The notes under the pieces are model-generated. The model saw nothing but the letters and a program-made list of their open reading frames with translations. It ran no database searches and was not told where the DNA came from. A stretch of DNA of 64,000 bases. It comes from a virus. The stretch is taken from positions 124,001 to 188,000 of the IMG/VR virus record IMGVR_UViG_3300032285_004054; one strand, written 5' to 3'. Positions 1-64,000 of this stretch are shown here, in pieces. The position numbers and the translations under genes are program-made. How positions within the stretch are numbered: the stretch's first letter is position 1; each line of letters opens with the position of its first letter.

Positions 1-1227
1 GGGAAAATCCCATTCAGCTAAATAAGGATTTTCGTTCGGAACAGTATACGCAACTATAGTAGCGTTTTCAGCAGTAGCGGTAGCTGCAGGTGTAATTGTT
101 GTAAATACGTAACCGCCTGTATCAAACCCGTTGACATCGGTACGTTGAAAATGTATAGCGTCAGGATCAGTAGTGTAGGGTGTTGTAGCAGAAACATTAA
201 TCACAGAAGGTACTATATTACCATCTTGATCTATTATATCTAAATTTAAGACTGTTGATAACCCTGTAGGATTATCTACAGGGAAATTGTAAATTATACC
301 ACTACTTGTTGTCGGTACACCAGTATAACAAAAACGATTTGCAAGATTTGAATGACCGGTTATTAATACCGGTATGGGGTAACCAGCCCATTTACTTGTT
401 GATATACCGTCAATATAATTACCTGTTACTTTAAAATAATCAGGCTTATAATCATAGAACTGCCAGGCAATAGTAGCACGGGTTACTGTTGTATTACTAT
501 AACTAAAATATTTGTATGTATTGGTTTCAAGCGGTACAGGTAGTGCTGATGTCTGCAATGTAGCGATAATAACTAACGGGCAATTTTCTGTAGGGTTACC
601 TATACTTTGATCATCTCTAAATTTGAATTGACCGGAACCTGAAACAGCTACAACGTTACCGTCTTTATTATACAGATTAACAGTTTCAATATTTAGAGTA
701 TCAATGGCGTTACCACTTAAATCGTAAAAACTCCAAGTAGGTGTTAAGAATTTCCATTTACCAGTAGCAAAATCAAGCGGTATAGAAGGAGAGTTTGCCG
801 CAAATAATTTTACTTTAATGGGTTCATTTATTTGAGCAGATATTATGTTAACAGTAAACGGTTCAGGAGAAATTTCTCCGGGTGTACCGAACTGTTTCGG
901 GTAATTTGCAAACGATATATAATCTCTATAAACGTAGTCAACAGAAATACTCGCAGTATTAGTACTATAGGTATTATCATACCCAAAAGCAGATAATGTA
1001 ACCGTATATATACCTGGAAATTTATATACATGAGACGGGAACAATGTATCGTATGCAATATTACCGTCACCGAAATTCCATATAACTTGTTTTACATTAG
1101 GGTCATACGCGGAAATACTCGTATATGTAGGACCGTTAAAATAAAAAACAGTACCATATACGTCTCCTGATAATTGAGGAACACCTGTAAGTGATGTTGA
1201 GTATATACTAATAGGAGGCGTAACCAT
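1..1227 (-). CDS. PKD-domain virion/adhesion protein (partial, 3' end outside window)
   Basis: An open frame runs on the minus strand from an ATG at 1227 through position 1 without a stop, so at least 409 residues are present and the C-terminus is missing. Residues about 24-95 form a PKD (Ig-like) domain: the WNFGDG signature is at 50-55, followed by SHVYKFPGIYTVTLSA. The rest is beta-rich, Thr/Ser/Asn-rich and without Cys clusters, as in tail fibre or baseplate appendage proteins. It lies 8 bases downstream of the gp6-like gene, where T4 has gp7, but I cannot claim gp7 homology. PKD domains usually mediate binding to surface polymers or proteins, so a host-contact role is inferred. A TATAAATT late-type box lies upstream (1238-1245). 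Confidence 0.75.
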   Translation of the reverse strand, partial: MVTPPISIYSTSLTGVPQLSGDVYGTVFYFNGPTYTSISAYDPNVKQVIWNFGDGNIAYDTLFPSHVYKFPGIYTVTLSAFGYDNTYSTNTASISVDYVYRDYISFANYPKQFGTPGEISPEPFTVNIISAQINEPIKVKLFAANSPSIPLDFATGKWKFLTPTWSFYDLSGNAIDTLNIETVNLYNKDGNVVAVSGSGQFKFRDDQSIGNPTENCPLVIIATLQTSALPVPLETNTYKYFSYSNTTVTRATIAWQFYDYKPDYFKVTGNYIDGISTSKWAGYPIPVLITGHSNLANRFCYTGVPTTSSGIIYNFPVDNPTGLSTVLNLDIIDQDGNIVPSVINVSATTPYTTDPDAIHFQRTDVNGFDTGGYVFTTITPAATATAENATIVAYTVPNENPYLAEWDFP

Positions 1228-1235
1228 ATAAAGTA

Positions 1236-3038
1236 TTAATTTATAACAATGTAATTAGTTATATTATTGAGATTATTATAGTAAGGAAATTCAAAATAAT
1301 TTAACGAGACGTTGTTTGATGTTGATATGGCATCCTGATAAGGATAGTTAGGGTTCCAGACATATATAGATAGTCCTTCAACTTTAACATCAGGAACGTC
1401 TGTACGGGCCGTGTAAAATGTTTGTACACCATCTACAGCTAAAATTTCTTGTGTTAAGCCTCTAACATCGAGTGTCATACCTAATGATAATCTTAGATTG
1501 CTAAAATAATTTGTAAAAATATTTAGAATGTCGTTTGCAATGGCTTGCTTATTACGTAAAGAATTAGGTAACTGCTTAACTTGTAATTGAATACAGGATT
1601 GATCTCCTGCAGGGTATAACAGCTTACCGGGATTTGCTATACCGATACTAACAGCTTTGTAAACAGGGTCAATAAAGACAATCTCAGCTGTTGTTAAAGC
1701 AGTATCAGATAATGATGATTTTATTAACTGTTTTTGTGCAGGTGCTAAATAGTTAAATGTTGTGTTGGTAGCGCGAGGTGCAACAACTAGATATATATTG
1801 TTAAAGTTACAACTATCAGCGTATAATACCTGATTTATTAAAGCTCTATCTGTTAGGTTAGGGTTATTAACACCAAGCTTATAAAAATATTGTAAATATT
1901 GAGATACGTAATCGGTATTGTTTACAACTCTAACGTCGGTAATAAGATTTGCAAAGTTTGTTTGTATAAACGTTTGAAAATCTTTGGTAGTTACAAGGCG
2001 ATACTGACTTCTAAAATTCGAAGGTGCAATATCACGGATGTTATCTGTTGTTTGGGATGCGCGTATATTAGTCGAGCTTGAATTATTTGTTATAAAGATA
2101 TTTTGACTAATTTGTGTATCTGTTAAAAAATTGTACTGGTTACCTACAATATCGCTTAATATATTTTTGAATTGAGGTGTATTAAGTTTTACGATACCGT
2201 TGCTACCGTTAAATGATAACGGACCTACTATACCGCTAGTTCCATCGCTCTGTAGGTAGTATACTGCAACTAAATCACCGCTACGAAGTTTTAATCCGTT
2301 AATATCATTACCAAATTTAATTTCATATCGTTGATTTTCATTTAATCTAATTTCGTATTTTTTAGCAGTACCTGTTTCGAGATATAAACTATTTGTAGGT
2401 GTATATTGACTCCATGTACCGTTTAGATTAGAATAAACGTATACGTCAATGTTAAAGTGATCTACTAATACACCTGCTGTATCTAATAATACAATTTCGT
2501 TATCGTCCCCTGCAGCTGTGTATGTAGGATATTCTTGATAACTACCTTGATATAAAAATACGTCTTGAGAGAGCTGGGTAAGCAATTCATTTGAATTGTT
2601 TGTTTTGGCAAATGTTACATCCTGTGTAAATGAAAAAGCAATATTACTTGTTTTAATTGATGAATATCTTGGTATAGTGTATAGACCTATATCGAGCCCG
2701 TTTGAGGAATTTGCTGATGCATTAAACGTTAATGTTGATGTTTGATAACCGATAGGTTTGTAATCAATAAGCTTAACAATGCGGTTCATGTTTTCGTAAA
2801 GCTGTGCTTCACTAAACATAGATTCAGTACTTGTCTTATTGAGATAGTAAATTAGAGTATTGTACGAGTATGCTACTATATCTATAATTGATGCAAGATT
2901 ACTACCGACAAAGTTTTGATCAGTAAATGTTCCTTGTTCGTTTAATCGATCGATAATAAGCTGTCTTAGAGACATTGCGTCGAAGGCCATATAGCCTCCA
3001 GCTGGTATATCGTAAGGGTTTTGCGGTGTAGTTGCCAT
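1236..3038 (-). CDS. Baseplate wedge protein, gp6-like
   Basis: A 600-residue protein, near the size of T4 gp6 (660). Its N-terminal half resembles the gp6/gpJ-type wedge family, with a segment on unsupported motion through the membrane-distal ring replaced by Asn/Ser-rich beta sequence. The region FRSQYRLVTTKDFQTFI (about residues 340-360) is typical of gp6/J proteins, where this domain dimerises to form the baseplate inner ring. It follows the gp25-like gene by three bases (3038 against 3042), and the gp25-gp6 pair is a conserved wedge neighbourhood. It would act in the six-wedge baseplate that triggers sheath contraction. Assignment rests on family resemblance and synteny, not on a computed alignment. 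Confidence 0.8.
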   Translation of the reverse strand: MATTPQNPYDIPAGGYMAFDAMSLRQLIIDRLNEQGTFTDQNFVGSNLASIIDIVAYSYNTLIYYLNKTSTESMFSEAQLYENMNRIVKLIDYKPIGYQTSTLTFNASANSSNGLDIGLYTIPRYSSIKTSNIAFSFTQDVTFAKTNNSNELLTQLSQDVFLYQGSYQEYPTYTAAGDDNEIVLLDTAGVLVDHFNIDVYVYSNLNGTWSQYTPTNSLYLETGTAKKYEIRLNENQRYEIKFGNDINGLKLRSGDLVAVYYLQSDGTSGIVGPLSFNGSNGIVKLNTPQFKNILSDIVGNQYNFLTDTQISQNIFITNNSSSTNIRASQTTDNIRDIAPSNFRSQYRLVTTKDFQTFIQTNFANLITDVRVVNNTDYVSQYLQYFYKLGVNNPNLTDRALINQVLYADSCNFNNIYLVVAPRATNTTFNYLAPAQKQLIKSSLSDTALTTAEIVFIDPVYKAVSIGIANPGKLLYPAGDQSCIQLQVKQLPNSLRNKQAIANDILNIFTNYFSNLRLSLGMTLDVRGLTQEILAVDGVQTFYTARTDVPDVKVEGLSIYVWNPNYPYQDAISTSNNVSLNYFEFPYYNNLNNITNYIVIN

Positions 3039-3041
3039 TTA

Positions 3042-3554
3042 TTATAAGTTTTTAGATGGTATGATTGTAAAGTTTTGATTCTTAGTATTAAGAATGTAAT
3101 TTACTGTATCAGTAGTATTTAATGTTGGGAAATTTAAGATTATACTAATATTATAACGATTGTGATCAGGATCAGCTTCAACATTAACGTTAACGACACT
3201 AACTCTAGGTTCGTATTTTGTAATTACATTTAGTATTTGGCTGCCAATAGCTAAAGCGTTAGATTGTGTGATTTGTGTAAAAAGATGTTGTCTTAAATCT
3301 AAACCATAATCAGGGAATAAAAATCTCTGTCCTGGCAGGGTATTGAAGAGATTTGTTATAGAATTACGAATAGCTAGGGTATCGTAGTCAACTTTTATAT
3401 CAGAGCCTGTTTTATACGGGTAACCGTTACTTAAAGATATGTGTTGTTCCATATCTAGCGCTAAATCGCTGTACACATACGAACCACCATTATAGCCTTG
3501 CTGATCGGTATAAGTACTTGCGACTTGTTCTAAAGTTTTTATCTTTATGGCCAT
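3042..3554 (-). CDS. Baseplate wedge protein, gp25-like
   Basis: 170 residues with a C-terminal gp25/IraD-like domain (about 65-165). Diagnostic features are NLFNTLPGQRFLFPDYGLDLR, then a helix and the strand pair around YEPRVSVVNVNVEADP. The family EPR motif is present as YEPRVSV. In T4-like and other contractile systems gp25 sits next to the sheath-initiator and holds the first sheath ring on the wedge. The protein is about 40 residues longer than T4 gp25 because of an N-terminal extension. It lies directly upstream of the gp6-like gene and was probably co-transcribed with it. The opposite-strand gene starting at 3608 is divergent. Confidence 0.88.
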   Translation of the reverse strand: MAIKIKTLEQVASTYTDQQGYNGGSYVYSDLALDMEQHISLSNGYPYKTGSDIKVDYDTLAIRNSITNLFNTLPGQRFLFPDYGLDLRQHLFTQITQSNALAIGSQILNVITKYEPRVSVVNVNVEADPDHNRYNISIILNFPTLNTTDTVNYILNTKNQNFTIIPSKNL

Positions 3555-3582
3555 TTCTACACTATTATTTAGTTAAGAAGAC

Positions 3583-3590
3583 CATAAATA
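3583..3590 (+). promoter_or_regulatory. Late-type promoter box CATAAATA
   Basis: CATAAATA differs by one base from the T4 late -10 consensus TATAAATA. It lies 17 bases before the ATG at 3608, in the divergent gap between the gp25-like gene and the plus-strand gene. It would be read by the gp55-type sigma factor encoded at 45825-46385. Confidence 0.5.
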
Positions 3591-3607
3591 ATATAACAAC
3601 AGCAATT

Positions 3608-4156
3608 ATGGATCCTAAATTTAATATTTTATTTGAAAATCTTCTAGAGAGATATCAGCAAGGTGGTTACCTAATTGGCGATAGAGTTAGATTTCGTAAC
3701 GATGCTCTTCGTCATGAATTCTTTAAAGATAAGGCAGCTAGCTTTGTTGAGCTTGTAAAATCCTGTTCGAATGAAAATTTTGATTTAAATTTAAGAATTT
3801 CTTCGTTAAAGAGTGTATATCCAACAACTACACAAAATTATCGTGGAGGTACTGAATCACCTGATAAGATTTTTGCTGATATTATTGTTGAATACGCTCC
3901 TGGTCTCTATCGTACACCTATGACAGTACCTATTGAAGTACTTGAACTTATGGAAGACGGTATCAACCGCGGACCAGTACCTAATAGTTTAAAGAGAAAG
4001 AGTGATATTCACGGTCCTAAGGAAATAAAAACCAAAGAAACGAACGATCTTAAGGCTGAAGTTAATCTTAAGAATACAAACGTAAAGCTACCTGGTGGTA
4101 ATAAATGGGATGACAGTAAACCAGGTGGAGGTAATAAACCTAAGAAGAAACGCTAA
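3608..4156 (+). CDS. Conserved phage protein of unknown function with tag-like N-terminus
   Basis: The open frame extends upstream to 3518 but that would overlap the divergent gp25-like gene; ATG 3608, 17 bases after a late-type box, is chosen (182 residues). The N-terminus MDPKFNILFENLLER has the amphipathic pattern ending in LLE that recurs in several proteins of this window. The middle (about residues 20-125) is a folded domain with FADIIVEYAPGLYRTPMTVPIEVLELME and GPVPNSLKRK. The C-terminus (about 130-182) is Lys/Gly/Asn-rich and likely disordered. I do not recognise a function. The late box and tag suggest a virion or internal head protein. Confidence 0.65.
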   Translation: MDPKFNILFENLLERYQQGGYLIGDRVRFRNDALRHEFFKDKAASFVELVKSCSNENFDLNLRISSLKSVYPTTTQNYRGGTESPDKIFADIIVEYAPGLYRTPMTVPIEVLELMEDGINRGPVPNSLKRKSDIHGPKEIKTKETNDLKAEVNLKNTNVKLPGGNKWDDSKPGGGNKPKKKR

Positions 4157-4244
4157 GTCTAAGTAGAAACTTAGCAAAATGAAAATACAATGTATAAACA
4201 CACTCGGACTATGTCTTGCAACCTATAAGTACTTTTAAAATTTT

Positions 4245-5216
4245 ATGATATTCGACGAACAAATCTCCCGTAAACCCAACAATTATAAATGGACCGACGA
4301 ATTCATTGAGTCGATGCATAATGGATTCTGGACTGATAAAGAATTCTCTTTTAAGTCTGATGTTCAACAATTCAAAGTAAATCTAACTGAACAAGAAAGA
4401 GAGATTATTATTCGTACACTTTCAGCTATCGGGCAGATTGAAATTGCTGTTAAAACTTTTTGGGCTAAGTTAGGAGAGAATCTTCCTCAGCCTTGTTTTC
4501 AGGATCTTGGTTATGTTATGGCTAATACAGAAGTTATTCATAACAATGCTTATGAAAGACTTCTTTCCGTTCTTGGTTTAGAGGATGTATTTGAAGAGAA
4601 TCTAAAGCTCGACTGGATTGAAGGTCGTGTGAAGTATCTTCGCAAGTATACTCACAAGTTTTACAAGGACTCAAAGAAGCAGTATCTATATGCTATTATT
4701 TTGTTTACGCTTCTCGTTGAGAATGTTTCTCTAATGAGTCAATTCTATGTTATCAATTGGTTTGCTCGTCATAAAAACGTTCTCAAGGATACTGATCAAC
4801 AAGTAAAGTACACTCGTAACGAAGAGAATATTCATGGACTTGTTGGTACAAAGATTATTAATACCATCAGAGAAGAATACCCTGAATTGTTTGATGAAGA
4901 GCTTACAGAGCGTATTCTTCATGAAGCTCAAGAAGCTTATAAGTCCGAGGCTAAGATTGTTGACTGGATGGTTAACGGTATTCAAGAAGATGGACTCACT
5001 GCGCCTGTTCTCAAAGAGTTTATTAAAGATCGAATTAACGAATCTTTAAAGGGTATTGGTTTCCCTGAAACCTTTGAGACTGATAAAGAGCTTGTTAAAA
5101 AGACAATGTGGTTTAACGAAGAGTTATTGGGTAACAACATGACTGACTTTTTTCATAGTCGTCCGGTAGAGTACTCCAAGAAATCACAATCTTTCTCTGA
5201 AGATGATTTATTCTAG
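4245..5216 (+). CDS. nrdB: Ribonucleotide reductase class I beta subunit
   Basis: Small (R2) subunit that houses the di-iron/tyrosyl radical cofactor used by NrdA to reduce ribonucleoside diphosphates. At 323 residues it is close to family length. Visible ligands: E66 (in QIEIAV), E96 and H99 (TEVIH), E159 (LVENVSL), E194 and H197 (EENIH). The radical tyrosine fits Y103, in the E-x-x-H-x3-Y spacing seen in E. coli around Tyr122. The C-terminus SEDDLF is the acidic tail that docks on the alpha subunit. It precedes nrdA by 40 bases. Together they supply dNTPs for the replication genes nearby. Confidence 0.95.
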   Translation: MIFDEQISRKPNNYKWTDEFIESMHNGFWTDKEFSFKSDVQQFKVNLTEQEREIIIRTLSAIGQIEIAVKTFWAKLGENLPQPCFQDLGYVMANTEVIHNNAYERLLSVLGLEDVFEENLKLDWIEGRVKYLRKYTHKFYKDSKKQYLYAIILFTLLVENVSLMSQFYVINWFARHKNVLKDTDQQVKYTRNEENIHGLVGTKIINTIREEYPELFDEELTERILHEAQEAYKSEAKIVDWMVNGIQEDGLTAPVLKEFIKDRINESLKGIGFPETFETDKELVKKTMWFNEELLGNNMTDFFHSRPVEYSKKSQSFSEDDLF

Positions 5217-5219
5217 TTG

Positions 5220-5247
5220 TTGTCTAAGATTTTTAGATTAAAATAAT
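5220..5247 (+). promoter_or_regulatory. Candidate sigma70-like promoter before nrdA
   Basis: TTGTCT (5220-5225), a 16-base spacer and AATAAT (5242-5247), with the nrdA ATG nine bases further on. The 16-base spacing is the same as in the candidate promoters of gp32, folE2 and uvsX in this window. The match is modest, so confidence is low. Confidence 0.35.
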
Positions 5248-5256
5248 AGATACAAC

Positions 5257-6906
5257 ATGAACAAAGACATCTATTGGCTTAATAAAGACTCGAGAAAATT
5301 TCTCAGTCGAGGTTACCTTGTAGAAGGAGAAACCGCCGAACAACGTATAAGAGATATTGCTGAAAAAGCTGAGCATTATCTTAATCTTCCTGGTTTTGCA
5401 GATAAGTTTGAAGATTATATGCACAGAGGTTTCTATTCTCTAGCATCTCCTATCTGGTCTAACTTTGGCCGTGTTCGTGGTCTTCCTATCTCCTGTTTTG
5501 GTTCGTATGTCAATGACGACATGGATGATATTCTATATAAAGTTGCTGAAGTAGGTGTTATGTCTAAAGTTGGTGGAGGTACATCTGGGTACTTTGGGGC
5601 TATTCGCCATCGTGGTGCTCCTATCTCTTCTGGCGGTGAGGCAACTGGTGTACATCATCAGTTATCAGTTTTTGAATCTCTTACAAATTATATCTCCCAA
5701 GGTAATGTTCGTCGTGGTTCATTTGCTGCTTATCTTCCTATTGATCATCCAGATATTGAAGAGTTCTTAAAGATTCGCGGAGAAGGCGATGATATTCAGA
5801 ACTTATCAATAGGTGTATGCGTATCTGACGAATGGATGAAATCCATGATTGCAGGTGATAAAGATAAGCGTGCTATTTGGGGATTAGTTATTAAGAAGCG
5901 TTTTGAGTCCGGTTATCCTTATATCTTCTTTACAGATAATGCTAATAACCAGGCACCTAAAGTTTATAAAGATAAAGGTCTGAAGATTAATCATAGTAAT
6001 CTTTGTACTGAGATTATGCTTTCAAACGGTATTGAAGAGTCATTTGTCTGTGATCTTTCTTCTCTTAATCTTGAGCGTTGGGATGAATGGAAGGATACAG
6101 ATGCTGTAGAAACTTTAGTATATTTCTTAGATTCAGTAATGACTGAATTTATTAATAAGACAGAAGGTATGAAGTTTATGGAGCATCCTAGAAACTTTGC
6201 TATTAATCAGCGAGCTCTAGGTGTTGGTATTCTTGGTTGGCATTCTCTTCTTCAGCTTAAGATGATTGGGTTTGAATCAATGGGCGCTAAAATGCTTAAC
6301 AATCAGATTTGGAAATTTATTAGAGAAAAAGCAGATCTTGCTTCTGAAGCATTAGCTAAAGAATACGGCGAAGCACCTCTTCTTAAAGGGTACGGTCGTC
6401 GTAATACAACTACATTAGCAGTTGCTCCTACAACATCTTCTTCTTTTATTCTCGGACAGGTCAGTCCTTCTATCGAACCTCTTAATAGTAATTACTTTGT
6501 TAAGGATTTAGCTAAGGGTAAGTTTACATTTAGAAATCCTTATCTTAAAAAGCTTCTTAAAGAGAAGGGTAAAGATGATGATGATACTTGGAAGTCAATT
6601 CTTATTAAGGGCGGTTCAGTGCAGCATCTTGATTTTCTAACTCAGGAAGAGAAGGACGTATTCAAGACATTTGGTGAGATTTCACAAAAAGAGATTATTA
6701 TTCAAGCTGCTGCTAGACAGAAGTATATCGATCAAGGTCAATCATTAAACGTAATGATTCCACCTAATACAAAACCGAAGGATGTTAATGAGCTTCTTAT
6801 CTTTGCCTGGGAACAAGGTATTAAATCACTTTATTATCAGCGTTCAGCAAATCCTGCGCAAGAGCTTGCTCGTTCAATTCTTACTTGTGCATCGTGTGAG
6901 GCTTAA
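5257..6906 (+). CDS. nrdA: Ribonucleotide reductase class I alpha subunit, short form
   Basis: Catalytic (R1) subunit. The redox pair is C80 (LPISCFGSYV) and C265 (SFVCDLSSLNL), and the thiyl-radical cysteine is C250 in NLCTEI. The PTTSSS phosphate-binding loop lies near residue 390, and the C-terminal CASCEA carries the swinging cysteine pair that takes electrons from a thioredoxin or glutaredoxin. At 549 residues it lacks the N-terminal ATP-cone (about 100 residues) found in E. coli NrdA, so overall activity is probably not shut off by dATP. No thioredoxin-type reductant gene is seen in the window, so the host's may be used. Confidence 0.95.
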   Translation: MNKDIYWLNKDSRKFLSRGYLVEGETAEQRIRDIAEKAEHYLNLPGFADKFEDYMHRGFYSLASPIWSNFGRVRGLPISCFGSYVNDDMDDILYKVAEVGVMSKVGGGTSGYFGAIRHRGAPISSGGEATGVHHQLSVFESLTNYISQGNVRRGSFAAYLPIDHPDIEEFLKIRGEGDDIQNLSIGVCVSDEWMKSMIAGDKDKRAIWGLVIKKRFESGYPYIFFTDNANNQAPKVYKDKGLKINHSNLCTEIMLSNGIEESFVCDLSSLNLERWDEWKDTDAVETLVYFLDSVMTEFINKTEGMKFMEHPRNFAINQRALGVGILGWHSLLQLKMIGFESMGAKMLNNQIWKFIREKADLASEALAKEYGEAPLLKGYGRRNTTTLAVAPTTSSSFILGQVSPSIEPLNSNYFVKDLAKGKFTFRNPYLKKLLKEKGKDDDDTWKSILIKGGSVQHLDFLTQEEKDVFKTFGEISQKEIIIQAAARQKYIDQGQSLNVMIPPNTKPKDVNELLIFAWEQGIKSLYYQRSANPAQELARSILTCASCEA

Positions 6907-6950
6907 GCTTTAAGCTTGCCTGTTTATAAAATGCCATCTATTATGGTGGC

Positions 6951-7481
6951 ATGAATATATTTGTAACCGACAGCGATCCTATTGTTTCTGCTAGGGAGCT
7001 TTGTGATAAACACGTTCGTTCTAAGATGCAGATAGAGTCTGCTATTATGCTTCAAAACGCGTTTACCAATGAGCAATTAAGTTCATCTGATTGTCCTAGA
7101 ACTAAAACAGGTAAGGTTCGTTCATCAGGTAAAGGTTATTCAAAACATCAATGTACTATCTGGGTTAAAGAATCTAGAGCTAATTTTGAATGGCTCGTTG
7201 AACATGCTCTAGAAATGTTTAATGAACGTAATTACCGTTGGCCTGATTCCTCAGAGCATTTTACTAAGGAATTTATTCTCTGGTGCAAAGACAATATGAA
7301 TAAAACTATTCATACGACTAATACATTAACACCTTTTACCGTAGCTATCAGTCAAGATAGTAACTGTCGTAAAATTAAAGACTTTGATAAACTATCTGTT
7401 ATCGAGCAATACAGACTTTATATTAAGTACGATAAACTTTTTGCTGCTTGGACAAAGCGTAATAAACCTAATTGGTTTTAA
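6951..7481 (+). CDS. Conserved phage protein, MNIFV...DKHV family, unknown function
   Basis: 176 residues. The start MNIFVTDSDPIVSARELCDKHV matches a small phage family recognised by a DKHV box after an N-terminal strand, and by later C-x-W-x-x-E-S and W-x-x-x-x-x-L patterns (here CTIWVKESRANFEWLVEHAL). The conserved His, Cys, Glu and Trp residues suggest an enzyme, possibly a nucleic-acid one, but I cannot name the activity. It follows nrdA by 44 bases. A small hairpin (6931-6936 with 6947-6952) would cover the start codon. Confidence 0.75.
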   Translation: MNIFVTDSDPIVSARELCDKHVRSKMQIESAIMLQNAFTNEQLSSSDCPRTKTGKVRSSGKGYSKHQCTIWVKESRANFEWLVEHALEMFNERNYRWPDSSEHFTKEFILWCKDNMNKTIHTTNTLTPFTVAISQDSNCRKIKDFDKLSVIEQYRLYIKYDKLFAAWTKRNKPNWF

Positions 7482-8248
7482 CCTACTTTCCAGATATTAA
7501 TATCAAATAATATTGCAGACGGTACTGCAACTGGAGCCGCTACTACGAACGCAGTCGAAGCATCTCGTCTAACGACGAACTTATACTTTGTTGTTAAAGA
7601 AGTAACTTGAAATTGACCTTTAATACTTATTTGCGGCGAATTACTTCCCCATGCATCAATAGCAACAGTTACGGGCCCTTGCAGTATAACATTATTGCTA
7701 TCATCTACAAGATAAGCATCTAAAGCAACGTTTAAGTCAGCATACGGTACAGCAATTCCTGGACCGTCTAATTCAACCCTATATATTCCAACTGAAGGAA
7801 ATTGAAATGTATTGTCGCTGTTTATAGTTATACCGATATTATTAAGTTGATTTACAGGTGTACTACTAATTTTGAGTGTTCTTGTTGGAGTACTACCTGC
7901 AAATAAATTAACAGCTGAGCCGTTTACAGCACCAGTTGAACTAGTAACTGTTTTTAGTAATCTTGGTGCTTCAACTGAACTAGCAACTTCAACAAGTCTT
8001 GTGTAAGGGTAATTTCCAATATTGTTCACATTACTACTTAATCCGTGTATCAAAGAAAGTAAATAGTTATAATCTATTTGTTCTTGTATTTTAGCAGCAC
8101 TTATTTGACATGTAAGATAATTTGTATTGGCATTTATATACTGCAGAGAATCGCCCATACAATCATCTAGACTAATTGACCAAGGACCTGTTCCTGGGCA
8201 GGTTATAACTGGCGGGGAACCACCTGGAGGATTAAAAAGTGTAGCCAT
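7478..8248 (-). CDS. Probable virion surface protein with C1q/TNF-like C-terminal domain
   Basis: 256 residues, no signal peptide. The N-terminal part is Pro/Gly-rich (FNPPGGSPPVITCPGTGPW) then helical (about 30-70). The C-terminal half (about 110-256) alternates short strands in a jelly-roll-like pattern: FPSVGIYRVELDGPGI, LNVALDAYLVDDSNNVILQG, KYKFVVRRD and a final FDINIWKVG. That pattern resembles C1q/TNF-like trimeric domains of phage fibre and decoration proteins. It lies downstream of the probable small terminase with an AATAAATA box (8263-8270) before its ATG, consistent with late expression. The domain call is by eye and could be wrong. Confidence 0.55.
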   Translation of the reverse strand: MATLFNPPGGSPPVITCPGTGPWSISLDDCMGDSLQYINANTNYLTCQISAAKIQEQIDYNYLLSLIHGLSSNVNNIGNYPYTRLVEVASSVEAPRLLKTVTSSTGAVNGSAVNLFAGSTPTRTLKISSTPVNQLNNIGITINSDNTFQFPSVGIYRVELDGPGIAVPYADLNVALDAYLVDDSNNVILQGPVTVAIDAWGSNSPQISIKGQFQVTSLTTKYKFVVRRDASTAFVVAAPVAVPSAILFDINIWKVG

Positions 8249-8277
8249 ATACTATTGTAAAATATTTATTACTGTTT

Positions 8278-8844
8278 TTAACTATTTCGAGCTAAAATAT
8301 CGCTTGCCTTTATTTTAACAGGTACAGGTTCTTTACCTTGTACAAGCTCTGCTTCAATAACATTTGGATCAGGTAATGTTTTACCGCTTAAAATATGCTT
8401 CATAATTTCTTCTCTAGAAGCTAAGACAACTTGTGTATTATTATTTGTAATAGTGTTACCTGTTATGTTTTGGGTAGGTGTTTGTACAGTAGAAGCTGCT
8501 ATTTGTTTTTTACCTTCTATTTTTAATTGTTCAATTTCTTTTGTTGCTTCAATTTTTTTCTTTTGAAGCATCGTTTTATTGAGAATTTCAATCGCACCTG
8601 TTGCTGAATTTATTAATGAAGCAAGAGAAGCTATTTCTTCTGGATCTTGACCTTGTATAATAAGATCTTTTACACTGTTAATAGAATGAATACTTGCATC
8701 AATAAGCTCTCCTGATTTTTTAAGAACGAATTCAGTAACCTTATCTTCAGATAGATCTGTTACCGGTGCAGGTACTAAAGCTGTTGTAGGTTCAAAACTA
8801 AAACTAGAAAGCTCGTCAAGTAATGTATTTAAATTGTCCGACAT
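8278..8844 (-). CDS. Probable terminase small subunit, gp16-like
   Basis: 188 residues, close to T4 gp16 (164). The layout matches gp16: an acidic N-terminus, a central helical hairpin of about 65 residues (VLKKSGELIDASIHSINSV ... EILNKTMLQKKKIEA), then a Gln/Thr/Asn-rich linker (QNITGNTITNNNTQVVLAS) and a C-terminal helix. Small terminases of this family form rings that recognise packaging sites and stimulate TerL. It sits about 14 kb from terL, unlike T4 where the two genes adjoin. The start is preceded by a perfect late box. Identity is inferred from architecture rather than strong sequence identity. Confidence 0.55.
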   Translation of the reverse strand: MSDNLNTLLDELSSFSFEPTTALVPAPVTDLSEDKVTEFVLKKSGELIDASIHSINSVKDLIIQGQDPEEIASLASLINSATGAIEILNKTMLQKKKIEATKEIEQLKIEGKKQIAASTVQTPTQNITGNTITNNNTQVVLASREEIMKHILSGKTLPDPNVIEAELVQGKEPVPVKIKASDILARNS

Positions 8845-8851
8845 TGTTGAT

Positions 8852-8859
8852 TATTTATA
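8852..8859 (-). promoter_or_regulatory. Late promoter box TATAAATA before probable terS
   Basis: Perfect TATAAATA on the minus strand, 7 bases before the ATG at 8844. It matches the T4 late -10 element read by gp55. Confidence 0.6.
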
Positions 8860-8881
8860 ATAGTATATTAATTTAATAGAT

Positions 8882-9046
8882 ATGAGTATTACAGTCAACA
8901 CTCTCTACGGTACTTTTATTGTACCTGATGAGAAGCAAGATCAATTAATTCAATGGCTCCAGACTAATGCTGTAAAAGCAGGTCAGGAACCAATCGGTGA
9001 AATCAAAGAAGATAACTATACCGGGAGACAATTAATCAATGAGTAA
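8882..9046 (+). CDS. 54-residue small protein upstream of dUTPase
   Basis: A short frame (ATG 8882, TAA 9044-9046) encoding MSITVNTLYGTFIVPDEKQD and a Gln/Glu-rich helix ending in GRQLINE. Its stop lies 5 bases inside dut (ATG 9039), giving an 8-base overlap and likely translational coupling. It fills the gap between the probable terS start and dut. It shows an N-terminal beta hairpin followed by a helix, but no recognisable function. Compact coding context and overlap support it as real. Confidence 0.55.
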   Translation: MSITVNTLYGTFIVPDEKQDQLIQWLQTNAVKAGQEPIGEIKEDNYTGRQLINE

Positions 9047-9542
9047 CACAGTACAAGAACTACAAGGTAAGTCTAAGGAAGAACTTCAGGAACTCTATAG
9101 ACTTCTATTCGTTAAAACTCATCCTGATGCAGTACTACCTGTACGTAACCATAAGGATCCTGTTTTTGGTGATTCAGGTTATGATGTTACTGCAGTAGAA
9201 GATACACTAATTCCTGCAAGAGGTGCTAATATTGTTCCTGTAGGTTTAAAACTTGCCCAGGTTCCTCCTGGTTTCTGGATTCGTATTGAGAGCCGTTCCG
9301 GTCTTCAGTTTAAGCATAACATCTCTGCTTTTAACGGTATTATTGATAACGGCTATCGTGGGGATATGGGTGTAAGGCTTATTAATAGCTCTAATACTGA
9401 TTACCAGGTTAAGAAAGGTGATCGTATTGCCCAGCTTGTTCTCTACCCTCTTATTGTAGTAACTGAAGAAAATGTTCAGTTTGTAACAGAAGCTACTGAT
9501 TCTACAAGAGGCGAAAATGGCTTTGGATCTTCTGGAAATTAA
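9039..9542 (+). CDS. dut: dUTPase (dUTP diphosphatase)
   Basis: Trimeric dUTPase hydrolysing dUTP to dUMP and pyrophosphate, keeping uracil out of DNA and feeding dTMP synthesis. All five motifs are visible in 167 residues: DSGYDVTAVED (motif 1), SRSG (2), GIIDNGYRGDMGVRL (3), GDRIAQLVLYPL (4) and TRGENGFGSSG (5, the Phe-containing flexible C-terminal arm). An N-terminal helix of about 30 residues (EELQELYRLLFVKTHPDA) precedes the domain. It overlaps the upstream 54-residue gene and is followed 15 bases later by the clamp-loader gene. Confidence 0.96.
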   Translation: MSNTVQELQGKSKEELQELYRLLFVKTHPDAVLPVRNHKDPVFGDSGYDVTAVEDTLIPARGANIVPVGLKLAQVPPGFWIRIESRSGLQFKHNISAFNGIIDNGYRGDMGVRLINSSNTDYQVKKGDRIAQLVLYPLIVVTEENVQFVTEATDSTRGENGFGSSGN

Positions 9543-9556
9543 GCGTATAATCGCTT
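9541..9556 (+). promoter_or_regulatory. Inverted repeat around TATAAT before the clamp-loader start
   Basis: AAGCG (9541-9545), TATAAT (9546-9551) and CGCTT (9552-9556) form a short inverted repeat ending one base before the ATG at 9558. It could be an operator overlapping a -10 box or, in mRNA, a hairpin that covers the start. T4 controls clamp-loader genes translationally through RegA, but the element here need not be the same. Confidence 0.35.
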
Positions 9557-9557
9557 T

Positions 9558-10475
9558 ATGTTTCAAGGTCTATTTGTAGAGAAATATCGTCCTAAGACTT
9601 TAGAAGAGCTTGTCCTGTCAAAGGACGAGCACGACTTTTTTAAGTCTTTAAAAGAAAGAGAAGAGATACCTAATTTGCTCTTTGCAGGTTCTCCGGGTAC
9701 AGGTAAGACCTCTCTATCGAAGATCATTGTTAATGATATACTTGATTGTCAGTATTTGTATATTAACGCTTCTGACGAAAACGGTATTGATACAATTCGT
9801 ACAAAAGTAATTAGCTTTGCACAAACTAAGTCCCTCGACGGTAAGCTTAAGGTTATTCTATTTGACGAGTGTGATGCTTTAACTCTTGATTCACAGAAAG
9901 CTCTTCGTAATGTAATTGAAGAGTATCCAGATAATACTCGTTTTATTTTTACGTGTAACTATCTGTTTAAGATTATACCTGCACTTCAATCCCGTTGTCA
10001 GATTTTTAATCTTATACCTCCATTTAACGGTATTCTCGGTAGAGTTGTACACGTTTTAAAAGATCAGGACATAACAGTACCTGAAGAGGAGAAGCCAAAG
10101 CTTATTGAGTATGTGCGTCGTAATGCTCCTGATCTTCGTCGTATTATCAATGACGTACAGAAGTTTTCTTACTCAGGTACATTATACATTAAAACAAATA
10201 GCTCTAAGAATGTAGCTGAAAAGATTGTTGATGACTTATTGATTAAGAAAGTTGATCTAACAGATATTAGAAAATATACTATCGAACACGAACAGGATTT
10301 TTCTGGTGATTATCTTCAACTACTAAAAGAGATGTTTGAAGCAGTTTATAATCATACTACAATCAACGATAAATCTTCTATACTTCTGAATATATCAGAA
10401 GCTATGTATAGAGATTCTATTGTAGTAGATAAAGAGATAAACTGGTTTAGCAGCTGTTTAAAGATTAGATCTTAA
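9558..10475 (+). CDS. Clamp loader large subunit, gp44-like AAA+ ATPase
   Basis: RFC/DnaX-type clamp loader ATPase that opens the sliding clamp (25666-26406) and places it on primer-template DNA. 305 residues against 319 for T4 gp44. VEKYRPKTLEELV is the typical N-terminus; Walker A is AGSPGTGKTS (about residues 44-53); Walker B is VILFDECDAL (DEC rather than DEFD); sensor 1 is FIFTCNY; the trans-acting arginine motif is LQSRCQIF (the SRC motif of clamp loaders). A lid/collar helical region follows. No gp62-like small subunit is recognised in this window. Confidence 0.92.
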   Translation: MFQGLFVEKYRPKTLEELVLSKDEHDFFKSLKEREEIPNLLFAGSPGTGKTSLSKIIVNDILDCQYLYINASDENGIDTIRTKVISFAQTKSLDGKLKVILFDECDALTLDSQKALRNVIEEYPDNTRFIFTCNYLFKIIPALQSRCQIFNLIPPFNGILGRVVHVLKDQDITVPEEEKPKLIEYVRRNAPDLRRIINDVQKFSYSGTLYIKTNSSKNVAEKIVDDLLIKKVDLTDIRKYTIEHEQDFSGDYLQLLKEMFEAVYNHTTINDKSSILLNISEAMYRDSIVVDKEINWFSSCLKIRS

Positions 10476-10714
10476 CGACCACAACACTTTCTAGGTGGAG
10501 CAGCAGGAATTTGGGATACACTTATATTAGGTGTAGCAGCTTGAGGCTGGGATATCTGCTGATTATTCTTTAATAGATATGTACTAACGTCAGACATTGC
10601 TTCCTGCTGTGTGGGGTAAGACTGAGAACGATATAATAAAGCGTTATTACCTGAACGATATACAACGCCCTGATATTGCCCGTTTACGTATTCTAGTGAT
10701 GTAAAGAAGTTCAT
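10472..10714 (-). CDS. Small protein of unknown function downstream of the hub gene
   Basis: 80 residues. The N-terminus (FFTSLEYVNGQYQGVVYRSG) looks like a two-strand hairpin with a YRSQSYPTQQEAMSDV helix, an arrangement seen in small phage proteins with a repeated Y-rich strand-helix unit. A Pro/Ala/Gln-rich linker leads to a C-terminal KCCGR. It overlaps the hub gene stop (10711-10714 shared) and converges with the clamp-loader gene (4-base overlap). The hub coupling suggests a tail-related role, but nothing identifies one. Confidence 0.55.
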   Translation of the reverse strand: MNFFTSLEYVNGQYQGVVYRSGNNALLYRSQSYPTQQEAMSDVSTYLLKNNQQISQPQAATPNISVSQIPAAPPRKCCGR

Positions 10715-12429
10715 AGTGTTTTAGGAAATTTAATCGTTGTAAAGTAGCGATGCAACTTGATTGCTGTTATTTCATTTAAGTATTGTGTACCTTGAAATAT
10801 ATGTCTTATATTTATAATAAACCATTGACCGCAAAACTTATCGTCGAAAGCGTCATTTAGACTGCCTTGTACTCTATCAATACCTATAAAGCGACCTGTT
10901 ACTCGAGACGTAAGACCAGGTACAGTAAAGACGATACAAGCATTTTGAAATATACCTAACTGTAGTAGTTTTTGTACACCGTCAGCTTCTCTTAATATTT
11001 TGTTTTGACCGTAGAGTGAGAAAATAGGATTAATATTTTTATCTTTTTTATTCTCCGCAATCGTTATTTGAAAATTATTAGGTGAACCGTCTTTTGTTAG
11101 TACTTGCTTAACATATTGCTCACCTATAAAAGTTTTTGCATCTGTAACAGTATTAGTTTTAAACTCAATATTAAATTCTCTTTTTGATAAATCATAGGAA
11201 TAAACCGGTCTACTAACAAATGTGTTAGCGTTTATCATAGGGGATACCTCAACATATTCGTATGAACGAATATAACTATAATCTACAAGTGTTTTATCTT
11301 TACCTACAATCTTACCTGAATCTTTTCTTGGAGCTCTAAACTTACCTGTCTTAGGTTTTTTACCTTTAGCTTCTATATTGTCGTTAAAGTCCTGTATAAA
11401 AAAGTGCTCAATTTGAAACTCACCAGGGTTCTCAGGGTCTTTACCGGCTTGACTAAAGTACTTTGACATCGGTCTTAATGTAAAGACACCTTTGTCACCG
11501 AATTTAGGTCCGCGTTCAATACTTAAAATACAAAAATCATTAACATCTTTTGATTTTATAGCACTTACATGTCTCTTATAAGCATACATTAACAGATCAT
11601 ATGCTGTAGTAGCAGTAGGAGCGGTTAAAAACAATGAGGAAGCTCCATCGTCCCAATCGTCCTGATTAGTTGTTATTTTGTTTATGCTTTCGTCTGTTAA
11701 AGTTTGTTGAATAACTTCTTTTATTATTTTACCAGTAGATAAACTTCTTGCATAATCAGGAGTATCTGCATTTACGTCAGGGTTACTTTTTGATGTAGCA
11801 GTTGAATACTGAATCGTATTTGTTGAAAGTTCATGATAACGAAAATCTCTAAAATATAATTTTTTACACTTTAAAGAAGCACTTGCTGCACCTGTTGCAC
11901 CCGGTGGTTTAGGTAAATCTTCAATATTATAAATTGAAAACAAATAGTTTAATTCCCAATCTTTTTGTTTTAAATCAGGGAGTGGTTGACCTGTTGTAGG
12001 ATCGACTGAACGGTCACCGACAACAGATACTGGATATATCTGTACGTTTATTGTATCGTACCCGTCGTTTCTAAATGTAAAGATTTTATCTAGAACATCA
12101 TGCTTGTAAGTAAAAGTTAGCGTACCTTTTGTAACCCAATCAGCAAGAGACTCTTCAATTGTAAAGTCTATAATTGAATTAGGCGCTAAACTAAAAGTTT
12201 GAGACGCTATAAAATTACTAATTGATATTTGTACGGAATATAATTTTGTATTATAACTATAATTCTGTTTTGGTGTTTCGGTATTAGCAAGTGGGCCGCC
12301 TGGTGAATTAGCTGGTAGACCGTTATCCGTTGACGATTGATTGTAGTCGTACGGCTTTCGAACATCAGGTGTATTACTCAAAGCAGCTTGAGCAGGATGT
12401 AATACGTTATATAAATTAGGTGTAGCCAT
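10711..12429 (-). CDS. Baseplate hub protein, gp27-like
   Basis: 572 residues, larger than T4 gp27 (391). It shows hub-type features: an N-terminal beta domain with IDFTIEESLADWVTKGTLTF followed by YLFSIYNIEDLP and LYFRDFRYHELSTN, a central helical stretch (GKIIKEVIQQTL, YDLLMYAYKRHV), and a late beta domain ending QWFIINIRHIF. Hub proteins form the trimeric ring joining the tube to the central spike. The order gp48-like, LysM gp53-like, hub, all within 4-9 bases, supports this. No spike/lysozyme (gp5) gene is in the window. The N-terminal 50 residues are Pro/Asn-rich and likely disordered. Confidence 0.68.
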   Translation of the reverse strand: MATPNLYNVLHPAQAALSNTPDVRKPYDYNQSSTDNGLPANSPGGPLANTETPKQNYSYNTKLYSVQISISNFIASQTFSLAPNSIIDFTIEESLADWVTKGTLTFTYKHDVLDKIFTFRNDGYDTINVQIYPVSVVGDRSVDPTTGQPLPDLKQKDWELNYLFSIYNIEDLPKPPGATGAASASLKCKKLYFRDFRYHELSTNTIQYSTATSKSNPDVNADTPDYARSLSTGKIIKEVIQQTLTDESINKITTNQDDWDDGASSLFLTAPTATTAYDLLMYAYKRHVSAIKSKDVNDFCILSIERGPKFGDKGVFTLRPMSKYFSQAGKDPENPGEFQIEHFFIQDFNDNIEAKGKKPKTGKFRAPRKDSGKIVGKDKTLVDYSYIRSYEYVEVSPMINANTFVSRPVYSYDLSKREFNIEFKTNTVTDAKTFIGEQYVKQVLTKDGSPNNFQITIAENKKDKNINPIFSLYGQNKILREADGVQKLLQLGIFQNACIVFTVPGLTSRVTGRFIGIDRVQGSLNDAFDDKFCGQWFIINIRHIFQGTQYLNEITAIKLHRYFTTIKFPKTL

Positions 12430-12432
12430 TTA

Positions 12433-12771
12433 TTATATCTGATTAAGAATACTTCTTAATACGCTGGGTGTTGGTATTTTTAATACATCATTCGGCATTA
12501 GTTGCTTTGTCGGGTCAATAATTTTGTTTATGTTTGCTATTACCCACCAGAGATGTATATCTCCTAATGTTTTATACGAAACGTACGGTAATGTATCACC
12601 GTAAACTACAGTATATTTTGTAAAAAAGGATTCAGGTAAATTACTAGGTATTACTACACTTTGTAATAGATTGTAATAATATCTATTATTTTCGTCTTTA
12701 TAGACGTTAAAGATATTTTCATAGTTCTCCTGATTAAGAAGAGGTAAATCTGTAATTTGATTCTGATCCAT
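12433..12771 (-). CDS. Baseplate wedge protein with LysM-like domain, gp53-like
   Basis: 112 residues. A LysM-like unit (about 52-103) is visible: YTVVYGDTLPYVSYKTLGD, then HLWWVIANINKI, then MPNDVLKIP. The N-terminal half (ENIFNVYKDENNRYYYNLLQSV) matches the short segment of gp53-type wedge proteins. In T4 gp53 clamps neighbouring wedges around the hub. It lies between the gp48-like and hub genes with 3-8 base gaps. A peptidoglycan-binding role is less likely because LysM in gp53 is structural. Confidence 0.78.
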   Translation of the reverse strand: MDQNQITDLPLLNQENYENIFNVYKDENNRYYYNLLQSVVIPSNLPESFFTKYTVVYGDTLPYVSYKTLGDIHLWWVIANINKIIDPTKQLMPNDVLKIPTPSVLRSILNQI

Positions 12772-12779
12772 ATGTTATA

Positions 12780-13964
12780 TTAAAAAGAAGAGCCTCCTCC
12801 ACCACCTCCGAATTCGCCTCCACCGCCTTGAACTCCTCCGGGACTATTAATATTCTGTACGTTAGGGCTACTCGGAACTGTACCAGGATTTGAACCAGAT
12901 CCGGAGCCTGTACCTGATGTTGAGCCAGGTTTTTTAGAAGCTGTGACTTGGGGGTTACCTACAACGTTAAATAAATTTTTACTATTGACTAACATATCTT
13001 GTAGGGTTATATTAACAATATAAGCATCAGGTATATTGTAATCTGCACTACCGTTACCTAGCCAATCAAATTTCATTGAACGTATATTGCCTGCATGTGT
13101 AATTTTTAAATTACTTACGTAGGAGGCTTTACTATAATGTACACCCGGAACAACTACCTCATAAAATACTGGAGGTGTGTTTGTAAAATATGTTCTCTTA
13201 TTAAAGAGATTTTGATAGGTTAGTAGGTAACATAACTCCCAGTTCTTTTGTATTATATCACTATAATTTTGTTCTTTACCGGTTACTATAGTGTTGTATA
13301 ATGGGAAAGAAATAGATAACGATCTTGCTTCACCGTTAACCCACAGCTTAGGTTTGTCTATAGCTTTTGCAGACGGGGATGTTGCCTTAAAAGCAAGATC
13401 TTTTACAAGCCCCATTTTATCTGAAGCTTGACCGATAGCTTTTCCTCCAAGGTTCATCAATCTGCCTAACTTACCTCCTCTTCTAGAACCTAATCCTTCT
13501 AATGCTCCAGCACCTTCTTTAATAAGCCCTCCTACTAAACCTTCATCGCTTACTTCTTGCCAAGTATTTGTTGTAGAGTACGCAGTATTATCAAAATACG
13601 GAAATGTATATGAAAAATTTGTAGGATTATCGTGATCATATAATTTATCGTACGGTGAACTACTTACACCATCAGTAGCTGCTGCAGCTAAACCTTTAGG
13701 TAGTGCTAAAGACGTGGTAGCTTCTGCTCTCATTTGACTTTCAAGATAAAGATATTCTTTCATCCATACATAAGGTACTTCGTCTAGAGCAGGAGATGAA
13801 GGTGGTGTAAGTGTCCAGGGCCACCCTGTTACAACATTAATATCGCCTCCATAGGATCCTGGCTCTAACTGACCACCAGCGCCTAATTTATCATGACCGC
13901 TAGTTGTACTGCCAGGGTTATCGCGTGTTCCTTTTGCGTTGTATGTAAAGAGTTTAGTAGCCAT
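12780..13964 (-). CDS. Baseplate tube-cap protein, gp48/gp54-like
   Basis: 394 residues. The core (about 205-345) has a tube-like fold pattern: KLWVNGEARSLSISFPLYNT, NWELCYLLTYQN, PPVFYEVVVPGVHYSKASYV and SMKFDWLGNGSADYNIPDAYIVNITLQDML. This resembles gp48/gp54, which cap the hub and start tube polymerisation. A Gly/Lys-rich segment (about 145-190) contains two possible amphipathic helices, and the C-terminus is a Gly-rich low-complexity tail (GGGGEFGGGGGGSSF). A GATAAATA late-type box (13978-13985) precedes it. Whether it is gp48 or gp54 cannot be decided. Confidence 0.6.
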   Translation of the reverse strand: MATKLFTYNAKGTRDNPGSTTSGHDKLGAGGQLEPGSYGGDINVVTGWPWTLTPPSSPALDEVPYVWMKEYLYLESQMRAEATTSLALPKGLAAAATDGVSSSPYDKLYDHDNPTNFSYTFPYFDNTAYSTTNTWQEVSDEGLVGGLIKEGAGALEGLGSRRGGKLGRLMNLGGKAIGQASDKMGLVKDLAFKATSPSAKAIDKPKLWVNGEARSLSISFPLYNTIVTGKEQNYSDIIQKNWELCYLLTYQNLFNKRTYFTNTPPVFYEVVVPGVHYSKASYVSNLKITHAGNIRSMKFDWLGNGSADYNIPDAYIVNITLQDMLVNSKNLFNVVGNPQVTASKKPGSTSGTGSGSGSNPGTVPSSPNVQNINSPGGVQGGGGEFGGGGGGSSF

Positions 13965-13977
13965 TTATCGTATATAG

Positions 13978-13985
13978 TATTTATC
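13978..13985 (-). promoter_or_regulatory. Late-type box GATAAATA before the tube-cap gene
   Basis: Minus-strand GATAAATA, one mismatch to TATAAATA, 13 bases before the ATG at 13964. It overlaps the last codons of the upstream 743-residue gene. Confidence 0.4.
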
Positions 13986-16212
13986 CTTCGTAAAAGGCGT
14001 TTAGAAATTCTGTTCTTTTTTGAGCTACGGCGCTGTTAAAATTACGTGCAAAATCTACAGGAGAAGGACCTGAGTCAGGAGAAGCATTAATATTAATAGT
14101 TTGGTCGTCAGGCGGAGATGGCATTCCTTGACTATTAGCAATCGCTTTAGCTAATGATTGCATATTCATGCTAAGTTCTTTAACAGCACCGTAAGTATTT
14201 TTAGTATTCTCAGCTATTTCACTAGATTTGTCGTCACTATTTGCTGCAGTTTGCGTTTTTTCTTTAATAGAGGGTTCAACTATAGGTTCAGGTTTCTTTG
14301 ATTTAAATTCATTCTTTATATAATCAGGTGAATTTACATTCTCAGACGCTTTTTCAATCTGAGATTTAAGAGATGATGTTTTGTCGTGTAGCTCTGCTGT
14401 TGTTTTAGCTAATTGCTGCTCATCAGTTAAAACCGGTTTAGATGGTTCAGCTTTAGCTGTCTCGGGTTTGATACTTTCAGCTTTAGCTGTCTCGGGTTTG
14501 ATACTTTCAGCTTTAGCTGTCTCGGGGGTAGAAACCGGTTCAATTTTACCCTCCTTTAATGTACCTTCTGTCTGATTATTATTTTTTAACTGATTTTCAG
14601 CAGACATTGATTTTACTTTTTGCTGTGCAGTTAAAAGAGCTGTAGCTTTACCCAAAGGAGCTGTTTCTAGATTTTTAGTTATTTCTTTTTGTTGTTCAGG
14701 GTTAAGTTGTTTCCAATTTTCTGGATTAATGCCTTTTGGTGCTTCAGCAGGTTTTACTGTCTCAGGTGTTTTCTTATCGGTAGTTTCTGTTTTAGCCTCT
14801 TCCCCTTGTTTACCAGGTTCGGGATGTGTTGCTTTATATATATCTCTACCTGCTAAAGCTGCGTCAATACCTATACTAGCAGCAGTACCTGCACCTGGTA
14901 ACGTACTTGCAGCACCTGAAGCAACTTCAAGACCTGCCCCGGTCCAATCCCCTTCAAGAGCTCTTTGTGCACCGAAACCTAATCCCGCTACTAAACCTAT
15001 ACCAGGTATTTTTTTAAGTACACTTTTACCTAAAGCTTTTGCACCTGCTTTTTCAGCTACTTTGATACCTTCTTTTTCAGCTACTTTGATACCTTCTTTT
15101 TCAGCTACTTTAACACCTTCTTTTTCAGCAACTTTTTCAGCTGTTTTTGCACCTTCTTTTTCAAGAGCTTTTGCTCCTTCTTTTTCAGCAACTTTTTCAG
15201 CTGTTTTTGCACCTTCTTTTTCAAGAGCTTTTGCTCCTTCTTTTTCAGCAACTTTTTCAGCTTCCTTTTCGGCTGCTTTCTCGGCTTCCTTTTCGGCTGC
15301 TTTTTCAGCAGTTTTTCCTTTATTCTTAAAATGGTCCCATAGCTCTCCTAAACCACCTAATATACCTGCTCCTGCAAGAGCTGCAGCTGCGTTGTTATTA
15401 TCTTTTTTATCTTCGGTAGGTTTTTTATTATTATCTGTTTTATTAAACCAATTTTTTAAAAGCTCTAAAATACTATGCGTGTCTTTTGCTTCTTGATCTT
15501 CGTCCTTTTCAAGCTGACTTTCTTTTGAAATAAAAGATGTCTCCCCGGGTTGTAGTGTTGTTGTAGTAGCAGGTGCTCCCGGGGGATTACTATTGGTATC
15601 CTTTGGCTGTTGTAGAATTGATGATGCTTTTGGATCAATTACCGTAGCTACTTTAATTGTAAATTCATTTAATCTGTTAATTAACTTATCAATTGATTCT
15701 TTAGATGCTTTTTCGAAGCCTACTTCATTTTTACGTTCAACAAAATCTTTAACTTTATTAGTAGCTTTTTCACCAGCTTGTTTACCTAAACCGGTAATCT
15801 CTTTTCCAAAATCAATAATAGCATCTACACCGAAATGCTTTGCTAAGTTAAACTTTTCTCCGTCTTCTTTTTTATCGCCATGCTCTTTCTTATCAGTATC
15901 TTCTTTCTTTGCTTTATCTGAAACATCTGATTGTACTGATACAGGTACTGCAGGGGTTGGTGTAACTTCTTTTTTAGTCGGTAAAACTAGTTGTACATTA
16001 TCTAAACCTGTATTGTCTTTTTTTGCTAAGGAAGGCTGAGATGGAATAGCGTTTCTTTTTAAATCAAAAATCTTTGAGATATTACCTACAAATTGTTCTA
16101 ACAATCCTTGAGATTTTACAATAGGTTCCTTATAGGTCTCAACAGTAGGAGAACTCTTTAAATCAGGAGAAGACAGTACATCCTGTACAGGTTTTTCCGG
16201 AGTTTCAGCCAT
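13981..16212 (-). CDS. Repeat-rich 743-residue tail protein, candidate tape measure or hub component
   Basis: Low-complexity Lys/Glu/Ala/Pro-rich protein lying between two gp26-like genes and the tube-cap gene. Residues about 300-400 are a charged helical array of AEKEGAK-type repeats, predicted to be coiled coil or a long helix. A hydrophobic Gly/Ala segment follows (KKIPGIGLVAGLGFGAQRAL ... ASTLPGAGTAASIGIDAAL, about 400-455), as in tape-measure proteins that insert in membranes. Another repeat, ETAKAESIKP, is near 550-590, and the C-terminus is PSPVDFARNFNSAVAQKRTEFLNAFYEG. Position, size and helical content fit a tape measure, but I found no family motif, so this is inference. Confidence 0.5.
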   Translation of the reverse strand: MAETPEKPVQDVLSSPDLKSSPTVETYKEPIVKSQGLLEQFVGNISKIFDLKRNAIPSQPSLAKKDNTGLDNVQLVLPTKKEVTPTPAVPVSVQSDVSDKAKKEDTDKKEHGDKKEDGEKFNLAKHFGVDAIIDFGKEITGLGKQAGEKATNKVKDFVERKNEVGFEKASKESIDKLINRLNEFTIKVATVIDPKASSILQQPKDTNSNPPGAPATTTTLQPGETSFISKESQLEKDEDQEAKDTHSILELLKNWFNKTDNNKKPTEDKKDNNNAAAALAGAGILGGLGELWDHFKNKGKTAEKAAEKEAEKAAEKEAEKVAEKEGAKALEKEGAKTAEKVAEKEGAKALEKEGAKTAEKVAEKEGVKVAEKEGIKVAEKEGIKVAEKAGAKALGKSVLKKIPGIGLVAGLGFGAQRALEGDWTGAGLEVASGAASTLPGAGTAASIGIDAALAGRDIYKATHPEPGKQGEEAKTETTDKKTPETVKPAEAPKGINPENWKQLNPEQQKEITKNLETAPLGKATALLTAQQKVKSMSAENQLKNNNQTEGTLKEGKIEPVSTPETAKAESIKPETAKAESIKPETAKAEPSKPVLTDEQQLAKTTAELHDKTSSLKSQIEKASENVNSPDYIKNEFKSKKPEPIVEPSIKEKTQTAANSDDKSSEIAENTKNTYGAVKELSMNMQSLAKAIANSQGMPSPPDDQTININASPDSGPSPVDFARNFNSAVAQKRTEFLNAFYEG
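14447..14526 (-). repeat. 30-bp tandem repeat coding for ETAKAESIKP
   Basis: Two identical adjacent 30-bp units (14461-14490 and 14491-14520) with partial copies on both sides, in frame within the 743-residue gene. Each unit adds ten residues of the ETAKAESIKP type. Identity at DNA level indicates recent in-frame duplication. Confidence 0.9.
15121..15240 (-). repeat. Perfect 60-bp tandem duplication coding for AEKEGAK-type helix
   Basis: 15121-15180 and 15181-15240 are identical, and the first 20 bases recur from 15241. Related 24-bp units continue at about 15056-15120, and degenerate AEKEAEKA units at 15262-15312. All are in frame and encode alternating AEKEGAK, ALEKEGAK and TAEKV segments. 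This is a protein-coding minisatellite, not a CRISPR array. Confidence 0.92.
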
Positions 16213-16231
16213 ATATATTATTTAAACTACA

Positions 16232-16963
16232 TTACGTAGTAAATAACCTTAGGTCATAATCGATTTTACTGTTTTCGTCTATCGTTAAAAGCTTAGTCTT
16301 TATCTGCTTAATGCTATCAATATATGAAATAACTCTATTTAAAATACTTACAGGTAATGTTGAGATTGTAGGTATCCAGTTTTCTTTATTATTTTCCTGA
16401 GTATATGTATTAGCATCAACAACTATACTATCTATATACTTTGATAACTCAGCAACAAAAATAATATTTAAAATACTCTTTAGAGCTTCAACGTCAGTAA
16501 CTTCTTGATCCAAGGTATTACAGGAATAACTAATATAATTTTCTTCTGTTAAAAGATTCGGTACCTTACAAACTACCTTAATACCTCCTTCTTCTATCTC
16601 TAAAAGATCTGGATGATTTAGTGCTTTTATTTCATCAATTTTTGAAGATATATCCTTATCGTTATAGGTAGATGATATATCATTAATTCTTATTTTTAAT
16701 GCAATACAAAGTTTGTCTAGTTCTGTTAAGGTATTAACATCAAAATTATCTGTGATTATATTTTTACGTATAGTGTTTGTTAGTTCTTGCTGAAAACCTA
16801 AATCAAAATACGAATTTTTTGCTACGGTATCTACAAAATCACTAAATTGTGCAATAATAAGAGGTTTAAATTTTAAATTTGACTTAATAGATGGAACATA
16901 TACCTCATACGCCCTCGAAGCGTTTATTTCATTTAGTGTATCAATTAAATTATTTGTTTCCAT
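16232..16963 (-). CDS. Probable baseplate assembly/hub chaperone, gp26-like
   Basis: 243 residues, all-alpha/beta, no signal. The N-terminus fits the T4 gp26-type (PF12322) pattern: a short strand YEVYVPSIKSNLKFKPLIIAQF, then helices with ELTNTIRKNII and ELDKLCIALKIRIND. Family members act in hub assembly rather than in the finished virion. A second protein of the same style is encoded immediately upstream (16975-17847). No catalytic motif is visible. Assignment rests on this pattern and on location among tail genes. Confidence 0.5.
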   Translation of the reverse strand: METNNLIDTLNEINASRAYEVYVPSIKSNLKFKPLIIAQFSDFVDTVAKNSYFDLGFQQELTNTIRKNIITDNFDVNTLTELDKLCIALKIRINDISSTYNDKDISSKIDEIKALNHPDLLEIEEGGIKVVCKVPNLLTEENYISYSCNTLDQEVTDVEALKSILNIIFVAELSKYIDSIVVDANTYTQENNKENWIPTISTLPVSILNRVISYIDSIKQIKTKLLTIDENSKIDYDLRLFTT

Positions 16964-16974
16964 GTTAATATATA

Positions 16975-17847
16975 TTATATTGTCGGGAAACTTGCAAATT
17001 GTTCGTCTCCGGTATCAGTTTGTTCTTCAGAGGGTGAACTCTCTTTTATACTAGCTTCAAGATTTTTAGCAAAAATTTTAAATTCACCTGGTGTACAGTT
17101 TTCTAAATACTCTAAAGAAATATTAGCGTATTTTGCTAGATAAAACATATCACTATAAAATACACTTAAATCATCTCCGAATAGAAGTTGTATTAAAAAA
17201 TACTGTTCATCTAATTTTATATCGTAAGGTATACAAAACTGCTCAACATTAGTCTTAAAAAAGAAAATATCTTTTAATATTTTAGCAATTTCTTTTTCGT
17301 AATTTCTAATATTTGTTAAAGCAGATGGTGTTAGTATTTTAACAATTTGTAAAATATCATCTGATGTGGTAAACACATTATCGTTAATAGTAATTTTTTT
17401 AATAAAAAATGTGTAACTAGATGTATCTTCAATTATTTTTTTATAGTTCGGCAAACCAACAGTCAAAGCAATACCACCGTCAAAAAATAATGTATCTTTA
17501 TTTGTTAATAGCTTAGATAAGCTTTCTAATGTATTATATAAATTAACAGACAAGTTTGTTTTTTTATCGCTATCTTTATTAGACATAATAAGTGGTAGAT
17601 AACCGCTTACATTGATAGCTCTTATATAGATTAAAAGAATAAAATACTCTACAAAATTTAAGTTATTAACTTCATCTAAGGTAAGATTAGTAATCTTACT
17701 AATAACGTTATTTAAATTATTTAAAACTTCTAAATCAAATGTATCACTAAGTAATGCTTTAAGAATTACTTTATAAAGTCTAACAGGTAATTCATAGCAG
17801 TATATATCCTTTTCTATAAAAGGAACTTTACTGATATATTTTTCCAT
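16975..17847 (-). CDS. Tail/baseplate assembly protein, second gp26-like
   Basis: 290 residues, helical, Ile/Lys/Asn-rich. VPFIEKDIYCYELPVRLYKVILKALL and FVEYFILLIYIRAINVSGYLPL recall the same family as its neighbour 16232-16963, and the C-terminal YLENCTPGEFKIFAKNLEASI resembles tape-measure chaperone tails. An acidic Ser/Thr-rich tail ends the protein. The start codon lies 10 bases after an AATAAATA box. Possible T4 counterparts are gp26, gp51 or gp28; I cannot choose. It would chaperone hub or tape-measure assembly. Confidence 0.42.
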   Translation of the reverse strand: MEKYISKVPFIEKDIYCYELPVRLYKVILKALLSDTFDLEVLNNLNNVISKITNLTLDEVNNLNFVEYFILLIYIRAINVSGYLPLIMSNKDSDKKTNLSVNLYNTLESLSKLLTNKDTLFFDGGIALTVGLPNYKKIIEDTSSYTFFIKKITINDNVFTTSDDILQIVKILTPSALTNIRNYEKEIAKILKDIFFFKTNVEQFCIPYDIKLDEQYFLIQLLFGDDLSVFYSDMFYLAKYANISLEYLENCTPGEFKIFAKNLEASIKESSPSEEQTDTGDEQFASFPTI

Positions 17848-17863
17848 TTTCTATTTATTAGAA

Positions 17864-19519
17864 CTACTTTGAAGATGCTAGAAAAGCGTTCTTACTCGAA
17901 TCAATTGTGTAGTAATAATATGTAAATGTAGCATTCTTTCTTATAGCTTGAGTATAAGGAGCGTATGTAAACTCGTGACCATCAACAGAAACAGGACAAG
18001 CACCGTAAAATGTTATTGTTTCTAAAATAGTAGGAGGGTTATCTTTTGTTGTGATACCTAATTTATAAAGAACCATATTTGTTCTATACGTCTGTTCAGG
18101 TGGACGAGCAATTAACCCTAAATGGCTTGTCATTATTACCCAAGGTCTAATAACATTATCAACGAAATCGACATTTGTCTCAAGAAATGATACTGTTACT
18201 TGTTGAGGGTCATTTCTACCTAAACCAATGTAGCTACGTATTAAACCGTTTCTCTGTACACCTTCACCTTGAAGTGTCATACTTTCGTTAGGTAATAGTA
18301 TACTCTGGGCAAACATACAACAAACTTTATTATAGTTATCACTAGCAACTGTATCAAATGCTTTATCTATCTGCCAGTTATTGCTATTGGGTTCGTATTT
18401 ATTAACCTGTTTAATAACCGACGGAATACCGTTTATATAATATGAATTGGATTTACCGCTTGTATCGTCACTATTACCACTCCACACAAGTACCCATTGA
18501 GCTCCCTTAGGCAACGTACCTGCTGGAGAAGTTAATACATTTTGAAAAAACGTTGGTACTAAACCTTTATATGCTTCACTTGTATTACTCGTGTTAATTT
18601 TTTTATCACTAACTTGAGGTGTGTTGTTATCGGTTAGTTGTAATTGGTTATTGGGTTTGGCTGAAGACGTCTTTTTTTCAGTAAAACTAATATCTTTATT
18701 TTGAGTAGCGTCTGTAGGTGGTACATTAGTACCAGTTAAAGATATTTGTGAAGTAGGTATACTTGCAGTTGGTATTTCACCGTTAGTTACCGGTGTAATA
18801 TCATTTAATTTATTAGGCGGTATACTTGCAGATGTAATACCAGGTGGTACCGTTTCGGTGGCCGAGGCTGTAGAGGGTACAACGTTACCATGTAAAGGTG
18901 TACTATTATTAACAGGTCGTTTAGCCTCTAAATAGGTACTGGACTGAAAGGATGTTGTTGAGGTTGTAGCTGGAGCTAATTGTAAAGACTTTGTTACAAA
19001 AGAATCAGGAGTAACAGCACTTCCTCCAATTACAGGTGGTTTAGTGTCTATTAATGTCTGCTGTGCATTTTGAATAACTACCGGCGGAACAGGGGTAGTG
19101 GGTATATTACTTGTAAATAATATATCGTTAGGGGTTACCGGTATTAAATTTAACGCAATATTGTTTCTTGCGATTTCGTACGAATTAGGTAGCGGTAGGT
19201 TGGTAGTTTCTATTTTATCAGATAAATTACCTACCGGTGGTGTACCTACATACTGTAATGGTGTTTTTGAGTGCTGTACCCCTATTTCGTTAATAGCGGG
19301 GTTTAATATACTCGGCGGAGTAGACGTATAATACGCTGAAGATGTTCCCTGAATGTCAGGAGGGGTAACTTTCTGAACAGGTAGCGGTATACCGGTAATT
19401 AAAAGGTCTGGTACCACAACAGGTGGTACGTTAAACTCGTCTGTTACCGGTACGTCTTTCTTAGTCTGAGTACTAAGAAAGTTAGGATCAATAATATTGA
19501 TTGACGGATCTACTGACAT
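17864..19519 (-). CDS. Tail protein with C-terminal tube-like domain and long Pro/Thr-rich N-terminal region
   Basis: 551 residues. About 1-300 is Pro/Thr/Ser-rich, low-complexity and probably disordered (repeated VPP, TPP and PVVIQ segments). Residues about 335-551 look like a tube/gp54-type domain: WVLVWSGNSDDT, NDPQQVTVSFLETNVDFVDNVI, RPWVIMTSHLGLIARP and LETITFYGACPVSV followed by YAPYTQAIRKNATFTYYYY. It lies directly after the tube gene. It may be a tube-baseplate junction protein. A perfect TATAAATA box sits inside a 10-bp inverted repeat upstream. Confidence 0.55.
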   Translation of the reverse strand: MSVDPSINIIDPNFLSTQTKKDVPVTDEFNVPPVVVPDLLITGIPLPVQKVTPPDIQGTSSAYYTSTPPSILNPAINEIGVQHSKTPLQYVGTPPVGNLSDKIETTNLPLPNSYEIARNNIALNLIPVTPNDILFTSNIPTTPVPPVVIQNAQQTLIDTKPPVIGGSAVTPDSFVTKSLQLAPATTSTTSFQSSTYLEAKRPVNNSTPLHGNVVPSTASATETVPPGITSASIPPNKLNDITPVTNGEIPTASIPTSQISLTGTNVPPTDATQNKDISFTEKKTSSAKPNNQLQLTDNNTPQVSDKKINTSNTSEAYKGLVPTFFQNVLTSPAGTLPKGAQWVLVWSGNSDDTSGKSNSYYINGIPSVIKQVNKYEPNSNNWQIDKAFDTVASDNYNKVCCMFAQSILLPNESMTLQGEGVQRNGLIRSYIGLGRNDPQQVTVSFLETNVDFVDNVIRPWVIMTSHLGLIARPPEQTYRTNMVLYKLGITTKDNPPTILETITFYGACPVSVDGHEFTYAPYTQAIRKNATFTYYYYTIDSSKNAFLASSK

Positions 19520-19520
19520 G

Positions 19521-19547
19521 ATATGTAATAATATTTATATTACATAT
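19521..19547 (-). promoter_or_regulatory. Late promoter box within a perfect inverted repeat
   Basis: TATAAATA (minus strand, 19532-19539) lies within a perfect 10-bp inverted repeat, 19521-19530 paired with 19538-19547 around a 7-base loop. The ATG at 19519 follows immediately. It may serve as both a late promoter and a weak hairpin between the tube gene and the 551-residue gene. Confidence 0.5.
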
Positions 19548-19566
19548 CCTATGTAATACCTATCAA

Positions 19567-20139
19567 TTAAACTACTACACCACCGGGAAGACCGGGTGTT
19601 GTATTACCTGCAAGGGAAACAGGGCGTAGCTGCCAATACTGATATGCAAGGGTAGCTGTTACTGTTTGAATTGTACCTGTGTCACCGATGTTGTAAGCCA
19701 TTTCACCGATATTCTGTACATATGCACCTACAAGGTTGTAAACACGGATACCGTTATTTTGCTTATCAAGTAGCTCTAATGTAATGACGGAATCAGGTCC
19801 AGGGGTATTGTAGTTACCTGTGCTTGTACTTTCGTCAAACGTATTTAGAGTTACCTGCTCAAGTACACCACGAATATCGTAGTTAGCATCACTTCGGAAT
19901 GTAACATTCCAAGCAGCAGAATTAGGGTATGAAGCAGTACCGGGTACGTTAAACTGAAGTCCCATGAAAGGAACCTGTACGTTGTTAATTGTACGGCCTG
20001 GTAGAGCAGCTGACTCAACATAAACGAGAGCGTTTTCGTTGAATTGTGTGTTAGCTAAGGTATGTACACGAAATTGGAATTTACGTGCAAAGTCTTTAGC
20101 TGTTGCTACTCTATAGAAATCGGAGATGTTTTGGCTCAT
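19567..20139 (-). CDS. Tail tube protein, gp19-like
   Basis: 190 residues, close to T4 gp19 (163). Tube signatures: FYRVATAKDFARKFQFRVHTL, then ALPGRTINNVQVPFMGLQFNVPG, then AAWNVTFRSDANYDIRGVLEQ, and ITLELLDKQNNGIRVYNLVGAYVQNIGEMAYN. These match the inner-tube fold that stacks as hexamers inside the sheath. It is directly downstream of the sheath gene, the normal sheath-tube order, and has its own perfect TATAAATA late box in the 18-base gap. High expression is expected. Confidence 0.93.
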   Translation of the reverse strand: MSQNISDFYRVATAKDFARKFQFRVHTLANTQFNENALVYVESAALPGRTINNVQVPFMGLQFNVPGTASYPNSAAWNVTFRSDANYDIRGVLEQVTLNTFDESTSTGNYNTPGPDSVITLELLDKQNNGIRVYNLVGAYVQNIGEMAYNIGDTGTIQTVTATLAYQYWQLRPVSLAGNTTPGLPGGVVV

Positions 20140-20149
20140 ATGTTTAAAT

Positions 20150-20157
20150 TATTTATA
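20150..20157 (-). promoter_or_regulatory. Late promoter box TATAAATA before the tail tube gene
   Basis: Perfect minus-strand TATAAATA in the sheath-tube gap, ten bases before the ATG at 20139. No Shine-Dalgarno sequence lies between it and the start codon. Confidence 0.65.
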
Positions 20158-22545
20158 TTAGATTAACTCAGAGAAGTTTTGACCTGTTCTAGTTGCGATA
20201 AAGTTAACTAAGATAAATTCTGCAGCCTTGACGGGCTTGAGGTAAATATCTACTGCTAACTCGTTACGATCGATAACGTCAGGTGTATTGTTTCTGGTAT
20301 CGCAAACAATTAGGTAATCATAAAGACCCTGTGTGTTCTTTGCTAAGTTAAAGATTGGCGAGATTGTATTTATAACACGTGTACGTGTGTAATCTGTATT
20401 AGGTTCAAATACGAAGTACTTGATTGTATTTTGTACAGCACGTTCAAGTGTTAAGAATAGACGTCTTACGTTTACACGGTCAAACGCTGAGGGCTTAGCC
20501 TGCTGTGTCTTCTGACCGTATACAACATAACCTCCACTACTAAAGTAAGCGATTGGGTTAACAGAGATTAGATAGAGGTAATCTCTTTGCTTCTGGTTCG
20601 GATTAACAGCAATGTCTGTTACCCCTGTAAGTATACCGCGATTTAGACCAGCTGGCGCAAACCAAGGCTGTGTCGCAGCGTCACTTCTGGAGTAGATTGC
20701 ACTTACGAACCCAGATGCTGGTAACCATGCGAAGGTATCAGAATAGGAATCGTAAGATTTTAACCAGTTACCGTAAACGGCGGAGTAATTACTATCAGCT
20801 CTGCTAATTGCAGCTTGTAGAGGGGTATATACATTCTGTGTAAATGTATTACCTTTGATAGATAATACCTTAGTGTCCTTACCTGTTACGAAGATCTGAC
20901 GTAGAGGATCAGCAATAAACATACAATCCTTACGAGTCTGTTCACAGAAGTCGTTAAACAGTCCCCAGAGAGCTAACCATCTTTGTGTATATTGATCCTC
21001 ACCTGTGTACCCGAAGTCTGAAATGTACTTAGTGTCATCAAAGTCTTGTGCAGTATCAAATGTTGTAGTATGTTGACCTGTTGCTGTATTAGCAAAAATG
21101 GTACTAAGACCAGCATCAGCAATAAGATCTACTTTAATATCTTCTGGTGAGTTAATTAAACGTAATGCGTTGTTTACCTTAGTATAAACATTACCAATGT
21201 GCTTATTATCTTGATTTAGATAACTAGGTAGATACACACCAACAGGGTATACAGCGTTCGTATTTGCTTGTAATTGAACATTACCTTTTGTAATATCAGT
21301 TTGTGTACCCCATAGATTTGTACGTGCAAATGCTGGATTTACATGTAATGTGATATTTGCAGAGCTACCATCGATAATATCTTGTAGATAGAAGGATCTT
21401 AGGTTACCGCCCTTGGAATCAGCTATCTTACGGTTTTGGTTGAAAGACCCTACATAGGTTTCAACAGGGGAGATAACTAGCTGAGAAGGATCGTAGATAG
21501 AGCTACGTACCTTGAAAAGATTAATAGTTACGCAATCGTTGTAACCTGCTTGACTAAAGTCAAAGCTAAAAGCACGCTCAATTTGCTGTGATACACTCTG
21601 CGAGCCAGGTGAAAGTTGACCTGCAGATAACTCAAAACCTAAAGAACCACCTTGACTCTTTGGTAATACAGGAGCAAAAGCATCTGCACCTGTTAGTGTA
21701 TTAAAAGATGTAACAGCAACGAAATCGCTATTAGGACCAAACTGAGTATTATCTGTTACAGTTAGATAATAACCTTGGAACTGTTCGTCAATTGTAGTCT
21801 GGCTATTATTGAGAACGATGAACCCTGCATTAGCTACATTTGTTGTAGATGACCAACTTGCTGTTGCTGGAGCAAATGTCTGAGTTGTTGATAAAGTTGT
21901 TGAAGTAACAGATTTATTGAATGTAAAGGTATATGTACCGCTTAATGCGCCTACGTTGAACACTTCTGTGAATGATTCAGGAACAATATTTGCAGCTAAT
22001 TGAACAGCAGTTATTGCTCCGATTGTGGACATCGCAGCTGATGTTGGAACTGTTACTGATGAAACAGAATAACCTGTTGTTGTAGTTACTGTTGTAACAG
22101 GTGCTTGACCGTTGTTAAATCCGCTCCAATTAACATTACCGTTAAGAATATCAGTATGTTCTTTTTCAGTTAATGTAACGTGTGTAGGTGTACCAATTGT
22201 AAAGGAACCGTTGGCAGAAGCTACAGGGAAGAATAAAGCACTATATGTTGAAGCAGCAAAACCGTAACCGCTACCAGAACCATAAGGAAGACGGGTTGTT
22301 AATAGGTTACCTGGTGAATTTAAAACTTGCTTACAGGAATAATAGAAATAACGCTCAGCAGGTGTAGTTGGGGTACCGAAAATAGTATCTAAATCGGCAG
22401 CTGTTGTAACCTGAATGACTTCGTCAGTAGGTCCTTGAGGAGCAAAACCGGCTATAAATGTAGTTGTACCGTTTACAATGTTTTGATAATTAGATAAATC
22501 TGTTTCAATTATCTGTACACCAGGTGAGTTAATAGTTAGTGCCAT
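20158..22545 (-). CDS. Tail sheath protein, gp18-like
   Basis: 795 residues; T4 gp18 has 659. The start SPGVQIIETDLSNYQNIVNGTTTFIAGFAPQGPTD is typical of phage sheath proteins. The C-terminal conserved domain carries NRGILTGVTDIAVNPNQKQRDYLYLISVNPI, RVNVRRLFLTLERAVQNTIKYFVFEPN and a final VKAAEFILVNFIATRTG, the strand-exchange arm that links sheath subunits. The middle (about 100-330) is a variable outward-facing insertion. It contracts to drive the tube through the envelope. A CATAAATA late box lies at 22567-22574. Confidence 0.95.
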   Translation of the reverse strand: MALTINSPGVQIIETDLSNYQNIVNGTTTFIAGFAPQGPTDEVIQVTTAADLDTIFGTPTTPAERYFYYSCKQVLNSPGNLLTTRLPYGSGSGYGFAASTYSALFFPVASANGSFTIGTPTHVTLTEKEHTDILNGNVNWSGFNNGQAPVTTVTTTTGYSVSSVTVPTSAAMSTIGAITAVQLAANIVPESFTEVFNVGALSGTYTFTFNKSVTSTTLSTTQTFAPATASWSSTTNVANAGFIVLNNSQTTIDEQFQGYYLTVTDNTQFGPNSDFVAVTSFNTLTGADAFAPVLPKSQGGSLGFELSAGQLSPGSQSVSQQIERAFSFDFSQAGYNDCVTINLFKVRSSIYDPSQLVISPVETYVGSFNQNRKIADSKGGNLRSFYLQDIIDGSSANITLHVNPAFARTNLWGTQTDITKGNVQLQANTNAVYPVGVYLPSYLNQDNKHIGNVYTKVNNALRLINSPEDIKVDLIADAGLSTIFANTATGQHTTTFDTAQDFDDTKYISDFGYTGEDQYTQRWLALWGLFNDFCEQTRKDCMFIADPLRQIFVTGKDTKVLSIKGNTFTQNVYTPLQAAISRADSNYSAVYGNWLKSYDSYSDTFAWLPASGFVSAIYSRSDAATQPWFAPAGLNRGILTGVTDIAVNPNQKQRDYLYLISVNPIAYFSSGGYVVYGQKTQQAKPSAFDRVNVRRLFLTLERAVQNTIKYFVFEPNTDYTRTRVINTISPIFNLAKNTQGLYDYLIVCDTRNNTPDVIDRNELAVDIYLKPVKAAEFILVNFIATRTGQNFSELI

Positions 22546-22566
22546 AAAATTATATTGTTGTAATAA

Positions 22567-22574
22567 TATTTATG
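22567..22574 (-). promoter_or_regulatory. Late-type box CATAAATA before the sheath gene
   Basis: Minus-strand CATAAATA, 21 bases before the ATG at 22545, one mismatch to the T4 late consensus. Confidence 0.5.
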
Positions 22575-22591
22575 CTAGACCTGGATATTTT

Positions 22592-23206
22592 TTACGGTTG
22601 GGCTATCTCAGGATTTAAAATATTTATTTCAAATTCACTGTATTGAAACGAAACAGATGAATTTAATAAGGTAGCGTCTTGATAACTATAGTTTATACTA
22701 CCTAAAGTTGTAATAAAAGCATTGTGGTATATAAATTGTATCGCTTTTTGGTTGTATTCGTTTAAGCCGTAGATAGTTAGATTAGTCTGGTACTCAGTTA
22801 ACGTACCGTTTTTAAGCGCATTAGCATTAATATTCGGCGGAATATCAAATAAATTACCTCCATAGATACTTTCATCGAAAGTATTTAAAACATTTAACCA
22901 TAACCACATTGTGTAATAGTTTGCGTATGCGTTATCTACAATAAAATTAACTGCGAGAGGTGCATATTGTGGTCGAGCATGACTCGAAACATTATAATTT
23001 TGGCCTGAGTATGGTATTGTTACAGCAGGTACATTAATATCCGGTACAACAGCTCCGAATACACTAATCTCCAGAGGTTCGATAGATAGATTTTTTGCTT
23101 TAAACTGTTTTTTTAAAATACTGGGTAGATCTAGTACTAGTAAAAATTTATCTTTACTAGATCTATTTAAAACAGATTGCTGTGTTGGATTTGATGTATA
23201 TTGCAT
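22592..23206 (-). CDS. Tail tube-like or tail completion protein
   Basis: 204 residues with tube-family features: FLLVLDLPSILKKQF, EPLEISVFGAVVPDINVPAVTIPYSGQ, LAVNFIVDNAYANYYTMWLWLNVLN and a last strand VSFQYSEFEINIL. The pairing of a VFG-VPDINVPA loop with a NFIVDN strand recalls tube proteins. It lies between terL and sheath, where T4 keeps neck/completion genes nearby. It could be a tube terminator, a second tube subunit or a connector. The start overlaps the terL end by three bases (23206 against 23210). Confidence 0.5.
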   Translation of the reverse strand: MQYTSNPTQQSVLNRSSKDKFLLVLDLPSILKKQFKAKNLSIEPLEISVFGAVVPDINVPAVTIPYSGQNYNVSSHARPQYAPLAVNFIVDNAYANYYTMWLWLNVLNTFDESIYGGNLFDIPPNINANALKNGTLTEYQTNLTIYGLNEYNQKAIQFIYHNAFITTLGSINYSYQDATLLNSSVSFQYSEFEINILNPEIAQP

Positions 23207-23209
23207 TTA

Positions 23210-24943
23210 CTAAAAAGGCTTCCAACCATCTGCTAATAATGACTCAAAACTATGATCATCTAAATAGTATGAATCATCATCAGAAATTAACGGTTTGTAG
23301 CCATTAGTATTTATATCAGATAATGATGCACTTAACCTTGATGTTATATCTCTTAAAATATAGAGATCAGGATCGGGATCATAGTATTGCCCGTAGCTTA
23401 ATTCAGATGGTTTATTTTGTTCATCAAAATTATTAACTGTAAAATACTGCTGACAGATATCTGGTTCTAGAATAAAAAGAGCCCAAACAAGAGACATTAC
23501 ACGGTCATCAAAAAATTTATCACTTTGTTTTCTATACGTTCCGTTTGGATATCTAATAAACGTTTCTAGTTCTTTAATTGTATCGACATCGTTTATCTTT
23601 ACAACCTGTAGAAAGTTTAACCAGTATCTCATATTTGATACTGCTGCAAATCTTAGATTATTATGACTTAGTACACCGAGATGCCTAGTTGTACCAGCTG
23701 AGCCTGTATTTGAAAGCTTAGAGTAACTTACGATTTTTTCATATTGTAAGTTATTGTATAGTGCATCTATTACCTGAGCACCACAGTTATTACGTTCAAT
23801 AAGGAGCGGTGGTCTTCCCCAAGAATCTGATAAGTTAAAAAGCTTATTAGCAAAATGATACGGCTCAACAATATTTGTACTGTAAACCGCAACCTGTTTT
23901 ATGTTTGTAAGATCAGTAACATCCAGTATTTGTGCAACGGAAGCAGCACGACCTATACCCTCACCTACGTCAACACCTACAACGTATAGCTTTGTTGGAT
24001 CTGGTAGCTCAAATACTTTATACGCACCTGACTCGCAATCCCATATTACAGGTTTTTTTGTTTCTTTGTATTGTTCAATTACTGAAGCACCTACTGCAGA
24101 GTTTGCAGCGTCTAAGAATGTATTACCAAACTCTTGTTGAAAAGCTTCTTCAGAACCTAAAGCAGAAATCATCTGCTTCTTCCATTTCTCACCTCGACCT
24201 GGTACATCCCACCAGTCAATTCTTTCAGCATGCCAACCGTTTGTGCCTTTTTCAGCTTCAGAATAAATTTCATAAAACTTATTACCTGTACCGTTAGGGG
24301 TACTAACCATAAAGATCTTAGTTGTTTTACCTGATGAAATAATAGGTATAACAGACTTCCAAAACTCTTCCATGAAGTTTTGATCAATAAATGCAGCTTC
24401 GTCAATACAGAGAATGTTAGCAGTATCACCTCTTGCTGCTGTAGATGTTGTAGTACTGATACCGATACTCGAACCATTATCAAATGTTACACCTGTCTTA
24501 CCGTACTCTTTAACACCGGGTTTAAGATAGTTTGGTAATAACTCGTAAGCGAGACGTATTTTTTTAAAAATATTAATTGCTGTTGACTCTTTGTTAGCAA
24601 CAATCATTACTCTTTTATCAGGCTGAAAGCAAGTATTCCACAACGCGTAAATAGTAGTAATAGTTGTTTTACCAACCTGTCTGGAAGCTAGTACACAAAC
24701 AAAACGATTATCTGCGAGACTCTTAAGAGCTTTTTTCTGTGCTTTGTAAAGCTCAATTTTTTGTTTACCACGATCAGCTTCTACTATATAGAAATGATTT
24801 TCAGCAAAATGAATTATGTTTTCAGAGCACTTCTTAATCTCTCTGATCATTGTCGGTGTAAATTCAAACACCGCATTTTCTTTTGGTATGTTTTTATCTC
24901 CGCGATAAAATTGACTTTCGTCTATTGGATCTCCTTCTGTCAT
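23210..24943 (-). CDS. terL: Terminase large subunit, gp17-like ATPase-nuclease
   Basis: DNA-packaging motor subunit of 577 residues (T4 gp17, 610). ATPase domain: the adenine-binding Q motif region at 61-70, Walker A SRQVGKTT (87-94), Walker B ILCIDEAAF with catalytic E182, and coupling motif FMVSTPNGTG (211-220). The RNase-H-like nuclease domain begins VVGVDVGEG (D325), continues with PLLIERNNCGAQVID and ends with the DDRVMSLVWALF acidic residues. It cuts concatemers and pumps DNA into proheads. Nuclease class suggests headful packaging, but ends cannot be determined here. Confidence 0.96.
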   Translation of the reverse strand: MTEGDPIDESQFYRGDKNIPKENAVFEFTPTMIREIKKCSENIIHFAENHFYIVEADRGKQKIELYKAQKKALKSLADNRFVCVLASRQVGKTTITTIYALWNTCFQPDKRVMIVANKESTAINIFKKIRLAYELLPNYLKPGVKEYGKTGVTFDNGSSIGISTTTSTAARGDTANILCIDEAAFIDQNFMEEFWKSVIPIISSGKTTKIFMVSTPNGTGNKFYEIYSEAEKGTNGWHAERIDWWDVPGRGEKWKKQMISALGSEEAFQQEFGNTFLDAANSAVGASVIEQYKETKKPVIWDCESGAYKVFELPDPTKLYVVGVDVGEGIGRAASVAQILDVTDLTNIKQVAVYSTNIVEPYHFANKLFNLSDSWGRPPLLIERNNCGAQVIDALYNNLQYEKIVSYSKLSNTGSAGTTRHLGVLSHNNLRFAAVSNMRYWLNFLQVVKINDVDTIKELETFIRYPNGTYRKQSDKFFDDRVMSLVWALFILEPDICQQYFTVNNFDEQNKPSELSYGQYYDPDPDLYILRDITSRLSASLSDINTNGYKPLISDDDSYYLDDHSFESLLADGWKPF

Positions 24944-24952
24944 AACCTTTAA

Positions 24953-25288
24953 TTAATCGTTGTTATTACTAACAATATTAATTAAGGTAGTTCTTAAATG
25001 CTCAACTAATGCATCTCTATCATGCGGATTATTTGCATGAAATATATGAACTTTTTCACCGTTAAAATCATAACCTAAAATAATAAATGCTTTTAGATAC
25101 TCAGTAGCAATATTATCTAAGTGCTCAAGATCTTGAAGCTTGTAAAGTTTGGACGATTCTGTTTCTCCAAACCTCGCGAAGGCTTCCTTTATAACATCTT
25201 GTATATTTACACCGCTAAGATTAGGTAGAGTAATCTCTTTTTTCTTAGCAGAAGATTTTCTTTTCTTGGGTTGATCTTCTGCAGGCAT
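24953..25288 (-). CDS. Unknown small protein upstream of terL
   Basis: 111 residues. A basic N-terminus (KKRKSSAKKKE) is followed by helices NIQDVIKEAFARFGETESSKLYKLQDLEHLDNIATEYL and a strand-loop VHIFHANNPHDRDALVEHL. It ends nine bases before terL begins. It might interact with terminase or DNA (Lys-rich head), but I do not recognise a family, and the better small-terminase candidate is at 8278-8844. Confidence 0.6.
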   Translation of the reverse strand: MPAEDQPKKRKSSAKKKEITLPNLSGVNIQDVIKEAFARFGETESSKLYKLQDLEHLDNIATEYLKAFIILGYDFNGEKVHIFHANNPHDRDALVEHLRTTLINIVSNNND

Positions 25289-25297
25289 TTTAAATAT

Positions 25298-25642
25298 TTA
25301 ACTAACCTTTTCTATTTTACCAACTCTATCATGGTAGCCTGCAGCCTTGTTGTTAATGTTATACTTAACAAGTTGTTCAATTAGGATCTCGAAAGAGCTA
25401 GTCTTAATCTTAAGACGTCCAGGTATAAACTGACCTCCATCATACAGCTCAAAGTATGACTCACCAATAAAAGGATCATTAATGTAGCAAGTACAAAATA
25501 TAGATGCAACACCTGGGTCAATGACTATTGTCCAAGCACGAGGATCAGTATCTGCATAATCATTAAAAAGTTTATGAGCATAATATCCGTTGTCACGAAA
25601 TCTCTTTAATGTGTAACCTAGTGTGGTGAGTTTGTTTGACAT
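25298..25642 (-). CDS. Conserved phage protein of unknown function
   Basis: 114 residues, about equal alpha and beta. Notable segments are GYTLKRFRDNGYYAHKLFNDY, DPRAWTIVIDPGVASIFCTCY and ESYFELYDGGQFIPGRLKIKTSSFEILIEQL. The composition is that of a compact globular protein. It lies between the sliding clamp and terL genes, in step with both. I do not recognise a function. A CATAAATT sequence lies upstream, weakly late-like. Confidence 0.6.
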   Translation of the reverse strand: MSNKLTTLGYTLKRFRDNGYYAHKLFNDYADTDPRAWTIVIDPGVASIFCTCYINDPFIGESYFELYDGGQFIPGRLKIKTSSFEILIEQLVKYNINNKAAGYHDRVGKIEKVS

Positions 25643-25665
25643 ATTGTAATTTATGGTATTGTTTA

Positions 25666-26406
25666 CTATTTTACCAGCGCAGAAATAATAAACTTAATAG
25701 AAGTATTTTCGTCTTCAATTTCAAAGAGTGAAATCTTTAACGTGTTGTTAACTTTAACAACAAAATGATCTGCTTTGATACCTGCTAGCATTCTAATACT
25801 TTCTAGATTGAACGGTAATGAGTTTTTAATAGGTTCACCTTCGAAGTCATTAGTTACAAAATATGTAATACTGTTGATATTTTGTCTCTCGTGATCATTA
25901 AGCTCTGCGTATACTTGATTATCTTTGCTATAAAAGTATACCTTTTCAGAATCTGTAGCAATAGAACTACCTTTTAGTATTTCATTAAATCTATTAACAG
26001 GTAATTTAAATGTAGAATCAAACTTAAGATTTTTAATCTTTTCAGGGTTAAGACTATTTTTTTGTATATAACTATCCTCTAAAAGATAATACTTAAATCT
26101 GATATTATTAGTATCGTAAACAAGATGATTATCTTGTAAAGTTAATCTAATAATTTTATCCTCAATACAATCAATAAGTCGTACAAATTTTTTAACATCA
26201 GGTAGATTGAGTCTTAAAATACCCTTTAAGAGGCTCGGTAGGCGTAGTTCAGCATAAAGCACTACACTACTACCATCCTGAGAACTACACAACGCATATA
26301 ACCCTTTTTCATTAGGATATATTGCTACCGTGTCAGCCAACTTACTAATTGGCTGTAAAAATTTTGTAACAAAGACTTCTTTGTCGAGGATCAGGTCGTT
26401 GGCCAC
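25666..26406 (-). CDS. Sliding clamp, gp45-like
   Basis: 246 residues (T4 gp45, 228). Two-domain clamp pattern: ILDKEVFVTKFLQPISKLADTVAIYPNEKGLYALCSSQDG at the start, RLPSLLKGILRLNLPDVKKFVRLI midway, and the second domain FDSTFKLPVNRFNEILKGSSIA ending with FEIEDENTSIKFIISALVK. Trimeric clamp tethering DNA polymerase to the template and, in T4, the late RNA polymerase via gp33/gp55. Its ATPase loader is at 9558-10475. It overlaps the upstream 164-residue gene by 16 bases, which implies co-translation. Confidence 0.92.
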   Translation of the reverse strand: MANDLILDKEVFVTKFLQPISKLADTVAIYPNEKGLYALCSSQDGSSVVLYAELRLPSLLKGILRLNLPDVKKFVRLIDCIEDKIIRLTLQDNHLVYDTNNIRFKYYLLEDSYIQKNSLNPEKIKNLKFDSTFKLPVNRFNEILKGSSIATDSEKVYFYSKDNQVYAELNDHERQNINSITYFVTNDFEGEPIKNSLPFNLESIRMLAGIKADHFVVKVNNTLKISLFEIEDENTSIKFIISALVK

Positions 26407-26885
26407 TTTTCTTCTAGAAGTTTGACAATTTCTCTTAAAGAGAGATCAATTGAGTTTAATACTTTATCTAGACCTGTATCAATTCTAGTAATTTTTTCAC
26501 TATACTCTTCAAATGGTAAACTCATCTGAGGATCTGGAGGTATAGGCGGTAATACTTGTTGTACTGGTACGTAGTTTGGAATTTGTTGAGGTGTATTATT
26601 TACTTGAGCAGGTACTTGACCTGAAGAAAATATGTTTGAATGAGGCATTTCAATAGCCTGAGCTTCTCTCAAAGAGAGAGCTACTGCAGCTGCTACTTCC
26701 GGGGACGACGGTGTACCTACTACTGGTTTTGCAGAGTGCGACCCTCTAATAAAGCTTAGAGGGTCGATTTTATTCGCAGGTCCACCAGCTGGAAGAGATG
26801 TAGTATTTTCGTCTACTCTCTTAAGCTCAGAGCCAAATATCTTAGCAATAGTAGCTGTAGCTAATTGCTCGTCAAATGTGCTCAT
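26391..26885 (-). CDS. Unknown Pro-rich protein coupled to the sliding clamp gene
   Basis: 164 residues: an N-terminal helix (FDEQLATATIAKIFGSELK), a central disordered Pro/Gln-rich part (about 35-120), then a C-terminal helix TGLDKVLNSIDLSLREIVKLLEEKW that could form a coiled coil. It overlaps folE2 by one base at its start and sliding clamp by 16 bases at its end. The coupling suggests co-expression with replication genes; no family is recognised. T4's gp33 (a clamp-binding co-activator of late transcription) is a possibility but there is no specific evidence. Confidence 0.55.
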   Translation of the reverse strand: MSTFDEQLATATIAKIFGSELKRVDENTTSLPAGGPANKIDPLSFIRGSHSAKPVVGTPSSPEVAAAVALSLREAQAIEMPHSNIFSSGQVPAQVNNTPQQIPNYVPVQQVLPPIPPDPQMSLPFEEYSEKITRIDTGLDKVLNSIDLSLREIVKLLEEKWPTT

Positions 26886-27718
26886 TACTTAAGTTCTCTT
26901 CCAGCGTTAATAACGGCTACTGCAACCGCAGTATGAATGGATTCGTAGTGATTAACAACTACTGAGTAGTCCTTAATACGGTTATCAAGCTCCTTATCGA
27001 GTTCTACGGCTACCTTACGTACCATATCCTCAACAAACACCGGATTCTCATACATGAGCTCGGTCTGATAAGCCTCATCAACTCGCTTAAGGGCGTTAAT
27101 AATAGGTGCTGAAGCACTCTTCTCAACAATATCAATAAGATCTTCAATCCACATGATACCCTTTGACTCGTCAATCTCAACTGTAACATCAGCTACAGAA
27201 CGTTGATTATGGGCGCCGTAATCAGAGATCTCCTTAGAGCAAGGACAGAGTGACGCGTACATTACATTAACAGTTAGGTACAGACGCTCCTTACCATCAA
27301 TAAGACGACCTTCCATATTACCGCGGTAGTCCATATGAGATTCAATACCAGAGACAGGAGCCTTACGCTTAAGGAAGTAATCAAACTTAATCTTGACGTA
27401 CGCATTATCTGACTTCAGACGAGACTTACACTCGTGAAGAAGATCCTTAATAACCTCGTGTACGTAATAACCGTCTTTCTGTAGTACCTCTTCAATAAGG
27501 ATACGATAACGGGACATATTAGTACCTTTATTCTCTGAAGTAAGATCAGTATACATACTGAACTTACCTGAACCTTCATTAACAGTACCGTCCTTTCTAA
27601 TAATCTTTACAGGCAACGTAGCGTCGCGTGTACCTACCTTAGGGATGTACTTGTTAGGGAACCCGTCCTTAGTATTCTGGATGTCGGGGATATCAGCGTT
27701 AGTTTTGATTCTAGGCAT
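26885..27718 (-). CDS. folE2: GTP cyclohydrolase IB
   Basis: Converts GTP to 7,8-dihydroneopterin triphosphate, the first step of both folate and 7-deazaguanine synthesis. The signature LCPCSKEISDYGAHNQR is complete: catalytic C158, C160, S161 and H170 are consistent with GCYH-IB. NMSRYRILIEE (about 68-77) and the C-terminal VVNHYESIHTAVAVA are also typical. 277 residues, family length. Its role here is inferred from QueD, QueE, QueF and DpdA in the same window. The FolE2 type can use metals other than zinc, unlike FolE. Confidence 0.95.
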   Translation of the reverse strand: MPRIKTNADIPDIQNTKDGFPNKYIPKVGTRDATLPVKIIRKDGTVNEGSGKFSMYTDLTSENKGTNMSRYRILIEEVLQKDGYYVHEVIKDLLHECKSRLKSDNAYVKIKFDYFLKRKAPVSGIESHMDYRGNMEGRLIDGKERLYLTVNVMYASLCPCSKEISDYGAHNQRSVADVTVEIDESKGIMWIEDLIDIVEKSASAPIINALKRVDEAYQTELMYENPVFVEDMVRKVAVELDKELDNRIKDYSVVVNHYESIHTAVAVAVINAGRELK

Positions 27719-27724
27719 ATGTGT

Positions 27725-27752
27725 ATTATAGGTTAAAATTAGAGACCGGCAA
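27725..27752 (-). promoter_or_regulatory. Candidate sigma70-like promoter before folE2
   Basis: Minus strand: TTGCCG (27747-27752), 16-base spacer, TATAAT (27725-27730), with the ATG only 6 bases later. The predicted transcription start would be at or near the start codon. It overlaps the gp32 stop. Confidence 0.5.
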
Positions 27753-28617
27753 GCAATTCTTTGAGTTTCGCATCAGTATCATCTTCAACAGGAGCTGAAG
27801 CAGTTTCAACACCCTTGAAAATATCTTCAACGTCTGCTTTCTTCTTTTCAACAACCGGGACAATTGGCTCATCTGCGATGTCTTCAATATCCTCATCAGC
27901 AACATCCTGTACGCAGAAGAAGTGCTGCTCAAGCATACGTTGAAGTTCTGCTGATGACTTAGGCTTATTAAGCTTCTCAAGATCAAAGATGTTCTTGTGA
28001 ATCTCTTCGAGTCTCTTAGACTCTACACCTTCTAGCTTTGAAGGTGAGGTAAATTTAGAAGAGGTATATGTAGTCATCATACGATTACTACCTGTACCTG
28101 TACGGGATTCACACTTAATCTTGAAGGAACAACCTTCACCGACGTTAAAGATCTTAACACCGAACTCGTCAGCATCATCACCGTCGATTGCACTATTGAT
28201 GATCTTCGCAAGCTCCTTACCGTAACGGATGATCTTAACCTTGCCTTCATTATCAGGATTAGTAGGATCTGAGATTACGTACGCGTTAACCATCCAATAC
28301 TCCTTACGAGAAACGTCTCGAAGCTTATTCTTTTCTTCTTGTGTACCGGTATTGTATGTCTTGAGTACATAAGAGTCAATAGGGCAAGACTCACCGTAGG
28401 TAGAAGGACAAATGCCTGTAGTAAACTGGCCGTTGGCGTGACTCTTCCAAGAGTGATGATAGTAGTGATGAATTGTCTTCTTAGGTTCAAGAAGATTTGG
28501 TACAAGACGTACAACGTATGTCTTGCCTGCTTCGAACTTCATAATGTCCTTGTAGGGGTTATCCTTCTTGGAGATAGAAGCTTTGATTTCGTTGAATATA
28601 TTATTATTGAATGTCAT
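27739..28617 (-). CDS. Single-stranded DNA-binding protein, gp32-like
   Basis: 292 residues (T4 gp32, 301). N-terminal FEAGKTYVVRLVPNLLEP begins the OB-fold, followed by HHYYHHSWKSH and the zinc-region GICPSTYGESCPI. C70 and C78 are present, but the position of the third T4 cysteine (C90) is taken by D81, so the zinc site may be altered. The second half of the core is VKIIRYGKELAKIINSAI ... GCSFKIKCESR. The C-terminal 90 residues are acidic, ending DDTDAKLKELLAGL, the T4 tail that recruits partners. It coats replication ssDNA and binds UvsX, UvsY and the helicase loader. It has its own promoter. Confidence 0.93.
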   Translation of the reverse strand: MTFNNNIFNEIKASISKKDNPYKDIMKFEAGKTYVVRLVPNLLEPKKTIHHYYHHSWKSHANGQFTTGICPSTYGESCPIDSYVLKTYNTGTQEEKNKLRDVSRKEYWMVNAYVISDPTNPDNEGKVKIIRYGKELAKIINSAIDGDDADEFGVKIFNVGEGCSFKIKCESRTGTGSNRMMTTYTSSKFTSPSKLEGVESKRLEEIHKNIFDLEKLNKPKSSAELQRMLEQHFFCVQDVADEDIEDIADEPIVPVVEKKKADVEDIFKGVETASAPVEDDTDAKLKELLAGL

Positions 28618-28624
28618 ATGGTGT

Positions 28625-28652
28625 ATTATACTAGTTGTTTTGTTTTGTTCAA
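28625..28652 (-). promoter_or_regulatory. Sigma70-like promoter before gp32
   Basis: Minus strand: TTGAAC (28647-28652), 16-base spacer, TATAAT (28625-28630), and the gp32 ATG seven bases later. The best -35/-10 pair in the window. The transcript would have almost no leader. Confidence 0.65.
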
Positions 28653-29294
28653 GTTTTTATCTATAAAAAGTTTAATTTTTATAAACGCTTCCTGAAGAAA
28701 AGGTCTTAATTTACTTGAGTTCAAGTACTTCGATTTATAGTCAAAGTATCTTAATGCGAAATCACCTAAAAGTAATTCCTGTTCATCAGAAGGTATTTGA
28801 TTTATTAAATCAGAAATGTTGGAAAATTCCATTAAAGAATACAAATTAATTTGTTTTTTCTTTATATGATACATCCATTCAGGCTCTATACCTTTTAAAC
28901 AGAATGTAGGATACTCAGTTAAGTCAATACTATTATCAATACAGAACTTCGCTATAAATCTTAATGAGTCAGTTACATCTTCAATTTGACTATCAGGGGA
29001 TTTATGCAATAGTTCTTGTTTATAAATTGTATACGATTTTAAAGCTCTGGGAGATGCAAAATAGCCCAAATCAAAATATTCTACATCCGGGTAAAGCTTA
29101 TACGGAGCCATAAAATATGTATCAAGATCCAGATCTGGATATTTTGTAGCTAAAACAGCTATACGTTTTACAGAGATATATTTTGAATCATCCTCAAAAC
29201 CTGTAAAATTATTTTTTAGCTTAAAAGGTTTATTTCGTAAAGAACGAGATACCGCTAAATGTTTGTTGTAAATTCTTTTTTCTAGTTCAGTCAC
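28626..29294 (-). CDS. Unknown replication-cluster protein, possible helicase loader
   Basis: 222 residues, mainly helical and rich in Tyr/Phe/Lys. Segments: RIYNKHLAVSRSLRNKPFKLK, FMAPYKLYPDVEYFDLGYFASPRALKSYTIYKQ and DFALRYFDYKSKYLNSSKLRPFLQEAFIKI. It sits between the DnaB-like helicase and gp32 genes, where T4 has gene 59 (helicase loader, 217 residues). Its size and the all-alpha character are similar, but sequence identity is not evident. The role is therefore inferred from place and length. Confidence 0.5.
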   Translation of the reverse strand: MTELEKRIYNKHLAVSRSLRNKPFKLKNNFTGFEDDSKYISVKRIAVLATKYPDLDLDTYFMAPYKLYPDVEYFDLGYFASPRALKSYTIYKQELLHKSPDSQIEDVTDSLRFIAKFCIDNSIDLTEYPTFCLKGIEPEWMYHIKKKQINLYSLMEFSNISDLINQIPSDEQELLLGDFALRYFDYKSKYLNSSKLRPFLQEAFIKIKLFIDKNLNKTKQLV

Positions 29295-29599
29295 TTTTTA
29301 ATCGATTTTTTAAATAGTTTTTTTGTATTCTTCGATTTTATAAGCGCCGGGTAAAGTTGCAAGAGTCCTAATAGAGCTTCTTTAGTATTTTCTGAGCCTG
29401 TAACTTCTATAAAAAGTTCTCTTAATTCTAAATTCTCTAAAATTGAATTAAAAAATGTTGATGGGTTTATTCTTTTATTATGTAAAATAGAAAGATAAGA
29501 ACCGAACACCAATACACCTCTAATGTATTCCTGAGAACATATCTGTTCAAGAGAGTTATTTTGAAATACAAAGTTCTCTAGGGTTTGTTCTGTTAACAT
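29291..29599 (-). CDS. Small helical protein of unknown function in the replication cluster
   Basis: 102 residues, helical, Leu/Ser/Asn-rich with basic C-terminus (KSKNTKKLFKKSIKK). It overlaps the 222-residue gene by 4 bases at its end (ATGA). It lies between the helicase and gp32 genes. In T4 this neighbourhood holds gp33 and gp59, so a small transcription or loader factor is conceivable. I see no diagnostic motif. Confidence 0.55.
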   Translation of the reverse strand: MLTEQTLENFVFQNNSLEQICSQEYIRGVLVFGSYLSILHNKRINPSTFFNSILENLELRELFIEVTGSENTKEALLGLLQLYPALIKSKNTKKLFKKSIKK

Positions 29600-29642
29600 A
29601 TAATAACAACTATTTACATCAAAGTTGTTACTAAATCCATTT

Positions 29643-30989
29643 TTATGTTAATTGCTCTTCTAGCTTTTGTAATGCATTTTGAGCTTCAGATACTGCTAAT
29701 TGAGGATTGTCTGTGCTAAAGAAATCAGGGTTAGTTTCAGTAAGAGTTAAGGTTTCATATTTAACCTTAAACGCACAATGACCGTAATTAGCGCCGAATC
29801 TGTTTTTAGTCATACCGAGCTTAATAACACCTAATTCTTTATCTTCATCTTCTTGCCAAAGCGAGCAAATAACATCACAGGTTGCAGCAAGACCAATACT
29901 CTCAGAAATGCCTTCCATACCTGGAGAAGATGTATTAAAAGCACCTCGATTAAGCTGCGATGCAGTAACAAACGGTATATTATATTTGAATGCTAGTGCA
30001 CGTAATTGCTCTGCAATCTCTTTTACAGTTTCGTACGAGTTTTGGTTCTTTGTAGTTGGTTTAAGCAAGTTGATATAATCAATTACAACTACATCGGGTT
30101 TAAAATTATGATGTTGTAGTTTTGTCATATAACCGTCAATTTGACGCACGGTTACAGTTTTAGGAGGAAACTCCTTAATAACAAGCTTACTATCTAGCTG
30201 TGCTTTAATATTACGTACCTGATCTTTAAGTTCATCAGTATACATTTTTAATTCGTTGTGCGGTATCTGAGTAATCTGAGCACTAACCCTCTTAGCATAC
30301 ATATGCTCAGACATTTCAAGAGATATAAGAAGTACGTTCTTGTTTCTAAGAACATAATTAGCTGCTATATTACCTAAGAAAATACTCTTACCAATATTAA
30401 CTTGACCTACTAAACAGTAGAGAGATTTAGGAAATAACCCACCTTCTATTTTCTCATCAAGAAACTTCCAACCTGTAGGAATAGGGTTATATATGGTGGT
30501 TAGCTCTTTAATATGTTCATCAATATCGTCAAAATACCAATGACCTAAATTCTCTGTTAAACTTATATTATAAGCTTTTTCAAATTGTTGTAAGATTTCT
30601 GCAGTGTCAGCTTTACCTTGTGCAAACTTATCTGCAGTATCAACAATAGTGTTATACAGACAACGCTCTTTTAAGAAATGCTCTGTATTAGCAAGCAATT
30701 CGTCTCGATTAAACTTATTATCGATACGCTTTAACTTATCTGCTACCTCGTTAAACGCTCTCTTCTCTTCATCAGAAGTTAAGCGAGTTTTAATTTCAGT
30801 GTGATTAGGTACTGCACCTCTTTCGGTAAAGAAAGAGGTTACTACCTTAAAAATAGTAGCGATATTTTTATCACTAAAATACGTAGGATCTACGTATTCT
30901 ATAATAGTAGAGAGATATTCCTGACTTACTAACGAATTATATAGAATGATATTTTCGTAATAGTCAAGGTCGAGTTTGCTATTAGACAT
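29643..30989 (-). CDS. Replicative DNA helicase, gp41/DnaB-like
   Basis: 448 residues (T4 gp41, 475). RecA-fold domain: Walker A CLVGQVNIGKS (about 193-203), helix and EMSEHMYAKRVSAQ, Walker B DVVVIDYINLL, and H3/H4 segments PFVTASQLNRGAF and EGISESIGLAATCDVICSLWQ. The N-terminal 150 residues are the helical collar. Hexameric 5'-3' helicase unwinding ahead of the polymerase and binding primase (57385-58386). It overlaps uvsX by one base (stop/start TAATG). Confidence 0.93.
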   Translation of the reverse strand: MSNSKLDLDYYENIILYNSLVSQEYLSTIIEYVDPTYFSDKNIATIFKVVTSFFTERGAVPNHTEIKTRLTSDEEKRAFNEVADKLKRIDNKFNRDELLANTEHFLKERCLYNTIVDTADKFAQGKADTAEILQQFEKAYNISLTENLGHWYFDDIDEHIKELTTIYNPIPTGWKFLDEKIEGGLFPKSLYCLVGQVNIGKSIFLGNIAANYVLRNKNVLLISLEMSEHMYAKRVSAQITQIPHNELKMYTDELKDQVRNIKAQLDSKLVIKEFPPKTVTVRQIDGYMTKLQHHNFKPDVVVIDYINLLKPTTKNQNSYETVKEIAEQLRALAFKYNIPFVTASQLNRGAFNTSSPGMEGISESIGLAATCDVICSLWQEDEDKELGVIKLGMTKNRFGANYGHCAFKVKYETLTLTETNPDFFSTDNPQLAVSEAQNALQKLEEQLT

Positions 30990-32095
30990 TAGCTATCGAT
31001 ATTATCGACTTCCTCTTCGAGATCTACTGTAGAACTCGTACCGTAACAAAGTTTTTCTTGAAGAGCCTTTTCAATGTCTGGCATAATCTTTTCCCAGAAT
31101 TTAGCATCCTTTTCAAGATCTTTACGGTAACCAAGGCTTTCACCTTTATACAAAACAGTACGACCTGGCTTCTCAATAACTCCAAAAGCTTCTGCAATCT
31201 CAAAAAGACCAGCATGCTTATCAAGACCTGTCTTAAAGTTGAGATACAACTCAGTTTTAAGGTAAGAAGGCACAAAGCGGTTTTTTACTGTTAATGCACC
31301 TAGTGTAACACCTGAGATGTTGTGAGCAATAGCTACAGACTCTTCATTTGGATTATCACTCGCTTTTTCATTACGGGTGCTAAGTTGTACAAGCACAGAA
31401 GCAAGATAGATCGGGCCTTTACCACCGCTCTGTGTTTTAACAAGTGTCGGAAACATTTCCATGCCTTCATAGATATGGTTACTAAAGAGAATAGGTACTT
31501 TAGCTTTAGCAGCTTTATACGTAAGAATACGCATCATTGATTTAATAGCTTTTGCTCTTTGTCCTACATCTGCTGCATCCTTACCGGCTGCGGAATCTTT
31601 AATTTCTTTAGCACTAGCTAGATTACCTAGTGAATCAATAGCTACAATAAATTTTAAATCGGGGTTATTAGCCTTGATAACGTTATCAAGGAATGCGCAC
31701 ATTTGATTACGACAATCTTCAATTGTCTCAACAGGGTAATACTTAACTCGGGAAGTATCCATACCAGCGCCTTCAGCACTTTTCTTATCTACGGCAACCT
31801 CAGAGTCCCAAATAACAGGGATATAACCTTTCTTCTGAGCGTTAGCCATAATCTTATTCATAATAAGGGTTTTGCCAGCCATCGAGGGACCAGCAAAACC
31901 CGTAATACGTCCTCCAGGTATACCTTTATACATGGAGCCTGAAATAATAGCATTTAAGGCAAAAGACCCTGTATCGATCCAATCTTCTGCAGTTGATAGA
32001 GTTGCAGCATCGAGTACTGCAGCGTCTGGATTTAAATCATCAACAGATTTAAAAATATCTTTTAAATTCGAGAGGTCGTTTTTGTCTTTTGCCAT
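30989..32095 (-). CDS. uvsX: RecA-like recombinase UvsX
   Basis: 368 residues (T4 UvsX, 391). Walker A GFAGPSMAGKTLIM (about 64-77), Walker B KFIVAIDSLGNLAS (about 140), DNA-binding loop regions AAGKDAADVGQRAKAIKS and GGKGPIYLASVLVQLSTR. Forms presynaptic filaments on gp32-coated ssDNA for recombination-dependent replication and repair. Partners UvsY (47870-48319) and UvsW (46422-47870) are also in the window. It has a sigma70-like promoter just upstream. Confidence 0.95.
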   Translation of the reverse strand: MAKDKNDLSNLKDIFKSVDDLNPDAAVLDAATLSTAEDWIDTGSFALNAIISGSMYKGIPGGRITGFAGPSMAGKTLIMNKIMANAQKKGYIPVIWDSEVAVDKKSAEGAGMDTSRVKYYPVETIEDCRNQMCAFLDNVIKANNPDLKFIVAIDSLGNLASAKEIKDSAAGKDAADVGQRAKAIKSMMRILTYKAAKAKVPILFSNHIYEGMEMFPTLVKTQSGGKGPIYLASVLVQLSTRNEKASDNPNEESVAIAHNISGVTLGALTVKNRFVPSYLKTELYLNFKTGLDKHAGLFEIAEAFGVIEKPGRTVLYKGESLGYRKDLEKDAKFWEKIMPDIEKALQEKLCYGTSSTVDLEEEVDNIDS

Positions 32096-32103
32096 AATGC
32101 GAT

Positions 32104-32131
32104 ATAATAGTATATCTTTAGATTAAGTCAA
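32104..32131 (-). promoter_or_regulatory. Sigma70-like promoter before uvsX
   Basis: Minus strand: TTGACT (32126-32131), 16-base spacer, TATTAT (32104-32109), and the uvsX ATG eight bases downstream. Geometry is the same as for gp32 and folE2. Confidence 0.6.
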
Positions 32132-32136
32132 TACTA

Positions 32137-32505
32137 TTAATCCTCGAATAGCTTTACTACCTGAGGTTCACCCTGAGCAGGCTGAGGTGCTGCAGGAAGA
32201 GCAGCAAAGATCTGCTTATACTGAGCATCAAGCTTAAAGTCAAAGGCAATATCCTCAGACTCCGTAATAAGATTACGCTGATACTTCCAGTATGTAGCTT
32301 CTGTCTTATCAGCCTGAAACTCTCTAAAGAAGAGAGGCAGAATCTGAAGAGCCAGCTGACCGGTTTGCTGATTAGGCATTACCTGTACTACTGCGGGATT
32401 CTTGACTGTAAGAACAGCATCGGTTGTTCTCTCATCAACGCGCTCTGCAATAACAGTGCGGCCAATTGTGTCAAGGAATGTGATTAGTTTTGTTGTTTCG
32501 CTCAT
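32137..32505 (-). CDS. Conserved phage protein of unknown function (Sm-like pattern)
   Basis: 122 residues. KLITFLDTIGRTVIAERVDE is a strand pair, followed by LTVKNPAVVQVMPNQQTGQLALQILPLFF and a C-terminal FDFKLDAQYKQIF helix. The order (GxxI, NPAVV, PLFF, YKQIF) is familiar from small T4-like-phage proteins of unknown function with an Sm-like core. Acidic C-terminus. It lies between the dpdA operon and uvsX, with a TATAAT sequence 11 bases before its ATG. Confidence 0.6.
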   Translation of the reverse strand: MSETTKLITFLDTIGRTVIAERVDERTTDAVLTVKNPAVVQVMPNQQTGQLALQILPLFFREFQADKTEATYWKYQRNLITESEDIAFDFKLDAQYKQIFAALPAAPQPAQGEPQVVKLFED

Positions 32506-32540
32506 ATCGTTAATATATTATATTGGTTTGTTGTGTAATT

Positions 32541-33470
32541 CTACTGCCCCATTGCTTTATTTGTGTATTTGTTCACGTTGAACAAAGCTTCGGGTAGTAG
32601 ATCGGCTCTAGAAGCTCTTGCAGGATTAATATCCAGTGAACCTCTACGGGAGTAAAGAAGAGTAACACAGCAATCAGTTACTTCAGGATGCTTCATAATA
32701 GTTGTAAATAGTTTCTCAGCACAAAACTCATGAAATTCATTAACTTCACGGAGAGATACAATCTGCTTAAAAAGAGACTCCGGATCAACTGCCATGCCGT
32801 CTTTTGTCTTAATAAGAATATATGCTGCACCTGTATCCTTCTGTTTAGTATGACGGCAACGTGAACGAAGAGCATTAGTAAACCAGCGACTTGTTACGGG
32901 CTGATTGTCTTCTGGATGCAACTTATAAAACTTAAGATGATCTACCTGAGAGGAATAGTCAGTTATTTCAATAGAATCTGCTTTACCGTAGAGTTCCCAA
33001 TAAAGATCGAGATATTCATCTTCGAACGCATTATACGAATTTACATCTGAACCTGACGGAAAGAAGCAAACATGTACAGGTGTCTGTAGAGCAGCTTCAA
33101 GATCTTTCTTAACTTGCTCTTCGTAGTTAACGATAGCTTCCTTAATAGAACTACCCATCTTACACATATCAAAAGAATTGAGATAGAGTTTAGCAGACTT
33201 TGACTCTACCATAAACTTTGACTCAGCAGGGTATGTATACTTTAACGTACCTGCTACAGGGTAGCCGTTATCGAGGAGAAATGTTGCTTCGTGGCAATGC
33301 CATGTATCAAAACCGACAAATTCATTGCCGGTAATACCGTGATCAGCTCTCGCTAATTCTCTTGGCATTGGATTAAGCAATGATGGATCAAATTGCTCGG
33401 TATAAATTGCGTACGAAGCTGAAGATCCAAGTGTCTTCGACGCAATATCAGTTAGGTTTGTTGTACTCAT
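32541..33470 (-). CDS. queF: NADPH-dependent preQ0 reductase QueF, bimodular type
   Basis: Reduces 7-cyano-7-deazaguanine (preQ0) to 7-aminomethyl-7-deazaguanine (preQ1). 309 residues, the two-module form (E. coli 282). QueF motif ESKSAKLYLNSF is at 89-100. Catalytic C205 and D212 keep the exact Cys-x6-Asp spacing of E. coli C190/D197, and FHE (246-248) matches the His-Glu pair. RRGSLDINPARASR (275-288) is the C-terminal substrate/NADPH segment. It is last in a four-gene coupled operon after dpdA, the formyltransferase and a P-loop kinase. Its presence implies that the DNA base is preQ1 or a derivative rather than archaeosine or preQ0. Confidence 0.93.
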   Translation of the reverse strand: MSTTNLTDIASKTLGSSASYAIYTEQFDPSLLNPMPRELARADHGITGNEFVGFDTWHCHEATFLLDNGYPVAGTLKYTYPAESKFMVESKSAKLYLNSFDMCKMGSSIKEAIVNYEEQVKKDLEAALQTPVHVCFFPSGSDVNSYNAFEDEYLDLYWELYGKADSIEITDYSSQVDHLKFYKLHPEDNQPVTSRWFTNALRSRCRHTKQKDTGAAYILIKTKDGMAVDPESLFKQIVSLREVNEFHEFCAEKLFTTIMKHPEVTDCCVTLLYSRRGSLDINPARASRADLLPEALFNVNKYTNKAMGQ

Positions 33471-34027
33471 AATTCGTAAGGGTTGTTATATTCGTATTTT
33501 TGTGTTTCCCAGCGTTCAATAGAATTAAGCACTTGCATAACTCTATTTTCAACTGAACCTGAAATTCTAATAACAGGAACTTTATACGATTGTATAATAG
33601 CTTGAAACGATTGCACTACACATTCAAAGAAATCTCTATTAACAGTTCGTTGACCGTCTTCTACTAACGGCAATTCCGGTTCAACATAAAAAATAATATC
33701 ATATCTATCAATCATTGCATAAAACAATTCTCTAATAGCACTCAGCACTTTTAAGTCTTTAACCAAAGACATTGAGTATGCATAACCATCTAAAGCACAA
33801 CGATCGTAAATAATATTACCGTCTTCATTAAGACGCTGAAGATGTTTAGTCATAATAGCTAATTGAGTTACCTCATCACCATCCTCATTTATATTATAAC
33901 CTGCCTCCTGCATACCTCTTGTTAAAGAAGTTTTAAAAGAAAAATCATCTAATAAACCGCTATCTTGTAACGCATTTACAAGAGTAGTTTTACCTTGACT
34001 ATGAGCTCCTGAAATAGCTACCTTCAT
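33467..34027 (-). CDS. P-loop NTPase/kinase in the queF operon (AAA_28-like)
   Basis: 186 residues. Walker A GAHSQGKTT (7-15) near the N-terminus, Walker-B-like IIYDRCALDGYAYSM, IIFYVEPELPLVEDGQRTVNR as the lid-like segment. The architecture is that of small nucleoside/nucleotide kinases of the NadR/AAA_28 type. ATGA overlaps at both ends couple it to the formyltransferase and queF. A paralogue at 55151-55780 shares the G-x-H-x-x-G-K-T-T and D-R-C-x-L-D-x-x-x-Y motifs and is coupled to queE. Substrate unknown; a modified deoxynucleotide or a 7-deazaguanine intermediate is inferred from context only. Confidence 0.8.
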   Translation of the reverse strand: MKVAISGAHSQGKTTLVNALQDSGLLDDFSFKTSLTRGMQEAGYNINEDGDEVTQLAIMTKHLQRLNEDGNIIYDRCALDGYAYSMSLVKDLKVLSAIRELFYAMIDRYDIIFYVEPELPLVEDGQRTVNRDFFECVVQSFQAIIQSYKVPVIRISGSVENRVMQVLNSIERWETQKYEYNNPYEL

Positions 34028-34563
34028 GCTGAATATAATAACCTCTTATTCAAAAATGTAAACCATAAATTTGTAGCATCCTTATGAAGTTTTTCTAAAA
34101 CTTCAAACTCAAGTACCCCTTCTATAAGAATTGTACTATACTCTTCTATTTTACCGCCATCAAGTTCGGCAGTACAGCGATGAATTGTATTACCTGACCA
34201 TTTCTGAAGTTCTTGTACAGCTCTTTTTTGAGGGTCCTTGCCTTTAAGATGAGGATGAAGCAAGAGATTAGCAGGATGTAGATTATATATTTCATACTCT
34301 TCACATATTTCACCCGGTATAATCCTCAACCATCCGTGTAACGTAACGAATGCGTTTTTAGGTATATGATGTTTATACTCTTCTATAGAAGGCGATTTAC
34401 TAATTTGAAAAATTCTAGCTCCAAACTCGTTAATAAGTTTTTGATTAACGCCGTTTAAATCCTGTCTATTGGTTATAATAAGATCAGGTGTACGGTTAAG
34501 TTTCTTTGAAAGATTGTAAATCTCACTACCTGTTTGACTAAAAAAAGTTACCCAAGGTCTCAT
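34024..34563 (-). CDS. Formyltransferase-fold enzyme in the queF-dpdA operon
   Basis: 179 residues with the PurN/methionyl-tRNA formyltransferase catalytic fold. N-terminal SQTGSEIYNLSK and PDLIITNR match the first strands; LHGWLRIIP corresponds to the formyltransferase GxxRIxP; YNLHPANLL gives N94 and H96; TIHRCTAELDGGKI gives D135. This is the full Asn-His-Asp triad used with 10-formyl-tetrahydrofolate. The protein lacks the FMT tRNA-binding C-terminal domain and is slightly shorter than PurN. Coupled by ATGA to dpdA and the P-loop kinase. Likely target: the aminomethyl group of preQ1, in DNA or before insertion. This is inference. Confidence 0.8.
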   Translation of the reverse strand: MRPWVTFFSQTGSEIYNLSKKLNRTPDLIITNRQDLNGVNQKLINEFGARIFQISKSPSIEEYKHHIPKNAFVTLHGWLRIIPGEICEEYEIYNLHPANLLLHPHLKGKDPQKRAVQELQKWSGNTIHRCTAELDGGKIEEYSTILIEGVLEFEVLEKLHKDATNLWFTFLNKRLLYSA

Positions 34564-35414
34564 GATACGAACGTACAGAGCTTTTTAAATACGTGTGTGT
34601 TGTACAAAACATCAGTAATTTGTTCAGATGTTAATGTAGAGCTAATAAAATCAACAAGCTTTACTGACCATTTTTCATCTAATCCTCTAAGAAGACCGTA
34701 ACGCTTACCTAAGATAGCTGCAACAATTGGGTTCGATGTGTCAATTGTTTCAATACATTTAAGATTTTGAAATCCAAACTCCCAGGGTACACTACATCCT
34801 AGTAGATGATGAGGTTTATCATGATTAATAATGCCGTCTCTATACAACCTTTCAATAAGACATATACGACCTAAAGCATAATTTGACCATTTATTAAATT
34901 TAAAATCTTTTAAAACGTCAGGTATCATATCTCCCCAGTCAAGTTCCTTTTGAACGCTCGCAAGATCAGGCCATTCGTTAAGATAAAAACTATAATCGAA
35001 TGAAATAGCGATCTTATCTGCTATACTCGACATAAAACGATAACATTTTACAATCTCCTCATATGTCTTACCTTGAACAACACCTATTGTCTTACCTGGT
35101 AGTACAGAATATTTCTCAGTAAATTTTGCGTAGCTTTCGATTGTTTCTTCAGTATTTTCAAGTACATCTGGTACAATGTATTCAGTTGGTTTAAGACGAG
35201 ATACCCAATAAGCGAATTCGTCAGAATCATATGCTGTACCTAACTCAAAAATTGAGTTGTCAAGAAGAACATGTCTGCCTTCTTTAACTGAATCTTCAAA
35301 GAACTTATAATATTCAGGATGCTCTTTAAATAGATGTACAAGCGCATAATCATAATCATTATAAGATTTTGATACATCTAGGAAAGATATAGGTGTCTCG
35401 TGGCTAATTAACAT
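34560..35414 (-). CDS. dpdA: DpdA-like tRNA-guanine transglycosylase family DNA transglycosylase
   Basis: 284 residues, TGT-like TIM barrel without the zinc-binding C-terminal cysteine cluster, as in phage DpdA. The catalytic acids fit D52 (LLDNSIFELG) and D225 (ETIDTSNP). VPDVLEN, GVVQG and HHLLGCSVPWEFGF give the substrate-pocket strands. DpdA exchanges guanine in DNA for a 7-deazaguanine, protecting phage DNA from restriction. First gene in the four-gene operon. Which 7-deazaguanine is used is not decidable from DpdA itself, but QueF next to it favours preQ1. Confidence 0.85.
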   Translation of the reverse strand: MLISHETPISFLDVSKSYNDYDYALVHLFKEHPEYYKFFEDSVKEGRHVLLDNSIFELGTAYDSDEFAYWVSRLKPTEYIVPDVLENTEETIESYAKFTEKYSVLPGKTIGVVQGKTYEEIVKCYRFMSSIADKIAISFDYSFYLNEWPDLASVQKELDWGDMIPDVLKDFKFNKWSNYALGRICLIERLYRDGIINHDKPHHLLGCSVPWEFGFQNLKCIETIDTSNPIVAAILGKRYGLLRGLDEKWSVKLVDFISSTLTSEQITDVLYNTHVFKKLCTFVS

Positions 35415-35432
35415 AAATATTGATCAATAATA

Positions 35433-35672
35433 ATGTCTAACGAAGAAGATATCCAGTATATAATTGTAAAAAAATTAGTCTACGTGATAAAAGTAGGGCC
35501 TATTTATTTTTGGGATACAGCTGCTACAAATAAAGCTGAATGTCTTAGAAAAGGTTTACAGTTTTTTAAAGTAGAAAGTGAACATCTTTTAAAAATTAAA
35601 GGTGCTGAATTAATACGTTTATTTACAAAAGAAATTATAGCTCAAGATAATAAATCAAATAAGTCTGTTTGA
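35433..35672 (+). CDS. Small plus-strand protein of unknown function
   Basis: 79 residues. IQYIIVKKLVYVIKVGPIYFWDTAATNKAECL forms a beta-hairpin-like start, then a helix LKIKGAELIRLFTKEI. It is divergent from dpdA (19-base gap) and its end overlaps the 3' end of the polymerase gene by 31 bases. It is a plausible small phage gene, but function is unknown. Confidence 0.5.
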   Translation: MSNEEDIQYIIVKKLVYVIKVGPIYFWDTAATNKAECLRKGLQFFKVESEHLLKIKGAELIRLFTKEIIAQDNKSNKSV

Positions 35673-38185
35673 ACCTCTTTACCTATTTGTGGTAGTCTCC
35701 AACCGATAGCTTCATAAACACTTTCAATAGGTGGTACTACAATCTTACTAAACATCTTATCGTAATCAATTTTAATTGAATTAAATTCCTCTGGATATTC
35801 ACTTGTAAATGCTATTGCATCTAACCCATACTTATTTTTAGAAGCGTAGAAGTATTTTATCTTTTGTCCTGATTTAATAGTCTCGTATTTGGTTTCGAGC
35901 TCTAACTCATTTAAAAGTAAATTATACGCAATAGATGCTTTTACGTGACAAGGAGTTGCTTTGTTAAATTTTGATAGAGATGCACCTTGTGAATACTTTT
36001 CGTATTCTTTTACAGATTTTCTAAAAGCAGCTTCTGCAACACTGAGTGTCTTAAACGTATCGTAAGCTTCTCTAAAAACTTCATTTGTCTTCTTAACATC
36101 TCTAGACAGGAAGGCTGTATTTACGGTTTTCTTAATTACCTCTTTTACTTTTTGAGGTGTTGTTGAGCGTGCAAGCTCAACACCTACATATTTAAATTTA
36201 CTAACAGGTACCCCTTCATCATCAAGAATATGTAAGATATATCGTTTCTTTTGTAAGAAAGCTCCTACGTCAGCAATGGCTTCTCTCTTGAATACAAATC
36301 TCGGATCTGCTGAATTTAATTCTTCTCTAGCCCAGTCAAGAATTTTTGTACCTAAATGCTTATCAATTGCGTTGATAATTGTATGAGATTGCTCAGTAAC
36401 AATATTATTGTCAGCAAGTTTGATATTAAGTTTATCAAGAATTGGCTGAATTGTAATGTATAACGAGTCAGTATCACCACTTAAGATTAATGAATTATCT
36501 GTTTTAAAAGTTTCTTTTGCAAATTCGTTAATAATATGTCCACCTGCTTTAGCTACAGCTTGACCTGTAAGTGTAATAGAGGATGCATTATCAATATCCA
36601 TGAAAGCAGAATGCTTATTTGCAAACGTACCATAGATAGAATTTAGAAGAATTTTTAACGTATACTGTAGGGTATCGAAGTATTGTATAGAGGATGTTGT
36701 TTCTTTATCTTGCTTCTTTGTTTTCTTAAGCTCAAGCATTCTCTTACGAGCATAAACTCGCTCATCATAAATACTATTAATCAAATTAGGACAAACACCT
36801 TTAAACTTTTGAGAATATAGTACACCAGCTTTTGAAAGTGATACGTTTTCTGCTTTTAAGAATTGCTTGAGTTTATCAACAGTGATAGTAAATGTACCAC
36901 CGTTGACAAGTTTAATTTGAACTTCTTTATCTACTTCAACATCTCCTGTTACTATTTTACCTAATTTAGTTTCAGGTGAAATGTTTAAAGTAATAATAGT
37001 GTTAGGGTATAGGGAGTTAACGTCAAAACTTACAATAGCTTCTTTGAGACCTCGTTCGGGATCTCTTACATAACCTCCTTCAAGAGCCTCTCTTTCAATT
37101 TCGTTTTTAAATGTAGGTATAATGTATCCTTGTTTTTGGGCTTGTAAAGTCATTGCACCTGTAACAATAGATACTTTACCGAGTGCGCGTTCAAAGTTTG
37201 TACATCCTTTGTATGCTAGTAGACGAATGATCTTAAGATAGTTAAGCTTATCTTCCATTTTACGTAGAAGATCGACGTCCTGAATATTGTAATCAACGAA
37301 GTTTTCCCAATCTGTTTCAGCTAATGTTGAAAGGTTTGTAGCGTTAATTGCAAGCTTACCTTCACCTAACTCGTATTCGGCAATATAATTCAACGAAAAC
37401 GACTCTCTATCTCCTTTAGAGTAAGTCTTATAAATTTCCATGTAGTCTAAACAGCTAATACCTGTAATGTACCAGCGACCTACATCTTTACCGAACTTAG
37501 CAAAATTAGAACGGTAATTAAGTTCTCTTACTGGTGATAATTGTTTAATAAACTCTTCACCTAAGAGGTTTTTTGCTCTATTAATAATATACGGCACGTC
37601 AAACTGCTCGGTATTCCATCCTGTTAGAATATCTGGTGGATCCTTTTTCCAAAAATTAACAAACCGTTCAAATAGTTCTTCCTCGTTACTACACTTATAA
37701 TATGTAACGTTATCTAGTTTAGGTGTATAGTCGTTCTTTAACCCCCAAGTGTGTATTTTACCTGTAATTGTATCAAGAATAGTAATGAGGGTAACAGGGT
37801 CTTTTGCTCGTTCGGGTATAGGAAATTCATTCGGTGAATACGTTTCAATATCGATAAAATAAACCTTAAGAGGAAACTTACTGAATTCCTCTTTATGTAC
37901 ATCCTCTTTGAAGGTTTCGATAAGAAACTGCTGATCTACAGGTAAATTACCAAAGAGTCTTGGGTTACCTGTATCTTGAACGAACTTATTACGTTCAAAA
38001 GAATTTCTAAATGAATGTCTTTTTAAAGGGGTTTTAAAAATAGAAACACCATCCTGAGCGCCTTCTTTTTCTGTATATAAGAACGGTATAAACGGTACTT
38101 CAGTATCTATACGCTGACCGTCTTCTGTCCAAGTTCTAAGATATACTAAACCGTCTTTAGGGTTATAAGATGCGTTTCTATACAC
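35642..38185 (-). CDS. Family B DNA polymerase, gp43-like
   Basis: 847 residues (T4 gp43, 898); GTG start. 3'-5' exonuclease: Exo I FIDIETYSP (D112, E114), Exo II GWNTEQFDVPY (about 189-199), Exo III VDYNIQDVDLL (298-308). Polymerase: motif A FDVNSLYPNTI (D388), motif B KILLNSIYGTFANK (511-524), motif C LSGDTDSLYI (D571, D573). The C-terminus ends VQTDLFDLL, a clamp-interacting-type tail. Replicates the phage genome with gp44/gp45/gp41/gp32 proteins encoded here. If DNA is modified post-replicatively by DpdA, the polymerase need not accept a modified dNTP. Confidence 0.96.
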   Translation of the reverse strand: MYRNASYNPKDGLVYLRTWTEDGQRIDTEVPFIPFLYTEKEGAQDGVSIFKTPLKRHSFRNSFERNKFVQDTGNPRLFGNLPVDQQFLIETFKEDVHKEEFSKFPLKVYFIDIETYSPNEFPIPERAKDPVTLITILDTITGKIHTWGLKNDYTPKLDNVTYYKCSNEEELFERFVNFWKKDPPDILTGWNTEQFDVPYIINRAKNLLGEEFIKQLSPVRELNYRSNFAKFGKDVGRWYITGISCLDYMEIYKTYSKGDRESFSLNYIAEYELGEGKLAINATNLSTLAETDWENFVDYNIQDVDLLRKMEDKLNYLKIIRLLAYKGCTNFERALGKVSIVTGAMTLQAQKQGYIIPTFKNEIEREALEGGYVRDPERGLKEAIVSFDVNSLYPNTIITLNISPETKLGKIVTGDVEVDKEVQIKLVNGGTFTITVDKLKQFLKAENVSLSKAGVLYSQKFKGVCPNLINSIYDERVYARKRMLELKKTKKQDKETTSSIQYFDTLQYTLKILLNSIYGTFANKHSAFMDIDNASSITLTGQAVAKAGGHIINEFAKETFKTDNSLILSGDTDSLYITIQPILDKLNIKLADNNIVTEQSHTIINAIDKHLGTKILDWAREELNSADPRFVFKREAIADVGAFLQKKRYILHILDDEGVPVSKFKYVGVELARSTTPQKVKEVIKKTVNTAFLSRDVKKTNEVFREAYDTFKTLSVAEAAFRKSVKEYEKYSQGASLSKFNKATPCHVKASIAYNLLLNELELETKYETIKSGQKIKYFYASKNKYGLDAIAFTSEYPEEFNSIKIDYDKMFSKIVVPPIESVYEAIGWRLPQIGKEVQTDLFDLLS

Positions 38186-38215
38186 ACGCTAATAATAGAC
38201 CGGTTTTAATTTGTT

Positions 38216-39469
38216 TCAAGATAATTTTGGATTTGTCTCAAGAAGATATGTTCTTTCATTAGAACCAAACGGCGTAAAATATGCTTCGTGATGTTTTCCG
38301 AGATTCTTTTCATCTTCAAGCCAGTAGTTATCAGTAAACGCACGTGACTTCTTACAAAGATCAGCATAACGAGTTTGATCTTTAAGAGCATATTTAATTT
38401 GATCAATAAACTCATCACCTGTCTTATACTTTAAGAGAGCATCCTTATATGTTACCATATCTGGACAAACACAAGGTAGACCCATTGCTCCTGCTTCTAA
38501 TAATTTAATATTAGATTTAGCACGATTAAAATTATTATCTTGTAGGGCAGCGAATGTTAGCTGTGTACCTGACTCTGCCATAGAAGCCGGGAAGTCTGGT
38601 AACTGTACCCACTCCTTGTAAATAATTTCACCTGAATCAACAAACGGTTTTAACGGTAGGGGGTAGCAACCGTAAAACTGCCATTGATAATCCTTACGGG
38701 TCTTCATTACAGCATTAACTACATGTGCAAAATCGTCTGCTTGATTAACACGGTTAACTACGTCTACGTGTGTACCTGAAGCAAAAATTGAAATAACGGG
38801 TTTCTTTTTATTCTTTTCGTATCCTTTGATAAGCTTATCGAGGTTGTAATAGCGATCAAACCACCATTTCAATAGATAGTTCGGTATTACAGTCGTAGCT
38901 TTATTACCTGTTTTCTCAATAAAATAATCTCTCATGAAATCACATGTAACAGTAACCTCATCACACATGTTCATAATATCGAGAATAGATCCTCGAATCT
39001 CATCGCTCGTAAATGCATCTTTATTACGGTTGTAATCTGGAATATCTTCTCTAAAGACAATATCGTCGATTTCGTAAATAAGCTTAAAGCCGTTTTGCTT
39101 GGAAAGCTCTTTAAGAACTTTAACAAACTCTTTTTGAATTGGTGTTGCCTGGCGTTGAATTTTAACTGCCTGAATGCCCTGATAAAATCTAGGATCCAGA
39201 ACCATCGTTGTTAATTCTAACACAACAGCTTTATTATAGAGATTAAGCATGGAGTTAGGAGCCATACAACGATAAAAACTACAGCCACCGTAATCAGCTA
39301 AATAATTTACAGCTCTTGGTAGATTTGCCCCAGGTATTTCAGGTGGAGGTAATTCAAAAGAACCTCTTGTAGGTACAGCACAAAATGTTGAAGGCATACC
39401 TAAAGGTAGGCCAACAGGTGCACCTATTGTTGTGTCTAAGCTAGTTCGTACGAGATTATAGTTGCTCAT
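38216..39469 (-). CDS. Glycosyltransferase, GT4-like (GT-B fold)
   Basis: 417 residues. N-terminal domain: YLADYGGCSFYRCMAPN; the interdomain strand and second Rossmann domain PVISIFASGTHVDVVN, DYQWQFYGCYPLP and IKLLEAGAMGLPCVCPD. The last is the GT4 E-x-x-x-G-x-P-x-V donor motif. Acts on an unknown acceptor; T4-type phages glycosylate DNA, other phages glycosylate fibres. It overlaps gp46 by 14 bases and is followed by the polymerase gene. Part of the glycosyltransferase island around gp46/gp47. Confidence 0.75.
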   Translation of the reverse strand: MSNYNLVRTSLDTTIGAPVGLPLGMPSTFCAVPTRGSFELPPPEIPGANLPRAVNYLADYGGCSFYRCMAPNSMLNLYNKAVVLELTTMVLDPRFYQGIQAVKIQRQATPIQKEFVKVLKELSKQNGFKLIYEIDDIVFREDIPDYNRNKDAFTSDEIRGSILDIMNMCDEVTVTCDFMRDYFIEKTGNKATTVIPNYLLKWWFDRYYNLDKLIKGYEKNKKKPVISIFASGTHVDVVNRVNQADDFAHVVNAVMKTRKDYQWQFYGCYPLPLKPFVDSGEIIYKEWVQLPDFPASMAESGTQLTFAALQDNNFNRAKSNIKLLEAGAMGLPCVCPDMVTYKDALLKYKTGDEFIDQIKYALKDQTRYADLCKKSRAFTDNYWLEDEKNLGKHHEAYFTPFGSNERTYLLETNPKLS

Positions 39470-41267
39470 TGTTGTTTAATATATATGTAAAACCGTTTCT
39501 TTTTTCAAGCTGAATAATACTATCAACTTTACTGTTAATAGCGTTACTACGATGTGTTATAATATAACATCCTTCATTATATTTTTCAAGACGTTCACGT
39601 AATACTTTCATTACTAATTCAACACCTTTGTCGTCTAAAGAGGAATCGAGTAGTTCATCATAAAAAATAGTACTAAAATTAATATCGCCCTGTAAGCGTC
39701 TAATGTCTAGAAAAGCAAATAAACAGGCGAGGTCAATTCTTTTACGTTCACCACCAGAGAAGTTAAAATAAGATTTAACTTCGTTATTTTCATCGATAAT
39801 TTGCTCATCAAAAAACTCGTTAAACTGACATAAGCAATTTGCATGTAGTGCATTTAAGTAGTGAGCTAATCTAGCATTCAATAGCTTTAATATTTTTTTT
39901 ACAATATAAGCTTTAACTCCTTCCTCTGAAACAACAAATTTAACACTATCCAATACGTTTAAATTTAAATCTAACGCATCTATTTGTTGGATGTAGTTAT
40001 TTTGCTCTATTGTTAAATTTTTAACGTTTTCTTCTAAAGAAGTGTTAGTTTCTTGTTTAACAGATTCGATATCTCTTAGAATCTCGTTATTACTTTCTTC
40101 AATAATATTAAGCTTATTTGTACAGATAATATTTTTATTTTTAAGATCTTTAATCTTATCTTTTTTATCTTGTAGTTCTCTAAATTGCTGTTTAATATAC
40201 TTAATGTTTTCTTTAACATTATCGTATTGCTCTTGCCACTTGCTTACGTTTTTAGTGTACTGTACTTCTTTTTCTTTTAACTTATTAATAGCATCAGTTC
40301 TATGTGTCGTATCTTCTTCAGAGTATGGTCGTTGACACAGCTTACACGATGAACCTACCTTTTCAATCTCTTTAATATTGTTAATATTTGTTTCTAATTC
40401 GAACTTAGCAGTAGTTAACTGCTGTAATGTATTTGTATGCTCAGTATCTGCTGCAACTTGAAGCTCGTTTAGTTCTGTTTCTTTATTTGAAATAAGCTCT
40501 TCAATATTTACTGGTACATCAATTATACTATTTTTAAGTAGGGTATAATTGCTGTTATTGTTTTCAATTTTAACCTCAAGATCTTTTATTTTGTTTTGTT
40601 TATTAACATTGAACTGATTAAGTTGTACTAGATTAAATTCAAGAGTTTTATCAATTGTTGTTTTTTTAGCAAAAACTACATCATACTCTCTCTTCAACTC
40701 ATTGTATTGCTCTCTAGCTTTTAAAAGCATCTCTGAAAACACTTCTAGATTAAGCGTGCTTTCGATAAATTTTCGTTTATCAACTTTAGACTGTGCCATA
40801 AAAGGTACAGTATTATTAATCGTCATTACAACAGTATTTTGAAATATTTTGCTAGTAGAGTTTACTAACTGTTGTATATACTCGTTTGTTTTAGGTAAAG
40901 TTGAACGCGTGACATCAACACCATCTTTTAAGATGGAACATTTTGTAGGTCCTAAGGACCGTGTTACGGTATAATTGTTTGTTATACCGTTTACGCTTAT
41001 TTGTAATTCGAGTTTAACTTCGCAATGTTTTTTATTATAAGAGTTAACAATAAGATCTTTACTTAGTTCTCTAATCGTTGAACCGAATAACGCAAAATGC
41101 AATGCATCGACGACTGTCGATTTACCTACACCGTTTTTAGAATCTTCCTTATCGTAGTTAATGCCTGTAATGACATTAATACCTGATTGAAAGTTAATAA
41201 CTATCGGTTCACTACCTACCGATAGAAAATTACGAACTGTAAGTGTTTTAAAGCTTATTACCCGCAC
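39456..41267 (-). CDS. Recombination endonuclease ATPase subunit, gp46/SbcC-like
   Basis: 603 residues (T4 gp46, 560). Walker A region DSKNGVGKSTVVDALHFALFGS (about 40-61), long heptad-rich coiled coil (about 175-470) interrupted by the zinc hook CKLCQRPYSEE, and the C-terminal ABC signature SGGERKRIDLACLFAF with Walker B IFYDELLDSSL. Works with the gp47 nuclease in end resection and recombination-dependent replication. Its gene is separated from gp47 by a methyltransferase and four glycosyltransferase-like genes, instead of adjoining it as in T4. Confidence 0.92.
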   Translation of the reverse strand: MRVISFKTLTVRNFLSVGSEPIVINFQSGINVITGINYDKEDSKNGVGKSTVVDALHFALFGSTIRELSKDLIVNSYNKKHCEVKLELQISVNGITNNYTVTRSLGPTKCSILKDGVDVTRSTLPKTNEYIQQLVNSTSKIFQNTVVMTINNTVPFMAQSKVDKRKFIESTLNLEVFSEMLLKAREQYNELKREYDVVFAKKTTIDKTLEFNLVQLNQFNVNKQNKIKDLEVKIENNNSNYTLLKNSIIDVPVNIEELISNKETELNELQVAADTEHTNTLQQLTTAKFELETNINNIKEIEKVGSSCKLCQRPYSEEDTTHRTDAINKLKEKEVQYTKNVSKWQEQYDNVKENIKYIKQQFRELQDKKDKIKDLKNKNIICTNKLNIIEESNNEILRDIESVKQETNTSLEENVKNLTIEQNNYIQQIDALDLNLNVLDSVKFVVSEEGVKAYIVKKILKLLNARLAHYLNALHANCLCQFNEFFDEQIIDENNEVKSYFNFSGGERKRIDLACLFAFLDIRRLQGDINFSTIFYDELLDSSLDDKGVELVMKVLRERLEKYNEGCYIITHRSNAINSKVDSIIQLEKRNGFTYILNNNEQL

Positions 41268-41303
41268 ATGAATATTGTATATGATACATTAATCATTGCT
41301 ACT

Positions 41304-41912
41304 TTATTTTTTTACAATGTATGATGTAATACTTTGTCCGTTGTTTGTTGAATATACTTCACAAAATTCTATTTGGTTTTTTAAATTCAAAATTTGTTCT
41401 TCGGTTACATAAAAATTTTTATAATCTGAACAGTTAATGTTTTTAATATCTTTTAAAAGGCTTAAAGTTGTGCTTTCTGTTTTAGTTTCTAATAGACTTG
41501 TGTGTAAATCTTCTAATATGTAAATTCCTCCGCTTTTAAGTCTGTTAAAAATATTAACTATTGATACTTGCTGCTGAAGCATCGTATGACCTCCATCATC
41601 TATTATAAGGTCAAATTCTACTCCGTTAAAAACACTCTGTAAAAAATTAATATCTGTTTGATCGCCCTGTTCAATTACAATACGATCCTCTTGTAGGTAT
41701 TTTCGATCTTCTATATCGAAACCGTATATTGTTGCTTTTGGAAAGTATTCTTTCCACATACGTAACGATTGGCCTAAGAAAACACCTATTTCTAAAATAG
41801 AAGTGTAAGTATTTCTAAAATTTGAAAGTTTTTCATTATATATTTGTGTAAAGTGATGGTTTACAGCTTTATCTGTACTACATTTTAGTCCTATTTCAGT
41901 TAATATGTCCAT
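41304..41912 (-). CDS. Class I SAM-dependent methyltransferase
   Basis: 202 residues. Motif I is SILEIGVFLGQSLRMW (residues about 38-53), motif II IYGFDIEDR, and motif IV-like FDLIIDDGGHTMLQQQ. The IDDGGH box is found in O-methyltransferases acting on sugars or macrolides (TylF/CmcI-type). It lies in the same minus-strand run as four glycosyltransferase-like genes. Methylation of a transferred sugar is a reasonable inference; DNA methylation is less likely because DPPY-type motifs are absent. Confidence 0.75.
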   Translation of the reverse strand: MDILTEIGLKCSTDKAVNHHFTQIYNEKLSNFRNTYTSILEIGVFLGQSLRMWKEYFPKATIYGFDIEDRKYLQEDRIVIEQGDQTDINFLQSVFNGVEFDLIIDDGGHTMLQQQVSIVNIFNRLKSGGIYILEDLHTSLLETKTESTTLSLLKDIKNINCSDYKNFYVTEEQILNLKNQIEFCEVYSTNNGQSITSYIVKK

Positions 41913-41915
41913 AAA

Positions 41916-42623
41916 TTATACTATTTTTGTAAATCCTTCGGTGTTCCATTTTCTATAAAATACTTCTTGAGCATCAAGAAGTTTCTTTCTTACCTGATCT
42001 GATGTCTCTTCAGATTCGGGTTTATTTAGCCCGTGTTCAATTTGGGATGCTGTATTTAAAGCATGCGGTAATTTGTTTGCCTGTAGACAGCGTTCATAAT
42101 CGTTATCTTGAAAATAAAAATCAAAACGCTCATCAAATTTACCAATAATATCAAAAACCTGTTTACGCATAAACAAACAAAAACCTAATAAAAATTTTGT
42201 TGTTTCATAACCAAAATATAAAGTATTATCTTCTGGGAAATCATTATATGTATTTCTATGCCAGGAACGATCTACCGGGCTTGCAGACATGAGAGTGTTA
42301 ATTTTATTAAACGCAAATACCATGTTCTCAAGGCATTTTGGTTTTGTTATAACATCGTTATTTGAAATACAAATAAACTCTGATGTACAGTATGTCAAAG
42401 CTATATTAAGAAATTTGTTGTAATTGAAATCGTAAGGCGGTACAACACTAATAATTTTATTAGAAATATTTTTCCAAATAGAGTTATCAAAGTCTTTATT
42501 ACTCTCAACCAGAATAATATTATTAATATACTGTTCTTCTTTAAGGTAAGACGTAATACATCTTAATACCATTTCATAATACTCACTATTTTTTGTATAT
42601 GTAAGTATAATAATATCGATCAT
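41916..42623 (-). CDS. Glycosyltransferase family 2-like protein
   Basis: 235 residues, GT-A fold. N-terminal IIILTYTKNSEYYEMVLRCI, metal/donor motif EFICISNNDVITKP, then FLLGFCLFMRKQVFDIIGKFDERFDFYFQDND, the acceptor region characteristic of GT2 enzymes. The C-terminus GLNKPESEETSDQVRKKLLDA is charged. It overlaps the next upstream gene by four bases (ATGA) and is tied to it in translation. Substrate unknown. Confidence 0.75.
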   Translation of the reverse strand: MIDIIILTYTKNSEYYEMVLRCITSYLKEEQYINNIILVESNKDFDNSIWKNISNKIISVVPPYDFNYNKFLNIALTYCTSEFICISNNDVITKPKCLENMVFAFNKINTLMSASPVDRSWHRNTYNDFPEDNTLYFGYETTKFLLGFCLFMRKQVFDIIGKFDERFDFYFQDNDYERCLQANKLPHALNTASQIEHGLNKPESEETSDQVRKKLLDAQEVFYRKWNTEGFTKIV

Positions 42624-43339
42624 AGAGTTATACCTTCGAGGTGTTTTGTTTCTTGTGCGTATATACGCTGTACGTGCTGACCATGCATTAATATACCGAC
42701 ATTATTATGTGTTGCAGTACTACTTACGTCTATATCTTCATCCTTTTCGCCGTATTTACTAACATGCCAGGACATACCTTCGTAGTGTTTATATAGTACT
42801 CCGCTACCGTTATAGTTACCAATTTTTAATTTATGTTTTCTAATATCTTCGAAAAACGAAGAACCGATATCGTATCTCTTTTCTCCTCTACTCTTTTGTC
42901 TTTCAATATCAAAGAAATTAATATTATGATCTTTTACATGCTTAACGTTTATAAAACAATGCCAAGGATGTACTCTATTATATAGTTTTTTACCTGCACG
43001 GTCTCCTACTATTTCTCCCATTAGTGTTAAATCCATCTCTTTAAATTGTCTAAAGATTTCATCATGATTTGATAGAAAAATAACATCCGTATCTACTAGT
43101 AAAGCATAATCTGTTTTTACGTTTTTAAGTAAAATATCAACCGAAGGTCCGTGTATACCTCCTTTATTTTCAACAAATGGTATATTTGCTCTTTTGAGAA
43201 TATCTTTTGTAAGATTATCTATAGAATTTTCACATATTAATATATTACATTCTGGGTGAAACGCTCTAAATGTTTTTAACATATTAGACGTAACAACAGG
43301 AGTGTTATATGAGCAAGATATAAGAGTTAAATTATCCAT
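42620..43339 (-). CDS. Glycosyltransferase (GT-A type)
   Basis: 239 residues. LISCSYNTPVVTSNMLKTFRAF is the first Rossmann unit and YALLVDTDVIFLSN carries the D-x-D motif that binds metal and sugar nucleotide. WHCFINVKHVKDHNINFF and GSGVLYKHYEGMSWHVSKY follow in the acceptor domain. Overlaps its neighbours by 4 and 8 bases. Its role in the cluster is inferred; no product is known. Confidence 0.7.
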   Translation of the reverse strand: MDNLTLISCSYNTPVVTSNMLKTFRAFHPECNILICENSIDNLTKDILKRANIPFVENKGGIHGPSVDILLKNVKTDYALLVDTDVIFLSNHDEIFRQFKEMDLTLMGEIVGDRAGKKLYNRVHPWHCFINVKHVKDHNINFFDIERQKSRGEKRYDIGSSFFEDIRKHKLKIGNYNGSGVLYKHYEGMSWHVSKYGEKDEDIDVSSTATHNNVGILMHGQHVQRIYAQETKHLEGITL

Positions 43340-44141
43340 TTTGCTTATAAATTTCTTTTAAGGATTTTTTTACTAAATCAAGCGGGGTATCAGGTATGCC
43401 ACCAGGTACGGTGCCATGCTTTTTAACAAAAATTTCATCAGCTGCTCTAACTATAGTTTGATGATCGCTTCTTGAACTAATTGTACTTGTTTGAAGAGTC
43501 CAAGGAATATCCTCTAGGTATTGATTTGAGTTTGCAATATCTGCAAAATACCAGAATGGCGGATGCATTCCTTTTTGTATAATTCTATAAGTGTGTTCTA
43601 CGTGTTCACACGCGTTAAAAAATAACTCATCAATTAACCCTACTTCTTCAAGACACTTACGCGTATAAAAAGAAAACGCACCCACACAATGTGGATATAA
43701 TGCAATTGAAAGATCCTCTGAATAGCTTATAACAGTTCTAGGGTTAGGGGTTTCGGATCTAAACATTTTATTCATAAGTCCGTGCTGACTATAATTAAAA
43801 TGCTGTATACCTGTGCCTTTTGAAGCATCTATATATCTCTGAAAAACACTTTCATCCTTAATAAGGATATCATCTTCTATTAAGAAAATGTAATCGCAAC
43901 CTTTTTCTAATAAAAGCTTTGTAGCATCATTTTTACTAATACCAACACCCTTATTGGTTTTATGCTGTATTAATGTAAAATTATCTTTATTCGGGTATAG
44001 ATCATCACTGTAAGGCGTACCGTCATTTACAACTACAACATGTTGTATCTTATCAACAGGTATAGTTTTAAAACTCTTTTTAAAGTAATTCTCTCTATTG
44101 TATGTTACAATACCTATACCTATTTTATTATTTGTTTCCAT
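43332..44141 (-). CDS. Glycosyltransferase family 2-like protein
   Basis: 269 residues. IGIGIVTYNRENYFKKSFKTIP, QHVVVVNDGTPYSD, DYIFLIEDDILIKDES (the acidic EDD motif) and ALYPHCVGAFSFYTRKCLEEVGLIDELFFNACEHVEHTYRI give a standard GT2 GT-A fold. It overlaps both flanking genes (8 and 14 bases). One of four adjacent glycosyltransferase-like genes; donor and acceptor unknown. Confidence 0.8.
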   Translation of the reverse strand: METNNKIGIGIVTYNRENYFKKSFKTIPVDKIQHVVVVNDGTPYSDDLYPNKDNFTLIQHKTNKGVGISKNDATKLLLEKGCDYIFLIEDDILIKDESVFQRYIDASKGTGIQHFNYSQHGLMNKMFRSETPNPRTVISYSEDLSIALYPHCVGAFSFYTRKCLEEVGLIDELFFNACEHVEHTYRIIQKGMHPPFWYFADIANSNQYLEDIPWTLQTSTISSRSDHQTIVRAADEIFVKKHGTVPGGIPDTPLDLVKKSLKEIYKQNG

Positions 44142-44787
44142 TTTTAATTTCTTTTAGTTGTGGTTTAAGATCGTCAATACTAGGTATTAGCTGATCCCAG
44201 GGTAGTACATTATATTTGTATTTGTACCAGCCACTAGAGTACATCTCTAGAGTTTGTTTAGCAACTTTATCGTCCTTTTGAACGATATCAAATAACCAGG
44301 GTGTAGTCTTATCAATACTTGAAGGGTATAAGTTTGTACTTCCTAATCTAATTGCATAATCCATTGAGCATAATGAATCGTTAAGTCTTACATCTAAATA
44401 ACCAATTTTATCTATTGCTTGTCTTGTAAAAACCTCTAAAACAACTTTTTGCTCGCTACCGTTGCTTACATTTATCTTAACACTACCATAATCTATAACA
44501 GTACCTGTTTTAAGAGGCCCTGTGAGGTAGTTGATACCAGTTGAAATAATAGTATTTACGTACTGTTCAGCTACAATTCTCAATGAATTAACAGATAAGG
44601 GAGGTAGTTCATTGTTTGTGTTGTATATAACAAAATACTGATACTGTTCGTTATCAATAAAGCGTCGTAGAAAGCTATTTTTAGTAGCGGTAACATTTTT
44701 ACCTATAGAGGAAAAAAATATACCTGGTTCTTCTTCATTTTGAAGAGATGGCTTTGTAATAATACCAATTGCTATTTGATTATTCAT
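44128..44787 (-). CDS. Divergent glycosyltransferase-like protein
   Basis: 219 residues. AIGIITKPSLQNEEEPGIFFSSI at the start and QAIDKIGYLDVRLNDSLCSMDYAIR late resemble GT2 proteins (the KIGYLD box of the acceptor domain). A clear D-x-D is absent, so it may be inactive, metal-independent or only structurally related. It overlaps gp47 by 8 bases and the next gene by 14. Called from its context and the C-terminal box. Confidence 0.5.
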   Translation of the reverse strand: MNNQIAIGIITKPSLQNEEEPGIFFSSIGKNVTATKNSFLRRFIDNEQYQYFVIYNTNNELPPLSVNSLRIVAEQYVNTIISTGINYLTGPLKTGTVIDYGSVKINVSNGSEQKVVLEVFTRQAIDKIGYLDVRLNDSLCSMDYAIRLGSTNLYPSSIDKTTPWLFDIVQKDDKVAKQTLEMYSSGWYKYKYNVLPWDQLIPSIDDLKPQLKEIKNGNK

Positions 44788-45835
44788 TTGTTTGTTGTGA
44801 TATTTTATATAGTTCTAAGCATTTATCTAGTATACTTCTTTTATCTACATCAGTTGTTAATAAATTAACAAATTCTTGTAACGCTGTTTCAATGTCGAAA
44901 CTTAAATTTTCTAATTCTTCTCCTTCAACTTGTTTTTCTTCTAAGAGATTAAATTCAGTTCTTAAAGAGAGAGGTTTATACTGCGATATTTTTGTAATAA
45001 TAGAATCAATATGTTGAGCGGTTAATTTGTTATCAACATAAAGACTAACTATATTGTTTCTTACTATCTCCTCAACATTCTTTATAGAACCGTCAAATAT
45101 TTTTGCAGTATTAATTCTCTTATGCTTAGGTGAAAATGTATTTTCAATAAATTCAACATCTAGCGTATCTACATCTAATATCGAAACACCTTTTTGTTGA
45201 TCTCTGTCTCCAAAATCTAACTCATGAGGTGAACCTAGATATAATATACTTTTACCACCAGGGTAGAACCTATGCTCTCTAAAATGAAAATGACCTGATA
45301 TAACTAAATCAGCCTTATCATGTAAAAAGGTATTTTCAAAACCATGCTCACATACTTTATGTTGGTTCATTCTAAAATTAATAATATCAAAATGTCCAAC
45401 TATAACATCACACTTAGGTATACTCTTAGCTTCAGTACCCCAAGGGCAAAATGTAAATGATTTATCTCTAATTTTAAAATTACGTAACTCTTCAAAAACT
45501 GTTACGTTCTTATTATTAAGAATAGAAATCGAATTAACGTCAGATTTATCTTTATAGAAGCAATCATGATTACCAGTTATTGCTACAATATTAAAATCTT
45601 CTAATATATTAAAAAATCTATTCGCAGCATGTATTGTGTTAACACCAATTAAATGTCTATCATGAAAGATATCTCCTGCAATAATAATATCTTTAATATT
45701 GCGTTCAAGTAATGTCGATTTTAACCAATAAGCAAATTTGATAGCTATATCATGCCAGGTCTGCGAGTTTTGATGTACACCTAAGTGTATATCACTTATA
45801 CAGGCTATTTTTGGACCTGTGATATTATTCATCAT
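44780..45835 (-). CDS. Recombination nuclease subunit, gp47/SbcD-like
   Basis: 351 residues (T4 gp47, 339). Calcineurin-type phosphoesterase motifs in order: CISDIHLGVHQ, IIIAGDIFHDRH, AITGNHDCFYKD, VIVGHFDI and VISGHFHFREH, all bearing the expected metal ligands. Forms the Mre11/Rad50-like complex with gp46. It overlaps gp55 by 11 bases at its start. A C-terminal capping/helical segment follows the nuclease core. Confidence 0.93.
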   Translation of the reverse strand: MMNNITGPKIACISDIHLGVHQNSQTWHDIAIKFAYWLKSTLLERNIKDIIIAGDIFHDRHLIGVNTIHAANRFFNILEDFNIVAITGNHDCFYKDKSDVNSISILNNKNVTVFEELRNFKIRDKSFTFCPWGTEAKSIPKCDVIVGHFDIINFRMNQHKVCEHGFENTFLHDKADLVISGHFHFREHRFYPGGKSILYLGSPHELDFGDRDQQKGVSILDVDTLDVEFIENTFSPKHKRINTAKIFDGSIKNVEEIVRNNIVSLYVDNKLTAQHIDSIITKISQYKPLSLRTEFNLLEEKQVEGEELENLSFDIETALQEFVNLLTTDVDKRSILDKCLELYKISQQTNE

Positions 45836-46385
45836 TTGTTGCTAGTGAATCGTCATAGTGATCACTACCGTCATCTTCTCTGTGAGCATTTTTCTGATAG
45901 GGTATCTGACCACTCTCTGCTAGTAGTTCATAAACTTCATTTTGATATCTATGAATAGTTTCATGTTCTTTCTTTTCTTTTTTAATTCTATTTTGAAATG
46001 CTCTATAAGCTACTTTTGTAAAGTAAGAAAAAGGATTATACCCGCTATCACACTTAAATCTCTTTCTAGTTAAAGCAGTCATCATCTTAATGATCGCGTC
46101 CCCAATCATTTCTTCCTTATATGAATAGTTAATAAAGTTCTGTGCGTACCCTAGACGTGTACCGATCTTTTGAATCATGTCGGCTAGTTCATTCTTAAGA
46201 TCGTTAGTTTTGTAGTACTCCTTTATAAGATTTTCCATCTCAATCGGGTCAACGTAATTTGGCTTAAGCTCTTCTTTAGTACGTCTGACTCTCTTCTTAC
46301 CTTTTGTAATAGCTTTATCGTCTAGTATTTCATCTAGATCTGGCTCTTCGAATCCGACGAACGCATCTTTTTGTTTTTTAATCAT
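45825..46385 (-). CDS. Late-transcription sigma factor, gp55-like
   Basis: 186 residues (T4 gp55, 185). Sigma region 2-like sequence: QNFINYSYKEEMIGDAIIKMM, then FKCDSGYNPFSYFTKVAYRAFQNRIKKEKK, the segment that melts the late -10 box. A basic N-terminus (residues 25-40) precedes it. It directs host RNA polymerase to TATAAATA-type late promoters, of which several occur in this window. The order gp55-gp47-gp46 follows T4. Confidence 0.9.
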   Translation of the reverse strand: MIKKQKDAFVGFEEPDLDEILDDKAITKGKKRVRRTKEELKPNYVDPIEMENLIKEYYKTNDLKNELADMIQKIGTRLGYAQNFINYSYKEEMIGDAIIKMMTALTRKRFKCDSGYNPFSYFTKVAYRAFQNRIKKEKKEHETIHRYQNEVYELLAESGQIPYQKNAHREDDGSDHYDDSLATNDE

Positions 46386-46421
46386 AAAATTTAATCAATA
46401 ATATACGATTGATATGTTTAA

Positions 46422-47870
46422 TCAACTCTCCAGTAGCTCTTTTACAGTAAAATCTATACTTTCATTTGTGTATAGTTCTATTCTTTCCTGTAAATGAGAA
46501 TTACCGTAACGTAGATTATCTCCTATATCAAAAATTGTAGCACGTTTTTTATTAGCGTGTAGACGAAGACTTCTACCTATGGATTGAATAATTTTTATCC
46601 TAGCTTTTCCAATAGCTGCAAACACAACATAGTGTAAGTTTTTAATATTAATACCGGTACTAAAAATTTTAGATATAGCAATACATACGATATTGTCGCT
46701 TGTCTCCATAAGTTCGCGTATTTTTTCTCTTTCATCTACCTCTACACCTCCATGTACAAAATAAACCATTTTATTAGTATTATTATAAAGTACGTTGTGT
46801 AGTTCTTCACCATGTGCGATACGATCAACCATAATGAGAATATTGTTTGATACACCATTAACGAGTTTAGTTATTACCTCATTACGAAATTTATTAGTTT
46901 GTAAAAATTGTATTTCTTCCTCATACCCTGCGGTAGGGTTAGACATAGACGGTGTTGTGAATGCAGGTAGATTTCTATAGTGTAACTTAAGTACAGCAAC
47001 AGTAACGTCGGTTATATATTTTTGTTCTCTTAAATCTATCGACTTCTTTGTGTATATAATCTTACCTATCTTACCAAAAATATTCCATTGGTCCATTTTA
47101 TTGTCGGGTAATGTACCTGTTAAACCGTAGCGAAACTTAGCAGGTATCTTGTCGATAACTTTATTTACTTTATTACCATGTTTAATCTTATGTACCTCAT
47201 CAACAATAAGAAGGTCTATATCTTTAAGAGCTGATAAATCTTGTTTTTCAGATTGTAATATCTGAGCATTTGAAATAATAATTGAAGCGTTTGGATCTGG
47301 TTCATTACTACCTGTCCATTTTGTTACACTACTTTCTGGTATTCCGTACTCAATAAAATCACTAGATGTCTGAGTAGCTAACTGTAGATCAGGTACTAAA
47401 ATTAATGTTTTACATTTATTAACTTGCTCCTGTATTGTACTAACAAGAGTAGCCATAACAAGAGTTTTACCTGCTGACGTAGGTAGAATTATAACACCAC
47501 CTCTATTTTTTATAGCTGCTTTAATAGTTTCTTCCTGATAATCTCTTAATGGTAGATTAAGTTTTGCAATTTTATCCTCAAATAAAAAAGGCGGTTCGTA
47601 CGCTTTCTTAAAAGCGTCACTTATTGTGATATCAAATTTAATTTCTAAACTTTGTAGATATTCAATTATTGTTGGTGCTAATCTAATCTCAAATCTACCT
47701 TGAGGTGTAATTACGTATTGTCTTGTTGAGGGACGATAACCTACTGCAAAACGTCTCTTAAAAGCTTGGTTTTTATCTTCAACAGAAAAATATTCTCTTA
47801 TGTTAGGTAGATAATCAGTTGTAATTACACCCTTCTTTCTACCAAAATCATAATCAAATAAAACCTTCAT
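46422..47870 (-). CDS. uvsW: UvsW-like SF2 helicase
   Basis: 482 residues (T4 UvsW about 503). N-terminal DNA-binding part, then NLPLRDYQEETIKAAIKNRGGVIILPTSAGKT (Walker A), DLLIVDEVHKIKHG (DEVH), FRYGLTGTLPD (motif III), IAISKIFSTGINIKNLHYVVFA and QSIGRSLRLHANK (motifs V/VI). Resolves R-loops, replication forks and recombination intermediates, and in T4 shifts replication mode. It overlaps uvsY by one base and is 37 bases upstream of gp55. Confidence 0.92.
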   Translation of the reverse strand: MKVLFDYDFGRKKGVITTDYLPNIREYFSVEDKNQAFKRRFAVGYRPSTRQYVITPQGRFEIRLAPTIIEYLQSLEIKFDITISDAFKKAYEPPFLFEDKIAKLNLPLRDYQEETIKAAIKNRGGVIILPTSAGKTLVMATLVSTIQEQVNKCKTLILVPDLQLATQTSSDFIEYGIPESSVTKWTGSNEPDPNASIIISNAQILQSEKQDLSALKDIDLLIVDEVHKIKHGNKVNKVIDKIPAKFRYGLTGTLPDNKMDQWNIFGKIGKIIYTKKSIDLREQKYITDVTVAVLKLHYRNLPAFTTPSMSNPTAGYEEEIQFLQTNKFRNEVITKLVNGVSNNILIMVDRIAHGEELHNVLYNNTNKMVYFVHGGVEVDEREKIRELMETSDNIVCIAISKIFSTGINIKNLHYVVFAAIGKARIKIIQSIGRSLRLHANKKRATIFDIGDNLRYGNSHLQERIELYTNESIDFTVKELLES

Positions 47871-48319
47871 TATGTTGTTTCAAGCTTAATAATTTCTATT
47901 AAGTTTTTTATATCGTAACTAACACTTCTAAAATTTGTTTCAACTTTACCTAGATACTCGACAAGTAATTCATTTTCTGCTATCTGATGATCTATTTTTG
48001 TAATAATTTCGTGATTGCTAGCTGCAATTTCCGCAGTCTTAGCAGTTATACCGACGGGTGATTCAGCTTTCATTTTTTCGCTAATTTTAGCGAGAGCTTG
48101 TTGGCGTAACTTGTTTAGCTTTATAACTTCCTGTTTATGGAACATAAGCCTACCAACCCAGTAATGTCTCGTAGCAGGTAGGTCTAACTGAACTTGCTTC
48201 ATATTAAATTCATCAAGAGCGATCGATTTTTTAATCGCTTCCTCGTATGTCTGTAAAAGAGAGATAGTACTTTCCTGTTCCATCTCATTAATAATATGTG
48301 CTTTTAACCTTTTTACCAC
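47870..48319 (-). CDS. uvsY: Recombination mediator, UvsY-like
   Basis: 149 residues (T4 UvsY, 137), GTG start. All helical: LQTYEEAIKKSIALDEFNMKQ, ATRHYWVGRLMFHKQEVIKLNKLRQQALAKI and a C-terminal VEYLGKVETNFRSVSYDIKNLIEIIK, the segment resembling UvsY's FCSGALDAIKSRGFAIK. UvsY loads UvsX on gp32-covered ssDNA. Position next to uvsW, as in T4, supports the call. Sequence identity is low, so the assignment depends on architecture plus location. Confidence 0.7.
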   Translation of the reverse strand: MVKRLKAHIINEMEQESTISLLQTYEEAIKKSIALDEFNMKQVQLDLPATRHYWVGRLMFHKQEVIKLNKLRQQALAKISEKMKAESPVGITAKTAEIAASNHEIITKIDHQIAENELLVEYLGKVETNFRSVSYDIKNLIEIIKLETT

Positions 48320-48331
48320 TAAATATTATAT

Positions 48332-48598
48332 ATGTCTTTGTTTGACAACATTGTTAATTCTATTTTAAAAGAAAGTGCTAATATATCTGGTGGTATTGGT
48401 AGTGCGTTTGGTCCGGGTGTAGGAGCGGAGGGAGCAACACAATTTTCAGCTGATACCTACGCAAGAGGAGATGCACGTATAGTTAAACCTTTAAGTAAAG
48501 GTGTAATCACTCGTAATGGAGTCGTAAAAACTGTATTTTCAACAGGTAAAAAAAGTAAAAAGAAACATTCCAGGCGCCGTAAACATAAAAGAAAGTAA
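48332..48598 (+). CDS. Small basic protein with capsid-targeting-like N-terminus
   Basis: 88 residues: an amphipathic tag MSLFDNIVNSILKE, a Gly-rich centre (GGIGSAFGPGVGAEGA) and a strongly basic C-terminus (KKSKKKHSRRRKHKRK). The ILKE/S junction fits the T4 prohead protease (L/I)-x-E rule. The Arg/Lys tail should bind DNA, as expected for an internal head protein. The tag is nearly repeated in the proteins at 56809 and 60652. Divergent from uvsY (12-base gap containing CTAAATATTA). Function otherwise unknown. Confidence 0.7.
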   Translation: MSLFDNIVNSILKESANISGGIGSAFGPGVGAEGATQFSADTYARGDARIVKPLSKGVITRNGVVKTVFSTGKKSKKKHSRRRKHKRK

Positions 48599-49014
48599 TG
48601 GAATACGGACATTGGATTGTAAGAGAAGGTGTTAGTATATCTGAGGGTACTTTTGGGTTTATATATGAAATTACCAATACTGTTTTAAATAAAAAGTATA
48701 TAGGTAAGAAGCAGTGTACAAGTCGTATTAAACGTAAACCTCTTAAGGGTAAAACACGTAATAGAATAGAACATAAGGAATCTGATTGGAAGTTATACAC
48801 AAGCTCCTCAAATGAACTAAATGAAGATATAGCAAAGTACGGAAAAGATAAGTTTTGTTTTGAAATTATAAAAGAATGTAATTCGAAGTGGGAATTAGCA
48901 TATTATGAAATTAAAGAGCAACTCGATAAACAGGTTCTTTTAAGGGAAGACTACTATAACGGTATAATAAATGTAAGAATAGGTAGACCTCCTAAAAGTG
49001 CTAAGATTAAATAA
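48598..49014 (+). CDS. GIY-YIG endonuclease-like protein
   Basis: 138 residues. FGFIYEITNTVLNKKYIGKKQ is the GIY-YIG core in its FIY-YIG form, followed by Arg and Glu in ESDWKLYTSSSNELNEDI and YYEIKEQLDKQVLL. The family covers homing endonucleases and small phage GIY-YIG proteins without an intron. No intron is visible nearby, so mobility is not shown. It shares one base with the upstream stop (TAATG-type junction). Confidence 0.82.
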   Translation: MEYGHWIVREGVSISEGTFGFIYEITNTVLNKKYIGKKQCTSRIKRKPLKGKTRNRIEHKESDWKLYTSSSNELNEDIAKYGKDKFCFEIIKECNSKWELAYYEIKEQLDKQVLLREDYYNGIINVRIGRPPKSAKIK

Positions 49015-49019
49015 AAGAC

Positions 49020-49604
49020 ATGAAGCAGGTTAATAGATGTATGTATTGTCAGAGTACGAGTTACGGTAGAGGTTGTAACTACGGTCCTCACGGTATACAC
49101 TTTCATCCTGATGACACCAAGCTTTGTTCATATTGCGGTTCAACCAACTACGGTAATGGCTGCTTAACAAACCCTTTTGGTAAAGTACATATTCACGGAA
49201 TAATGTATAATAATATGTTAAAAGAATCACTAGTTAACGGGTTTTATATGCACGAAATGTTTAAAGATCTTAAGGAATACCGAGCATACAAGTTAGGTAT
49301 TATTGACGAGAGCGGAAATAAAATTAAAGAACCTATAACGGAAGAGGAGCGTGCTGCTTTCTCCCCTATAACCAAAAACTTTATTAAAATAAAGCGTTAT
49401 TTGGGATCTAAGTTAGATCTTATTAACCGTGCAACAATCCTCGAAAAAGAAACAAAATTAAACTATAATAAGGAAGATCATAAAAAGCTGTTAAAGCATA
49501 CAGATGAGTTTGAAAATGTTTTTGAACAGTTACATAGAGCAGTAGATGCAGCTCTAGAGGATGGTTTAACCCACGAGCAAATTGAAAGCTTGTTGCAGAA
49601 ATAA
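49020..49604 (+). CDS. Protein with two zinc-binding CxxC/GC...H repeats, unknown function
   Basis: 194 residues. Two copies of a C-x2-C-x-S-x2-YG-x-GC-x7-H-x-H motif occur at about residues 7-28 and 36-59, each with four Cys/His ligands, suggesting two zinc ribbons. A helical domain follows (NGFYMHEMFKDLKEY, LLKHTDEFENVFEQLHRAVDA). Such repeats often bind nucleic acid or proteins. Start ATG 49020, 5 bases after the upstream stop. No known function. Confidence 0.65.
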   Translation: MKQVNRCMYCQSTSYGRGCNYGPHGIHFHPDDTKLCSYCGSTNYGNGCLTNPFGKVHIHGIMYNNMLKESLVNGFYMHEMFKDLKEYRAYKLGIIDESGNKIKEPITEEERAAFSPITKNFIKIKRYLGSKLDLINRATILEKETKLNYNKEDHKKLLKHTDEFENVFEQLHRAVDAALEDGLTHEQIESLLQK

Positions 49605-49618
49605 ATTTACATTATAAT

Positions 49619-50122
49619 ATGGGTATGAAAATAAAAGAATACCCTGATAAGAGGATTTGTACTATAGATTTCTATCCTCTATTAGAACAAGCTACTAAAG
49701 AAGTATTAACGGCTTGTAAGCGTTATAACATACCTCTTAATACTACCGGAAGGGGTTCAACAGATGTGTCCCGCTTTTTTTATCATTTTTGTTTAGAAAA
49801 GTTTCTAGAAGGGTACAAGAGCTGTAATTCAAAGTACCCTAAAGTACTGGTTTTTTACCCTATTACTAATGGTGTATTGAAGAATTTTGTTGACAAGGGA
49901 CTTGATAAGGTCCTTAAGATATTACCCGTGCCTTGGTGTAAGGTAAAGAAGTTTGATTCACCGGATACGTCAACAGCTGCGCTAGGTGCAATTGAAAAGA
50001 ATCGTAACGTAGCACAGAACTTAGACAAGTTTGCTAGATCGAATGAACTGTTTTCCTTCCTGAAGAAAAAATATAAAGTTTTTTTAAATGGTACAGTTGA
50101 TTTAACTGAAGACCCCCAATAA
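49619..50122 (+). CDS. Conserved-looking protein of unknown function
   Basis: 167 residues. Segments RICTIDFYPLLEQATKEVL, PKVLVFYPITNGVLKNFVDKGL and VPWCKVKKFDSPDTSTAALGAIE suggest an alpha/beta fold. It resembles neither its neighbours nor a family I recognise. A second in-frame ATG two codons in (MGMK) is an alternative start. It lies in the run of plus-strand genes from 48332. Confidence 0.55.
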   Translation: MGMKIKEYPDKRICTIDFYPLLEQATKEVLTACKRYNIPLNTTGRGSTDVSRFFYHFCLEKFLEGYKSCNSKYPKVLVFYPITNGVLKNFVDKGLDKVLKILPVPWCKVKKFDSPDTSTAALGAIEKNRNVAQNLDKFARSNELFSFLKKKYKVFLNGTVDLTEDPQ

Positions 50123-50174
50123 GTGAATTAAAGACCCTTTAAGCCCCCTGAACAATTGTTTTTATGGAACTTTC

Positions 50175-50182
50175 AATAAATA
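50175..50182 (+). promoter_or_regulatory. Late-type box AATAAATA before the gene at 50189
   Basis: AATAAATA, one mismatch to TATAAATA, 6 bases before the ATG at 50189, in a 66-base gap. It could drive the run 50189-53288. Confidence 0.4.
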
Positions 50183-50188
50183 TATTAT

Positions 50189-50530
50189 ATGTCTAAATTC
50201 GCATCTGCTCTAAAATCTGTTTTTGAAGATATGGCTCTAGGAACACCTGCTCCTCAGGCCGGAAACTCTGCTGCAACCGCAAGTGCTCCTACTGCTACTG
50301 GTCCTGTTGCTACTTCTAATCCTCCTAATCAAACTTTAACTCCTAGTCCTTCTACTGGAGCACAGCCTAACCCTCTTAAAGCTGCAGCTGCTGTTACTGG
50401 TGCTAAGCCTAATTTACAAGCTAACGATCCTAACCTTTTAGCTTTTGCTAAATCTCAAAATTTAAATCCTCAAGATGTTTATAAAGCTTTAACATCTTCT
50501 GCTACTACCCATCAGCCTAACGTTCCTTAA
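50189..50530 (+). CDS. Ala/Pro/Thr-rich protein with tag-like N-terminus
   Basis: 113 residues. N-terminus MSKFASALKSVFEDMALG is amphipathic like the tags of the proteins at 48332 and 56809. The remainder (about 20-90) is low-complexity Ala/Pro/Thr/Asn, then a helical end NLLAFAKSQNLNPQDVYKALT. It overlaps the ferritin-like gene by one base (TAATG). A late-type box precedes it. Probably a virion or internal head protein; not recognised. Confidence 0.6.
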   Translation: MSKFASALKSVFEDMALGTPAPQAGNSAATASAPTATGPVATSNPPNQTLTPSPSTGAQPNPLKAAAAVTGAKPNLQANDPNLLAFAKSQNLNPQDVYKALTSSATTHQPNVP

Positions 50531-50898
50531 TGCACGAGGCTGTAATCAATCTGCTTAAGCTTCAGAACCAATTACGTATTTGTCATTGGCAAACGGATTC
50601 TTTTTCTGAGCACAAAGCTCTTGATAAAGCTTATAACGGCTTAAATGGTGTTATTGATGATCTTGTAGAAGTTTATCAAGGTAAGCACGGAAAGCTAAAG
50701 TTTAACGATACTATTGATTTAACTTTAGTTAACTATGAAGAGATATCTCTTCAGGATATCCTTCAAGATGTTTACGAGTATCTTCAAACAACATTTGTTG
50801 ATGATATGGATCCAGAAATGGATACCGATCTTTTGAATATAAAAGACGAAGGTTTAGCTGTTATCAATCGTTTACGTTATCTTCTTACGCTTAAGTAA
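50530..50898 (+). CDS. Ferritin-like/Dps-like protein (DUF5856 type)
   Basis: 122 residues. KLQNQLRICHWQTDSFSEHKALDKAYNGLNGVIDDLVE is the first helix pair of the Dps/ferritin-like DUF5856 family found in T4-like phages. H19, H28 and D32 are possible metal ligands. Helices 3-4 are LQDVYEYLQTTF and DEGLAVINRLRYLL. Function in phage is unknown; DNA or oxidative protection is only conjecture. It lies between the tag-bearing genes at 50189 and 50909. Confidence 0.75.
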   Translation: MHEAVINLLKLQNQLRICHWQTDSFSEHKALDKAYNGLNGVIDDLVEVYQGKHGKLKFNDTIDLTLVNYEEISLQDILQDVYEYLQTTFVDDMDPEMDTDLLNIKDEGLAVINRLRYLLTLK

Positions 50899-50908
50899 TA
50901 GATAACAT

Positions 50909-51871
50909 ATGCTTTCTGAATCTTTTTTAAGTTTTTATAAAAACGGTTCGTATATTACCGAGGGAGGTAATGTATTCGGTACTACTCATCCTATTAAGAA
51001 AGAATATATTGATTCTACTTTAAAAGAATTTTATAAACAACTTATCGGTATTTTTCCTGAGGCTGATATTCATTTTAAAAGTATTCGTACTTTAGGTTCT
51101 GTTGGCAAGAAGCCTGAATCTGGAGATATTGATCTTGCTTTATCAGAAGATTCATTTAAAAATATTGATGATTGGGGTCTGAATAGATCTGAAGTAAAAC
51201 ATCTTTTTGATTCTTTTAAAAAGAAATCTAGAACCGCAACTGATGAACTTCTTCTAAAGAGAGCAGTTATTGTAGCAATTGCTGAAAAAATAAACGAAAG
51301 CGAATGTGATATAGTTACTGATATTAAGGGTTCCTCTGCAGGATCTCTTTTTTGTCAATTTCCACAATTTGATGATCAAGGTAACAAACTAGAAACATTT
51401 GTTCAAATTGATATTAATGTAGGAAATCTAGATTGGTTATCCTTTGCTTATCATTCTGCTACATATTCTGGTAATGTTAAAGGTTTACATCGTACCCAGC
51501 TTCTTGTTTCCCTCTTTTCACATAAAGGTTATACATTTTCACACAATTACGGTGTAAAAGATAGAGAAACTCAAGAAATTGCAGCCTCTACTCCTCAAGA
51601 AGCCATCGAACTTTTAAATAAACTATACAATATTGAGTTAACTCCTGATATTGCTGGAGATTACTTCAAATTAATGAATTATCTAAAGTATGAACTCTCA
51701 CCTGAAGATCTTCATGCTGTATACGACACTTACTTACGAATTTTAGATAGTACAAGAGCTGATATACCTGAAGATTTACAGGAATATTGGAAAGAACATC
51801 AACAACGCTTAGGTCTTAAGGGTAAATTCTTACCTAATGAATCAAACCTAGCAAAATATAAAACAACATAA
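50909..51871 (+). CDS. Nucleotidyltransferase-fold protein with tag-like N-terminus
   Basis: 320 residues. The catalytic core of the DNA-polymerase-beta-like superfamily is IRTLGSVGKKPESGDIDLALSE (about 58-80): GS followed by D-x-D, with the third acid in FVQIDINVGN. A helical C-terminal region (EAIELLNKLYNIELTPDIA ... LSPEDLHAVY) follows. The N-terminus MLSESFLSFYKNGSYITEGG ends with ITE/GG, fitting the (L/I)-x-E prohead-protease rule. Transfers a nucleotide to an unknown target. If packaged, it could act on host components after injection, as T4 Alt does by another chemistry. Confidence 0.75.
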   Translation: MLSESFLSFYKNGSYITEGGNVFGTTHPIKKEYIDSTLKEFYKQLIGIFPEADIHFKSIRTLGSVGKKPESGDIDLALSEDSFKNIDDWGLNRSEVKHLFDSFKKKSRTATDELLLKRAVIVAIAEKINESECDIVTDIKGSSAGSLFCQFPQFDDQGNKLETFVQIDINVGNLDWLSFAYHSATYSGNVKGLHRTQLLVSLFSHKGYTFSHNYGVKDRETQEIAASTPQEAIELLNKLYNIELTPDIAGDYFKLMNYLKYELSPEDLHAVYDTYLRILDSTRADIPEDLQEYWKEHQQRLGLKGKFLPNESNLAKYKTT

Positions 51872-51872
51872 T

Positions 51873-53288
51873 ATGTCTGGAGTAGCAGGAGGTAATAGAA
51901 TCAAAAGACAAGACGTATCTGATACGTTCAATGACTATGTTAGAAGGGTTTTGACAAGAATTCCTTCTTTTGTTAATGCTTCCTTATCAGGTAGTGTAAA
52001 AGTAGGTGCAAAAGATGATTACGGTGATCTAGACCTTATTGTTTTGTTTAAAGGTAAGGATAAAAAAGTGGTAAAACAGCAAATTATTGATGTTGTTCAA
52101 TCTTTACCAGATGCCGTTATTGTACCTTTCAAAAATCCTCGCTATCAGGGTAGAAAATACTATAATGCTGGGGAATTAATATCCGTATTATTCCCTATTA
52201 CAGGCCGTCCCGGAGAATTTATACAGGTTGATAATAATGTAGCTTTATCAGTTGAAGAGCACACATTTAAAAACAATTTTTTAGATTTACCTGCTGAAAT
52301 TCAAGGACTTCTTATCGGTCTTACAAAAGTAGTAACACTCGAAGAAAAGCCTTCTGAGATTTTTAAAAAATTAGGTATTACAAATTTACCAAAATTAGCT
52401 AGTAATCAAGAATTTGAGTTTAATTTAAGCTCGGTCAATCTTTCTCTTAGAAAAGTTACTCTAGATGGATACAAAGAGTTATCCAGGGAAGTAGTTTGGA
52501 GTTCATCTGATTGGGAAAAAGTAAAATTACTTCTTAGTAAGTTCAATATCAATCTACCTTTTGAAGAGTTACTGAATAGTATTGCCAGACGCTTAACAAA
52601 TCCAAGATCCAAAGCAAGAATTGCAGGAATCTTTAAGAGTATGGTGAGTGTTAAGTCAGGGGAGGTAGGTACCGCTAAGGGAGCAGGTAAAGAAAAAGCA
52701 CTTCTTGCTGTAGCTCAAAAGCTTGCTGAATCTGTTGAAGAAAGTCAACAGGTTGTATCAATTTATGCCGGGGGGTTTAAACCACCTCATAAAGCACATT
52801 TTAGAAACGCACAAATTCTTGCAAACAAATCAAACAAATTAATAATTTTCATTGGACCGAAAATACGGGAAGGGTTAACAATAACACCTGAGCAATCTAA
52901 ATCTATTTGGGAGGTATACACCAAGTATATTGATGTACCTACCGAGGTAAGTATTAGTAGTATCACACCAATTAGAGATACATACGAATGGATTGACTTA
53001 AATCAGTCAACTGTCAAACAGATCATTACCGGTACAACAAAAGAAGAGATGGGTAAGTTCTCAAGTATAGCTAAAAACGCTGAAAAATACCCTAAAGTTA
53101 CCGTAGTTGAGTTACCGGTAATAACATACGGTGAAGATGAAAAATTCTCTGCAGGAGATATTAGAAAATCAGAAGATTATATCAAATCCGGTAGCTGGAT
53201 ACCTGCTGAGCTTAGTGAAGAGGATAAGAAAAAAGTTATTAATATAGCTCTACCGAAACAAGCGTTTAGAGAATATTTTAAGAAATAA
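51873..53288 (+). CDS. Fusion of nucleotidyltransferase and adenylyl/cytidylyltransferase-like domains
   Basis: 471 residues. The N-terminal part has a second pol-beta-type core SLSGSVKVGAKDDYGDLDLIVL (about 34-55) and ITGRPGEFIQVDNNV. The C-terminal part (about 293-460) is a Rossmann nucleotidylyltransferase: SIYAGGFKPPHKAHFRNA with HxxH (the HxGH variant) near residue 303, FIGPK, and FSAGDIRKSEDY corresponding to the ISSTxIR motif. The second domain resembles NMN/phosphopantetheine adenylyltransferases. It follows the gene at 50909 by one base. A direct partnership is likely; the substrates are unknown. Confidence 0.8.
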   Translation: MSGVAGGNRIKRQDVSDTFNDYVRRVLTRIPSFVNASLSGSVKVGAKDDYGDLDLIVLFKGKDKKVVKQQIIDVVQSLPDAVIVPFKNPRYQGRKYYNAGELISVLFPITGRPGEFIQVDNNVALSVEEHTFKNNFLDLPAEIQGLLIGLTKVVTLEEKPSEIFKKLGITNLPKLASNQEFEFNLSSVNLSLRKVTLDGYKELSREVVWSSSDWEKVKLLLSKFNINLPFEELLNSIARRLTNPRSKARIAGIFKSMVSVKSGEVGTAKGAGKEKALLAVAQKLAESVEESQQVVSIYAGGFKPPHKAHFRNAQILANKSNKLIIFIGPKIREGLTITPEQSKSIWEVYTKYIDVPTEVSISSITPIRDTYEWIDLNQSTVKQIITGTTKEEMGKFSSIAKNAEKYPKVTVVELPVITYGEDEKFSAGDIRKSEDYIKSGSWIPAELSEEDKKKVINIALPKQAFREYFKK

Positions 53289-53330
53289 CTATAGTTGATA
53301 AAGAAATACGAGGTTATATAATAACCCGTA

Positions 53331-53612
53331 ATGAACACCGCAGAAACGTTTTCTTTTACAAAAGATGAACTAAATCTTATTACTGAATCTCTCTTATTTT
53401 CATCATCTGTTAATATCTGTGCAGATTGGGATGAAAATTCAATTACTAGTATGCTAGAGCTCGCTAAGAAGATTAAGAAGCATACAAAAACTGATACTGA
53501 TCTTAAAAATATTTACTTCTTAGAAGAAGAGAATTACGAAGAAAAGTGGACCGGTGATATTATTAAAAACTTTAAGGGAAAAATTAGAGTACTGGATTTA
53601 AGTAAAGCATAA
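53331..53612 (+). CDS. Small acidic protein of unknown function
   Basis: 93 residues: FSFTKDELNLITESLLFSSSVN, SITSMLELAKKIKKHT and NIYFLEEENYEEKW. Helical, acidic. It precedes queD by one base, and may be co-translated with it. No family is recognised and no link to 7-deazaguanine chemistry is visible in the sequence. Confidence 0.5.
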   Translation: MNTAETFSFTKDELNLITESLLFSSSVNICADWDENSITSMLELAKKIKKHTKTDTDLKNIYFLEEENYEEKWTGDIIKNFKGKIRVLDLSKA

Positions 53613-53613
53613 T

Positions 53614-54132
53614 ATGTCTCAATACACATCTACTAAATTAATCGAGCTAGGCTCTTGTGCTTTTCGTCAATGGCGTGCTACCCACAGTCATTGCCAATAT
53701 ATTCACGGATATCGCTTAATGGCTAAGTTTTGGTTTGGTTGTGATTCTCTTGATGAGAAGAACTGGGCAGTTGACTTTGGAGGTCTTAAGGAGCTTAAGA
53801 AGATTCTTAACAATCAGTTTGACCACACCCTTTGTGTTGCTCAGGATGACCCTCTCCTAGAGGAGTTTAAGAAGCTAGATGATATTGGAGGTGTTCAACT
53901 CCGTATTATGGAATCAGTCGGTGTTGAAAAAACAGCCGAATGGTGCTTTAAAACAGCTAATGAGTTTGTAAAAAACCTAACACAGAATCGTTGCTGGGTA
54001 GAGAGTGTTGAAGTGTTCGAACACGAACAGAATTCTGCTATCTATTCTAAAGAAGATTTAACACTTAAAATAACACCTTCAGTAACTTCAACATCAAATA
54101 CATTTTATGCCTCAGACCGACCAGGAGTCTAA
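53614..54132 (+). CDS. queD: 6-carboxy-tetrahydropterin synthase-like protein (QueD)
   Basis: Converts dihydroneopterin triphosphate to 6-carboxy-tetrahydropterin. 172 residues. Catalytic C27 and the zinc region are visible as THSHCQYIHGYRL; H31 aligns with a zinc His of E. coli QueD, but the H33 position is Tyr33. H24 or H26 may substitute. FDHTL gives D70-H71, identical in numbering to E. coli. NWAVDFGGLKELKKIL is the family's DFxxLK motif. The C-terminal 20 residues overlap the next gene by 26 bases. The HGY variant looks like a real subfamily but needs alignment to be sure of activity. Confidence 0.85.
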   Translation: MSQYTSTKLIELGSCAFRQWRATHSHCQYIHGYRLMAKFWFGCDSLDEKNWAVDFGGLKELKKILNNQFDHTLCVAQDDPLLEEFKKLDDIGGVQLRIMESVGVEKTAEWCFKTANEFVKNLTQNRCWVESVEVFEHEQNSAIYSKEDLTLKITPSVTSTSNTFYASDRPGV

Positions 54133-54322
54133 ACCTCTACTACTTAAACCTTACGCACCTGTAACAGGGGATGTATTTACAGAAGGTGAGTTCGGGTTTA
54201 CTAAACTCGTAGCTTTACTTAGTGTACTTGTATATGCACTCATTTATAATATTATTTGTACACCTTTAGGGTGGATTGGTATTGTAATATCTGCAATTGG
54301 GTATAAACTGATATCAAAATAA
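54107..54322 (+). CDS. Small membrane protein between queD and queE
   Basis: 71 residues. A hydrophilic N-terminus (MPQTDQESKPLLLKPYAP) precedes two hydrophobic stretches, KLVALLSVLVYALIYNII and GWIGIVISAIGYKLI, joined by a Pro-Leu-Gly turn. It starts inside queD (26-base overlap) and ends one base before queE. It is probably an inner-membrane protein; function unknown. The location may be coincidental. Confidence 0.55.
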   Translation: MPQTDQESKPLLLKPYAPVTGDVFTEGEFGFTKLVALLSVLVYALIYNIICTPLGWIGIVISAIGYKLISK

Positions 54323-54323
54323 T

Positions 54324-55154
54324 ATGGAAAATAATACATTAGAAATTTCAGAGCACTTCTACTCCGTACAATGTGAAGGTATCTCCACAGGTGTACCGGC
54401 GTATTTTATTCGTTTGAAAGGTTGTAATCTATCCTGTGGTTTTTCAGGTAAAGCTATTGTAGATCTTAAGCGTAATCTTGAAGAAGTTGAAGGTTATGTA
54501 GTAGGTGGTAATATAACTGGTGATTTACACAGTGAAGGTAAGGCAACATGGACATGTGATTCAGCACCTGTCTGGCTCAGAGGTGCTCATACTACATACG
54601 AGCAGCTAGTACAATCTTGGGTTGATCAAGGTATCCTAGATTGGATTCTAGATGGTACAATTCATCTTATCTGGACAGGAGGTGAACCTACAATACCTAA
54701 GCATCAAAAAGCAATTGTCGGTTTCTTGAAGTGGTTTGCTGACAAATATAAAACAGAAAAAGTTTATAGTGAGATTGAAACTAACGGTTCAATTGTTATT
54801 GAAGATAGTCTTCTTACTTGGCTAGATCAGATTAATTGCTCGGTTAAGCTTCATAATTCAGGCATGGATAAAGATAAGCGTATTAATGAACAGGCACTTC
54901 GCCGTATTAAGCTTCATCGCAATTATTCATTTAAGTTTGTAATCTCTGACGAGGAAGATTTAGTAGAAATTATTAGAGATTTTGTAGTACCTTTTGAAAT
55001 ACCTACTAACAGAATCTGTATGATGCCCGGACTAGATAGTCAAGAACATTACCATGAAAGGACACGTTTTGTTTTAGAGATGGCTAAGAAGTATGGTTTT
55101 AGAGGTTTATCACGTTTACATATTAGTGCTTGGGATCAAGCAACAGGTGTATGA
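54324..55154 (+). CDS. queE: 7-carboxy-7-deazaguanine synthase (QueE), insertion form
   Basis: Radical SAM enzyme turning 6-carboxy-tetrahydropterin into CDG. 276 residues. The cluster motif is split: C34 and C38 (GCNLSCGF) and the third Cys is C78 (TWTCDS), giving C-x3-C-x39-C rather than C-x3-C-x2-C. The sequence between them (about 40-75) is a charged Gly-rich insertion. FYSVQCEGISTG, HLIWTGGEPTIPK and EIETNGS are the other family motifs. It precedes the P-loop kinase by a 4-base ATGA overlap. The split loop occurs in some QueE subfamilies, so activity is likely. Confidence 0.88.
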   Translation: MENNTLEISEHFYSVQCEGISTGVPAYFIRLKGCNLSCGFSGKAIVDLKRNLEEVEGYVVGGNITGDLHSEGKATWTCDSAPVWLRGAHTTYEQLVQSWVDQGILDWILDGTIHLIWTGGEPTIPKHQKAIVGFLKWFADKYKTEKVYSEIETNGSIVIEDSLLTWLDQINCSVKLHNSGMDKDKRINEQALRRIKLHRNYSFKFVISDEEDLVEIIRDFVVPFEIPTNRICMMPGLDSQEHYHERTRFVLEMAKKYGFRGLSRLHISAWDQATGV

Positions 55155-55780
55155 AAATTGCTATAATAGGTACACATTGTAACGGTAAGACAACTCTTAT
55201 TGAGGAATTTCTAAAGCGCTGGCCAATGTATAAGAAGCCAGCGAAGACGTATAGAGATTTCTTAAATGATAAGAAAATAAAAATTAATCAAAAAGGCACT
55301 AAAGAGAGCCAGAGAGCGATACTTGATGCACTTATTGATGAAGTACAAACGGCTTGCGGATCAGGAGATGAGTTTCTTATCTTTGATCGTTGTGTATTAG
55401 ACAATCTTGTTTATTCACTTTGGCTTAATGCAAAAGGTAAAGTTGATGATAACTTTATTATGGATTGTAAGTTTCTAGTATCTGAAACAATTAAGCTTTT
55501 TGATATTATCTTTTACATACCTTTAAGAGAAGAAATTAAATTAGAGAAGAGAAAACATAGAGATATTGACCCTGTTTATCGAGAGGAAATTGATAATATA
55601 TTCTCAGCGGTTATTGGTACATATCTTACTGGGTCAGGTATTTTCTTTCCGTTAAGTGATTGCCCGGCTGTTATTGAAATTGAAGGTCCGCCGGATCTAA
55701 GATGCGATCAAATACAGCTCTATATTAAAGATACAGGAAAAACGTATACAGAGGAAGATCCATCGTTAATTTATACATAA
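55151..55780 (+). CDS. P-loop NTPase/kinase coupled to queE
   Basis: 209 residues, start ATG 55151 chosen because it overlaps queE by ATGA and places the Walker A IIGTHCNGKTT (5-15) at the usual distance. FLIFDRCVLDNLVYSL is the Walker-B-like region; IIFYIPLREEIKLEKRKHRD the Arg/Lys-rich lid. It resembles the operon kinase at 33467-34027 (G-x-H-x2-GKTT and DRC-x-LD-x2-Y). Two paralogues, each coupled to a queuosine-pathway gene, suggest a common nucleotide or nucleoside substrate, but none is known. Confidence 0.8.
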   Translation: MKIAIIGTHCNGKTTLIEEFLKRWPMYKKPAKTYRDFLNDKKIKINQKGTKESQRAILDALIDEVQTACGSGDEFLIFDRCVLDNLVYSLWLNAKGKVDDNFIMDCKFLVSETIKLFDIIFYIPLREEIKLEKRKHRDIDPVYREEIDNIFSAVIGTYLTGSGIFFPLSDCPAVIEIEGPPDLRCDQIQLYIKDTGKTYTEEDPSLIYT

Positions 55781-55798
55781 TCATATTAAATATATGAT

Positions 55799-56800
55799 AT
55801 GTTGGATTTTAGGTCAATAGTACATGAAAAGCTCTTTTTAGAAGAAGAAGAGATAGCTTCGCCTCCTACCAGTACTGCAAGTGATGCTGAGATAACTTTT
55901 TTTAAGAAAATTAACACAGCTAATAGTTCAATTCCTCAAAAACAAGAAGATGTTAGGAAATTTGTACAAACACTTTTAAGTAAACAAAGCGATTATCAGG
56001 CTGTAAAGGATTTTATTCCTTATGAGGATTATCTACCTATAATAGACATTATCTATACCAGTCTAGGTAGTAAAGCAGGTTTTTTAGCAAGTAAAAGCCC
56101 AGATGGTACCTTAGATAAACTTTGGAATAACGTTAATGCTGCGCTAGATGCAAATCCTACTATTTTAAATAAACTTAAAAATAAAAATATTGATACGTAC
56201 GTATATCAGGATACTGTTATAGAAGGAATGGCCAAGAATATTCTAGATTTTAAAAATAAGAGCTTAATAGCAGCAGCAGCTTATCAAACAATAGGTCCAA
56301 TGTTTATTGTACCGGCCTTAGAATCAATTTTCGAAAAAAGACTTAGCGTCGAAACACAGTTAAAAATTTCAGGTAATAAAACAGGCTATGTAACACCGGA
56401 TATTTACAGAAGCTTTATACAGGATATTTTTACACACTACACTGAATACAGTACAGGCGGAAAAAAAGTAGATGATAAAATACTTTCAGGTTTAACAGAA
56501 GCAGGTATAAACTATCAAGCTTTAATTTATATAGCAATTTCTACTATAAAATTTTATAATAACCTATTAGTAGATTTATTAACTAAATCGTTTGCAGAAG
56601 ATGATCCTAAGCAAGATATAATCGGTAAATATCTAGAAAAGGAATTAGTAGATAACACTAATGCAAAAAAATATGCATTTCAGTTAGCGTTAACAGGTAA
56701 ATTTAACTCTGATTTTGGAGTCAAAACCTCTGATATTGAAAAATCACCTGCTGGTAAACAACAATTTCCAGCATCACCAACACCAACACCAACTGCGTAA
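55799..56800 (+). CDS. Protein of unknown function with tag-like N-terminus
   Basis: 333 residues, helical. N-terminus MLDFRSIVHEKLFLEEEEIASPP resembles the tags (LEE at 14-16). Middle: TLLSKQSDYQAVKDFIPYEDYLPIIDIIY, NILDFKNKSLIAAAAYQ and YQALIYIAISTIKFYNNLLVDLL are predicted amphipathic helices. The C-terminus is Pro/Thr/Ser-rich. Upstream ATTAAATA is a weak late-type box. It probably enters the virion, but the tag is the only evidence. Confidence 0.55.
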   Translation: MLDFRSIVHEKLFLEEEEIASPPTSTASDAEITFFKKINTANSSIPQKQEDVRKFVQTLLSKQSDYQAVKDFIPYEDYLPIIDIIYTSLGSKAGFLASKSPDGTLDKLWNNVNAALDANPTILNKLKNKNIDTYVYQDTVIEGMAKNILDFKNKSLIAAAAYQTIGPMFIVPALESIFEKRLSVETQLKISGNKTGYVTPDIYRSFIQDIFTHYTEYSTGGKKVDDKILSGLTEAGINYQALIYIAISTIKFYNNLLVDLLTKSFAEDDPKQDIIGKYLEKELVDNTNAKKYAFQLALTGKFNSDFGVKTSDIEKSPAGKQQFPASPTPTPTA

Positions 56801-56808
56801 ACATATAT

Positions 56809-57147
56809 ATGAGTAATTTATTTGATAAAATTATAAGCGAAATTTTGTTAGAAGGTAACGGTTATAATCGCGCCGCGCGAGGTGCCGGAGGCGGTAATCG
56901 CTCTAAGCAAAAAAGATACGGTGTAAAAAAATTCACACCGCCTGCTCCTGAGACTCCAACAGCACCTGTACAGGAAATTATCGATTATTCTAAAAATTTA
57001 TACACACTTAACTTTATTGAAAGCTTAAAAGATACTGATGGTAATGTAATTATTACTAAGTTTAAAGAAATATGTTCTGGTGTTCAAGCTAAACCTGAAA
57101 CACCAGGATTTGATTTTGGCATTTTCGGTAAAGGTTTAAACTTCTAA
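56809..57147 (+). CDS. Small protein with strong capsid-targeting-like N-terminus
   Basis: 112 residues. MSNLFDKIISEILLEG matches the tag of the protein at 48332 (F-D-x-[IV]-[VI]-x-x-I-L-x-E) and the C-terminal one of 60652. LLE/G fits the (L/I)-x-E cleavage rule. Gly/Arg-rich linker (GAGGGNRSKQKRYG) and a helix-rich end follow. It abuts the next gene (57149) by one base. Confidence 0.65.
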   Translation: MSNLFDKIISEILLEGNGYNRAARGAGGGNRSKQKRYGVKKFTPPAPETPTAPVQEIIDYSKNLYTLNFIESLKDTDGNVIITKFKEICSGVQAKPETPGFDFGIFGKGLNF

Positions 57148-57148
57148 T

Positions 57149-57388
57149 ATGAGCAAAAAATTTAATACATTAGTAGAAAGCTTTTTCCCTACAACACTTA
57201 AGTTGGTAACAAGGGTTCGCTACCCGAAACAAATACAATTTAGTCAGGAGTTTCATGAAGCTTTAAAGAAAGAGTATCAGAGACTTCAAACAATTGAAGA
57301 AAAAGAAACCGAGCAGCAAATCGCTCCTATTAGAAATTACAGAGATAAATTTCTTAAAGCAGTAAATTTTTGTATTAGAGCTCTTTAA
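57149..57388 (+). CDS. Small helical protein, unknown function
   Basis: 79 residues, helical. N-terminus MSKKFNTLVESFFP resembles the tag, but lacks an (L/I)-x-E site. FSQEFHEALKKEYQRLQTIEEKETEQQ could be coiled coil. It converges with primase (4-base overlap). Function unknown. Confidence 0.5.
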   Translation: MSKKFNTLVESFFPTTLKLVTRVRYPKQIQFSQEFHEALKKEYQRLQTIEEKETEQQIAPIRNYRDKFLKAVNFCIRAL

Positions 57389-58386
57389 CGTTTAAGCTTT
57401 AACTTAGCCTCGATACCTGAGTAAGCGTTATCAACGATATATTTGTACGGAAATTCGTTAAGTTGTAAACTCGTACATACTTCATTTATATCTTTAAATT
57501 TACTAAACTCTTTCGGCCAAATAAAGATCTTCTTACCAGAGTCAACAACTGATAATATCTTCTTATCTACTTCTTTATTATCTTTATCGTTATCGTAGAC
57601 GTATATAAGCTCATGACCAAAGCAAGTATTGAGAAATTGTTCCTGCTTTTCTGTCGTTGATGTACCACCCATTGCTACTGCATTTCTAACAAACATAGCA
57701 TCAATAGGTCCCTCAAAAATAAAGATATACGGTATATCTGAATCAATATTATTTTCGCCGTACAAACATTTTTCACCATACTTAGTTAGGTATTTTGGAA
57801 ATGCATCACCGCACAATACTCTACTCTGATAGCTTTCTATTTTATTATTTTTAGAGTAAAAAGGTATAATAAGTCTATTCTTATGTACCTTGTCATCAAA
57901 TGACATATAAAGAGCCTTAGGTCTATTTACTGCAGTTGTTAATCTTCTCTCTTGACAGTACGTTAACGCACTTTCAATTAACGGCCACTGACTCGTATCT
58001 TTAAAGAAATTACATTGATAGTCTTCAAACAAATTTATACTATCCTCCGGTATTGAAGGAACAGATTTAGTATATGTATTACTATTTTTTGAACTTACCG
58101 GGTCGGTAATTGTGTCATATGTTTTAGATTCTCTTAGAATCTCACTATAGCTTTTTTTACTTACCTCTTGAATCCAAGAAGACTCTTGCCAAGATCTACT
58201 ACAGTTAAAGCAGTAAAAATACCTATCATTAGTAAAATAAAACAAACGCCGCTTACTGCCAGCCGAAGAGCCTTCATTACATATACAACATTCTGCATTG
58301 TAGCACCCCTGGTGTTTTTTGTAAGTAGGTCGCTTGCAGTAGGTATAGATGTTTTGTACAACATAACTTTGAGGTAGTAACTCCAC
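57385..58386 (-). CDS. DNA primase, gp61/DnaG-like
   Basis: 333 residues (T4 gp61, 342). The N-terminal zinc ribbon has CCICNEG and FYCFNC. The Toprim domain is IFIFEGPIDAMFVRNAV (E of EGP near residue 220) and LIYVYDNDKDNKEV (D-N-D motif). The intermediate KALYMSFDDKVHKNRLIIPFYSK matches DnaG's RNA-synthesis core. It works with the DnaB-like helicase (29643-30989) to make lagging-strand primers. It converges with the plus-strand gene at 57149 and shares its last four bases. Confidence 0.9.
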   Translation of the reverse strand: MELLPQSYVVQNIYTYCKRPTYKKHQGCYNAECCICNEGSSAGSKRRLFYFTNDRYFYCFNCSRSWQESSWIQEVSKKSYSEILRESKTYDTITDPVSSKNSNTYTKSVPSIPEDSINLFEDYQCNFFKDTSQWPLIESALTYCQERRLTTAVNRPKALYMSFDDKVHKNRLIIPFYSKNNKIESYQSRVLCGDAFPKYLTKYGEKCLYGENNIDSDIPYIFIFEGPIDAMFVRNAVAMGGTSTTEKQEQFLNTCFGHELIYVYDNDKDNKEVDKKILSVVDSGKKIFIWPKEFSKFKDINEVCTSLQLNEFPYKYIVDNAYSGIEAKLKLKR

Positions 58387-58413
58387 CTCAATAGTATACT
58401 ATATTTTTATAAC

Positions 58414-58887
58414 TTATCTACGGGGAGCAGGCTGATTACCAGCTCCAGAAGCTAGATCACGAGAGCGCTTTGAGGAATTAATAAGATAACCATTTAAAAC
58501 CTCTATAAGACTACGAACTTGTTCTGCAATCTTGATAATATCTGTGGATGTGTCTCTAGAGATACCAGCAAAAAGGCTACCAGCAACATCAATATCATTT
58601 ACAAATTTCTGTAATGAATCACCTTTAGGGTTGTTTAAAGCATCAGCAAATTGTTCGAGCTTCTCAATCTGGGAGGAAAGATTACCAGCGTGCTCACCTG
58701 TACCGGTAGCAACAGGAGCAGGTTCTACACCATAGTTATCAGGAACAGGTTCATTTGTTGTTGAATCGTCTCCCTCTGAAGGTACCTGACCGTCGGTAGG
58801 AGGAGGTACATCTGTAGGAGCTGGAGCAGGAGGAGCAACTGTTTCATCTGCTTCAATTAATAGTGTATAAAGCTTCTTAAAGTCCAT
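58414..58887 (-). CDS. Acidic Pro-rich protein with tag-like N-terminus, probable virion/core protein
   Basis: 157 residues. N-terminus MDFKKLYTLLIEADE ends with LIE/A, fitting the (L/I)-x-E rule. Acidic Pro/Asp-rich low-complexity part (about 15-70), then helices SSQIEKLEQFADALNNPKG and DIIKIAEQVRSLIEVLNGYL. CATAAATA lies upstream (58899-58906). A structural or scaffold-core role is inferred; nothing else identifies it. Confidence 0.55.
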   Translation of the reverse strand: MDFKKLYTLLIEADETVAPPAPAPTDVPPPTDGQVPSEGDDSTTNEPVPDNYGVEPAPVATGTGEHAGNLSSQIEKLEQFADALNNPKGDSLQKFVNDIDVAGSLFAGISRDTSTDIIKIAEQVRSLIEVLNGYLINSSKRSRDLASGAGNQPAPRR

Positions 58888-58898
58888 AAATTATATAA

Positions 58899-58906
58899 TA
58901 TTTATG
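58899..58906 (-). promoter_or_regulatory. Late-type box CATAAATA before the gene at 58414
   Basis: Minus-strand CATAAATA, 11 bases before the ATG at 58887. It overlaps the start codon of the divergent gene at 58904. Confidence 0.45.
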
Positions 58907-59254
58907 TTATTATTTATTAATCTTGTTTGTATTGTAGTGAGTATTTTGTTTATTTGGAACAAGACAGATGCTTTTATAAGTTATTGTGAGTTATTAGGAT
59001 GGTTTAAAACTACCATAAACAACTATAATTTAACATCTAATTTAAGTTTTCCACAGTTTTTATACGTTACCTATAAGCATAGTATGAAAAACAAATTGAC
59101 GCTGTTCTCCCTAAAGCTAATAACTTGTCCTATATGTCTAGGTCTGTGGTTAAGCAGTATACTATGCTTACTTACAGGTGTATTTGCATACACGTTAATA
59201 GTTTTTATATTATCCGTAATACTATATTCTATTTTAGAACGCCTGTACTCTTAA
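58904..59254 (+). CDS. Membrane protein of unknown function
   Basis: 116 residues. Hydrophobic helices: FINLVCIVVSILFIWN at the N-terminus, then KLITCPICLGLWLSSILCLLTGVFAYTLIVFILSVILYSIL with two close membrane segments. The CPICLGLW loop recalls a small DUF1360-like family (C-P-x-C-x-G-x-W). Function unknown; an inner-membrane protein such as an immunity or lysis component is possible. It overlaps the nuclease gene at 59229 by 26 bases. Confidence 0.6.
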   Translation: MLLFINLVCIVVSILFIWNKTDAFISYCELLGWFKTTINNYNLTSNLSFPQFLYVTYKHSMKNKLTLFSLKLITCPICLGLWLSSILCLLTGVFAYTLIVFILSVILYSILERLYS

Positions 59255-60029
59255 TATGTGTTAAAATATTCTCGATACGTTCCTGCATCGGGTTTAACTT
59301 AATGAGCTTATATTCAGTATTAATTACGTTAAACCAAATTACATAGGTATTTTTAATTTCTATTTTAGAATACTTTTCTATGAAATTTTTATACGCTGCA
59401 AGCTGCAAACTATAGGTATTAAATTCACAAACTTGTAGATCCGAAATAGGGTCATGATAAATTTCGTCAAATTTATTTGTAAAACGAATATCTTTATTTG
59501 TTTTATAGTCGTATATTTCAAAACCATTTACCTTTGGATTATACACTAATAAATCCATCATACCGCAAATACCTGTATCGTTAATATCACCGACAACTAA
59601 TTCGTTTTTAATTGGCAGTAGATAGTTGTAGTCGTCGTAAAATTTATGAAACTGTTTAACCAGCTCTAATACTTCTTTGTTAAGATTTTCATGAACCTCT
59701 TCACCAATTTCTTTTATTACAGCGTCTCTATTATAAGGTATAACCTTATTATTGTAATAATTTTCAATATAGTTATGAAGAATTGTACCTTTCCATGTGG
59801 AGTACAAATTATTAATTCTCCACGTTTCTAAAATCTCTTCAGGTGTAACGCCGAGCTGTTGCGCTTTAATATTTGACCATTTTACTTTATCGAACTTAGG
59901 CTTATACTTTTCTAGTAATCCTGTTACAGATAAAGAAGGCGCAGGTCTTCCTTTAATTAGATATCTATGATTGTGATGTAAAAATGTAATTGCATCAAAT
60001 ACACGCAAGCTTTGTAGTTCTTCAAACAT
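59229..60029 (-). CDS. PD-(D/E)XK-family nuclease (RecB/Cas4-like)
   Basis: 266 residues. Motif I-type GTILHNYIENYY, then GICGMMDLLVYN (the D of PD), GFEIYDYKTNK (the E-x-K equivalent, YDYKTN) and LQLAAYKNFIEK (the Q-xxx-Y motif). RecB-like exonuclease domains of this class cut DNA with metal. The N-terminal SVTGLLEKYKPKFDK is typical of Cas4/lambda-exonuclease-like phage proteins. Shares its first base with the stop of the Lys-rich gene upstream. A role in DNA repair, host DNA degradation or recombination is inferred. Confidence 0.8.
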   Translation of the reverse strand: MFEELQSLRVFDAITFLHHNHRYLIKGRPAPSLSVTGLLEKYKPKFDKVKWSNIKAQQLGVTPEEILETWRINNLYSTWKGTILHNYIENYYNNKVIPYNRDAVIKEIGEEVHENLNKEVLELVKQFHKFYDDYNYLLPIKNELVVGDINDTGICGMMDLLVYNPKVNGFEIYDYKTNKDIRFTNKFDEIYHDPISDLQVCEFNTYSLQLAAYKNFIEKYSKIEIKNTYVIWFNVINTEYKLIKLNPMQERIENILTHIKSTGVLK

Positions 60030-60640
60030 TATTTTAATCTCTTAATAGGGCAGCAACAATGCTTGTATATATTACAACCACCGCAATGACGACCGTTATC
60101 AAGGTAGATATGAGGTCTTGCGCATGCAAAATGAGTAATTGACTTTACATCATCCGGGTTTGTCATATCCAAAAACTTAGGATCACCTTTAGGTTTTAGG
60201 ATATATTTCGAGGGATTAGGATCATTAATAAAATCGTTCAAAGCTTTTCTTTGAGCTCTCCTCTTAGCTCGCTCTCTATTTTTAATCTTAGGAGCATAAC
60301 ATTTCAAATACTTAAGAGGTAGCTCGGTATTATCCCTGTATTTGTATTTGTTACGAATTTCAATATCTGTGAATCCGTCTTTAAGCATCTTTCTTGCATC
60401 CTTACAAACGTAGTATTGTACATACTCAGACGAAGAAGGAAACTTAAGCTTAATAGCCTGCTTCTCAAGCATTGCTTTACTAATTTTAAATTCCTGACCA
60501 GTAAGAATACAAATAACAACTGGCTTACGAGGACGCTTGAGCACTCTCTCTTTTTTAACCTTAACTGGTTTTGTTTTAACAGGCTTAGGCTTAACAGTCT
60601 TAACCTTCGTAGGTTTAACTTTCTTTTTCTTTTTAATCAT
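60029..60640 (-). CDS. Lys-rich protein with C-terminal Cys/His cluster
   Basis: 203 residues. N-terminus (about 1-38) has tandem KP(V/K)K repeats, strongly basic. Middle: VICILTGQEFKISKAMLEKQAIKLKF and YYVCKDARKMLKDGFTDIEIRNKYKY, the latter helix-turn-helix-like. C-terminus (about 170-203): CARPHIYLDNGRHCGGCNIYKHCCCPIKR, a zinc cluster with about seven Cys. Suggestive of a DNA- or RNA-binding protein, possibly a transcription regulator. It is coupled to the downstream nuclease. No family recognised. Confidence 0.6.
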   Translation of the reverse strand: MIKKKKKVKPTKVKTVKPKPVKTKPVKVKKERVLKRPRKPVVICILTGQEFKISKAMLEKQAIKLKFPSSSEYVQYYVCKDARKMLKDGFTDIEIRNKYKYRDNTELPLKYLKCYAPKIKNRERAKRRAQRKALNDFINDPNPSKYILKPKGDPKFLDMTNPDDVKSITHFACARPHIYLDNGRHCGGCNIYKHCCCPIKRLK

Positions 60641-60645
60641 AAATA
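60638..60645 (+). promoter_or_regulatory. Late-type box CATAAATA before the gene at 60652
   Basis: CATAAATA, seven bases before the ATG at 60652, overlapping the start of the divergent Lys-rich gene. Confidence 0.45.
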
Positions 60646-60651
60646 AAATAT

Positions 60652-60837
60652 ATGCCCATCATTAAAGGAAATAAAGCAAAAAGTAAAAAATCAATTGCTA
60701 AAAATATTAAAACCGAGCTAAAAGCAGGTAAGCCTAAAAAACAAGCAGTAGCCATTGCTTTAAGTTTAGCGGGTAAAAAGAAGAAAACTGTCAAGGAATC
60801 TTTTGACAGTGTAGTTGCTTCTATACTTGGTGAATAA
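60652..60837 (+). CDS. Small basic protein with tag-like C-terminus
   Basis: 61 residues. Basic N-terminal half (KGNKAKSKKSIAKNIKTELKAGK) and an Ala-rich helix (KQAVAIALSLAGKKKK). It ends KESFDSVVASILGE, almost the same 11-mer as the N-terminal tags of the proteins at 48332 and 56809, but placed at the C-terminus. A late-type box precedes it. A strong bidirectional terminator follows 6 bases after its stop. Probably a DNA-binding internal head protein. Confidence 0.65.
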   Translation: MPIIKGNKAKSKKSIAKNIKTELKAGKPKKQAVAIALSLAGKKKKTVKESFDSVVASILGE

Positions 60838-60842
60838 AAGAA

Positions 60843-60868
60843 AAACGGCCGGATTTCTCCGGCCGTTT
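60843..60868. terminator. Bidirectional intrinsic terminator
   Basis: Perfect 11-bp stem AAACGGCCGGA / TCCGGCCGTTT with TTTC loop between the convergent genes 60652-60837 (+) and 60885-61115 (-). A-rich on one side and T-rich on the other, so it works both ways. Confidence 0.92.
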
Positions 60869-60884
60869 CTTAAGTTAAGAACAA

Positions 60885-61115
60885 TTAGCGATTACCCTTA
60901 ACGCGTGCCCAACGACCCTTGTTGTCACGTACGTTGTAGTAGCGTGCACGGAGGAGGGCAGTATTGGTACGATCAACGAAACCAAGGAACTCGTACTTGG
61001 AAGGGTTGATGTAGTTCTCCACGATGCTCTCCCTCATGGTACGAGGCATTGCGGAATCGACGTCAAAGTTAGCAATCTCGCTAACATTCTTTGTTGTGAT
61101 GGTGTTGTTTGTCAT
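60885..61115 (-). CDS. Small basic protein of unknown function
   Basis: 76 residues: an N-terminal IANFDVDSAMPRTMRESIVENYINPSKYEFLGF and a basic C-terminus ARYYNVRDNKGRWARVKGNR. Preceded by a clear promoter and followed by a terminator, so it can be a monocistronic transcript with high expression. GC is higher than in most of the neighbours. Not recognised. Confidence 0.65.
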   Translation of the reverse strand: MTNNTITTKNVSEIANFDVDSAMPRTMRESIVENYINPSKYEFLGFVDRTNTALLRARYYNVRDNKGRWARVKGNR

Positions 61116-61125
61116 AACGATTTTT

Positions 61126-61153
61126 ATAATAGAAGCTGCTTTCTATTATTCAA
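61126..61153 (-). promoter_or_regulatory. Sigma70-like promoter before the 76-residue gene
   Basis: Minus strand: TTGAAT (61148-61153), 16-base spacer, TATTAT (61126-61131), ATG ten bases later (61115). It overlaps the end of the AAA ATPase gene. Confidence 0.6.
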
Positions 61154-62312
61154 CTGAAAAACCAATAATTCTTTTTTCACTCTTAACGTCACCATGTACG
61201 TTTTCTACTTCGGCATTGTAAATTTCAGCCAAAGACATAGGCTCTGTAACTTTAACTTTAAGCTTCATCTTCTTAACAAGCTTTTGTGCTGTTTTTACAG
61301 AAAGTTTATCAAATTGATATTCTTTCTTAAGTCTTCCCTTACGTAAGAGAGCTTGATCGAGTTCATGTCTCGGGTTATTGTAAGTTGCAATAATTGAGAT
61401 ATTAAAAATATCCCCCATCATACCGTCTGTAAGGTTTAGAATAGTAGAAACTAGGGACGATTGATCACCACCCTCTCTTTGAAGAAGTGCTTTCTCAGCA
61501 TCTTCAATAATTAGAATACTAGATTTTTTATCAAGAAGTGCAGGTAGAAAGGACGGATCAACAATTGCATCAATAAAGTTTGTCGGTACGTAAATCATAT
61601 TACGCTTAACAACTGATGAAAGGTATTTGATATAAGTTGTCTTACCTGTACCAGGGTCGCCATGAAACAAATACAAACCGCTTTTGTTCTTGTTTAACTC
61701 TTCAACGATCTCATCATGCACTTTTTCTAATTCTGGCTCATAATGAGTTGTAATATCATATGTTTCAGGTAAAACAACTTCAAAAGGTTCAAAATTAAAA
61801 CCACTAGCTGTTTTTATAATTGTATGAATTACAGCTTTATAATTTGGTTTATAGATAAATTCTTCAAAGTCTTCTAAAGGCGGACGAACACCTGGAGGAT
61901 GATAAAAACGTAGAACATAATACTGTTCTTTAGTGTTATTAACACTTCTTTGTTCAGCCATTTCAATTTCAATAACAATATTTTCTTTGTATAGATATGT
62001 ACCTCTGTATTGTGCATCCCCATCTTCTTCCCACGTTAAACCTCCGTCATCTACATAACCTGAAGCTCCTTTACTAAGTTCATTAGGTACAAAAATCCAA
62101 TCAGAAATTAGCTTACCTTTTTCTTTAATTATTTCTACTGCATTAAAACTATATTGAAATGAAGAGTTGTACACACAAGGACAGCATTTAAATCTTTCCA
62201 TAAAGAAAGATCCAACAGGCAATATATGGGTTGTGTGACTTTTTGTAAAAAAATCATGAGACTTATCAAAGATTAAAGGATCGCCGTCTCCTGAGATGGT
62301 AATTTTTTTCAT
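61146..62312 (-). CDS. BCS1-like AAA ATPase
   Basis: 388 residues. N-terminal domain (about 1-190) of beta-rich sequence, then AAA core: Walker A FHGDPGTGKTTYI (about 213-225), Walker B SILIIEDAEKALL, sensor-1 ISIIATYNNPRHELDQALLRKGRLKKEYQF with the arginine-finger RKGRL. Bcs1-type ATPases move or remodel proteins; phage relatives with an N-terminal non-AAA domain are known but their roles are not. It overlaps the IMPDH/GMPR gene by 4 bases. No membrane anchor is visible. Confidence 0.85.
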   Translation of the reverse strand: MKKITISGDGDPLIFDKSHDFFTKSHTTHILPVGSFFMERFKCCPCVYNSSFQYSFNAVEIIKEKGKLISDWIFVPNELSKGASGYVDDGGLTWEEDGDAQYRGTYLYKENIVIEIEMAEQRSVNNTKEQYYVLRFYHPPGVRPPLEDFEEFIYKPNYKAVIHTIIKTASGFNFEPFEVVLPETYDITTHYEPELEKVHDEIVEELNKNKSGLYLFHGDPGTGKTTYIKYLSSVVKRNMIYVPTNFIDAIVDPSFLPALLDKKSSILIIEDAEKALLQREGGDQSSLVSTILNLTDGMMGDIFNISIIATYNNPRHELDQALLRKGRLKKEYQFDKLSVKTAQKLVKKMKLKVKVTEPMSLAEIYNAEVENVHGDVKSEKRIIGFSVE

Positions 62313-63250
62313 TTTAATGTAACGTAGTTGATATACTTTAAGGACGATAAATCATTACCGCCAGCGTAACTTATAGAAGACTGTAGTGACTGTTTAATTT
62401 CTGCTAAACGTTGCTCAAGGGTAACTCCCTGCTCAAGCTCTAACAGCGTACCTTCAATATGTTTATTTTCTTTCTTTGCTGAAAAACTTGCAGAACCAAA
62501 ATACACTTTACGTCCATTTACAGTAGGAGCAGGAGAATCAGCACATGATGCAAATAATGAACCTGCCATGGTTATTGTAGCACCAGCGGAAATAGCTTTA
62601 GCAATATCACCGTAATATCTAATACCTCCATCTGCAATAATAGGAATACATGCTTCCTTGGCACAATTTTGTACAGCCGTGAACATCGGTATATGAAAAC
62701 CGGTTTGCAGTCTTGTGGTACATGCTCTACCAGGCCCGATCCCTACTTTCAAGGCATTAGCTCCCCAATTAGTTAAATCAGTTACTGCTTCAGGAGTAGT
62801 AATATTACCTGCTATAATAAAAGTATTCGGAAAAAATAGTTTGATATAATCAATCATCCTACGAACTTTTTCGTGATGACCGTGAGCTACATCAATAGTA
62901 ATATAATCGACCCTTAATCTATCATCGTAAATTCTATTTAACTCATCGTAACTATCCTGATTAACACCAGTACTGATACTAATAATATGATGACCTAAAT
63001 CATTAAATTTTAAAACAAACGGGTAGGTAATCTTGTTAAAACGATGCATTACATAAAAGTAATTGTTTAAACTCATCCATCCTGCCCAGTCCTCACTTAT
63101 TACCGTTTCCATATTTGACGGTACAATAGGAAGTTTGAAATTGTAGTTTCCTAATCTTACAGATGTATCAGCTAGAGATCTACTCTCAAGTTGAGAGTAT
63201 TGAGGTACGAGGTAAACATCGTCGTAACAGAGAGCTGGCTTAACATTCAT
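62309..63250 (-). CDS. IMP dehydrogenase/GMP reductase family enzyme without CBS domains
   Basis: 313 residues, single (beta/alpha)8 barrel. Catalytic loop GIGPGRACTTRLQTG has the catalytic Cys (about 186) in the G-x-x-C-T-T-R setting; DDVYLVPQYS at the start, YITIDVAHGHHEKVRRMI and IPIIADGGIRYYGDIAKAISAGA are core motifs. It lacks the CBS pair of IMPDH, and its length and C-terminal repeats SFSAKKENKHIEG/YAGG look more like GMP reductase (GuaC) than IMPDH; the direction is uncertain. It may shift purine pools toward or away from GTP, the substrate of FolE2. It precedes the AAA gene with a 4-base overlap. Confidence 0.82.
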   Translation of the reverse strand: MNVKPALCYDDVYLVPQYSQLESRSLADTSVRLGNYNFKLPIVPSNMETVISEDWAGWMSLNNYFYVMHRFNKITYPFVLKFNDLGHHIISISTGVNQDSYDELNRIYDDRLRVDYITIDVAHGHHEKVRRMIDYIKLFFPNTFIIAGNITTPEAVTDLTNWGANALKVGIGPGRACTTRLQTGFHIPMFTAVQNCAKEACIPIIADGGIRYYGDIAKAISAGATITMAGSLFASCADSPAPTVNGRKVYFGSASFSAKKENKHIEGTLLELEQGVTLEQRLAEIKQSLQSSISYAGGNDLSSLKYINYVTLK

Positions 63251-63270
63251 AAGTGTGTAAAATTACACCT

Positions 63271-63465
63271 ATGATTTTACGTACAATAATCATATTATCA
63301 ACCTGTTTATTAACAGGCTGTCTTTCACTACAAAAAGATGATTACGGTAACACTTGCTTAGGAAATAAAATACTTACACTTAAGGGAGTAGTCAATACAG
63401 AAGATTACAGAATAACCCCTCAAAAACCTCCAGGTCTAGATAACACAGTTACAATATTTTTTTAA
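63271..63465 (+). CDS. Small lipoprotein, possible spanin-type or immunity protein
   Basis: 64 residues from ATG 63271 (an in-frame ATG at 63253 lies 6 codons upstream but the signal begins at 63271). Lipobox: MILRTIIILSTCLLTGC, cleaved before C17. The mature part is short and includes TPQKPPGLDN. Small outer-membrane lipoproteins such as Rz1 (o-spanin) are Pro-containing and of similar length; no i-spanin or lysozyme gene lies here, so this is only a possibility. Followed by a terminator. Confidence 0.6.
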   Translation: MILRTIIILSTCLLTGCLSLQKDDYGNTCLGNKILTLKGVVNTEDYRITPQKPPGLDNTVTIFF

Positions 63466-63471
63466 GAAAAA

Positions 63472-63499
63472 AAAAAAGGGCCCGTAAGGGCCCTTTTTT
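63472..63499. terminator. Bidirectional intrinsic terminator
   Basis: 12-bp stem AAAAAAGGGCCC / GGGCCCTTTTTT with GTAA loop between the lipoprotein gene (+) and the 156-residue gene (-). T runs on both strands. Confidence 0.93.
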
Positions 63500-63512
63500 A
63501 GGTTATATGTTC

Positions 63513-63983
63513 TTAGGCTCCTACGGGAGTAAGAAACGGGTTAGGCGCCATTGAAGCAAGATCCGGTCCAGAGAAGAACAGATCGGATGCAAGACGGTTG
63601 ATCTCCATACGTGTAGCAATCTCCTCATCCGTAAGCTTATGAGTAGCCGTATGGGTGAGCTGATTGAACAGATCGTAACTGTTAATGTTTGAGTTAGCAG
63701 ATGCCAACCAGCGATTGTTTTGCTTCTTAACATCCACCCCGATTGAAGCATAACGAGTCTTGATAACTTCGTCGTTAAAGACTTCTGCAGCGAGTTCCTT
63801 ATCGTAGTTTGCAACAACAGCCTTAGCAGCATAAAACTCCCTCAAAGAGGCGTTATTGCTACGAAGACGGTTACAACCCTGTTGAATCTCTTCCTTGTAC
63901 CCTTCACCGCCTAGGTAACGTCCAATCTGACGATCGAAAGTCTTCTGTGTGAGTTCAGTGCTTGAAACAAAACGCTGAGCCAT
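63513..63983 (-). CDS. Unknown protein at window end
   Basis: 156 residues, helical, with even charge. Segments FDRQIGRYLGGEGYKEEIQQGCNRL, REFYAAKAVVANYDKEL and LTDEEIATRMEINRLASDLFF. Higher GC than the average here. Not recognised. A complete gene: start at 63983, stop at 63513, just after the terminator. Only 17 bases of the window lie beyond it. Confidence 0.6.
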   Translation of the reverse strand: MAQRFVSSTELTQKTFDRQIGRYLGGEGYKEEIQQGCNRLRSNNASLREFYAAKAVVANYDKELAAEVFNDEVIKTRYASIGVDVKKQNNRWLASANSNINSYDLFNQLTHTATHKLTDEEIATRMEINRLASDLFFSGPDLASMAPNPFLTPVGA

Positions 63984-64000
63984 ACGATGAACAGCTTGCA

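Follow-up and report, generated by a model that had tools for sequence, protein, structure and literature searches.

Formylated 7-deazaguanine has reportedly been measured in very few phages. Cui et al. are said to have reported the base fdPreQ1 in phage DNA in 2023, to have predicted a dPreQ1 formyltransferase, DpdN, and to have defined DpdA3, with complete replacement. These phages reportedly resemble the virus described here in a preQ1-type base, insertion by DpdA, a formyltransferase of PurN fold and the proposed 7-(formylamino)methyl-7-deazaguanine; the virus studied here is a different, uncultivated one, and its product is a predicted one. The product that we propose is therefore most likely already known. 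A small kinase (Kin), a second copy of it (Kin2) and GMP reductase, the additional components described below, are not known to be among the linked parts in that work.

Several other phages provide useful comparisons. Flavobacterium phage vB_FspM_immuto (NC_055915) has the same gene order as this virus, DpdA, formyltransferase (FT), Kin and QueF, except that a single additional small ORF separates DpdA from FT. Its annotation names DpdA, QueD, QueE, FolE and QueF, and QueD, QueE and FolE lie nearby. By tblastn, its homologues are 46% (DpdA), 41% (FT), 34% (Kin) and 39% (QueF) identical to the proteins of this virus. Unlike this virus, immuto has FolE, genes for a MazG-type hydrolase and a phosphoribosyltransferase lie close to its DpdA, and its polymerase belongs to family A, whereas that in the window (the whole stretch of 64,000 nucleotides analyzed here) belongs to family B. 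Campylobacter phages CP220 and CPt10 encode a DpdA that is 43-46% identical to ours, with Kin directly downstream, but no FT or QueF was found in them; their base is amido-7-deazaguanine, and 100% of dG is replaced by dADG (PMC8306585). Replacement is far from complete in two other phages (PMC6884629): it affects about 1.7% of dG in Streptococcus phage Dp-1 and at most about 0.1% in Vibrio phage nt-1. The archaeosine system of Enterobacteria phage 9g combines DpdA with FolE-, QueD-, QueE- and QueC-type genes, all of which except FolE are also found here, but its DpdA is of another subfamily and has no kinase partner, and Gat-QueC stands in place of QueF and a formyltransferase (PMC6884629).

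Organization of the four-gene operon

The viral record is linear and 218,400 bases long, and the window corresponds to its positions 124001-188000. The four ORFs that the first-pass annotation had described as a coupled operon are all present on the minus strand, each with an ATG start, and successive genes overlap by four bases (34560-34563, 34024-34027 and 33467-33470), as it had claimed. In order of transcription, they are dpdA (34560-35414, 284 aa), encoding a predicted DNA guanine transglycosylase of TGT fold that is DpdA3-like; the gene for a PurN-like formyltransferase (34024-34563, 179 aa), for which we propose a DpdN-like role as (d)preQ1 N-formyltransferase; the gene for Kin, a small P-loop kinase of nucleoside/nucleotide kinase fold (33467-34027, 186 aa); and queF (32541-33470, 309 aa), encoding a full-length, NADPH-dependent preQ0 nitrile reductase by prediction.

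The predicted transglycosylase

No Pfam or NCBIfam model matched DpdA, and its best profile match in the PDB, a solved DNA-guanine transglycosylase, was weak (E 0.19). The AlphaFold2 model, by comparison with solved structures, shows a clear relationship: it has a pLDDT of 94.8 and the (beta/alpha)8 fold of TGT, and the best 50 Foldseek matches listed from the PDB were all TGT (top E 1.9e-8). The motif residues of TGT can be located at D52 (LDNS), D83, Q114-G115 (VVQG), G206 (LLG) and D225 (DTSNP), and they are kept in 61-62 of 62 homologues. We take D52, D83, Q114, G206 and D225 to correspond to D102, D156, Q203, G230 and D280 of the Z. mobilis TGT, a matching made by the order of the motifs and not by structural superposition. 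It is by modeled fold and motifs only that DpdA is recognizable as a TGT relative; sequence profiles fall short of the known TGTs. Its homologue in immuto, 46% identical, is annotated as a DNA guanine transglycosylase, and the 43-46% identity to the CP220-type proteins suggests membership in DpdA3. Exchange of guanine in DNA by this enzyme is indicated indirectly, by analogy with the fully dADG-substituted DNA of CP220, whose DpdA is homologous. Isoelectric points failed to separate this DpdA family from the 9g DpdA.

The same homologues bear on a different use of the cassette, in which QueF and DpdA would raise the preQ1 content of tRNA, on the way to queuosine, and so boost translation. The precursor pathway would be identical and the fold of DpdA is indeed TGT-like. 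We nevertheless regard this as extremely improbable: homologues with 43-46% identity come from phages in which all dG is replaced, a role in tRNA leaves the formyltransferase unexplained, and no TGT-like C-terminal Cys/His zinc motif was seen in the translations.

The formyltransferase

FT matches Pfam PF00551 (Formyl_trans_N) above the cut-off (E 6e-10), and a profile of its family finds PurN structures in the PDB (E 1.3e-15). The first-pass annotation had assigned N94, H96 and D135 to the catalytic triad of PurN-type enzymes and noted the lack of a tRNA-binding domain. Both points held: in the profile alignment the three residues fall at the N-H-D positions of PurN and are kept in nearly all homologues (N94 in 53/53, H96 in 53/53, D135 in 52/53), and no C-terminal tRNA-binding domain was matched. 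The folate loop of PurN-type formyltransferases is present together with the triad, as HGWLRI at residues 76-81, with R80 and I81 conserved.

An identity with PurN itself (GAR transformylase) was rejected, because FT misses the NCBIfam PurN equivalog cut-off by a wide interval (37.5 versus 150 bits) and is linked to the cassette. A broader form of this idea is that FT is either an ordinary PurN or an amino-sugar N-formyltransferase serving nearby glycosyltransferase genes, in both cases unrelated to the DNA base. Its nearest solved relatives are PurN, weaker matches to sugar formyltransferases were also obtained, and glycosyltransferase-like genes, read from their translations, lie at 38216-39469 and possibly 41304-44787 of the window. 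The missed PurN cut-off, the strict linkage that divergent viruses show between FT and the genes for DpdA, Kin and QueF, and the persistence of the FT-Kin-QueF unit even some 6-7 kb from DpdA make this a very unlikely explanation.

Among annotated phages, homologues of FT were found only in four Flavobacterium immuto records. FT is essentially viral, since a scan of 84,980 prokaryote species genomes found it at only two places, both in MAGs: a short contig of a Clostridiales MAG (L280), with DpdA and FT and no QueF within about 5.9 kb, and a Microcoleus MAG (L279), where the homologue occurs without DpdA. Both depart from the pattern seen in the viral loci and count against the proposed role of FT. 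A small conserved domain is found between FT or GMP reductase and the kinase, and in one group of loci (that of L143) it is fused to FT; it resembles Pfam Nmad1 below the cut-off only.

QueF and the supply of preQ0

QueF has both T-fold halves, the catalytic Cys, Asp, Glu and His residues and the NADPH motif of a unimodular QueF. The domains PF14819 (QueF_N, E 3.6e-23) and PF14489 (E 2.2e-10) and the NCBIfam QueF model (E 2.7e-51) were all detected, but the score is below the NCBIfam equivalog cut-off (174.8 versus 293.5 bits). Residues E89, C205, D212 and H247 are conserved in 59/59 homologues, and the ESKSxK motif is present. Sequence separates QueF poorly from QueF-like amidotransferases (Hutinet 2019, PMC6884629).

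Genes for the synthesis of preQ0 are found elsewhere in the record. On the plus strand of the window are a queD-like gene for a 6-carboxytetrahydropterin synthase (53614-54132; PF01242, E 1.3e-16) and a queE-like gene for a radical SAM 7-carboxy-7-deazaguanine synthase (54324-55154; NCBIfam QueE models, E 1.8e-16 and weaker). QueC lies outside the window in the same record (G000:30265, E 2e-66) and precedes a distinct class II glutamine-amidotransferase-like gene. A search of the viral record for FolE found none; FolE is present in 11 of 14 related records searched. Supply by the host may explain its absence here, as may incompleteness of the record, which is linear.

Distribution of the cassette

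Relatives were collected from IMG/VR by scans with DpdA and with FT, keeping the best 80 of 509 and the best 80 of 293 matches, respectively, and dereplication at 90% DpdA identity left 75 loci, a sample that is biased toward sequences resembling the query. The co-occurrence of FT with dpdA and queF, which the first-pass annotation had suggested counting, proved to be frequent: within this best-match sample the four genes occur in the order DpdA-FT-Kin-QueF in 58 of the 75 dereplicated loci, a repetition which argues that the arrangement is not due to chance. Among the rest of these 75, seven loci have DpdA-Kin-QueF, three have DpdA-Kin, and seven have other arrangements (two DpdA-FT, two DpdA-FT-Kin and three DpdA only), which are partly losses at contig ends. 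Many uncultivated viruses share the four-gene cassette, which is both common and conserved among them. At some loci FT, Kin and QueF have stayed together as a unit but are located about 6-7 kb away from DpdA.

When only loci whose downstream sequence could be read for 5 kb or more were considered, all four genes were present in 43, Kin and QueF in seven, Kin alone in three and none of the partners in two. All 43 FT-bearing loci of this set have QueF, and FT without QueF was found in none. The dependency is nested: FT depends on QueF, and QueF on Kin. The constant presence of QueF with FT is the dependency expected if preQ1 is the substrate of FT, and its strictness points to that substrate. 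The same co-occurrence with both DpdA and QueF (43/43 of these loci) fits an assignment of FT as DpdN.

Proposed product and pathway

The earlier inference of formylated-preQ1 DNA is supported by the TGT-type DpdA, the intact QueF, the PurN-type triad of FT and the presence of QueD, QueE and QueC. We consider it likely that this is a 7-deazaguanine hypermodification cassette of DpdA3 type, in a large phage, with DNA containing formylaminomethyl-7-deazaguanine as the predicted product. From the gene content, folds, catalytic residues and genomic linkage that are seen, we infer the substrate of FT, the order of the steps, the role of the kinases and the protective function as follows. QueD, QueE and QueC would make preQ0, starting with a GTP cyclohydrolase that is probably host-derived, and QueF would convert preQ0 to preQ1. 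FT would move a formyl group, presumably from 10-formyl-tetrahydrofolate, onto the aminomethyl nitrogen, and DpdA would put the 7-deazaguanine base in the place of guanine in DNA, either before or after formylation. The product in DNA would be 2'-deoxy-7-(formylamino)methyl-7-deazaguanosine, and the modified base would probably protect against host nucleases. Kin and Kin2 may process a free nucleoside or nucleotide for the DpdA step and not for formylation.

Kinases and GMP reductase

Kin matches Pfam PF13521 (AAA_28, E 1.2e-15) and has the motifs GxxxxGKT, TQ, DR and DGxR. The best Foldseek matches of its AlphaFold2 model (pLDDT 87.8) are deoxynucleoside kinase, dTMP kinase and NadR ribosylnicotinamide kinase, and profile alignments agree. 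Both fold and motifs are accordingly those of P-loop nucleoside/nucleotide kinases; the protein reaches the cut-off of none of the named NCBIfam kinase equivalogs. A scan seeded with Kin gave 60 loci in which 2.5 kb or more of upstream sequence was available, and DpdA was next to Kin in all 60. Kin, which the first-pass annotation had left unexplained, accompanies this DpdA more constantly than any other partner. By an identical mechanical test, a small P-loop ORF lies within 3 kb in 62 of the 73 loci taken from this DpdA family and within 3 kb of the 9g-type DpdA in none of five. A small nucleoside-type kinase that accompanies DpdA almost everywhere it occurs is a new observation.

Kin also occurs with DpdA where other members of the cassette are missing: CP220 has a DpdA-linked Kin without FT or QueF, and Kin and DpdA without QueF are found in CP220 and in two of our loci (L028 and L086). 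Since Kin persists in genomes that lack both FT and QueF, it would appear to serve the DpdA step or its surroundings. This distribution also bears on a possible NadR-like function of Kin, in which it would phosphorylate ribosylnicotinamide and so replenish the NAD(P)H used by QueF. The DGxR motif is common to NadR, and NadR is among both the profile and the fold matches, but with Kin retained in those three genomes or loci that lack QueF, we give such a role very little credence, and NAD salvage was discarded as the function of Kin.

A second member of the family, Kin2, is encoded directly downstream of queE on the plus strand (55130-55780; PF13521, E 7.7e-12) and was detected with the Kin profile (E 2.3e-22). 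Second copies were found in 10 of 18 related records, never more than about 4 kb from QueE, and the CP220-type Campylobacter phages have two Kin copies too. The window also encodes a GMP reductase of GuaC type on the minus strand (62309-63250; NCBIfam NF003966, 370 bits versus a cut-off of 344). Homologues directly follow FT in 10 dereplicated loci (17 in all) and are located elsewhere in the record in other relatives. The presence of GMP reductase points to guanine nucleotide handling, either recycling of the released guanine or lowering of the competing pool. Together, Kin and GMP reductase indicate that the handling of free nucleotides is part of the system as well, which is compatible both with post-replicative insertion accompanied by salvage and with insertion from the nucleotide pool. 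The near-constancy of Kin, the occurrence of Kin2 and the linkage of GMP reductase have no match in the literature examined.

In a pool route, DpdA would act before replication, swapping the base on free deoxyguanosine or dGMP for preQ1 or formyl-preQ1, the two kinases would carry the product toward the triphosphate, and the phage polymerase would insert it; the substrate of FT would be the base or nucleotide, GMP reductase would lower the competing guanine pool, and the genome would be fully substituted. Such a pathway accords with the small-molecule kinase fold of Kin, its place beside DpdA in all 60 of those loci, its occurrence with DpdA even without QueF or FT, and its paralogues, which lie near QueE in the window and in ten other records and give the Campylobacter phages their two copies. 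Many cassettes include GMP reductase or have it close by, immuto and phiST carry a MazG-type gene in the neighborhood of DpdA, and in CP220 an HD+kinase fusion adjoins DpdA. The extent of replacement fits as well, being total in CP220 and CPt10 (PMC8306585) and a few percent or less in Dp-1 and nt-1 (PMC6884629), and a small P-loop kinase was found within 3 kb of the 9g-type DpdA in none of five loci. Removal of dGTP from the pool would call for MazG or HD-type hydrolases; neither kind was found in this virus, and few of its relatives have them, which weakens the pool model. Complete replacement is also possible post-replicatively in principle. Furthermore, we know of no TGT-fold enzyme that acts on free nucleosides or nucleotides, and Cui et al. 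reportedly favored post-replicative insertion in 2023, both of which count against the pool route. Because no such enzyme is known to us and neither hydrolase was found, we regard this route, including the swap of preQ1 or formyl-preQ1 and full substitution, as unlikely, and exchange by DpdA within DNA as the preferred reading. The near-constant presence of Kin makes it testable whether phages that replace all of their guanine do so after replication or through the dNTP pool.

Genes adjoining the formyltransferase

A small conserved domain of about 115 amino acids adjoins the PurN-like formyltransferase in related stretches L137 (9537-9881), L125, L129, L131, L141 and L153, and is fused to it in L143, L149 and L152. 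The domain has the conserved pattern YPETCxEFKKIQ...DYGPHNIS...NDKIQRL and resembles Pfam Nmad1 only below the cut-off. It is present in Microcystis phage Mel-JY01 and the crAss-like cr108_1, both of which have an IMPDH/GMP reductase gene. GMP reductase homologues are inserted in the formyltransferase-kinase stretch of many related cassettes, and the window has a GMP reductase gene (62309-63250, minus strand) whose score exceeds the curated cut-off. A formyltransferase relative is found with DpdA absent in a Microcoleus MAG contig (L279, 2752-6537), where it lies in a row of radical SAM, thymidylate-kinase-like, aminotransferase-like and phosphoribosyltransferase-like genes; this row perhaps represents a different pathway.

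Kinase genes

Loci of the Cellulophaga phiST type, whose DpdA forms a sister group, have another kind of small P-loop kinase-like gene (PHROG 19196) 5' to dpdA (L003, 7481-7978; L004, 5507-5977; L198, 5532-5999), which would be a second DpdA-kinase pairing. Campylobacter phage CP220 has an HD-domain-kinase fusion directly 5' to dpdA (L002, 6868-7899). In the window, a second member of the cassette kinase family lies directly 3' to queE (55130-55780, plus strand); ten related records likewise have a second copy near queE.

Other genes and a record probably of the same virus

Directly 3' to queC in the full record is a stand-alone class II glutamine-amidotransferase-like gene (G000:C1:30948-31589; L172), which may act like split Gat-QueC. 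Such genes also occur downstream of the cassette in related loci (e.g. L041, 11785-12402). Consecutive glycosyltransferase-like genes (window 38216-44787, minus strand) are flanked by a polymerase gene on one side and phosphoesterase genes on the other. The window's DpdA and formyltransferase both have counterparts of 100% identity in the 74-kb IMG/VR record IMGVR_UViG_3300037189_026208 (L007/L087), which is probably the same virus.
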